Origin: Bacteroidales bacterium
Lineage (GTDB): Bacteria; Bacteroidota; Bacteroidia; Bacteroidales; Salinivirgaceae
NCBI GenBank assembly: GCA_012519055.1
Contig: JAAYQU010000026.1
Span: forward strand, 1 to 34,513
Length of the DNA: 34,513 nt
Reading direction: 5' to 3'
Shown here: positions 1 to 34,513 of the stretch, one piece after another
Layout of the letters: every line of letters begins with the position of its first letter
Numbering within the stretch: position 1 is the stretch's first letter
Notes under the pieces: model-generated
What the model saw: the letters and a program-made list of their open reading frames with translations, nothing else
Database searches by the model: none
What the model was told of the DNA's origin: nothing
Made by a program: the position numbers and the translations under genes

Positions 1-305
1 GACAGTATCAAGCAATTGAATTTAAAGCGGAATTTGCTGGTAATATGAATTTGTATTTGTCGGCAATAGACGATATTTTAAAAACGGAAGCAGAAAACCC
101 AACTATTGGATTGCTGTTGTGTAAATCTAAATCTAAAATAATTGCAGAATATGCACTAAGGGGAATGACACAACCTATTGGAATAGCAGAATATGAAATT
201 AACAATGCAATTCCGAAAGAAATAAAAACTGAATTACCAACAATTGAAGAAATAGAACTAGCTACAACAAAGGCTATACATAATGCTGGCGACAATAATA
301 AATAG
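1..305 (+). CDS. C-terminal part of YhcG/DUF1016-family PDDEXK nuclease-like protein (5' end outside window)
   Basis: The frame is open from the window edge (first full codon at position 3) to the stop at 303-305, about 100 residues, so only the end of the gene is present. The tail carries the phrases NPTIGLLLCKSKSK, AEYALRGMTQPIG and LPTIEEIE, which I recognise as the C-terminal region of the DUF1016/YhcG family, a predicted PDDEXK-fold nuclease often found in accessory and defence-rich DNA. The nuclease core (E/D...K residues) is consistent with the CKSK segment, but most of the domain is cut off. No activity can be claimed from this fragment. An inverted repeat follows 45 bases after the stop. 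Confidence 0.8.
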   Translation, partial: QYQAIEFKAEFAGNMNLYLSAIDDILKTEAENPTIGLLLCKSKSKIIAEYALRGMTQPIGIAEYEINNAIPKEIKTELPTIEEIELATTKAIHNAGDNNK

Positions 306-349
306 AAAGATTGTGCCAGTATGAAATTTAGCAATAAATTGAAAGTGAA

Positions 350-394
350 GTGCTTTAAAATCCGCACTACGCATAGCCCACACCGTTAAAGCAC
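350..394. repeat. Inverted repeat after the YhcG-like gene
   Basis: GTGCTTTAA at 350-358 is perfectly complementary to TTAAAGCAC at 386-394, with a 27-base loop that contains CGCACTACGCATAGCCCACA. There is no T-run after it, so it is not a typical terminator. Its position between two unrelated genes and its arrangement resemble the long imperfect palindromes at other gene boundaries in the first 8 kb of this window. Confidence 0.55.
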
Positions 395-426
395 ATTTAA
401 AAAAGTACAACTGACAAGTAATTAGA

Positions 427-804
427 ATGACAAAAAAGCTTAAAAAAATCATTTCACTAACACTGGTGTTCATTTTTATGACACCTATGACAATTAAGCT
501 TTTAGACGGACTTTTCCACCATCATTACCACTTTCATTGTAATGCAAAGAATGAGAAGTATTTTCATGAATATCACAAAAAATGTCCGATTCTAAATTTT
601 GAACTGTCACTTTTTTCAGTTGAAAAGCATATACAAACTACACAAAAACACCATTACAGTGTAAAACTAAATGATAATTACAATTTTGTATATTGTTGTA
701 ATAATTCAAAGTATTCGTTCTTATTACGAGCACCACCAATTTTTACAGATAAAATAATTATATCTTATACCACTTGTAATTTTAAAATAGTCCAAGCTTT
801 TTAA
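427..804 (+). CDS. Small His-rich membrane or secreted protein, possibly metal-related
   Basis: A 125-residue protein of unknown function. Residues 5-24 form one hydrophobic segment (signal anchor or signal peptide). It is followed at once by a His cluster, HHHYHFHC at 31-38, more His at 47, 50 and 68-76, cysteines at 38, 53, 90 and 91, and the phrase LRAPPIF near 100-106. Small Bacteroidota proteins with a hydrophobic start, a His/Cys-rich middle and a C-terminal RAPP phrase are often encoded just upstream of TonB-dependent receptors, as here, and the proteobacterial DUF2946 proteins have a similar look. The His/Cys content and the neighbouring receptor suggest metal binding, but this is inference. 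The start is the first ATG after an in-frame stop. Confidence 0.65.
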   Translation: MTKKLKKIISLTLVFIFMTPMTIKLLDGLFHHHYHFHCNAKNEKYFHEYHKKCPILNFELSLFSVEKHIQTTQKHHYSVKLNDNYNFVYCCNNSKYSFLLRAPPIFTDKIIISYTTCNFKIVQAF

Positions 805-819
805 AATTTTACAATGGTA

Positions 820-895
820 AATACCGATGTTACAGACACATAGTCCAAACATCGCTATCGTTCTTTTGGACTATAGTGTATGTCCAATCGGTATT
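820..895. repeat. Nested hairpin between the His-rich protein and the TonB receptor
   Basis: AATACCGAT (820-828) pairs with ATCGGTATT (887-895). Inside it, TAGTCCAAA (841-849) pairs with TTTGGACTA near 865-873, extended outward by ACA-ACAC against GTGTATGT with small mismatches. The whole 76-base stretch can therefore fold into one long imperfect hairpin. No T-run follows. It could be an mRNA leader structure for the receptor gene that starts at 942, or a cassette-type recombination site. Confidence 0.6.
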
Positions 896-941
896 AAATG
901 ATGCAATAAAACTTATTTGTAAATTTTAAAATCGTAATAAA

Positions 942-3172
942 ATGAAGAAAAACGTTTTAATTTTCTTTGTGTTATTTCTTTTCATAAAAGTAAACGCTCA
1001 AAATCAAATAAAAGGCAAAGTGACAGATATTAACAATGAACCATTAATTGGTGCATCAGTTTTTTTGCCTGAACTCAATAAAGGGACAATAACTAATCAA
1101 GCAGGAGAATATTTGATTAGTAATATTCCAAACGGAAAAATTAAAATTCAATTTTCATTTGTAGGATACAATACCGAAATGAAAATAGTTGACATTACAC
1201 AACCTGAAAATAAAGTAGATGCTTTATTGACAATAGCGATTATTCAATCGCAGGAAGTAGTGATTACAGGTAGCTATGTCAGTTCTCAACATGAAAATGC
1301 TGTAAAAATTGACGTATTGAAAAGCAAGGATATTGCTTTATCAGGTACACCTAATTTCATGGAATCATTAACCAAAGTTCCGGGTGTTGATATGATATCC
1401 AAAGGACAGGGTATTTCAAAACCTATAATACGTGGTCTTTCAATGAATGATGTTTTGGTTATGAATAATGGTGTGCGAATTGAAAACTATCAATTCAGTG
1501 AAAACCACCCATTAGGTATAGATGACAACGATGTGGAAAGAGTAGAAATCATCAAGGGACCTGCTTCTTTACTTTATGGTTCGGATGCAATTGGTGGAGT
1601 TATAAATTTTATAAAAGAAAAACCTGCACCTGTAGGAAAAATACTTGGAGATTACCGTATGCAATTACATTCTAATACACTTGGAATGAACAATAGCATC
1701 GGATTAAAAGGAGCTTCTAAAAAACTTTTTGGTGGGTTTCGGTTTGGAAATAAAACCCATGCCGATTATTTACAAGGCGGTGGTGATTATGTTCCAAATT
1801 CTCGGTTCAATGAAATGACATTCAATGCCAATATGGGACATACAGGGAAGATAGGAACTTTTAAACTTACCTATGATTATTTTAAACAAGACTTAGGAAT
1901 GACTGTACCTGCTATAAAGCTATTGATAACAAAACAAGGACGGAAAAATGAAATCTGGTTTCAGGATTTGGAGCATCAATTGCTTTCATCTCAAAACAGC
2001 CTTTACTTAGGCAAATTCAAATGGAATATAAATGTAGCTTATCAAAACGCACTGAGAAAACTTCAAACAACACTTGATGTTCCTTTTGTTGAAATGAATT
2101 TGAATACCATTACCTATGAATCTAAATTATATTTTCCTCCCAACGATAAATCGGAATATATTATTGGATTGCAAGGCATGTTGCAAAATAACAAAAATCT
2201 TAACAATCGAGCTTCTCAATTTTTACCTGATGCCAATATAAATAACATAGGTTTTTTAGGATTGGCACAATACACTTTTTTTGAAAAACAAAATTACAGG
2301 GTGGTTTGAGATTCGATATGTATAAAACTAAAACCTTTGAATTAGGAATAGAAGGGACAAGCGGTTATCACGCACCAGTAAACAAAGAATTTTCAAACCT
2401 TAACGGATCAATAGGTGCGACTTATAGTGTTAATAATAAAACAACGCTTAGGACTAATTTTGCAAAAGGCTATCGTGTACCGAATTTATCCGAACTTACA
2501 TCAAATGGAATGCATGGAAACAGATATGAGATTGGGAATGAGAATTTATCCCCAGAAAATTCATTTGAAACGGATTTAAATATGCATTATCATGGTGAAT
2601 TTTTATCCTTTGATTTGGCTGGTTTTTATAATCAAATTAATGATTATATTTTTATTTCACCAACTACAGATACAACATCAAATGGTATTAGTATTTATCG
2701 TTTCTCGCAAACAAATGCGACTCTACACGGTGGTGAAGCAGGAATCCATTTTCATCCTAAATCGTTACCTTGGTTGCATATTGAAGGGACTTATTCCTTG
2801 GTAATTGGCAAACAAGAAAATGGTAATTATTTGCCCTTTATACCTGCTCAAAAGTTTCGTTATGAAATAAGAGCAGAACGTGAAAAAATTGGATTTTTGA
2901 AGAAGCCATCAATCAAACTTTCTGCGCTAACTGCATTAAAACAAAGCAATCCATCGCCATATGAGACAGAAACAAATGGATATACGCTTGTTAACTTTAG
3001 TATTAATACTGACATTCATGTATTACGCCAAATTTTAAATTTTGGAATATCTGTAAACAATATTTTCGACACACAGTATTTTGACCATCTTTCGACATTA
3101 CAACCGTTGAATTATTATAATCAAGGAAGAAATATTAGTATATCTTTAAAAATTCCGTTTGGAATAAAATAG
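942..3172 (+). pseudogene. TonB-dependent outer-membrane receptor, split by a one-base frameshift
   Basis: Two overlapping frames (942-2309 and about 2306-3172) together make one receptor of about 743 residues. The first part has a signal peptide (residues 1-19), a carboxypeptidase-regulatory-like domain (about 22-100), the phrase EVVITG at 105-110, a plug domain (about 120-225, with RGLSMNDVLVMNNGVRIE and IIKGPASLLYGSDAIGGVI), and the start of the barrel. The first frame stops at 2307-2309 directly after YRVV. The other frame continues with GLRFDMYKTK and the rest of the barrel, ending in a typical last strand (SISLKIPFGIK). One extra G in the run near 2300-2303 would restore YRVGLRFD, so a single base appears lost, either in the cell or in the assembly. 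HADYLQGGGDYVPNSRFNE-type phrases and the His-rich neighbour hint at a metal substrate, but the substrate is not known. Confidence 0.85.
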
Positions 3173-3221
3173 TCAGTTGAAAATGACATGATTAGACAAA
3201 TAAACGTATCATAACGCCGTT

Positions 3222-3322
3222 TATAAAACATTGGGGTTTAAGTGGTTATTCAAACATTCTGCCCCGCATCAAATTCGGTGTAACTTGACAGGAAAGTAGC
3301 CCGCAATCCCCAACGTTTCATA
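3222..3322. repeat. Long imperfect inverted repeat in the 3173-3535 gene-free stretch
   Basis: The 15 bases at 3222-3236 (ending CATTGGGG) match the reverse complement of 3308-3322 (starting CCCCAACG) at 13 of 15 positions, enclosing a 71-base loop. The right arm is followed by TACCGCCAGCCGCTGTGTGC, a GC-richer phrase unlike the AT-rich surroundings. The shape (about 100 bases, long-range pairing, just after a gene) resembles cassette-type attC sites. The remainder of this gap (3341-3535) is very AT-rich, presumably holds the malic enzyme promoter, and shows no gene. Confidence 0.6.
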
Positions 3323-3535
3323 CCGCCAGCCGCTGTGTGCTATTGTAAACAAAAAAGCAGTGCAAAACTTATGGCACCAAAAGATGACAATAAGACAAAT
3401 TATCAGTATTTTCGTAGTACTTAAATTTAAAGTAGTTAAAAATTATTTGTTCAAATTATATTTTATAATATATTTATTTTTTACTTTTATAGGTTGTTAT
3501 TTGCTGTTTTGAAAACTTAATAAAATTAAAAAAAC

Positions 3536-4843
3536 ATGTCAAAAGATATTAAAGAAGAAGCATTAAGGTACCATTCAGAAGGCAGAGCCGGCAAAGTGGA
3601 AGTAATCCCTACAAAATCGTATTCAACACAATATGATTTAACGTTGGCATACACTCCCGGTGTTGCGCAACCTTGCCTTGAAATAAAAAATAATATCGAA
3701 GATGTTTATAAATATACTGCTAAAGGCAATTTAGTAGCAGTTGTTACTAATGGTACTGCCGTGTTAGGATTAGGCAATATCGGTCCTGCAGCAGGAAAAC
3801 CTGTAATGGAAGGTAAAGGCTTGCTTTTTAAAGTATATGCCGATGTTGATGTTTTTGATATCGAAGTAGCGGAAAATAATCCTGATAAATTAATAGAGAT
3901 AGTAAAAGCTATATCTCCAACTTTTGGTGGAATAAATTTAGAAGATATTAAAGCTCCCGAGTGTTTTGAAATAGAAGAGAGGTTAAAAGCAGAGTTAGAT
4001 ATACCTGTTTTTCACGATGATCAGCACGGAACGGCTATTATTTCAGGTGCCGGACTATTAAATGCTCTTGAACTAAGTGGTAAAAAAATTGAAGATATTA
4101 AAGTGGTTGTTTGTGGTGCTGGCGCAGCGGCTATTTCATGCTCGAAGTTATACATTACATTGGGAGTTAAACCTGAAAACCTTGTAATGACAGATTCCAA
4201 AGGTGTGATAACTACACAACGAAGCGATTTAAATAAATATAAAAAACAATTTGCTACTTCTAGAAATATTCACACATTGGCTGATGCTATGGAAGGAGCA
4301 GATGTGTTTCTAGGATTGTCTGTGGCTAATATGCTATCAAAAGAGATGTTAAAGTCAATGGCTCCAAATCCGATAGTTTTTGCAATGGCAAATCCCGATC
4401 CTGAAATTGAATATCACGATGCTATTTCTACGCGCAGCGATTTGATTTTTGCAACTGGTAGATCGGATTATCCAAATCAGATTAATAATGTATTAGGATT
4501 TCCTTTTATATTTAGAGGAGCATTAGATGTTAGAGCTAAATGTATTAACGAAGAGATGAAAGTTGCCGCAACCTATGCTCTTGCAAGACTGGCTAAAGAA
4601 CCAGTGATTGAATGTGTAAAAAAAGCCTATAATATTGACAAAATTGAATTTGGTAAAGAGTACATAATTCCTAAGCCTTTAGACCCAAGATTAATTTCAA
4701 GAGTTTCTACAGCTGTTGCGAAAGCCGCTATTGAAACAGGAGTAGCTAAAAAAATTATTACAGACTGGGATGCCTATCAGGAAGAATTAAATAAACGCCT
4801 TGAGAATATAAAAAATCGTATTGGTAATACAGGTAAGTATTAA
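3536..4843 (+). CDS. NADP(+)-dependent malic enzyme, single-domain form
   Basis: A 435-residue malic enzyme that would convert malate to pyruvate and CO2 with reduction of NAD(P). Visible hallmarks are YTPGVAQP (catalytic Tyr39), the NGTAVLGLGNIGPAAGKPVMEGK segment ending with the catalytic-type Lys94, the metal-binding INLEDIKAPE and FHDDQHGTA segments (E136/D137, D161/D162), and the nucleotide-binding GAGAAAIS at 194-201. In most Bacteroidota the MaeB-type enzyme is about 750-770 residues because a phosphotransacetylase-like domain follows; here the protein stops at ITDWDAYQEELNKRLENI, right at that domain boundary, and the DNA after the stop does not continue the domain. A short form is also normal in some Firmicutes and Thermotoga, so this may be a genuine short enzyme. 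Cytoplasmic; transcribed alone. Confidence 0.93.
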   Translation: MSKDIKEEALRYHSEGRAGKVEVIPTKSYSTQYDLTLAYTPGVAQPCLEIKNNIEDVYKYTAKGNLVAVVTNGTAVLGLGNIGPAAGKPVMEGKGLLFKVYADVDVFDIEVAENNPDKLIEIVKAISPTFGGINLEDIKAPECFEIEERLKAELDIPVFHDDQHGTAIISGAGLLNALELSGKKIEDIKVVVCGAGAAAISCSKLYITLGVKPENLVMTDSKGVITTQRSDLNKYKKQFATSRNIHTLADAMEGADVFLGLSVANMLSKEMLKSMAPNPIVFAMANPDPEIEYHDAISTRSDLIFATGRSDYPNQINNVLGFPFIFRGALDVRAKCINEEMKVAATYALARLAKEPVIECVKKAYNIDKIEFGKEYIIPKPLDPRLISRVSTAVAKAAIETGVAKKIITDWDAYQEELNKRLENIKNRIGNTGKY

Positions 4844-5002
4844 TTAATTCATTTCCAAAACCATTATGTTTTACAAGTAATATTAAACGGTAATATAAAA
4901 AGATATATGAAATCATTCCTAAGGATCTTTTAACTGTTTAACAAAAAACTGGTAAACATATATTATTACCCTAAAGACAGAAATAACATAAGAAACAGAA
5001 AT

Positions 5003-5037
5003 AACTACGGCTGCCTTGTTTTAAGGCAGCCGTAGTT
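5003..5037 (-). terminator. Strong hairpin terminator of the tandem-repeat lipoprotein gene
   Basis: AACTACGGCTGCCTT at 5003-5017 pairs perfectly with AAGGCAGCCGTAGTT at 5023-5037 around a five-base loop. It lies about 40 bases past the stop of the minus-strand gene. Reading on the minus strand, the hairpin is followed by a moderately T-rich tract (ATTTCTGTTTCTTATG). It may also stop plus-strand transcription from the malic enzyme, although that side lacks a T-run. Confidence 0.75.
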
Positions 5038-5077
5038 CAAAATAACCAAAAATAACTTTTTGTTATACTCTTACTCC

Positions 5078-6358
5078 TTATGGCATATGAAATACCAGAT
5101 CCAGGTTAATGATTATCGCTGTTTCCCCGACCACGTTCGTTGCATTTGCTTCCCCGGACAAAGCTGCAGCAACATCCACATCTTGATAGACTTCTACGAG
5201 ATCACCTTCTACAGGACCTTCTCCATCATCGTATAAATCTGCAAAAGCAGCAACATATATTTCATCTGCAAAAGGATCGAGATCTGTAAATGTAAGCGTT
5301 TTCCCGTTTGTAATATCATCTGCCGTAAGAAAATGAGACAGTACGACATCAGGCCCTTCGATTTCTATATCAATTCCTGATAAAGGATAATAAAAAATCA
5401 CTACATTCAGTTTGCTACCGACTGAAGGTTTTGTTGAACCCGTAAAATTCACTGTCACTGCCAATGAGGAGCCCTCCAAAACTTCATCAAGGTTAATGGT
5501 TATAGCTGTTTCCCCTGCCACGTTCGTTGCATTTGCTGCTCCGGACAGAAGTGCAGCAGCACTCACATCCTGATAGCATTCTATAAGTTCGCCTTTTCCA
5601 GGACTTCCATCACCATCTGAATCTACAAAAGCAGCTATATATATTTCTGCTGCAAAAGGATCGAGATCTGTAAATGTAAGCGTTATCCCGTTTGTAATAT
5701 CACCGGCCGTAAGGGTATGAGACAGCAGACCATCAGGACCGTCATTTTCCATGTCAACTTCTAGAAAAGGAGCATATACAAGTACCACAAACAGCTCTTC
5801 GCCGACTGAAGGAATTTTAGTACCCGTAAAATTCACGGTAACATCCAGTGAGGGCATCGTTATAACTTCATCCAAATTGATTACCACTGAGCTCAAACCG
5901 TGACAATTTTTCGGCTGGGCAACATTCGAAAAAGCATCCATCAAAGTCACATTTTCGTAGAATTCTGCAAGATCGCCCTGGCTTGGTCCCCCATCATTGT
6001 TTATATCAACTAAAGCGCCTATATAAATATGGGGCTTATTCAAATCAATCGTATCCAAGTTAACAGTGACACCATTGTCAATGTCTGACTGTGTTAAAGT
6101 AAGGCAAACGTAAATATCGGGTCCGGAAATACTATCAAAATCAAGCTCCGATATTTTGCTATTAAAAACAAATACGGTCAACTCATCACCAACCTCGGGG
6201 GTCACGCTGCCCGTAAAATTCACTGTTACTGCCAGTGATTTAACTCCGCTACTTCCACCATCATTATCATCTTTTTCACAGCTGATGAAGAGTAGCGCAA
6301 ACATACCTGTCACTAGAAAAGGAATCAACAGGATTTTCTTAAATGATAGATTTTTCAT
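5078..6358 (-). CDS. Lipoprotein with three tandem about 125-residue repeats
   Basis: A 426-residue protein with a lipoprotein signal peptide: a hydrophobic stretch ending LLFISC, with Cys27 as the lipidated residue, followed by an Asp/Gly/Ser-rich linker. Three tandem domains follow at about 42-165, 171-293 and 299-421, each opening with LAVTVNFTG or LDVTVNFTG and closing with a phrase like TAITINLDEV. In the middle of each lies an acidic turn (DINNDGGPSQGDL, DSDGDGSPGKGEL, DLYDDGEGPVEGDL) that looks calcium-binding-like. The predicted content is mostly beta strand, suggesting Ig-like modules on the cell surface. I do not recognise the family. Repeats 2 and 3 remain very similar in DNA, pointing to recent duplication. 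It appears to be a single-gene unit with its own terminator. Confidence 0.8.
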   Translation of the reverse strand: MKNLSFKKILLIPFLVTGMFALLFISCEKDDNDGGSSGVKSLAVTVNFTGSVTPEVGDELTVFVFNSKISELDFDSISGPDIYVCLTLTQSDIDNGVTVNLDTIDLNKPHIYIGALVDINNDGGPSQGDLAEFYENVTLMDAFSNVAQPKNCHGLSSVVINLDEVITMPSLDVTVNFTGTKIPSVGEELFVVLVYAPFLEVDMENDGPDGLLSHTLTAGDITNGITLTFTDLDPFAAEIYIAAFVDSDGDGSPGKGELIECYQDVSAAALLSGAANATNVAGETAITINLDEVLEGSSLAVTVNFTGSTKPSVGSKLNVVIFYYPLSGIDIEIEGPDVVLSHFLTADDITNGKTLTFTDLDPFADEIYVAAFADLYDDGEGPVEGDLVEVYQDVDVAAALSGEANATNVVGETAIIINLDLVFHMP

Positions 6359-6505
6359 AACTAATTTTGTTTAAATGATACATAGTATTAATGAAATATA
6401 AAAAACGTCATGTGAATCATTTTTGGCTATTCCTAAAAAAGTCTCAATGCCTGTGTTTCAATGTTAAAAAACACATCCCTTTGTTCTACGTAAACCCTAA
6501 CTTAG

Positions 6506-6513
6506 CAAATATA
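6506..6513 (-). promoter_or_regulatory. Candidate -7 box for the tandem-repeat lipoprotein gene
   Basis: CAAATATA on the plus strand reads TATATTTG on the minus strand, matching the Bacteroidota consensus TAnnTTTG. It lies about 150 bases before the start codon at 6358. No clear TTTG is seen about 19 bases upstream, so the call is tentative. Confidence 0.4.
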
Positions 6514-6720
6514 AGATAATTATTTAAAATATGTTATATTTTCTTAACAAAAATAAAAGCAATTTGCTTTTTCTCTTGCTTTCTAAATAGTAACCATTTA
6601 TGTGTCAAAACACTCTAAACACAAATGTTTTTAATCCGTTTTATTTGTTTCATTTAATTGATTTATTGAGATATATAAAAATATTGGTGTTTAAAATAAA
6701 AAAATAATATACGAATGTTG

Positions 6721-6728
6721 TATATTTG
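6721..6728 (+). promoter_or_regulatory. Candidate -7 box for the small lipoprotein gene
   Basis: TATATTTG matches TAnnTTTG and lies 44 bases before the ATG at 6773, a usual distance. No convincing -33 element is seen. The predicted transcript would start just before the inverted repeat arm at 6742. Confidence 0.4.
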
Positions 6729-6741
6729 TTTCGTAAATTAT

Positions 6742-7229
6742 CTGTTGTGGTGCATTTTAAAAAAGGCAGTCTATGAGAACACTGACATTATTTTTTTTAG
6801 TTATGCTTTTATCTGGTTGCGAAGGATTCAAAGTATTGACAATATATAATACTTCAGAATTCAATGCTAAAGTGACAGTTAAGCCAAGTCTTGATAAATA
6901 TGAGATATCTAAAATATCAGATTATCCATATTGCCAGAACACTGACAGTACTATAGTTGTATTGAGACCAGACAGCTCAATGATTTTAGTTTCAAAATTC
7001 ACAGGATTATTGTTTAATTTAAAATTAAATGAAAACGACTTAAAGACAGATTATTTAATGATTGAAACAGAAAAAGATACAATAATTGCAAATTCTAAAA
7101 AGGAAATTATTGCATTACTGAAAGACAATAAAACAAAATATAATAGGCGAACCAATGAAAGCGGTGTTATTTATAACGGTAAAAATTTAAACTGTATTAT
7201 TATTAGTGATTAAAAACGCACCACAACAG
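6742..7229. repeat. Perfect 12-base inverted repeat flanking a small lipoprotein gene
   Basis: CTGTTGTGGTGC at 6742-6753 is the exact reverse complement of GCACCACAACAG at 7218-7229. The match continues inward with a TTTTAA-type tract after one mismatch. The two arms lie directly outside the gene at 6773-7213 (about 20 bases before the start, 4 bases after the stop), so the gene is framed as one unit. Confidence 0.65.
6773..7213 (+). CDS. Small lipoprotein of unknown function
   Basis: A 146-residue protein with a lipoprotein signal peptide (hydrophobic residues 4-14, lipobox LLSGC, lipidated Cys16). The mature part has Ile/Lys/Asp-rich beta-strand-like stretches and no motif I recognise; the only other cysteines are near residues 52 and 143. 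It stands alone between palindromic sequences and is framed by a 12-base inverted repeat, which suggests it moved or is moved as a unit. Codon use is AT-rich like the surroundings. Confidence 0.65.
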   Translation: MRTLTLFFLVMLLSGCEGFKVLTIYNTSEFNAKVTVKPSLDKYEISKISDYPYCQNTDSTIVVLRPDSSMILVSKFTGLLFNLKLNENDLKTDYLMIETEKDTIIANSKKEIIALLKDNKTKYNRRTNESGVIYNGKNLNCIIISD

Positions 7230-7254
7230 GACGGTATATTTTATTTGCTTATCA

Positions 7255-7387
7255 CAGTTTTTGCTCGCTCCTATAACACGATGTATAAAAAGAGAAATTT
7301 GTAATACCCAACAAACCTGTGGCAGCGGCGAGATAACCCGAAATACGAAAAGAGATATTTTTGCTAGCGCCGCGAGGGCAAAAACTG
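7255..7387. repeat. GC-richer palindromic block between small lipoprotein and methyltransferase genes
   Basis: CAGTTTTTGC (7255-7264) pairs perfectly with GCAAAAACTG (7378-7387), and the adjoining CTCGC/GCGAG pairs with a small bulge. Inside, GCGGCG (7325-7330) pairs with CGCCGC (7368-7373). A degenerate direct repeat (ATAAAAAGAGAAATTT near 7282, ATACGAAAAGAGATATTT near 7342) lies between. After the block comes ACCGCCAGAACGTTATC, similar to the TACCGCCAGCC phrase at 3321-3331. The open frame through this block looks incidental. Confidence 0.55.
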
Positions 7388-7452
7388 CGCCAACCCTCCT
7401 AACGTCGGGCACTCAAACAAAACATACCGCCAGAACGTTATCAGTAATTTGT

Positions 7453-8094
7453 ATGAAAAGAAAAATAGTAAGTTTTATTTTCCCTCTAACTAGAAAAATA
7501 AAATCTGAGTACAACGGTTATCTTGAATTGACCACTTTTAACGGAAGAACATTGTTAAATACAGAGAACACAAATTATTCTTATGGAGCATTGCAAAGAG
7601 TTTTGAAATTCGGCTTGTTGAATACCGATCTTTCTAAAACAAAGAACATCTTGGTTCTGGGGCTAGGGGGTGGTTGCGTTTTAAAAACATTAAGAAATGA
7701 GTTTAATTACGCTAACAGAATAACTGCTGTTGACATTGACCCGGTAATAATTGAAATTGCCAAAAATGAATTCGGAATCTCTGAAGACGATAAAACTAAA
7801 ATAATTTGCGATGACGCATTTGATTATGTCATGAATGACAATAGTATGTTCGACCTAATCATTATAGATCTATTCATTGACAATAAGATTCCAGACAAAT
7901 TCCTATTACTGGAATTTTGGCGTGGAATAATTAACAAACTGTGTCTTGGCGGAACGATTATTTTCAATACTTTATGTGATCCTTACACAGAGACTAAAGA
8001 CATAGAAAACAAATTGATGAAACGAGGGCTTAAATATAGAATATATAGACATGTAGAAGGGACAAACAAAATATTAATAGCGAACTACTGCTAA
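7453..8094 (+). CDS. Spermidine-synthase-like SAM-dependent methyltransferase
   Basis: A 213-residue protein with a class I SAM-binding fold. Motif I is NILVLGLGGGCVLKTL, followed by an acidic end of strand 2 in AVDIDPVIIEIAK and by IICDDAFDYVM and DLIIIDLF, the order seen in spermidine synthase-type proteins (SpeE/PABS family). The N-terminal part (YNGYLELTTFNGRTLL) also matches the small beta domain of that family. I chose the ATG at 7453; an upstream in-frame start at 7261 would add 64 residues translated from a palindromic non-coding block. The substrate is not clear: several SpeE-like proteins do not make polyamines. No partner gene is adjacent and palindromic DNA lies upstream, so this may be a cargo gene. 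Confidence 0.8.
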   Translation: MKRKIVSFIFPLTRKIKSEYNGYLELTTFNGRTLLNTENTNYSYGALQRVLKFGLLNTDLSKTKNILVLGLGGGCVLKTLRNEFNYANRITAVDIDPVIIEIAKNEFGISEDDKTKIICDDAFDYVMNDNSMFDLIIIDLFIDNKIPDKFLLLEFWRGIINKLCLGGTIIFNTLCDPYTETKDIENKLMKRGLKYRIYRHVEGTNKILIANYC

Positions 8095-8166
8095 CAGCGA
8101 CCACAAGAAATTGGAGGTTCGGTATATATAACTGGCGTGCTATTAGTTACTCATTGCTTACAAAAT

Positions 8167-8194
8167 AAAGGCTGCCCTAAAAAGAGCAGCCTTT
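8167..8194 (-). terminator. Terminator of the rpsF-rpsR-rplI operon
   Basis: AAAGGCTGC (8167-8175) pairs with GCAGCCTTT (8186-8194) around a ten-base loop, 22 bases past the rplI stop. On the minus strand it is followed by TTATTTTG, a usable T-rich tail. Confidence 0.75.
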
Positions 8195-8216
8195 CAAAAT
8201 ATTTATTGTCTTGTAA

Positions 8217-8663
8217 CTATTCAGCTACAACTTCAAATTTCAAACTTACAACAACTTCACGGTGTAATTTTATATTGGCTACATATTCGCCAACTTCTTT
8301 AATTACATCGCCTTCGATAGTGATTTTTTTACGGTCGATATCGAATCCTTTTTTGCTAAGAGCTTCGGCAATTTGAATAGTATTAACTGAACCAAAGATT
8401 TTTCCTGTTGAACTGGTTTTTGCACCAATTTTAATCTCTTTATTTTCAAGTTGTTTTGCAATCTCCTCAGCTTCGGCGCGAAGTTTTTCCTCTTTGTGAG
8501 CTTGTTGTTTTTTCATCTCTTGCATCATCTTCACTGATGATGGTGTCGCAACTATTGCTAATCCTCGCGGAATAAGATAGTTACGTCCATAGCCTGATTT
8601 TACTTTAACTATGTCGTCTTTATTCCCAAGGTTTGGTATATCTTGTTTTAATATAACATCCAT
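8217..8663 (-). CDS. rplI: 50S ribosomal protein L9
   Basis: 148 residues, the usual length. The N-terminal domain is classic (MDVILKQDIPNLGNKDDIVKVKSGYGRNYLIPRG, about residues 1-35), followed by the long charged connecting helix (about 40-75) and the C-terminal RNA-binding domain (about 77-148). L9 binds 23S rRNA near the L1 stalk and helps keep the reading frame. It is the last gene of rpsF-rpsR-rplI, 21 bases after rpsR, with a terminator right behind it. Confidence 0.97.
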   Translation of the reverse strand: MDVILKQDIPNLGNKDDIVKVKSGYGRNYLIPRGLAIVATPSSVKMMQEMKKQQAHKEEKLRAEAEEIAKQLENKEIKIGAKTSSTGKIFGSVNTIQIAEALSKKGFDIDRKKITIEGDVIKEVGEYVANIKLHREVVVSLKFEVVAE

Positions 8664-8684
8664 GATAAATGGTATTTTATTCGT

Positions 8685-8960
8685 TTACTTTAAAAGGTCG
8701 GTTACAAATGGTAATAGGGCTAAATGACGGCAACGTTTAACTGCTTGTGAAACTTTGCGTTGGTATTTCAAAGAAGTTCCTGTAAGACGACGAGGTAAAA
8801 TTTTACCTTGCTCGTTTACAAATCTTTTCAAGAACTCGGGGTCTTTATAGTCGATATAACGAATTCTGCTTTTGCGAAAACGACAGAATTTTTTTCTTTT
8901 GGTGTCGATTGATGGCGGGGTTAAGTAGCGTATTTCCCCTTGATTTTGCGTTGTTGACAT
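8685..8960 (-). CDS. rpsR: 30S ribosomal protein S18
   Basis: 91 residues. The core phrases [33 protein letters not shown] and [27 protein letters not shown] are diagnostic of S18, which pairs with S6 on the 30S platform. It starts 4 bases after the rpsF stop, so the two partners are probably translated in a coupled way, and lies 21 bases before rplI. Confidence 0.97.
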
Positions 8961-8964
8961 GATA

Positions 8965-9324
8965 CTATTCCTCCACTTTTTGTTCGTCCTTAACTTCGCC
9001 TCTTCTAGCGCGTTTGCGTTCGTTGTACTCGATGGCGAATTTATCGAGTTTAACGGTTAAAAATCGCATGATTTTCTCATCGCGGCGCAACTCTGTCTCA
9101 AACTTACTAATAAAATCAGGGTTTGCTTTGAACTCCAACAGGTAGTAAAATCCTGTGGTTTTCTTTTGGATAGGATAGGCTAATTTTTTAAGCCCCCAGT
9201 CCTCTTCGTGAACAATCTCACCCTCGTTGCCTGTAATGAGATCACGAAATTTTGCGACCGCTTCCTTCATCTGCGCAGCAGACAAAACGGGATTTGCAAT
9301 GAAAACGGTTTCGTACTGGTTCAT
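8965..9324 (-). CDS. rpsF: 30S ribosomal protein S6
   Basis: 119 residues, with the S6 signatures [12 protein letters not shown] at the start, [22 protein letters not shown] in the middle, and [18 protein letters not shown]. The acidic and basic tail (from about residue 102) is variable in this family. It is the first gene of the rpsF-rpsR-rplI operon. A well-formed promoter (9390-9420) and a short leader hairpin (9364-9385) precede it, consistent with the known feedback control of this operon by the S6:S18 complex in other bacteria. Confidence 0.97.
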
Positions 9325-9363
9325 TTGTTTAATTATTAAATAGTTAATTAGTTATTTTTGTTA

Positions 9364-9385
9364 CCCGTAACACTATTTTTACGGG
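9364..9385 (-). promoter_or_regulatory. 5'-terminal hairpin in the rpsF leader
   Basis: On the minus strand the predicted mRNA would begin close to CCCGTAA, which pairs perfectly with TTACGGG across an eight-base loop (plus-strand arms 9364-9370 and 9379-9385). The hairpin lies at or within a few bases of the predicted transcription start. In other phyla a structured rpsF leader with a CCG element binds S6:S18; the same role here is inference. Confidence 0.45.
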
Positions 9386-9389
9386 ACTG

Positions 9390-9420
9390 CAAAAGTACTC
9401 ACATAATTTGATTTTTCAAA
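9390..9420 (-). promoter_or_regulatory. Bacteroidota-type promoter of rpsF-rpsR-rplI
   Basis: On the minus strand TTTG (9420-9417) is followed by exactly 19 bases and TACTTTTG (9397-9390). This matches the known Bacteroidota sigma-ABfr form TTTG-N19-TAnnTTTG. The start codon of rpsF is 66 bases downstream. Confidence 0.75.
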
Positions 9421-9474
9421 TTAAATATTGCTATATTTTTCGACTTAAGTATTTTTTCTTTCTATAGATAGCAA

Positions 9475-11100
9475 TTAATTATGCTTTATCCACTTCCAAA
9501 TCTCTTTCCAAGTGACTTTAGAGCCGTACATTAAAATGCCTGTCTTATAGATTTTTGCGGCTAACCACGTAGTAAAAATAAATGTTGCCACTAACAGAAC
9601 CATTGATATAACAATATCAATAACAGGTACTCCATACGGAAGTCTTACCATCATAACTACAGGCGAAGTGAACGGAATTATTGAAAACCAATATGCCACA
9701 CTTCCTTCGGGATTCTGCATTGCGTTTATCATAACGAACAGTGCAATTATCAGCGGCACTGTAATGGGCATCATAAACTGCTGTGTATCAGCCTCATTAT
9801 CAACAGCAGAACCTACAGCCGCAAACAGGGCTCCGTATAGTAAAAATCCTCCAACAAAATAGAATAGAAACATTCCTATTATCAACGGAAAGTTAATAAC
9901 ACTTAGCGATTTGAAAATCACAGTTATGTCTGGTTGGTCGTCATCTGTTAAGGCTTGTACATCTTGCATTGCTCCCGAAGATACCAACTCCTGTGCTTGT
10001 TGTTCAACAATTTCAGGACTGCTTGGCATTAAAAATTTCCCGGCAGCCATAACAATCGCAACAGACAAAACTATCCACAAGGCGAACTGTGTTATGCCCA
10101 CTAATCCCACTCCCACTATTTTGCCAATCAAAAGCTGAAATGGTCTAACAGACGATAGTATAACCTCAACAATACGGCTTGATTTCTCTTCAATTACACC
10201 GCGCATAACAAGTGCACCGAACATAAATATCGCGAAATAGATCAGAAATCCGCTTACATAACCAATAATCATGGCATACTCCGGACGGCTCACTTTTTCT
10301 TCGCCCTCTTCGGTTAACTTTATGGTTTGCGCATTGATTTTGGTTTTTATACGCTTCATATCTTCTTGCGATATCCCAACCTCAATCATTTTTTGGTTTT
10401 CCACAGCACGCTCAATGTTTGAGCAGATATACGACCTAAGATTCATTGACACAGCTTTAGTCGAATAAATCTGTATCTGTTGGGTCGATAGAATATTTTT
10501 GGGAATATAGACCACTGCAAAATAAATATTGTCTTTCAGTGCGTGTTTAATCTGTTCTAAAGATATATCAACGTAAGTGAATTTGGTTTTGTCGTCATCG
10601 GGGATACGTCCTTTAATGCTCTCAAACTCAACTAAAAGGGCATCGTAGTATTCGGCGTGTCTGTTGTAAATAGTTTCAAACTGTTCTTCTGACAATATTT
10701 CGTTTTTCTTTAATGTCTCTAATGTTCCTTTTAACGTGATTTTGATATTTTCAGCTATATTTTCATCGCGCTGGAGAACCACTGCATCTAACCTGTCTGC
10801 CAACTCTTTAAAGAGATATGCGTAATCACCCGATTCTCTATTTAACCTAAATATCTCTAACTTAAGGTTGTGGGTGTTTTGTAAGGTTACCTCTCTTAGA
10901 ATTTTGGTGTAGTCGAAAATGCCGCTACTGTCAATAACTGCCACTTTACGTTCATCGGAACTGTCGAGTGTTGAAATCCATGCAGGAGCAATAATCATTG
11001 CTGCAAATAGGATTGGACCTAAAATGGTCATTACAATAAACGATTTTTTTCTAACTCGTGTAAGGTATTCGCGTTGAATTATATTTGATATTTTGCTCAT
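9475..11100 (-). CDS. ABC exporter permease of the NatB/YhaP (ABC-2) type
   Basis: A 541-residue permease. One N-terminal membrane segment (about 21-43, VMTILGPILFAAMIIAPAWIS), then a large extracytoplasmic domain (about 45-275), then five or so membrane segments in the C-terminal half, including FLIYFAIFMFGALVMRGVIEEKSSRIVEVILSS, the hallmark of ABC2_membrane_3 permeases (EEK-RIVE). This layout matches NatB and YhaP of Bacillus-type Na+ or drug exporters. It is encoded 12 bases after its ATPase (11113-12042). What it exports cannot be told from sequence. Confidence 0.9.
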   Translation of the reverse strand: MSKISNIIQREYLTRVRKKSFIVMTILGPILFAAMIIAPAWISTLDSSDERKVAVIDSSGIFDYTKILREVTLQNTHNLKLEIFRLNRESGDYAYLFKELADRLDAVVLQRDENIAENIKITLKGTLETLKKNEILSEEQFETIYNRHAEYYDALLVEFESIKGRIPDDDKTKFTYVDISLEQIKHALKDNIYFAVVYIPKNILSTQQIQIYSTKAVSMNLRSYICSNIERAVENQKMIEVGISQEDMKRIKTKINAQTIKLTEEGEEKVSRPEYAMIIGYVSGFLIYFAIFMFGALVMRGVIEEKSSRIVEVILSSVRPFQLLIGKIVGVGLVGITQFALWIVLSVAIVMAAGKFLMPSSPEIVEQQAQELVSSGAMQDVQALTDDDQPDITVIFKSLSVINFPLIIGMFLFYFVGGFLLYGALFAAVGSAVDNEADTQQFMMPITVPLIIALFVMINAMQNPEGSVAYWFSIIPFTSPVVMMVRLPYGVPVIDIVISMVLLVATFIFTTWLAAKIYKTGILMYGSKVTWKEIWKWIKHN

Positions 11101-11112
11101 CTCTCTTGGGTT

Positions 11113-12042
11113 TTATTGGTTATCACTTGGCATGGTTTCTTGTACTACTCTGATAAAGACATCGTTCATTGATGGTAGTATCTCGTTGAACGAACGTATT
11201 TCGACATGCTGAATTAGCTTTTTTAACAAATCGTTGGGCATTGTTGTCTCTTTTGTCTGCACTACGGCGCGCATATATTTTCCAACGTTTTCTGTTTCTT
11301 TAATTACAAAAACACCTTCTCCGTTTGCTGCTTGGTTTAAATCGCCAGCGTAATCTATTTTGTATGAGTGTGTTCTGTATCGTTCCTTAATCTCCTCGAC
11401 ATTGCCCTCTAAAACTTTTCTCGACCTGTTGATAAGTGCCACATCATCGCAAAGCTCTTCGACACTGCTCATATTGTGGGTTGAGAAAATTATTGTTGCC
11501 CCTTTTTCGCGCAACTCTAACATCTCATCTTTCAAAAGAGTTGCATTAATTGGGTCGAAGCCACTGAAAGGCTCATCGAAAATAAGTAGTTGAGGCTCGT
11601 GAATTATAGTTATAATAAATTGTAGTTTTTGCGCCATACCTTTTGAGAGTTCTTCAACTTTTTTATCCCACCACGACTGGATTTCGAGCTTTTCGAACCA
11701 ATATTTCAACCTTTTTAAAGCATCGTGTCGTGAAAGTCCTTTCAATCGGGCTAAATAGATAGCCTGCTCTCCTACTTTCATTTTTTTATAAAGTCCGCGC
11801 TCTTCGGGCAGATAACCGATATTTGCAGTATGTTTTGGGGATAAAATTTCTCCATCAATTTTAACAATCCCGCTGTCAGGGGCGTAAATTTGATTGATAA
11901 TACGAATCAGAGTTGTTTTTCCTGCTCCATTTGGTCCCAACAATCCGAATATTGTTCCTTTTGGCACGTCTATGGAGACATTATCTAAAGCTCTGTGATT
12001 GATAAATGTTTTTGTTACATTTTCGGTTGAAATAGCGTACAT
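11113..12042 (-). CDS. ABC transporter ATP-binding protein of the NatA/YhaQ type
   Basis: A 309-residue ATPase with Walker A GPNGAGKTT (36-44), signature LSKGM (132-136) with a Lys where Gly is usual, Walker B LLIFDEP (152-158) and the H-loop His189. The C-terminal part (about 215-309) is the extra domain found in the YhaQ group (DUF4162-like), ending FNEILPSMNDVFIRVV. It is the first gene of a two-gene operon with the permease at 9475-11100 and has its own promoter at 12069-12098. Confidence 0.93.
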   Translation of the reverse strand: MYAISTENVTKTFINHRALDNVSIDVPKGTIFGLLGPNGAGKTTLIRIINQIYAPDSGIVKIDGEILSPKHTANIGYLPEERGLYKKMKVGEQAIYLARLKGLSRHDALKRLKYWFEKLEIQSWWDKKVEELSKGMAQKLQFIITIIHEPQLLIFDEPFSGFDPINATLLKDEMLELREKGATIIFSTHNMSSVEELCDDVALINRSRKVLEGNVEEIKERYRTHSYKIDYAGDLNQAANGEGVFVIKETENVGKYMRAVVQTKETTMPNDLLKKLIQHVEIRSFNEILPSMNDVFIRVVQETMPSDNQ

Positions 12043-12068
12043 TAGAAATGGTTTTTATATTGACGGTG

Positions 12069-12098
12069 CAAAAGTAGTTAAAAGTTATAATAGTTAAA
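12069..12098 (-). promoter_or_regulatory. Promoter of the ABC exporter operon
   Basis: CAAAAGTA (12069-12076) reads TACTTTTG on the minus strand, the same -7 octamer as rpsF. An 18-base spacer separates it from TTTA (12098-12095), one base off the TTTG -33 element. It lies 27 bases from the start codon, so the leader is short. Confidence 0.6.
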
Positions 12099-12154
12099 AG
12101 AGTGAAGCGATTAACAATTGCGAATTACGAGTTACGAATTACAAATTTACAGGG

Positions 12155-12195
12155 CGGTGTGCTTAGCGGAGCATTTCGACAAGCTTAATACACCG
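12155..12195. repeat. Dispersed-repeat-like palindrome with TTCGACAAGCTT core
   Basis: CGGTGT (12155-12160) pairs with ACACCG (12190-12195), and GCTT (12161-12164) with AAGC (12181-12184). The right half, TTCGACAAGCTTAATACACC, resembles the widespread bacterial palindromic repeat containing TTCGACAAGCTCAGTG. A short tandem repeat of AATTACGA/GTTACGA lies just before it (12121-12142). Part of the gene-free stretch 12043-12454. Confidence 0.5.
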
Positions 12196-12249
12196 AAGTA
12201 TAGAAGTCAGTAATTAGAAGGTAAAAGGTGCGAGGAGCAAGTGGAATTA

Positions 12250-12430
12250 TCCGTAGGACAATATGAGATTAACCGTAAGATTTATCTTACGGAAACTGCA
12301 ATGCCTCTAACTTTCGCCCGTAGGGCGACACAAACGCATTGAGGCAATGTGCCACCCTACGGGTGGGATTATGTGCTTATGGCACACCCATAGGCTTGCG
12401 CCTATGGTTAATCATATGTTGTCCTACGGA
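12250..12430. repeat. 181-base multi-hairpin element with 25-base terminal inverted repeats
   Basis: The ends, 12250-12274 (begins TCCGTAGGACAA) and 12406-12430 (ends TTGTCCTACGGA), are inverted repeats matching at 22 of 25 positions. Between them are four perfect hairpins: 12273-12292 (CCGTAAGAT/ATCTTACGG), 12314-12328 (TCGCCC/GGGCGA), 12352-12366 (CCACCC/GGGTGG) and 12388-12407 (CCATAGGC/GCCTATGG). There is no open reading frame. It looks like a non-autonomous mobile palindromic element (MITE or REP-like) or a structured RNA. Confidence 0.7.
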
Positions 12431-12454
12431 CAAAAAACAGTTGCTAATCCAAAA

Positions 12455-15400
12455 CTACTCTACCAAAATTCTCACCCCTGCGGTATGAGCACTAAACTCA
12501 GGTGCATATAACGACTGCACTGTTGTTGGTGCAGATAAATATTCGCCTGTACGTAAGGTATATAGGTCGAACTCTATTACGGTTACACCTTGTCTTAGTC
12601 GATAGAACAGGAACTCGGCTCTGTTATCGTAATTTTGTATATAATGGTTATTGCCAAACCTCCATTGGAAGCCACTTGTTTGGTCGACTTGCTCGAAACA
12701 AGTTGGGAACGGCAACTGTACAACTACATACTCAAGCTCGCGGTCAGAGGTTATTGTTACGCGCGCCCTTACTTTATCGCCTTGCTTAACTTTATTATCT
12801 TTTACCTCGTTCAAAGCAACCTCATCTCCTTGATGTGTAAAGGTAAAGAGCTTGGTATCAACTGTAAGATTTTGCTGCCATGGCTTGATTTTATCAAAGC
12901 TTTCGTAGAACTGCGCATAAGCTCCGCCATATACGGGATTGCTATTAGGATTGTTAATAGTTGCGGTTTTAATATCGGCGGGAATTTTATCGCCCTCGAA
13001 AGTTGTTTTAAAGTAACCAGTACCCGCATGTTGCTGATAATCTGAGCTTACGATTTTCAAGTTCGACAGGGTTATGGTAACAGCTTCATTGTTTTTAAGC
13101 CAGTTTTTGCCACTTGTTGTCAGAGCGTAAACTGCTTCGGATGTTGATAAGCCGTCGTTCCACATATGTGTGCGTTTGTTGCTTATAAGCCAAATTTTCA
13201 TGGCTTCAATTTTCTCGGTCGGAGCAGTCATAGCTTGGTAAAACTCCATTATACGCACCTGTGTTGATATTGGCGCTTGATACCATTCCCAACCCTGAAC
13301 GTTTTGTCGCCAAAAGACTCCTTTCTCGTGATGTACAACTGCGCTGCCGTCAATTGCCTTGTATATTTTTGTAGCGAGTTTAATATCGCCACAACTACGC
13401 GCCAATGTTCCCAAAACTGCCTGACCGTAAAGGTTATAATCTAAAGCATATTTTTTCGCGTGATTAAAATAGTACTTCTCGGCTTTTGTCGTTGGTTTGA
13501 AATTACTGTTTACTAAGCTCTTAACATATAGTGTACGTACAATAAAATATGGGGTCATATATTTTGCAGTATCGGTTTTTGATGCTAACAGTTGTCCAAA
13601 TTCACGGTCTAACTCTTTATCCAAGTATTTTATTGCACTTTTTAATATAGTTTTCAATTCAGGATATTGATTAAACACCTCGCTATCAATTTTGGAAACT
13701 CTTCCGATTTGTTCCGACACGTATAGTGTAACGTAAGTACTTGCTTCCCAACCTGGTACCCACAAAAATCCGCCCGATGAGTGTTGCATTTTACTTAAAT
13801 TTTTGATAGAAGTTGCGGTCAGATTTTCGATATTGTTTTTATCTAAAAACATACCTAATTTGCGTTTTTGCTCCTGTTCACTTGTTGCATCGATATACCA
13901 AGGGGTTTTTTCTATATCGGTGATTTTCAACTCCTTATTTGTAAGCAGTTTAGACTGTAAAGCATCTGGTTCTATTGTTTGCCAAATAGTTATTGTTTTA
14001 CCAATTTCGGGATATTTATTAATCAGATATTTACCTGTTTGTACTCCAAAAATTGACTCAACAAGCGCAAACGGCGACTTTGGATTAGGATTATCGAAAA
14101 ACTGCAACGACTGTATCGCATACCACGTTGGATTTGTGGTCATCTCAAAGGTAAGTTTCAATTTGCTATCCTCGGTAATATCGGTTGGCAACAGGTTATC
14201 AAACTTGTACTCGGTGGTGGTGCTTGGTTTTCCCCACAGAGCCATTGTATTTGTAACTAACTGTCTGTTAGGAAATACAGGAACTATTTTTTCCTCTCCA
14301 TCGGTAAATGTGCCAGCTTTTGCGAATATTTTTACCGTTAAAAATCCGGGTGTAGTTGGAACTTTCACCGTTACTTTAAATGACTTGTTTTCGCCTGGTT
14401 TCAGTACAATAGTTTTTTCGTTTATTTCAGTTTCAAGCTCGCTGTCACTGCGTGTATCGGTGATTTGCGCTCCTGTTTGGAGTGTTAAAACCGAGTCTGT
14501 TACGTTGTAAACCGAAACGTTAATTGTAAGATTATCACCTGTATATGCAAAACGCGGGAAAACAGGCATTACCATCAGAGGTTTTTGGGTTTGAACCACA
14601 CCCTCGTAATAACCGATAGATAGCTTTTTGTCATGTGCAAAGAGTTGCATTCTCCAGCTTGTTATCGCTTCGGGGGACTCAAATTTGAGTGTAAACTCTC
14701 CATTTTCATCGTGCTCGATAAACGGATAGAAAAATGCTGTTTCGTTGAAATTTGTGCGAACACTTGGTATCTCTGTCTTATCTGCCTGTGCGGGTTCGTC
14801 GCCTGCTGGAGCTCCTTGTGCCATTGCATCAACACTCTCTTCTTGTATAGCTACTTCATCAATTCTCTCTGTTTCTCCGCTCGACGTAGCTAATTCCATT
14901 TTTGCCTCTGGATGTGGCTCTCGCCTATAAGTGTCAAAATAGACGTTACCATAAGAGAAACTTGTATAACCCAAGAAGTTCCAGTGAATCATTGAAGGCG
15001 GCGCAACATAAAACTGTTGCTGTGAAGCTCTTCCATTAACCAAACGGTTGGTGCCAGTGTTATACTGAGTTGTATTTTTTATCGGATAGTGAATACTCAA
15101 CGCCCTTACGCCTCCCGGAACAAAAGCATCTAAGCTCATATCGTACATCGACGCAACAACTTCTGCATCTAAAGGACGACCATCTGGTGTTTTCAGTTTA
15201 AACTTCCATGTCTCTTGCTCGCCCGGAACAATCTTGTTTCGCATTGTAATTGTCTCTATCTGAAGCTGTTTGCTCCAACGTTCGATTGGTATATTAAGAG
15301 TTTTACTTACTGTTTTTCCGCCGTAAACAACTATCGAGTTTACGTAAAGTGTTCCCTCGTGTTGTGGTCCAACTTTAAATTTCACAGTAAATTTTCCATT

Positions 15401-18301
15401 TTTTATAGTTGTTTTCTTTTGCTCCAATGTTTTGTTACCAGCAGATATGCCATACCATATATCAATATTCTTAACTGCTGACACAAAAGTTATTGTTATT
15501 TCCTGACCAGCAGTAGCTTTATTAGTACTTGAATATACGTCGAGTATTTCGGGCAATGCTAATCCTTTCTTTGCAGGATTTACAACAGTAAAATAATTGG
15601 TGTATTTCTTCCCTCCTACTGTCATGGTTAAGCTGTAAGTCCCCTCATCTAAGGTTTTTTGTAAATCAGATGGAAATTCGGCTTTATCGGCATTTACGTT
15701 ACTTGACCAAATATTTTTGGCAATCTTATAATTTGCTTTATCTAATTCGCCGCTGTATTCGGTTTGTGGCATTAATTTTTCCCACTCCTCTTTAGATAGC
15801 GAATGTTTGTCAGGTTTTGCAAGGGCTGATTTTAACAATATATTTTTTGGTGGCGATAATTGATTAAGAGAGAGTTCTACCATATCGCTACATTTTTCTC
15901 CGTTTATCAAACCAATATTGATATTCGGTAACGTTTCACCCTTGATCAGCTTTGTTTTATTTAAACTAAGTCGGTAAGGATGGTCAGATACTACAAAGCT
16001 ATGATTAAAATCGCGACTTTCTCCTGCTGGAGTTGTTATAGTAGCCGTAATGCTGTAGGTTTGATGTCTCAAGTTTTTATCAGACTTAAAACGTATTAGA
16101 ACGCTTCCGTTCTCATCGGCAACTGCGTCAATCGTTGCAACGGTTTTTCCTGCTGGTGGTAGCCACCATATATGACGTGATGTAAGTTTTACATCTCCCA
16201 CAATTTTTAACGTATTCAACTTAACTCCGCTGTAGGTTTCGGCTTCTAATTTAATAACAACCTCATCACCCGGAACAGTTGTTTTATCGGGGTTAACAAA
16301 CTTTGCATCAAAGGTATAGCGGCGATATGACTCTACTCTTACCGTTTTGCTTCCATATACTCCTCTACTTCCTTGCTGAGTACTGATTGTCATATAACCC
16401 GGTTGTATATCTTCGGGGATTGGTACAGAGAAATTAAATGAGCCGAAATCATTGGTTGTTACGCTATAATTGGATATCTCTTTATAGACATTATCACGTA
16501 CTGTTAACGTAACACTTTTCCCTGGAACTACGTTCCACTCTTCGTTCATACCACTATACCAAATTCCTTTTACCTGTATGATTTGTCCCGGACGATAAAT
16601 TTCTCTGTCGGTAAACATTTCTATACGATTAATTACTTGATTGCCAGAACCACTATAATAAGGGGTGTAAATATTTTGCAACAGAGTATCGTTGCCGTTA
16701 ATAGCTCTGATAACCCACGCCCCCGACAAAGTTTTTGTAGGTACTGAAACAGAGCCGTTTTTAATTGTATAGCTGTCTAATATCTTGACATTCTGACGAC
16801 CTCTGTTTCTATCCCTGCCATATTCATATTTTAATATTTCTATTTTAGCATTACTAACGGCTTTACCATTATTTGCGTCAACTAACCATACGTTTGTGTT
16901 ATTTTCGTCTTTTGACTCAGTAAACATTGCCATTTTAGTAACATGGAAAAACGTTGTTGCAATCTCATCAATTTCATTATCTGTCGAGGCTTCGATTGAA
17001 TATGAACCTAATTTACCGAAAGGAATTACCAATGTGGTTGTATGTTTGTAATAATCATCGGTTTTGGGTAAATCAAACCACTCTTCATAAACCACTTTCG
17101 AGTTTTTTGTATTTATGTTGTAGCTATATGCAAACACTTCGATAACATCAGCCTCTTTTATAGTGATTTTTACTTTCGATAAATTTGAATACGACAGGCT
17201 TACAGCCATATTTTTATCTGCAATTTGATATTGTTCAGTTGAAATTGATAATCCTTTCAGCTCTATATCATATTTTAAGTTTTTGGCAAGCTTAGCTGCA
17301 TGAGTGTCGGGATATTTTTTTTCTATTTCGTTTGAGATATCCCATGCTTGTTGCAGTGTGCCGTAGTATTTTACAGTAGCTGTATCTGTAGGATTATATT
17401 GTTGCGATAGCATCTTATAGTGTTGTGCCAAAGCTAGTTGCATATCAGCACAAATTTCATTTCCTTTATATTTTTCTAATAGGTTTTTTAAAGCAGCCTC
17501 ATACAGTTCAAATCTACTTATATGATTGTTGCGTTTGTTTATCCACTCTAAACGATTTAACTCTATAAATCCCAATATTTCTAGGTTAGAGGCATTTGCT
17601 TTATGCCATTGCCCAAACATCTCTAACGATTTTTTCAAGGGCATTGACGTTGATTCACAGTTTTGGATATTAGAAATTTGCTCACTATCAAACTCGTAGC
17701 TATTGCCGTCATACTCTGATAGCAACTCTATTCCTTGGAAAAATATTTGATCTATAAGTTTTGGGAAATACTTCAAATAATAATCGTCTCCATCAAACAA
17801 CTCCTTATATGATGTTATTTTATCTTCCTCTTTTTGAGCAAGTTTCAGAGCTTCGTCAATAGCGGCACTAACCAGTCTGAAATAATCGTGTTTGCTCATT
17901 TCATCAAACAAAATATTTTCTACACCATCATCGGGCTTTTGATCAATACTCCATTTGTTTGCTCTATACTGACTTGACAACGATATTGCCTCCATCAGTT
18001 TTAACGCCGCTTTGGCTTTTTCGGGGGCTTGTTGGATAATAAGTTTTAAAGAATCGTGAATATTGTTACTCTCTAACTCGTACACTCGCGGCAAAAACTT
18101 CAATTTATATATTGCTGCGAAAATATAATCTGTGTGATTATTTTCTTTCAAAGCATTGCCAAGCATTTGGTCGGCTACCGTAACACCTTTCTGAATTTGA
18201 CCTTTGCTTTCCAAATCAATTAACTCATCTCGTAAATTGCTTTGTGCCTGAATTTGCGTAAACGCGATGGTTGTCATTAATACTACTAATATTCTTTTCA
18301 T
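12455..18301 (-). CDS. Alpha-2-macroglobulin-like envelope protein, thioester motif apparently absent
   Basis: A 1948-residue secreted or periplasmic protein. Signal peptide 1-19 (ending IQAQ). The N-terminal 20-330 or so is helical and TPR-like. The MG2 domain is at about 560-660 (MFTDREIYRPGQIIQVKG), followed by further beta-sandwich domains. A low-complexity Glu/Ala/Asp linker lies at about 1135-1180, then the A2M domain (about 1185-1290, AFFYPFIEHDENGEFTLKFESPEAITSWRMQLFAHD), the alpha/alpha-barrel thioester-type domain (about 1390-1740, GGFLWVPGWEASTYVTLYVSEQIG), and a C-terminal receptor-binding-like domain (about 1790-1948). At the place where the Cys-x-Glu-Gln thioester is expected (about 1400) the sequence is KSPFALVESIFG, with no Cys. 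Such proteins are thought to trap proteases at the cell envelope; without a thioester this one cannot form covalent traps. The pbpC partner often found next to bacterial A2M genes is not seen. Confidence 0.9.
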   Translation of the reverse strand: MKRILVVLMTTIAFTQIQAQSNLRDELIDLESKGQIQKGVTVADQMLGNALKENNHTDYIFAAIYKLKFLPRVYELESNNIHDSLKLIIQQAPEKAKAALKLMEAISLSSQYRANKWSIDQKPDDGVENILFDEMSKHDYFRLVSAAIDEALKLAQKEEDKITSYKELFDGDDYYLKYFPKLIDQIFFQGIELLSEYDGNSYEFDSEQISNIQNCESTSMPLKKSLEMFGQWHKANASNLEILGFIELNRLEWINKRNNHISRFELYEAALKNLLEKYKGNEICADMQLALAQHYKMLSQQYNPTDTATVKYYGTLQQAWDISNEIEKKYPDTHAAKLAKNLKYDIELKGLSISTEQYQIADKNMAVSLSYSNLSKVKITIKEADVIEVFAYSYNINTKNSKVVYEEWFDLPKTDDYYKHTTTLVIPFGKLGSYSIEASTDNEIDEIATTFFHVTKMAMFTESKDENNTNVWLVDANNGKAVSNAKIEILKYEYGRDRNRGRQNVKILDSYTIKNGSVSVPTKTLSGAWVIRAINGNDTLLQNIYTPYYSGSGNQVINRIEMFTDREIYRPGQIIQVKGIWYSGMNEEWNVVPGKSVTLTVRDNVYKEISNYSVTTNDFGSFNFSVPIPEDIQPGYMTISTQQGSRGVYGSKTVRVESYRRYTFDAKFVNPDKTTVPGDEVVIKLEAETYSGVKLNTLKIVGDVKLTSRHIWWLPPAGKTVATIDAVADENGSVLIRFKSDKNLRHQTYSITATITTPAGESRDFNHSFVVSDHPYRLSLNKTKLIKGETLPNINIGLINGEKCSDMVELSLNQLSPPKNILLKSALAKPDKHSLSKEEWEKLMPQTEYSGELDKANYKIAKNIWSSNVNADKAEFPSDLQKTLDEGTYSLTMTVGGKKYTNYFTVVNPAKKGLALPEILDVYSSTNKATAGQEITITFVSAVKNIDIWYGISAGNKTLEQKKTTIKNGKFTVKFKVGPQHEGTLYVNSIVVYGGKTVSKTLNIPIERWSKQLQIETITMRNKIVPGEQETWKFKLKTPDGRPLDAEVVASMYDMSLDAFVPGGVRALSIHYPIKNTTQYNTGTNRLVNGRASQQQFYVAPPSMIHWNFLGYTSFSYGNVYFDTYRREPHPEAKMELATSSGETERIDEVAIQEESVDAMAQGAPAGDEPAQADKTEIPSVRTNFNETAFFYPFIEHDENGEFTLKFESPEAITSWRMQLFAHDKKLSIGYYEGVVQTQKPLMVMPVFPRFAYTGDNLTINVSVYNVTDSVLTLQTGAQITDTRSDSELETEINEKTIVLKPGENKSFKVTVKVPTTPGFLTVKIFAKAGTFTDGEEKIVPVFPNRQLVTNTMALWGKPSTTTEYKFDNLLPTDITEDSKLKLTFEMTTNPTWYAIQSLQFFDNPNPKSPFALVESIFGVQTGKYLINKYPEIGKTITIWQTIEPDALQSKLLTNKELKITDIEKTPWYIDATSEQEQKRKLGMFLDKNNIENLTATSIKNLSKMQHSSGGFLWVPGWEASTYVTLYVSEQIGRVSKIDSEVFNQYPELKTILKSAIKYLDKELDREFGQLLASKTDTAKYMTPYFIVRTLYVKSLVNSNFKPTTKAEKYYFNHAKKYALDYNLYGQAVLGTLARSCGDIKLATKIYKAIDGSAVVHHEKGVFWRQNVQGWEWYQAPISTQVRIMEFYQAMTAPTEKIEAMKIWLISNKRTHMWNDGLSTSEAVYALTTSGKNWLKNNEAVTITLSNLKIVSSDYQQHAGTGYFKTTFEGDKIPADIKTATINNPNSNPVYGGAYAQFYESFDKIKPWQQNLTVDTKLFTFTHQGDEVALNEVKDNKVKQGDKVRARVTITSDRELEYVVVQLPFPTCFEQVDQTSGFQWRFGNNHYIQNYDNRAEFLFYRLRQGVTVIEFDLYTLRTGEYLSAPTTVQSLYAPEFSAHTAGVRILVE

Positions 18302-18504
18302 TGTATTTGTTTTTATTGTTGACTTGATTAATTATTAGTTTTAAATCGAAAATCGGGCATTAAATATAATTGAATTTTTTTTAACAAACTCTTTCTTTGA
18401 AAAAACATAAATTATAGTATTTTATTGTGACATAAATAAAGATTTTATCAACGAAAATAACTACTTTTACAAATTGCAGTTACGTAATTTAAAAATAAGA
18501 AAGA

Positions 18505-19044
18505 ATGATCCGTAAACTACTTGTAATCACATTTTTCACTGTTTGTGCTTTTTATAACACTTCAGGACAATCTGTTAATGTTGGGCAAAAAGCTCCGGAA
18601 ATTATTCAGCTTAATACCAATGGAGACACTTTAAAACTATCTGACTTTAAGGGTAAATTAGTTTTAATTGATTTTTGGGCATCGTGGTGTGTACCTTGCA
18701 GAAGGGAATCTCCGTATTTGATCAAGGCTTATGATATGTTTAAAGATAGCGAGTTCAAAAATGGAAACGGATTTGTAATATTTAGCATAACTTTAGATAG
18801 CCACCGTGACAGATGGCTAAAGGCTATTACAGAAGACAGTCTGTACTGGTCCTCGCATGGAGGAGATTTAAAAGGCTGGCGCAATGAAGCAGCCAAAGAA
18901 TACAATATAAAAGCCATTCCCGCTAACTTTTTAGTTGATGGAGACGGCACTATTATCGCACAAAATTTACGAGGTGAGGAACTTATAGAAGCAATTAAAA
19001 AACAAACTGTTTCAAATCGCCGTTTGTTTTGGTGGCTCAACTGA
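18505..19044 (+). CDS. TlpA-like envelope thioredoxin
   Basis: A 179-residue protein with a signal peptide (1-21, ending NTSGQ), an AhpC/TSA-Redoxin-type start (VGQKAPEIIQLNTNGDTLKLSDFKGKLVLIDFWASWC), the active site WCVPC (Cys62 and Cys65) and the cis-proline turn AIPANFLVDGDG. TlpA/ResA-like proteins keep periplasmic cysteines reduced, for example in cytochrome c maturation; the exact client is unknown. It is divergent from the alpha-2-macroglobulin gene and starts a plus-strand run of envelope genes, 58 bases before the AsmA-like gene. Confidence 0.9.
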   Translation: MIRKLLVITFFTVCAFYNTSGQSVNVGQKAPEIIQLNTNGDTLKLSDFKGKLVLIDFWASWCVPCRRESPYLIKAYDMFKDSEFKNGNGFVIFSITLDSHRDRWLKAITEDSLYWSSHGGDLKGWRNEAAKEYNIKAIPANFLVDGDGTIIAQNLRGEELIEAIKKQTVSNRRLFWWLN

Positions 19045-19102
19045 ATTTATTCTAAATAAGCATTGTTACAAAATATGTCTAACTGTAGTAAATAATAGAG
19101 AA

Positions 19103-22100
19103 ATGAAGATAAAACGAATTTTACGTAAATTAGGAAAAATACTTTTGATTACTATCCTTTCAGTTATCACTCTGGTAGTAGTACTAATAGCAGTTGCATT
19201 AAATTCGGAAAACACTATTACACAGTTGGCATTAGAAGAGGTTAGTCATATTGTTAAAGCTCCGATAAGTATTGAAAACATATCGTTACGACTTTTTAGG
19301 AACTTTCCGAATGCAACAGTTGAATTTGATGGATTTACAATTGGAAAAGAGTTTGAAAACCACGATTCTGCAAATTTTGAGGTTGCCGATACTCTTGTCA
19401 GATTAAGAAAACTATACGTTTCGGTTAAGACTAGACCACTACTATCAAACAGAATAGAGATAAATAAAATTGAGATAGAGGGTATTAAACTTAACTATTT
19501 TGTCGATACAGCCGGTGTTACCAATTTCGATTTTTTAATTGCTTCCGACTCTACAGCGATTGATTCGCTCGAACAAGAACAGAGCATCCCTATTGATACC
19601 TCCGAAACAGCTTTAAATATACTGTTGGCAAATCTTACCATTGGCGATATTGAGCTAAACTACAACGACGAATCGCTTAAAGCCAAAGCAAGATGTTATA
19701 TCCCAAAAATCAGAGTTAAGGGAAAAGTCAAAGACGACGATTACTTGGGAAGTGTTAAAGGCTCTATCGAATTAACTGACTGCGCCCTTGGCGGCACAAA
19801 TCTACACTTAATGCAGAAGACAGAATTGGGCTTTAATATTGACTATAAAAATGGATTTGCCCATATTAACGAACTTGAACTACTTACCGACGGGGCAAAA
19901 ATAGAATCTACTGGTAGCGTTAACTTAGCAGACTCCATTGGAGTTGATTTGGCTGTTGTGTTTAAAGAATTCGATATAAAGGAGCTTTTTAAATATGCAC
20001 CGGATGATATCAAGAAAGAGGTTGGAATATCGAAAGTAAAAGGAATTTTAGATATCGAAGCCAAAGTTGAGGGTTATGTTTATGACACTCTGCTTTTACC
20101 ATCGGTAAGCACAAAGATTACATTTAAAAACGGAACAGTCGTAACTACCGAATATCCTAAAATAGAGAAACTTAACATTGATCTCGCCGTATTGATTGAT
20201 AACCCTAACGACCTGAGCACGGTTAATGCTAACATTAATGATTTTAGCTTTTTTATTAACAAAAGCAATTTTAAAATATCGGGCAAAGCCTCTGATTTAG
20301 ACAAAATTAGATACGATCTGTTAGTAAAATCACACATCAATATAAATGACTTCGTTTCGTTTATTCCGGACAGTACTGTTGAATATATCACGGGTTTAGT
20401 AGCTTTAGATATGCATACAAAAGGTATTCTGCCAGATGATATAGAGAATAGTACCGATTATTTTCTGAATAATACCACTTTAGATTTAAAAATTCGCAAT
20501 CTAAATACTGCTCTTGATAGTGTCAATGTTATTAAAAATCTTGGAGTTGACTTCCACTTGATGAAAGGTAAAAACTTAGTAATAAGAAACCTGTATCTTG
20601 ATTTACCGGAATATGATTTAAACCTTGCTCCTTCGTCAATTGCCCTTCAACTAATTGGCAATATTGATGATTTAGATAATATTAAAGCCAATATCAATTC
20701 GTTTAATTTCGTTACTGGCAGCAACTCTATTTCTGGATATGGAAAAGTTAAAGATTTGAACAAGCCCGATTTTGAACTTACAACCACGATAAAGGTTGAT
20801 ATTGACGAAATCAAGCACTTTATTCCTGATTCTATTGCGGAACAAATTGCCGGCAAGGTTGAGTTAACAATAGACACCTACGGACAGATTGACCTTGATT
20901 CGATAGATAATTACATAAATCCAATTCTTTTTGAACAAACAAAAATTGATTTAAAAGTCAGAGACCTTGATTTTGAAATGTTTGGCGATACGCTTATTAA
21001 ATTTAACAACATGAAGTTTGATATGAAAATGGCGCAGGACACCATCAAAATTGACAACCTCTACGCTAAATTACATGGAATTGATTTGAAAGTCAACTCT
21101 ACCGAGATATGGAATGTATATAAAGCCTTCATGCTTGAGCAAAAGGGTGTACCGCTAATAGTAGCCAACACTGAAATCAGTTTAAGCGAATTTGACTATA
21201 ATAAATTTGCGCATCTGTTTGAGAGTGAGGAAGATGATTCTGAGGCAGAAACCAAAACAGAAGTAAATACAGAAACAAAAGCTGAAACAAAAACAGAGGC
21301 TAAAATAGATACTGCTACAGGAACAGAAACTAACGCTAAAACTCAAACGGGAACCAAATCGAGTGCTGCAGAACAAACAGCAACCGAAACAGTCCCAACA
21401 GAAGAGACCTATATCCCACCTTACATTGCACGAGGTACATTTGCTGTCAAAAAAGTTAAATATGAAAATATTACTCTGAACGATATCACCACAAAATTCC
21501 GTGTTGATGATAGTTTATACATTGCTGATCAGCTTAAGTTCAGCGCATATGGTGGTAGTATGACAACATCGGCAGTTTATGACACACGAGATACTGTATC
21601 AACAGTGATAATGTTTAAAAACATTATCGACAAAATGGATGTGAACCAAATGCTAGTTGAGATTGAAGACTACGCTGGACTAGATGATTTTACTCACGAA
21701 AATATCAGCGGTATCCTTACAAGCGCAGTCGATGGACGTATCGTTATGCAGGGCGACAGCATTTTATACGATAAAATAATTGTACGCGGAGATCTTAAAC
21801 TTGAAAACGGAGGAATTTATAACTACGAGCCTATCAGAGAATTAGGTAAATTTACAGGCTTACGCGAGTTAGAGAATATTGTTTTCAGAACATTGAATAG
21901 CGGTATTTTCATATATGATAACAATATTTACTTCCCAAAAACCGATATAGTTAGCACTGCGACAGACATATCTGCATTTGGAATGGTTAGTTTTGGAGAC
22001 GAATATCAGTTACACCTAAAGGCTCACTTAGGCGACGTACTTGTAGGAAAATCTAACAGATTGCTTAAAAAGCAAATGAAAGAGTCCGATTTGCTTGATG

Positions 22101-22321
22101 GTGATGAATCAACCCGAAAAGGATTAAACCTATTAGCTTTAAATCGCGATGGCAACACAAAATATGGCTTCGATAACAAACGAATGCAAAGAGTAATGAC
22201 AGCCGAAATTAGGGTTCAAGAACGTGGTTTAAGCTTACTGTTCCATCCCAAATTAGTGAGTTATAGTACCGATTTAATTCGTAAAGAGATAAGAAAATCT
22301 GACAAACCTAAAACAGAATAA
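19103..22321 (+). CDS. Large AsmA-like inner-membrane protein
   Basis: A 1072-residue protein with one N-terminal membrane segment (about 11-33) and a large envelope part of repeated beta-strand units. The start is typical of AsmA-family proteins (NISLRLFRNFPNATVEFDGFTI), and the C-terminal part (about 790-1060, with YDKIIVRGDLKLENGGIYNYEPIRELGKF and VSFGDEYQLHLKAHLGD) matches the AsmA_2 region. A Glu/Thr/Lys/Ala-rich, nearly periodic linker at about 710-772 splits it. AsmA-like proteins are proposed to be lipid bridges between the membranes. The upstream gene is TlpA-like; the next, DsbA-like, starts 55 bases later. It might be translated with them but no promoter test is possible here. Confidence 0.88.
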   Translation: MKIKRILRKLGKILLITILSVITLVVVLIAVALNSENTITQLALEEVSHIVKAPISIENISLRLFRNFPNATVEFDGFTIGKEFENHDSANFEVADTLVRLRKLYVSVKTRPLLSNRIEINKIEIEGIKLNYFVDTAGVTNFDFLIASDSTAIDSLEQEQSIPIDTSETALNILLANLTIGDIELNYNDESLKAKARCYIPKIRVKGKVKDDDYLGSVKGSIELTDCALGGTNLHLMQKTELGFNIDYKNGFAHINELELLTDGAKIESTGSVNLADSIGVDLAVVFKEFDIKELFKYAPDDIKKEVGISKVKGILDIEAKVEGYVYDTLLLPSVSTKITFKNGTVVTTEYPKIEKLNIDLAVLIDNPNDLSTVNANINDFSFFINKSNFKISGKASDLDKIRYDLLVKSHININDFVSFIPDSTVEYITGLVALDMHTKGILPDDIENSTDYFLNNTTLDLKIRNLNTALDSVNVIKNLGVDFHLMKGKNLVIRNLYLDLPEYDLNLAPSSIALQLIGNIDDLDNIKANINSFNFVTGSNSISGYGKVKDLNKPDFELTTTIKVDIDEIKHFIPDSIAEQIAGKVELTIDTYGQIDLDSIDNYINPILFEQTKIDLKVRDLDFEMFGDTLIKFNNMKFDMKMAQDTIKIDNLYAKLHGIDLKVNSTEIWNVYKAFMLEQKGVPLIVANTEISLSEFDYNKFAHLFESEEDDSEAETKTEVNTETKAETKTEAKIDTATGTETNAKTQTGTKSSAAEQTATETVPTEETYIPPYIARGTFAVKKVKYENITLNDITTKFRVDDSLYIADQLKFSAYGGSMTTSAVYDTRDTVSTVIMFKNIIDKMDVNQMLVEIEDYAGLDDFTHENISGILTSAVDGRIVMQGDSILYDKIIVRGDLKLENGGIYNYEPIRELGKFTGLRELENIVFRTLNSGIFIYDNNIYFPKTDIVSTATDISAFGMVSFGDEYQLHLKAHLGDVLVGKSNRLLKKQMKESDLLDGDESTRKGLNLLALNRDGNTKYGFDNKRMQRVMTAEIRVQERGLSLLFHPKLVSYSTDLIRKEIRKSDKPKTE

Positions 22322-22376
22322 CCAAAATCAGTAACATAATTATTATCAAATAGATAAAAGTTAATTCTAAACAGGA

Positions 22377-23024
22377 ATGTTAAATAAAAAAAAGGTATTT
22401 TATATTTTTATTTTAACTGTATCAATAGCTATACTTGCAATAGTTGTTGTGAAAACTTTTTTTATCAAAGATAAAGTTAGACAAATTGGTACAGAACTGT
22501 CCCAAAGAGACTTAGATATTGTTTTTGGTGAAGATACAGCATCAGTTTCGGTTTTTTTATATGCTAACTATGGATGTCCATATTGTCGCAAATTTTTCAA
22601 GGAGGTCTATCCGGCAATTGAAGATGAGTTTATAAATTCAGGAAAGGTTAAAATAATTCTAAGATTAACATTTAAAACAGCAAACCAAGATCTTACAACT
22701 GCAATGAAAGCATCAGTTTGTGTCAATAAATTTGGCAACTATGAGTATTTGCACCAATTATTTTTAAATCAAAGCAATATTGTTTACACTGCCGATTTTC
22801 ACGACATGATAGATGAATTTATTGATAAAGATATACAAGTAGCTGAATGTATCTTAGGAGGAGATGCCGATAATTATCTGAAACAAAATATTGAAGAGTT
22901 TGAAACGTTAAAGTTGAAAGGAGTACCTACTTTTGTAATCGATAGAAAAATATATTATGGCTTTAAAGAGTATGATTTATTAAAAAAAATATTAAATTAT
23001 CACCTAACACAAATTAATAACTAA
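22377..23024 (+). CDS. Membrane-anchored DsbA-like thiol oxidoreductase
   Basis: A 215-residue protein with one N-terminal membrane anchor (about 8-29) and an outside-facing thioredoxin-fold domain of the Thioredoxin_4/DsbA type. The active site is GCPYC (Cys67 and Cys70), followed by the helical insertion (about 95-170, with Cys119 and Cys158) and the cis-proline turn LKGVPTFVIDRK. CPYC-type sites are typical of disulfide-introducing or isomerising proteins. A VKOR or DsbB partner is not in the window. The gene for a Cys-rich lipoprotein starts 14 bases after its stop, so that lipoprotein is the natural client or partner candidate. Confidence 0.88.
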   Translation: MLNKKKVFYIFILTVSIAILAIVVVKTFFIKDKVRQIGTELSQRDLDIVFGEDTASVSVFLYANYGCPYCRKFFKEVYPAIEDEFINSGKVKIILRLTFKTANQDLTTAMKASVCVNKFGNYEYLHQLFLNQSNIVYTADFHDMIDEFIDKDIQVAECILGGDADNYLKQNIEEFETLKLKGVPTFVIDRKIYYGFKEYDLLKKILNYHLTQINN

Positions 23025-23038
23025 TAAAACTGATCATT

Positions 23039-23431
23039 ATGAAAAAAATTAAATTTTATCCGCTCCTACTGTTTGTTTTTGTAGCAGCATTCGCTGTTAG
23101 TTGCAAAGAGACTAAAGAAGATGATTTTTGTCAAGCTTTTAGTGCAATAATTGATATTAATCCTTCGTGTGAAATTCCTAGTGTTTGCTGCCCTGTTGAT
23201 GAAGGCAACTGCTACTATTTGTCACCCGATGGCAAAAAATACTCCTGCGATGCAAGCCAGGCATCTAGTACCAATCCCGATGGTTGCAACTTAGCTCAAG
23301 AGAAGTATATTGAAGAGAATTGTGAAACTACTAAAATGAGTGCTGCTAATCGTGAATCAATAAAATTAGAGCTAACTGCATTAACTCGTCAAATGATGTT
23401 GAAAGCGCGAAACTACTCGTTGTGCAACTAA
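23039..23431 (+). CDS. Cys-rich lipoprotein next to the DsbA-like gene
   Basis: A 130-residue lipoprotein of unknown function. The signal peptide ends FAVSC with lipidated Cys22; nine further cysteines follow at 31, 44, 50, 51, 58, 70, 83, 95 and 129, an unusually high content for a small envelope protein. The Cys spacing (SVCCPVDEGNCYYLSPDGKKYSC) suggests several disulfides. The C-terminal third (about 98-128) is a helical, Cys-free stretch except for the last Cys. It starts 14 bases after a DsbA-like gene, so it is probably expressed with it and folded by it. I do not recognise a known family. Confidence 0.78.
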   Translation: MKKIKFYPLLLFVFVAAFAVSCKETKEDDFCQAFSAIIDINPSCEIPSVCCPVDEGNCYYLSPDGKKYSCDASQASSTNPDGCNLAQEKYIEENCETTKMSAANRESIKLELTALTRQMMLKARNYSLCN

Positions 23432-23445
23432 CTGAAAGTTAAACT

Positions 23446-23557
23446 GTAGAGACGTCATATCATGGCGTCTCTGGAAATTGAAATATTGTAGAGACGTCAT
23501 ACCATGGCGTCTCTAAATAAATTAGGTATCGGAGACGCCACAATGTGACGTCTCTAC
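23446..23557. repeat. Three copies of a 27-base palindromic repeat
   Basis: Copies at 23446-23472 and 23488-23514 read GTAGAGACGTCAT followed by a two- to four-base variable centre and ATGGCGTCTCT; a third at 23531-23557 is in the opposite orientation. Each is itself an imperfect palindrome (AGAGACG...CGTCTCT). The family GTAGAGACG...CGTCTCTAC is a well-known dispersed repeat in Bacteroidota and Cyanobacteria. The block lies between convergent genes and ends in a T-run (after 23557), so it may also help terminate transcription. Confidence 0.8.
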
Positions 23558-23561
23558 TTTT

Positions 23562-24710
23562 TTACCTAAATCCGTCTCTCATCCTTTCAAAAACATTTTT
23601 ACTTGCATTGTTTTTCTCGGGATCAAACGATGACGAATCTTTAAACTGTTCTAAAATTTTCTTTTCATCTCTTGACACACTCGAAGGTATCCAAACGTTT
23701 ACCTGCACCAAAACATCACCCTGTCCGTAGCCATTTAACTCGGGAATACCTTTACCTCTCAATCTCAATATTTTACCCGATTGTGTGCCCGCATCTATTT
23801 TGATTTTCGCCCTGCCATCAACAAGAGGAATCTCGGCAGTAGTGCCCAAAATGGCTTCGGGAATACTTATAAATAGATTGTAAACAAGATCATTGCCATC
23901 ACGGATGAGTTCTTTATGCTGCTCTTCTTCTATTACCACAAGTAAATCACCGTTAATTCCACCACGTCTTGCAGCATGACCTTTTCCAGTAACAGACATC
24001 TGCATTCCTTCTCCAACTCCCGCGGGTATTTTTATTGCAACAACTTCGTCTTCTTTTACAATACCTTCGCCATGACAAGATGTACATTTCGATTTAATGA
24101 TACGTCCCTCGCCACCACAAGCAGAACAAGCCGAAGTGGTTTGCATTTGTCCCAAAAAAGTATTTGAAATTCTGGTTACACGACCTGAACCATTGCAAGT
24201 AGTGCAAGTTGAATAACTGCTAGAATCTTTTGCTCCTGTCCCACCACACTTTTTACAGGCAACATATTTATTTATCTTGATTTTCTTTTCTACACCATTA
24301 ACAATTTCGGAAAGATCGAGCTTAATTTTTACTCTAATATTTCCTCCTTTATTGACACTTCGAGCACCGCTTCCGCGCCCAAAACCACTAAACCCACCAA
24401 AAATAGTATCACTAAAAATATCTCCGAATGAGGAGAATATATCCTCCATAGTCATGCCACCGCCAGACCAACCTCCAGCACCGCCGGAAAAGGCTTGGTG
24501 GCCAAACTGATCGTATTTGCTTCTTTTATCGTCATTTGATAAAACATCGTATGCTTCGGCTGCCTCTTTAAACTTCTCCTCAGCCTCTTTATCCCCCGGA
24601 TTTCTGTCAGGGTGATATTTTAAAGCCATTTTACGATATGCTTTTTTTATCTCCTCTTTGTCAGAATTTTTAGAAACGCCTAATATTTCGTAATAGTCTC
24701 GTTTTGACAT
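23562..24710 (-). CDS. dnaJ: Chaperone protein DnaJ (Hsp40)
   Basis: 382 residues, full-length type I DnaJ. J domain at 1-70 with the HPD motif at 33-35, a Gly/Phe-rich region (about 75-130), the zinc domain with four CxxCxGxG units ([32 protein letters not shown]; about 147-220) and the C-terminal substrate-binding domains. It delivers unfolded clients to DnaK and stimulates its ATPase. It follows grpE by 30 bases; the dnaK gene is elsewhere. Confidence 0.97.
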
Positions 24711-24740
24711 AATTAATTCTGTCTTTGTTTATAATTCTGT

Positions 24741-25328
24741 TTATTCTCCAATTACAACCTGAGAATATCTTATTACCTTATCATTCAACATGTAACCCTT
24801 TTTAATTACATCTACAATTTTTCCTTTCAGCTCTTCGCTTGGAGCAGGTATCTTTGTTACAGCTTCGTGTTTGTCAAGATCAAACTCATTGTCCGTTGTT
24901 TCAATCACTGTTACTCCATTTTGCTTCAAAAAATCAATAAATTTGGAGTGAATTAGGTTTATACCTGTTTTAACAGCCTCAATATCTTTCGACTGTTCAA
25001 TGTTTTGAATAGCCCTCTCAACGTCATCTATTACAGGTAAAATGTCTTTAAAAATATCCTCACCGGCGCTTTTAATCAGTTCAATACGCTCACGCAGTGT
25101 ACGCCGCTTGTAATTATCAAACTCGGCAACTAACCTGATGTACTTATCGTTCATCTCATCAAGCTGATTTTTCAAAATCTCCTCATTGCACACTTCTTGT
25201 TCCTCTGCAACTGGAGTCTCCTGCTCGTCAATTTCGTTTGTTTGCTCTGTTTGCTTCGATTGAGCAACAGTCTCTTCTAAAATTTCTTTTTTAATTTCTT
25301 TCTCTTTTGATTTATCTTTTTTCGACAT
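24741..25328 (-). CDS. grpE: GrpE, nucleotide exchange factor of DnaK
   Basis: 195 residues. A charged, Glu/Lys/Gln-rich N-terminal coiled coil (about 1-60), the long helix with KYIRLVAEFDNYKRRTLRERIELIKSAGEDIFKDILPVIDDVERAI, and the C-terminal beta domain with KGYMLNDKVIRYSQVVIGE, the family signature. It releases ADP from DnaK. First gene of grpE-dnaJ, with a -7 box at 25356-25363. Confidence 0.97.
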   Translation of the reverse strand: MSKKDKSKEKEIKKEILEETVAQSKQTEQTNEIDEQETPVAEEQEVCNEEILKNQLDEMNDKYIRLVAEFDNYKRRTLRERIELIKSAGEDIFKDILPVIDDVERAIQNIEQSKDIEAVKTGINLIHSKFIDFLKQNGVTVIETTDNEFDLDKHEAVTKIPAPSEELKGKIVDVIKKGYMLNDKVIRYSQVVIGE

Positions 25329-25355
25329 AGCTTACTTGTTTTCTCTCTTATCGTG

Positions 25356-25363
25356 CAAAGATA
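25356..25363 (-). promoter_or_regulatory. Candidate promoter -7 box of grpE-dnaJ
   Basis: CAAAGATA reads TATCTTTG on the minus strand, a match to TAnnTTTG, 28 bases before the grpE start. After a 19-base gap comes TTTC, one base off the -33 element TTTG. No CIRCE-type inverted repeat is visible nearby. Confidence 0.5.
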
Positions 25364-25467
25364 TTGCCAATTGTTAAAGAATGAAAATTTGGCACAACAA
25401 AATACAAAAAGGTGTCATAGTGACAAAGAAAGTTGAAAGCTAAAAGTAGAAAGTTGCAAGAAATTGG

Positions 25468-25492
25468 GACACAGATTAAACAGTTTTACACG
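25468..25492. repeat. Dispersed 25-base repeat (inverted copy at 33563-33587)
   Basis: GACACAGATTAAACAG at the start of this stretch is related in inverted orientation to 33563-33587 at 21 of 25 positions. It lies in the gene-free stretch 25329-25542, beside AT-rich repeats of TTAATTG/TTCATTG (about 25500-25545). Confidence 0.5.
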
Positions 25493-25542
25493 GAACATTA
25501 ATTAATTGATTTTCAGTTAGTTAATTGCTTATTGTTAATTGT

Positions 25543-25731
25543 TCATTGTTTATCTGGAATAATTATCCAAAGAATAATATAAGCCAAAATTCCAGTAAAC
25601 ACCACACCAATAAGCGATAGTAAAATGTATCCTATTCTCACTAAAGATATATCTAAACCAAAGTATTCTGCAATACCTGCACAAACACCAGCTATAATCT
25701 TATCGTCTGAACGGGTTAATTTCTTTTTCAT
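25543..25731 (-). CDS. PspC-domain small membrane protein
   Basis: A 62-residue protein that consists of little but the PspC domain: KKLTRSDDKIIAGVCAGIAEYFGLDISLVRIGY, then one hydrophobic segment (about 34-57, ILLSLIGVVFTGILAYIILWIIIP). Stand-alone PspC-domain proteins of this size are common in Bacteroidota and are linked to membrane-stress responses by analogy to the phage-shock system. Nothing else of that system is in the window. It stands alone between grpE and a divergent histidine kinase gene. Confidence 0.85.
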   Translation of the reverse strand: MKKKLTRSDDKIIAGVCAGIAEYFGLDISLVRIGYILLSLIGVVFTGILAYIILWIIIPDKQ

Positions 25732-25927
25732 TTTTGATCTATTTGTTTTATCATCGTAAAAATAATTGTTTTTTTACTCCTAAATCATACACAATTTACA
25801 AAAAAAACAATTAAGACTGTTTTACAAATATTTAAATACTGTTTTAAAGCACTTTATTTGTAGTTATGTATCGTGAATCAATAAAAAATTATATCTTTCG
25901 GATATATTTTTACCATATAGCTGAGAA

Positions 25928-28900
25928 ATGAGAAAGTATCTAATAGCATTTGCTGTGGTTTTTTTAACGCATTGCATGGCATTGCAAGGTAAAACACAAC
26001 ATCAGGTGGACTCAATGCTATCGGTTATTGACACACTGCCTTTAAAAGAAAAAATCAATACTTACGAGGTAATTATAAAATATTATTCTCGAAAAAAACC
26101 ATACTTAGGAGTAAAATATGCTTTAGAATGCCTTGATGTTGTAAACCTGAACAATGTAGACACTCTAACCTATGCTAACATCTTAAATTTGGTTGGTTCA
26201 TCGTATTGGTATCAAAAAGACGAAACATCGGCACTTGATTTCTTTATTAAAAGCCTTGATTTACGAGAAAAGATTAATGACTCAGCCGGAATTTCAAAGT
26301 CTTTAAATAATGTTGGGGTTATTTACATAACCTCAAAAAGATATGAAGAGGCCATTGAGATATACAACCGTTCATTAGATATAAAAAAACAACTGGGAGA
26401 TTCCATTGGTATTGCGGCAGGCTATATAAACCTTGGGAAAATATATAATGATACTGATCAAAGCGAAATTGCATTAGATTATTTCTCTAAGGCCGTACCA
26501 ATTCTAGAGTCACGCGATGACAAAACACAACTGTCATCGTGCTACAACAATATCGGTGTAGTTTACATGCATAACACACATTTTTTGAAAGCTATTGATT
26601 ATTTATTAAAAGCCGATTCTATTGCAGTCAACAATAATAACGATTTTGGGTTAGCAGATATTAGAATGAATCTTGGAAGGTGTTATGAGAATTTAGGAGA
26701 CTATGGTAAAGCTTTACACTATTACGATGATGTTATAACCTTAGGTAAGAAACTCAATAATATTCCACGTCTTCAATCGGTATATTCCAAATTAGCAAAC
26801 ACATACGAAAAATTCGGGAATTACGCAAAAGCACTTCAATATTTTAAGATAGCAAGTAAATTTGACGACTCAATTCAAAAAATTAAAGAAGAGGAAAGAT
26901 TTTTCGAACTCCAAATGAAGTTCGAACAAGAGAAATATGAAAAAGAAATCGAAGTTTTAAGGCAAAAAACTGATATTCAACAGTTTCAAATAGAGAAAAG
27001 CCGTTTTAGATACAGTATTTTATTCGCTATAATTATAATAGTAATATTTCTATTTTACCTATTCTACATTAAATACAAACTTAAAAGCAAACACAATAAA
27101 GAACTAGACCAGAAAATTCAAGAACGCACCGCATCTTTACAACAAGAAATTATAGAACGAAAAAGGATTCAAGAAAAAGAGTTAGAGGCACAAGAACGTT
27201 TCAAATATATCTTGAATACTCTACCTATGGGTGTACTACATTATGAAAAAAGTGGTGTTATCTTAAGTGTAAATCCTGAGTTTGCGATAATGCTTGACAC
27301 ATCAGTTGAATCAATAAGAGCACGAAAAATATACGATATAATAGATGACAGTTATCTGTTAGATAGACTTTATGGGGCATTTAACGACAAAGCTACTGAA
27401 TTTGAACACACCATAACAGTCAACGGGAAAAGCTTAAATATCTTTGTTTACATTAACAGTGTATATTCTGCAAACGGTAAATCTCTAGGTGCATTTGCAA
27501 TATTTGAAGATATTACTGTCAGGAAAAAAAATGAAGAGATAATAAAAGCTAACGAAGCCCGATTTAAAGATTTAGCAGATAGTTTGCCCGAAATGGTTAG
27601 TGAAATAGACAACCAAGGTTATATAAAATATGCAAATAAGCTGTTTTTTGAAAAACTTGGATACGATCCTGAATTTATTAGCCGAGGTTTTCATGCCCTT
27701 AGACTTTTCCCAAAATCTGACAGAAAAAAAATATCCACTCTTTTTCGAAATTTTAATAGCTTAAAGTTTCGAGAGGTACAAGAAGAGGTAACCATTGTTA
27801 CACTCAATAATAAAACATTTGATGCTCTAATAAAAGTAAATGCAATAATAAAAAATGATATAGTTACCGGCTTGCGTAGTATTATTATCGACATTTCAAA
27901 TCAAAAGAAACATGAAACGGAACTTAAGAACGCTAAGGAAAAAGCCGAGGAGGCAGATAGACTGAAATCTGCATTTTTAGCTAATATTAGACACGAAATA
28001 CGCACGCCCATGAATGGGATAATTGGTTTTAGCGAATTAATCCGTGACCAAGACCTTTCAGAAGCACAACGTAAAGAGTATTTAGATATTATTATCAAAA
28101 GTAGCAACCAATTGCTTCAAATTGTCGATGATATGGTAAATATCTCAATTGTAGAAGCCGGGAAAATTGATATTTCCAACCATAAAGTTGACTTAGAACA
28201 ATTCTTTAATGAACTTTTCGTCTTTTCTAGTGGACATGCAGCATCACTAAATGATAAAATTACAGTTGTTTCAAGATATATGCTGCCCGACGATGCTGGA
28301 GTTGTTTGGATTGACGGCACAAAACTTCAACAAGTTTTTAACAGCCTGATTAACAATGCCATAAAGTTCACAAAAGAGGGTTTTGTCGAGTTCGGATGCT
28401 ATCTTTCACGTAACAATCTTATCAAGTTTTTTGTCAAAGACACGGGGATTGGAATTTCAGAAGAAAATCAAAATATAATTTTTGATCATTTCAGGCAAGG
28501 TGATCATACAACAATTCCAGAATATGGAGGAACCGGATTAGGACTCACAATCAGTAAAGCAATAATAGAGCTAATGGGCGGTAAATTGTGGGTTGAAAGC
28601 GAAATAGGCAAAGGATCAACCTTCTATTTTACTTTGCCATATATCCAGTACACCGAAGATCACGAGTTAAAAAACAATGAAACCTATACAAAGTGGAATT
28701 ACAAAACACTTTTACTATATGATTCAAACTATAAAACCACCAGAGAAATACAAAATATTTTAATCCCTAGTGGGATCAAAATCATTAATATTTCTGATAG
28801 TCAAAAACTACTGGATACTTTAGAACAAAACAGTTCTATTGACGTAATTATTTTGGAAAGTCAATATTCTCACAACAGCGAATTTTCATTGATAAAAGAT

Positions 28901-29062
28901 ATTAGAGCTAAAAATGAAGATGTTCCCATTGTAGTTCTATTACCAAAAGCCTCGCTAAAAGAGAAGAAGCAAATTTTTGCAGATGGTTGTAACGACTATT
29001 TTGTATTACCTGTCAACAAATTTGTTTTAATGTCGAAACTAAATAGTTTCTTAGATAAATAG
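25928..29062 (+). CDS. TPR-PAS hybrid histidine kinase with degenerate receiver
   Basis: A 1044-residue sensor kinase. Signal peptide (about 1-22), TPR repeats (about 60-325, outside), a short coiled coil, one membrane segment (about 361-382), a cytoplasmic coiled coil (about 390-430), two PAS domains (about 430-545 and 550-660), a HisKA domain with His689 in NIRHEIRTPMNG, a HATPase (N-box NSLINNAIKF at 805-814; G-boxes DTGIGIS and GGTGLGLTI) and a C-terminal receiver (about 925-1044). The receiver has Glu977 in the place of the phospho-accepting Asp (VIILESQYS), Leu1027 in the place of the conserved Lys before Pro, and Tyr at one acidic-pair position, so it is unlikely to be phosphorylated. 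The input to the TPRs is unknown. A MutT-type gene follows 14 bases later. Confidence 0.9.
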   Translation: MRKYLIAFAVVFLTHCMALQGKTQHQVDSMLSVIDTLPLKEKINTYEVIIKYYSRKKPYLGVKYALECLDVVNLNNVDTLTYANILNLVGSSYWYQKDETSALDFFIKSLDLREKINDSAGISKSLNNVGVIYITSKRYEEAIEIYNRSLDIKKQLGDSIGIAAGYINLGKIYNDTDQSEIALDYFSKAVPILESRDDKTQLSSCYNNIGVVYMHNTHFLKAIDYLLKADSIAVNNNNDFGLADIRMNLGRCYENLGDYGKALHYYDDVITLGKKLNNIPRLQSVYSKLANTYEKFGNYAKALQYFKIASKFDDSIQKIKEEERFFELQMKFEQEKYEKEIEVLRQKTDIQQFQIEKSRFRYSILFAIIIIVIFLFYLFYIKYKLKSKHNKELDQKIQERTASLQQEIIERKRIQEKELEAQERFKYILNTLPMGVLHYEKSGVILSVNPEFAIMLDTSVESIRARKIYDIIDDSYLLDRLYGAFNDKATEFEHTITVNGKSLNIFVYINSVYSANGKSLGAFAIFEDITVRKKNEEIIKANEARFKDLADSLPEMVSEIDNQGYIKYANKLFFEKLGYDPEFISRGFHALRLFPKSDRKKISTLFRNFNSLKFREVQEEVTIVTLNNKTFDALIKVNAIIKNDIVTGLRSIIIDISNQKKHETELKNAKEKAEEADRLKSAFLANIRHEIRTPMNGIIGFSELIRDQDLSEAQRKEYLDIIIKSSNQLLQIVDDMVNISIVEAGKIDISNHKVDLEQFFNELFVFSSGHAASLNDKITVVSRYMLPDDAGVVWIDGTKLQQVFNSLINNAIKFTKEGFVEFGCYLSRNNLIKFFVKDTGIGISEENQNIIFDHFRQGDHTTIPEYGGTGLGLTISKAIIELMGGKLWVESEIGKGSTFYFTLPYIQYTEDHELKNNETYTKWNYKTLLLYDSNYKTTREIQNILIPSGIKIINISDSQKLLDTLEQNSSIDVIILESQYSHNSEFSLIKDIRAKNEDVPIVVLLPKASLKEKKQIFADGCNDYFVLPVNKFVLMSKLNSFLDK

Positions 29063-29076
29063 CATTTTATTTAAAG

Positions 29077-29469
29077 ATGTATATTGATGTTTGCTGCGCA
29101 ATAATCAAAAAAGATGGAAAAATATTAGCTGCAAAACGTAAACCAATAGGTTTGCGAGGAGGAATGTGGGAGTTCCCGGGCGGGAAAATAGAGGAAAACG
29201 AAACACCCGAAGATTGTATTAAAAGAGAAATCATTGAAGAGTTGGGTATGAAAATTGAAATAATAAAAAAGCTCCCAACAGTCAAACATAGTTACCACGA
29301 TATAAATATCAGACTAACACCCTTTTTTGCATCTGCTTTATCTGAAATTACCCGATTAGAGAGTCACGAAAAAGCTGACTTTTTTGAAAAGAGCGAACTC
29401 TCAAACCTTAAATGGTCTGAAGCCGACCGTTTAGTTTTAAACCAATGGTTGAAAGAGTCAAATCGTTAA
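29077..29469 (+). CDS. Nudix hydrolase of the MutT type
   Basis: A 130-residue protein with a complete Nudix box at 36-58: a Gly, Glu42, then REIIEELG at 50-57, which fits GX5EX7REUXEEXGU. The opening VCCAIIKKDGKILAAKRKP and GLRGGMWEFPGGK are typical of MutT/8-oxo-dGTP diphosphatases, which clean the nucleotide pool of oxidised dGTP; other nucleotide substrates are possible. The start is the ATG 14 bases after the kinase stop, so both genes may be on one transcript. Confidence 0.9.
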   Translation: MYIDVCCAIIKKDGKILAAKRKPIGLRGGMWEFPGGKIEENETPEDCIKREIIEELGMKIEIIKKLPTVKHSYHDINIRLTPFFASALSEITRLESHEKADFFEKSELSNLKWSEADRLVLNQWLKESNR

Positions 29470-29730
29470 AATACAAATACATTTTGTGGCTGTTCTACAA
29501 TAAAAGTATGATTTTTACATTTTTTCAATATCATAAAATATACTCAGCAGCCTAAACCACAAACATAATAGAACATTGCATCTTCCCCAACAGAAAACAT
29601 CTATTGGAAAATAAATATTATATTGGCAAACCTCGTACATAATGATATTCGTCTTAGCCGTTATTTAGTTGAATTTATCAATTAATTTTAAAAGTAAAGT
29701 AAATTATACAAAAGAAAAAGAACAATACGT

Positions 29731-30924
29731 ATGAAAACACTAACACTAATAACCACCCTTTTACTAATCTGCTTACAAACTGTAGCACAAGATTTTTGGG
29801 TGCCATTAGATACACCTGAAAATTTTTGGGTACGTGCTATGACCTCAAATAGCCATGGCGTTTATTTTGGATTAAAAGATGGTGTTTACAGAACTTTAGA
29901 CAATGGAAAAACAATTGAAAAAACCGGATTAAACTCTGCCGTACGATCATTTACGGTTGATGCAAATGACCGTATTTACGCAGGCTCGTGGAATTTGCAC
30001 TCTTCTGACAATAACGGCGATACATGGGATACTATTCCAACACCCGAAGTCCCTTGTGCAATACATGTTAACGAAAAGTTTATTGTTTTTAGTAATGGGG
30101 GCAGAATATATAAAAAAAACCTCCACGACACAGTTTGGACAATAGTTTTCGAAGACTACTACGATTCTCCTATAACCTCCTTTACTCAGAATAATGAAGG
30201 GGCTTTATTTGCCGGAACTATAAATTTTTTCGCAAATAGTGATATCCTATTCTCTTTTGATAGTGGAAACACATGGGAAAGCTGCTGGCAAGACGACAAC
30301 CACGTTCAATCGCTTGCGACAAACTCAATAGACTACATCTTTGCAGGCACACGTTTTGGTTTTTTTCGCTCAACCAATAACGGAAACACTTGGGAAAGAA
30401 AGAAATTAGCAGATGTACAAGCTATAATAATTGATTCAAACGATCGGATTTTTATAGGATGTACAGACGAATACGGAGGACCGGGTTGTGTACTTTATTC
30501 TGACGACCACGGTGACACATGGGAGGATATAACTCAGGGCTTAACTAATCTTAGGATCGAAAAAATGGCTCTCTCTTCTGATGGTTATCTTTTATTGGTT
30601 GTCGGATGTAGTAGTAATGTATCCTCTCTCTTTCGGACAATAACACCAGTGTCAACCAATATTCAAAATATTGTAAAACATGAACAGCTATTAATCTTTC
30701 CAAATCCAGTTAATAATATGCTAACATATAGCACTAAACAACCATTAGAGGGGAAAAATGCACTGATAAAAATATACAATATAAATGGAGAAAAAACTTT
30801 AGAAAAAGAAATACAACTTTCAAGTAATAATAGTTTGGATATATCTTATTTAAAAACTGGTACATATATTTTTCATTTACAATTAAACAGTCAAATATTA
30901 ACTAAAAAAATCATAAAACTCTAA
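29731..30924 (+). CDS. Secreted Asp-box repeat protein with T9SS sorting domain
   Basis: A 397-residue protein: signal peptide 1-19, Asp-box (BNR) repeats at about 91-99, 175-182, 214-221 and 257-264 (SSDNNGDTW, SFDSGNTW, STNNGNTW, SDDHGDTW) with a degenerate fifth at 55-62, which suggests a beta-propeller, then a type A T9SS C-terminal sorting domain (about 318-397, with LIFPNPVNNML, LKTGTYIFHLQ and a final KKIIKL). It is thus expected to be exported through the outer membrane by type IX secretion. Propellers of this kind occur in sialidases and in adhesive proteins; there are no sialidase catalytic residues I can identify. A good terminator follows. Confidence 0.88.
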   Translation: MKTLTLITTLLLICLQTVAQDFWVPLDTPENFWVRAMTSNSHGVYFGLKDGVYRTLDNGKTIEKTGLNSAVRSFTVDANDRIYAGSWNLHSSDNNGDTWDTIPTPEVPCAIHVNEKFIVFSNGGRIYKKNLHDTVWTIVFEDYYDSPITSFTQNNEGALFAGTINFFANSDILFSFDSGNTWESCWQDDNHVQSLATNSIDYIFAGTRFGFFRSTNNGNTWERKKLADVQAIIIDSNDRIFIGCTDEYGGPGCVLYSDDHGDTWEDITQGLTNLRIEKMALSSDGYLLLVVGCSSNVSSLFRTITPVSTNIQNIVKHEQLLIFPNPVNNMLTYSTKQPLEGKNALIKIYNINGEKTLEKEIQLSSNNSLDISYLKTGTYIFHLQLNSQILTKKIIKL

Positions 30925-30952
30925 TTGAATTTTTACTAACAAAAAATAATAT

Positions 30953-30987
30953 AAAGATAGAGTGGCATACCATTCTATCTTTTTTTA
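30953..30987 (+). terminator. Rho-independent terminator after the T9SS protein gene
   Basis: AAAGATAGAGTGG (30953-30965) pairs with CCATTCTATCTTT (30970-30982) at 12 of 13 positions around a four-base loop, with a seven-base T-run ending at 30987. Confidence 0.85.
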
Positions 30988-31034
30988 ATTAGCTTTGCAT
31001 TAAATATTTGAGTTCACATATTTTGCTAATTAGA

Positions 31035-32987
31035 ATGTACCGAAAGATTCTTATTCTGTTTCTCCTAATAATGTCCCTGCAGTCGCAAGCACAACTTAAT
31101 GTTGCGTACTATATCGGCTCGGGGCGGTACGATTTGTATAAAGAGAACTATATAAGCGCAGTAGCCCGCTTTACAGCCGTTATAAATAGCAAGCCAAAAC
31201 TTACGGAAGCTTGGTTTTTACGTGGAATAGCCAAATATAATCTAAACGATTTTCGTGGTGCCATGGAAGACTTTTCAATGGCAATTAAGATAAATCCGTT
31301 CTATTCAGATGCATTTCACTACAGAGGATTAACATTTGAACAGTTGGGCGATTTCAACAATGCTAAAGAAGACCTGGCAGCGGCTATGGAGTTAAATCCT
31401 GCAAATAGCCATATATACGCCGATATGGGAGTAATTCACATTATGCACGAGGAGCATGAAAAGGCTTTGGAATATTTCAACGAATCGCTAAAAATAGAAA
31501 AGACATTGCCCGACACATATTTTAATCGTGCAATTAGCCACGTACACTTAGGAGATACCGTACAGGCAATCAATGACTTAAAAACAGGAATACGGTTAAA
31601 CCCTTTTTCAGCCGAAGCACTACGCAGATTGGCAATAATCCAATATGAACAAAAAAATTATTCCGAAGCAATTATAAACCTTAATCAAGCATTGAAGTTA
31701 GACGAGGGAAATACCCTGATAATGTTTCAGCGAGCAATATCGTACTACCAATTAGAGAATTTTGACAAGGCTTTAGACGACCTACAGGCTATTTTAAAGA
31801 TTGATTCCACAAATGCATTGGTTTACTATAATCGAGCTGTACTGCTCACTGAATTAGGTAGATACAACGAAGCTATTGACGACTATACAGAAGCTATAAA
31901 CAACAATCCCGACAATATTCTCACATATTACAATCGTGCAGGTGCAAAAATTGCACTCAACAATTATCAAGGGGCATTGTATGATTACAATCGCGCAATT
32001 GAAATCTTTCCTGATTTTGCAACTGCGTATTTAAATCGTAGTTATGTAAAACAGATGCTTGGCGACGACAAAGGCGCATACTTGGATCATTTGAAAGCCG
32101 AAGAGATGATTGCCAAATATCGGACAGATAGCTCCGACACAACAGAATACGCCCAACTTCGTGATACAGCGGCGGATCTAAAACAAATGCTCGATTTTAA
32201 TAGCGAGTTTAGCAACAGCTTTACGCGTGGAAGAATACAAAATCAAGCCGTTGACATAAAGTTACAGCCAAACTATTCGGTTCAAGTTGCTAAGGTTCCG
32301 CCTGCAGAAAATTTGCCATTTATTAGTTCATTTTTTGCATATAATCAATCCGATGAGCATACAAACAATATATATCCTCGCTTGATGGTTAAGGATACTA
32401 CAGCTGCTCAGCCCTCAACTGTTGACTCATTGCTACAACCAGAACTCTTTATTGTTCAGAAAGTTATAGCGCAAGCTCAACAAGCAAATTATAATAAAGC
32501 ACTTGAACTGCTACGAGAATCCAAAGAGGTTTTTAAAACATTGTGGTTATACTATTTCCTTGAGGGAACCATAGAAGCCTCAATGGCTGAATATGTTTTT
32601 TCTATGTCGGAAATATCAACAACAATAAAGCTTACTGAAGATAAAACAACGTACCGCGCAACAAGTGACACCAGAACGGTTGTTGACTACAGCAAAGCCG
32701 AACAGGGGCTGAATAACTCAATTGAGCTGAATCCCAATTTCTCGTTATGTTACTATAACAAAGCAAATATTATGGCTTTATCGCAACGGTTTCGCGAGGC
32801 AATAGACGACTATTCAAAAGCAATAAGTATTGACGAAAGTTTACCACAAGCCTACTATAATCGAGGTCTTACCTTAATTTATCTAAAAGAGGTTGAGCGT
32901 GGATGTTTAGATATCAGTAAAGCTGGTCAACTTGGAATATCCGATTCCTATAATGTTATTAAACGATATTGTGAAACAAAAAAATAG
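31035..32987 (+). CDS. Large TPR-repeat protein, exported
   Basis: A 650-residue protein with a signal peptide (about 1-20, ending LQSQAQ), then about nine tandem TPR repeats (about 21-360), recognisable by the spacing of A..YN...F..A..DY/F and the Asn/Pro breaks (INPFYSDAFHYRGL, LNPANSHIYADMG, NNPDNILTYYNRAG). A less regular middle (about 360-560) and two or three further TPRs near the end (about 570-640). I chose the ATG at 31035, not the upstream TTG, because it gives a clean signal peptide. Probably a periplasmic or outer-membrane scaffold. The last base of its stop codon overlaps the possible GTG start of the next gene. Confidence 0.82.
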   Translation: MYRKILILFLLIMSLQSQAQLNVAYYIGSGRYDLYKENYISAVARFTAVINSKPKLTEAWFLRGIAKYNLNDFRGAMEDFSMAIKINPFYSDAFHYRGLTFEQLGDFNNAKEDLAAAMELNPANSHIYADMGVIHIMHEEHEKALEYFNESLKIEKTLPDTYFNRAISHVHLGDTVQAINDLKTGIRLNPFSAEALRRLAIIQYEQKNYSEAIINLNQALKLDEGNTLIMFQRAISYYQLENFDKALDDLQAILKIDSTNALVYYNRAVLLTELGRYNEAIDDYTEAINNNPDNILTYYNRAGAKIALNNYQGALYDYNRAIEIFPDFATAYLNRSYVKQMLGDDKGAYLDHLKAEEMIAKYRTDSSDTTEYAQLRDTAADLKQMLDFNSEFSNSFTRGRIQNQAVDIKLQPNYSVQVAKVPPAENLPFISSFFAYNQSDEHTNNIYPRLMVKDTTAAQPSTVDSLLQPELFIVQKVIAQAQQANYNKALELLRESKEVFKTLWLYYFLEGTIEASMAEYVFSMSEISTTIKLTEDKTTYRATSDTRTVVDYSKAEQGLNNSIELNPNFSLCYYNKANIMALSQRFREAIDDYSKAISIDESLPQAYYNRGLTLIYLKEVERGCLDISKAGQLGISDSYNVIKRYCETKK

Positions 32988-32992
32988 TGAAA

Positions 32993-33481
32993 ATGATTGG
33001 ACAAGAGATTGTTTATAATTACCTGAAAGAGCTTGGAATTGAATTTGAATACTACGAACACCCACCAATACCAACAATAGAAGATGCCAAAATTCACAAA
33101 TGGTGGTTAGACGCAGTATTTTGTAAAAACATCTTTTTTAGAAATCATAAGGGAAATCGTCATTATCTGGTGATAGTACATCACGATGCTCAATTAGAAA
33201 TCAGTGCTCTTGAAAAAAAACTAAAACAAGGGAAACTCACGTTTGCATCAGAAAAACGAATGACAAAATATTTAGGATTAATGCCCGGCTCCGTCTCCCC
33301 TTTTGGACTTCTCAACGATAAAGAAAACCACGTACACACATTTTTTGATCCTGCACTAAAAGAAGCCGAAAAGCTTAGTTTCCACCCAAATGACAACAGA
33401 GCCACCATAGTTTTAAAATCCGAAGATTTTTGGAAATATATGAACTCTTTAAAAAACAGTTACGAGTTTATGGAGTTTTAA
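32993..33481 (+). CDS. ProX/PrdX-type prolyl-tRNA editing protein
   Basis: A 162-residue YbaK/EbsC-fold protein. Phrases that fit the ProX/PrdX group are EYYEHPPIPTIEDA at the start, KNIFFRNHKGNRHYLVIVHHD, and LMPGSVSPFGLLNDKENHVH with the conserved GSVSPFG loop. These proteins remove alanine or cysteine misattached to tRNA-Pro; which one here is not known. The start is either ATG at 32993 or GTG at 32987 (two residues longer), which overlaps the TPR gene's stop by one base, suggesting translation coupling. A gene-free stretch with a TPP riboswitch follows. Confidence 0.88.
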   Translation: MIGQEIVYNYLKELGIEFEYYEHPPIPTIEDAKIHKWWLDAVFCKNIFFRNHKGNRHYLVIVHHDAQLEISALEKKLKQGKLTFASEKRMTKYLGLMPGSVSPFGLLNDKENHVHTFFDPALKEAEKLSFHPNDNRATIVLKSEDFWKYMNSLKNSYEFMEF

Positions 33482-33562
33482 CCCCAAACCCTTAAAAAAT
33501 TAGAAAGTAAAAGCGATTAATAATGAACAATTGCATGGTTTTCAGTTAATTCATTAAAAACC

Positions 33563-33587
33563 TGTGTAAATCCGTTCAATCTGTGTC
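33563..33587. repeat. Dispersed 25-base repeat, inverted copy of 25468-25492
   Basis: TGTGTAAATCCGTTCAATC is part of a CTGTGTAAATC...CTGTGTCATCTGTGTTC stretch at 33562-33597, a type of dispersed repeat common in Bacteroidota. It matches 25468-25492 inverted at 21 of 25 positions. Confidence 0.55.
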
Positions 33588-33627
33588 ATCTGTGTTCAAA
33601 TTTCTTTTCCCTTTTAACTTTTTTTGT

Positions 33628-33635
33628 TAACTTTG
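33628..33635 (+). promoter_or_regulatory. Candidate -7 box upstream of the TPP riboswitch
   Basis: TAACTTTG is an exact match to TAnnTTTG and lies 16 bases before the riboswitch starts, so the transcript would begin just before the aptamer. The -33 element is weak. Confidence 0.55.
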
Positions 33636-33650
33636 TCACCGATATAATAC

Positions 33651-33725
33651 AATGGGGTGCCTTACTTTCAGGCTGAGATCATACCCTTAGAACCTGATCC
33701 GGATAATGCCGGCGAAGGGAAAAGT
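33651..33725 (+). promoter_or_regulatory. TPP riboswitch (THI element)
   Basis: The conserved aptamer parts are present in order: GGGGTGCC (33654-33661), GGCTGAGA (33671-33678), ACCC (33682-33685), GAACCTGATCCGGATAATGCC (33690-33710 with adjacent GGCG) and AAGGGA. It binds thiamin pyrophosphate and lowers expression of the gene behind it. It lies 62 bases ahead of a TonB-dependent receptor gene, so the receptor is expected to be repressed when TPP is plentiful. Confidence 0.97.
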
Positions 33726-33750
33726 TTTTCGTATCTCATTTTTTTTATCT

Positions 33751-33783
33751 CCCCATTGCTTTTTGTTAAACTATAAAAGCAAT
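33751..33783 (+). promoter_or_regulatory. Candidate expression platform: start-proximal hairpin and alternative pairing
   Basis: ATTGCTTTT (33755-33763) pairs perfectly with AAAAGCAAT (33775-33783), a hairpin ending four bases before the ATG at 33788, so it could hide the translation start. CCCCATT (33751-33757) overlaps its left arm and is fully complementary to AATGGGG at the aptamer's 5' edge (33651-33657). Confidence 0.6.
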
Positions 33784-33787
33784 AGAA

Positions 33788-34513
33788 ATGAAACATTACT
33801 TTTTAACAATTCTTGTCGCAATGAGCGTAACCAGCTCTATGGCTCAATTTTCCTTAAGTGGAAAAATCACAACAACCGAAGGTCGCCCACTTGAAGGCGC
33901 AAACGTATTTGTTGAAAAACTGGAAACAGGTACAGTAACGAACCACGAAGGTAGATTTACATTAACAAATCTACCTGAGAATGAGGAGTTAGTGACAGTT
34001 TATAGTTATTTGGGATTTAGACCCGAAAAACGCACAATTGTCCTAAAAAATGATTACTATATTGAAATTCAATTAGAAACACAAGCCTATACAGCTCAGG
34101 AAGTTATTGTATCGGCTTTGAGAGCTTCAGAAAACACCCCGGTAAGCCACCATACTATTGATTACAAAACAATAAAAGAGAAAAACAGCGGTCAGGAAAT
34201 ACCGTATCTATTACAACTCACACCATCATTAGTTGCATCATCTGATGCAGGAACGGGGATTGGATACTCAAGTTTTAGAATTCGCGGTGTTGATATGACA
34301 CGAATAAATATCACGATTAACGATATTCCGCTCAATGATGCCGAGTCGCATAGCGTGTTTTTAGTAAATATGCCCGATTTTATTGAAAGTGTCAACAGCA
34401 TTCAAATTCAACGTGGTGTTGGAACATCGTCGAATGGGGCTGCTGCTTTCGGTGCCTCAGTAAATATGCAGACTAACAGTCTGAGCCACAAAGCATTTGC
34501 TGAAATAAATAAC
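33788..34513 (+). CDS. TPP-riboswitch-controlled TonB-dependent receptor (3' end outside window)
   Basis: The first 242 residues of a TonB-dependent outer-membrane receptor; the frame is open to the window edge. Signal peptide 1-19 (ending SSMAQ), carboxypeptidase-regulatory-like domain (about 21-105, GKITTTEGRPLEGANVFVE, TNHEGRFTLTNLP), then the plug domain (about 125-240, TPSLVASSDAGTGIG, FRIRGVDMTRINITINDIPLNDAESH, VNSIQIQRGVGTSSNG). The TPP riboswitch ahead of it makes thiamin or its phosphates the likely substrate; TPP-regulated receptors of this kind are known in Bacteroidota and are often followed by pnuT and other thiamin genes, which would lie outside the window. Confidence 0.93.
   Translation, partial: MKHYFLTILVAMSVTSSMAQFSLSGKITTTEGRPLEGANVFVEKLETGTVTNHEGRFTLTNLPENEELVTVYSYLGFRPEKRTIVLKNDYYIEIQLETQAYTAQEVIVSALRASENTPVSHHTIDYKTIKEKNSGQEIPYLLQLTPSLVASSDAGTGIGYSSFRIRGVDMTRINITINDIPLNDAESHSVFLVNMPDFIESVNSIQIQRGVGTSSNGAAAFGASVNMQTNSLSHKAFAEINN

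Follow-up and report, generated by a model that had tools for sequence, protein, structure and literature searches.

The leader of a TonB-dependent receptor gene from a Bacteroidales genome of the family Salinivirgaceae carries a TPP riboswitch aptamer and, downstream of it, one strand that can pair either with the 5' edge of the aptamer or with an arm lying four bases before the start codon. We think it probable that this leader is a TPP-off, three-strand translational switch of the anti-P1 type, working with no Shine-Dalgarno sequence to mask. The DNA analysed is a stretch of 34,513 nucleotides, hereafter called the window, and the features on which the argument turns are as follows.

33628-33635, forward strand: match TAACTTTG to the Bacteroidota -7 promoter box TAnnTTTG
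33643-33738, forward strand: TPP riboswitch aptamer (RF00059), matched over the full model 1-105 with 69.7 bits (gathering score, 54.3)
33650-33657, forward strand: aptamer 5' edge CAATGGGG, the first switch strand, engaged in one P1 and three P2 pairs
33751-33758, forward strand: second switch strand CCCCATTG, exact complement of 33650-33657
33755-33763, forward strand: 5' arm of the start hairpin, ATTGCTTTT, with ATTG at 33755-33758 common to the switch strand
33764-33774, forward strand: hairpin loop of 11 nt, containing GTTAAAC
33775-33783, forward strand: 3' arm of the start hairpin, AAAAGCAAT, the third strand, ending 4 nt before the ATG
33788-34513, forward strand: first 242 codons of the TonB-dependent receptor, ATG at 33788; the contig ends inside the gene

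The aptamer was assigned to RF00059 by the covariance model over its whole length together with the conserved core, CTGAGA and GAACCTGATCCGG both being visible in the alignment. No other Rfam family exceeded its gathering score anywhere in the window, and this aptamer is the single TPP element detected in the window's own genome. From its sequence it would be expected to bind TPP. Of the five P1 pairs in the Rfam alignment, only two are standard in the window. The initial annotation had taken AATGGGG for the first bases of the aptamer; it does lie in the aptamer's 5' strand, but the Rfam match starts at 33643 and AATGGGG is the 5' strand of P1/P2.

The receptor fragment matched the Pfam domains CarbopepD_reg_2 (1e-17) and Plug (1.1e-11), and homologues from the same genus measure 814 aa (G001, L094) and 815 aa (G002, L095). 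A TonB-dependent receptor behind a TPP element is the arrangement of the OMthi type, and the putative cargo is thiamine or thiamine phosphate. The upstream neighbours, at 32987-33481 and 29077-29469, encode an aminoacyl-tRNA editing domain protein and a NUDIX hydrolase. On the forward strand between 33480 and 33900 no intrinsic terminator (G+C-rich hairpin plus T run) was found, the one terminator-like site of this region being on the reverse strand, and the intrinsic-terminator class of riboswitch was rejected on the ground that the coding strand has no terminator there. Reading of the sequence revealed no GGAG-like Shine-Dalgarno motif in 33751-33787; the Shine-Dalgarno-sequestering class, represented by thiM and thiC of E. 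coli, was set aside because there is no such motif to hide.

The riboswitch and its two pairings were confirmed, and the positions originally given for AATGGGG (33651-33657), CCCCATT (33751-33757), the hairpin (33755-33763 with 33775-33783) and the ATG (33788) were correct. The perfect complement, first described as seven bases long, is real and extends to 8 bp, joining 33650-33657 to 33751-33758; this pairing is called the lock below. As had been stated, CCCCATT overlaps a 9-bp hairpin, 33755-33763 with 33775-33783, that ends four bases before the ATG. ATTG at 33755-33758 takes part in both pairings, and the word CAAT is present in the aptamer edge as well as in the 3' arm of the hairpin, so that edge and arm are rivals for one set of four bases. 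Formation of the lock costs the aptamer the pair 33650-33724 and the pairs of 33654, 33655 and 33656 with 33686, 33685 and 33684, respectively. An additional pairing that would cover the AUG (approximately 33735-33742 with 33784-33791) is not claimed, since by eye it was lacking in G002 and short in G001. Many receptor leaders have the loop motif, as GTTTAAC or GTTAAAC, about 15-35 nt 5' of the ATG, often within a hairpin loop (by eye, uncounted); it is possibly a common feature of receptor 5' ends.

Chance levels were estimated from 20000 dinucleotide shuffles of 33725-33787, with thresholds that were chosen after the sequence had been seen. An exact complement of at least 8 to some part of 33643-33662 arose in 205 shuffles, a 9-bp hairpin ending at most 6 nt from the ATG in 79, and the two jointly in 1; none of the 20000 had them jointly and overlapping.

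Two further genomes of the genus were examined, G001 and G002, and each keeps both pairings; their receptors are 54% and 62% identical, respectively, to that of the window over the compared N-terminal part. In G002 the edge CAGTGGGG pairs with CCCCATTG and the hairpin arms (ATTGCTTTT and AAAAGCAAT) are identical to those of the window. In G001 the edge CAATGGG pairs with CCCATTG, and the arms, ATTGCTTTA and TAAAGCAAT, carry a double change from T-A to A-T.

Covariation of the start hairpin was followed in 15 leaders with the geometry of the window, forming 12 distinct rows: the window, G001, G002, G025, G088, G055, G078, L139 (Mariniphaga anaerophila), L144 (a Mariniphaga MAG), L177 (Draconibacterium mangrovi), and five Prolixibacteraceae MAGs (L100, L102, L107, L119 and L124). 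Leaders and arms were chosen by hand, a choice that leans towards structure, and in this set 91.7% of the cells of the arms pair. Changes on both sides were seen in four of the nine hairpin pairs of the hand-chosen set, a number reached by 9 of 500 shuffles, and the pair at window positions 33759-33779 occurs as C-G, G-C, A-U and G-U. The covariation score of the same hand-chosen set was 0.364 versus 0.130 (sd 0.034; 0 of 500 shuffles), and it fell to 0.155 or 0.081 when the partner was slid by one position. Covariation is silent on whether the change is driven by TPP.

The sister genus of the same family, represented by G003, G004 and G005, keeps the edge pairing, GCAATCGGGGG with CCCCCCATTGC, with one mismatch. 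The hairpin before the ATG is absent in all three of these genomes. The best start-region partner in G004 is ATTGCAT with GTGCAAT just 3' of the AUG (rank 0.35 among start regions), and that of G003 lies in the codons, at +30 to +42 (rank 0.17); G005 had no convincing start-region partner (rank 0.50).

To extend the comparison to the order we drew on 104 listed TPP places in 99 genomes, from which 90 were taken, namely all 85 above the cut-off and five of the 19 below it. Fifty-eight of these 90 loci lead into a homologous receptor with a usable start. The other 32 are not receptor leaders, and 31 of them were analysed, L034 having no frame. The box TAnnTTTG, which we take to be the consensus of the Bacteroidota -7 promoter box, lies at most 40 nt 5' of the aptamer GGGG in 50 of the 58 receptor leaders, against 96 of 3173 background 40-nt windows (3.0%). 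With its match at 33628-33635, transcription of the window's leader would therefore be predicted to begin, probably, at a putative start site a few bases 5' of the aptamer and the lock strand.

In the edge test, platforms were scored by their duplex energy with the aptamer edge (9 nt plus the 6 that start at GGGG), and own combinations were compared with re-paired ones. Such swap tests need no alignment, and they were used since MAFFT had misaligned the platform in 4 of 15 whole leaders (by eye). Over the 58 receptor leaders the own edge/platform energies summed to -663.4 kcal/mol, versus -538.8 (sd 14.8) for the permuted combinations, and none of 20000 re-pairings reached the own sum. The result held with one leader per family (n = 53, z = -7.44, 0 of 20000) and with the window's family removed (n = 52, 0 of 20000). 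Taken singly against shuffled platforms, 24 of the 58 leaders gave p ≤ 0.05 and 8 gave p ≤ 0.01, the window's edge pairing alone giving p = 0.020. The 31 non-receptor TPP leaders behaved in the same way (z = -5.81, 0 of 20000). By eye, some of them (L029, L032, L044, L057, L086 and L089) have a T run behind a G+C hairpin, so the order seems to contain TPP switches of the terminator type as well as of the start-mask type.

These data bear on the explanation that both complementarities are products of chance, the leader being rich in A+T and its GGGG invariant. In any leader the GGGG will pair with a CCCC, and some leaders (for example L020, L085 and L033) have weak or odd matches, as this explanation would lead one to expect. 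The swap tests, however, retain the GGGG that is common to nearly all leaders and still gave 0 of 20000, and the shuffles of the window itself and the double changes in the hairpin point the same way. We give chance almost no credence. The initial annotation had named the loss of both pairings from related leaders as the outcome that would count against its scheme; what was found instead is that G001 and G002 keep both and that own combinations surpass every one of 20000 swaps across the order.

The second pairing was examined in a start test, in which the switch strand plus 8 nt was matched against the region from -19 to +48 of its own and of other genes. It took the 52 of the 58 leaders whose best edge match lies 28-62 nt before the ATG, the other six being dropped. 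The own strand/start-region sum was -471.6 versus -347.8 (sd 15.7; z = -7.90, 0 of 20000), and with one leader per family the outcome was similar (n = 47, z = -7.62, 0 of 20000). When the target began 3 nt after the strand, z was -9.02 (n = 52) and -8.52 (n = 47), both with 0 of 20000. Shifting the target by +60, +120, +200 and +300 gave z values of -1.84, -1.74, -1.31 and +0.74, which were reached in 167, 230, 482 and 3806 of 5000 permutations, leaving a weak residue at +60 and +120. The non-receptor leaders also passed the start test (n = 19, z = -3.44, 18 of 20000).

Twenty-four of the 52 leaders fell within the best 20% on both tests, where about 2 would be expected if the tests were independent. 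In all 24 the two pairings have at least 4 nt in common, so the two pairings compete. When the longest helix is used to place the second partner, 10 of these leaders have it upstream of the AUG, 6 have it touching the AUG and 8 have it wholly within the codons. Examples of second partners are AACCTCATT with AATGAGGTT over the AUG in G020, TCATTACAA with TTGTAATGA in G090, and CATTGTAATAAAG with CTTTATTTACAATG in the codons of G074. Placement by the outermost pair (6 upstream, 10 over the AUG, 8 in codons) was dropped because it miscounted G001 as over the AUG: that leader has the window's hairpin, and a small extra helix had put its outermost pair over the AUG. The start-region pairing of the window ranked 0.21 when compared with the start regions of other leaders and 0.37 when compared with their switch strands, outside the 20% cut, so the window is not among the 24.

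An independent named set was assembled from 80 loci, 28 of which had the aptamer pattern. After removal of L127, a match inside coding sequence, and of two leaders already in the genome set, 25 were analysed; 19 remained once rows with alike platform ends had been dropped, and 15 were available for the start test. The scheme of the initial annotation was replicated here in one of its halves. The edge pairing held (n = 19, z = -3.28, 16 of 20000), but the start-region pairing was not significant in this small set, in which several leaders have another geometry (n = 15, 2469 of 20000). The fixed target region was rejected as the cause, a wider target still giving 2732 of 20000. A second geometry, recognised by eye in L014, L028, L121, L153, L175 and L077 and also in L117, L128 and L147, places the edge-complementary strand in the loop of a separate hairpin, for example TGAATGG...CCCTATTA...CCATTCA in L153.

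Taken with the comparisons within the genus, the order-wide tests support the proposed switch, with the qualification that the hairpin before the ATG is just one among several forms taken by the start mask. We are inclined to think that the TPP riboswitches of Bacteroidales share a common design free of Shine-Dalgarno sequences, in which a single strand, situated some 30-60 nt ahead of the AUG, stays complementary to its own aptamer edge and equally to a segment near its own AUG. The second segment would have drifted from upstream of the AUG to over it and into the first 16 codons, the logic being conserved and the position of the mask not.

How the two pairings might follow one another was explored with a folding model of the ligand-free equilibrium, in which the TPP-bound aptamer is not represented. 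For growing window transcripts, the probability of the lock (pair 33654-33754) was 0.94 at 33757 and 1.00 over 33761-33777. It yielded as the 3' arm emerged, being 0.96 at 33781 and 0.43 at 33785, and in longer transcripts the lock stood at 0.03-0.22 and the hairpin (pair 33759-33779) at 0.93-0.99. Of 10 leaders with the window's geometry, 9 had a lock probability (highest pair) of 0.99 or more before the 3' arm was made; the value of the tenth, G078, is read through a bulge and is not meaningful. The balance between lock and hairpin after the 3' arm differed by leader. An equilibrium-only version of the switch fails for the window, the finished ligand-free leader sitting in the hairpin state. 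The earlier statement that the hairpin is broken without TPP is accordingly right, in the model, for the interval before the 3' arm is transcribed and wrong for the finished leader, which is mostly hairpin. The choice between lock and hairpin is probably made during transcription, by strand exchange at ATTG/CAAT, because the lock is favoured in modelled ligand-free folding only as long as the 3' arm has yet to be made.

We propose the following sequence of events. When TPP is scarce, the nascent switch strand (33751-33758) would capture the aptamer edge (33650-33657) before the 3' arm is made, breaking P1/P2 and locking TPP out; the start would stay open and the receptor would be made. When TPP is plentiful, the aptamer would already be locked in its own fold, and the 3' half of the switch strand would pair with the arm at 33775-33783, giving a hairpin whose closed part stops 4 nt short of the AUG and which hinders initiation. 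The mask would act on the open region around the AUG, since the sequence offers no Shine-Dalgarno motif.

The folding results also suit a reading in which the edge pairing is a genuine lock and the ATG-proximal hairpin is permanent and does not switch, TPP acting through the state of the aptamer only. The finished leader keeps its hairpin at equilibrium, GGGG:CCCC and the hairpin can partly coexist with only ATTG (33755-33758) in common, lock and hairpin are predicted together in G002 and Mariniphaga, and the start-region pairing was not significant in the named set. A permanent hairpin is difficult to reconcile with the covariation of the same strand with the start region across 52 leaders and with the overlap of at least 4 nt in each of the 24 leaders strong on both tests, and we regard it as quite improbable.

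A mechanism acting on transcription was weighed as well, in which TPP frees the C-rich switch strand, translation slows and Rho terminates in the early receptor gene, the hairpin being secondary. The freed strand is indeed C-rich, with CCCC in the window and CCCCCC in G003-G005; E. coli thiC is reported to act on transcription as well as translation (PMC5234074); and non-receptor TPP leaders such as L029, L044, L057 and L089 show, by eye, the G+C hairpins with T runs mentioned above. Against this stand the terminator-free forward strand of the window, the mRNA of B. thetaiotaomicron OMthi, for which no significant response to thiamine is reported (PMC5613172), and the covariation of switch strand and start region, which points to a start mask. 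Control through transcription thus seems to us unlikely, and we retain the translational three-strand switch.

The surroundings of the receptor were considered in the light of thiamine metabolism in the family. Neither ThiC (PF01964) nor thiamine pyrophosphokinase (PF04263, TIGR01378) had a match in any of six family genomes (G000-G005), and ThiL was present in all six. Each of these genomes has one TPP element, ahead of a receptor homologous to that of the window. In the window's own genome (100% complete) ThiE (PF02581) had no match, and a single transporter of the PnuC type is present. The family may rely on thiamine phosphates taken up from outside, or it may have a kinase of an unrecognised kind. 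Downstream of the receptor in G001, the first frame on the same strand that reaches 120 aa (L094:3647-4063) encodes YjbQ, a secondary thiamine-phosphate synthase (TIGR00149, 1.4e-32), a neighbour that hints at a link between thiamine-phosphate metabolism and the receptor.

Within the phylum the closest known case is OMthi (BT2390) of B. thetaiotaomicron, where a TPP element precedes a putative outer-membrane TonB-dependent thiamine receptor (PMC5613172, PMC7366714); the window resembles it in having a TPP element ahead of a TonB-dependent receptor. The OMthi and pnuT transcripts are reported to show no significant change with thiamine, and the mode of action of TPP riboswitches in Bacteroidetes is called uncertain (PMC5613172). 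In an RNA-seq survey including Bacteroides data, 6 of 57 TPP riboswitches were transcriptionally active under the conditions tested, none of them from Bacteroides (PMC12121620). The phylum is generally without Shine-Dalgarno sequences (PMC6847099, PMC3155529), and in Flavobacterium johnsoniae structure close to the start codon tunes initiation (PMC6847099). Among the matches listed, no open-access title or abstract opening described the pairing reported here; subscription papers and preprints lay outside the scope. Control of transcription or translation in Bacteroides is reportedly, by its title, the subject of a preprint from 2019 (Costliow, Degnan and Vanderpool, bioRxiv 867226). The present analysis addresses how riboswitches shut translation in a phylum without Shine-Dalgarno sequences. 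In a three-strand switch the arms can be mutated singly and jointly, which makes the question directly testable, and the start mask can be predicted from sequence. For gut and environmental Bacteroidota, the leaders are candidates for translation modules tunable by thiamine.

The thiM riboswitch of E. coli is a translational TPP-off switch that uses an alternative pairing with the aptamer and sequesters the Shine-Dalgarno sequence. The window, as proposed, would likewise be a translational TPP-off switch by alternative aptamer pairing; unlike thiM, it has no Shine-Dalgarno sequence to sequester. The nearer parallel is E. coli thiC. There, an anti-P1 stem that forms without TPP is reported to be incompatible with P1 and with the start-hiding stem alike (PMC5234074); it gains stability in a nascent complex that has been stalled, and once the RNA is full length it does not predominate in the absence of TPP, presumably through a shift to the sequestering stem. 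At the level of sequence and model, the window likewise has a ligand-free pairing that excludes the aptamer helices and the sequestering stem. The latter lies at the translation start, 4 nt before the ATG, and its strand covaries with the start region, the named set giving a non-significant result. As in thiC, the lock of the window is favoured in nascent RNA and not at full length, in our model. Unlike thiC, which by that account hides the ribosome-binding site and AUG and also controls transcription, the window has no Shine-Dalgarno sequence. The mechanism extends the anti-P1 logic of E. coli and is not a new principle. Its newest part is the variable position of the start mask: unlike the thiC stem as described there, the masking partner in the window's relatives lies before, over or after the AUG.
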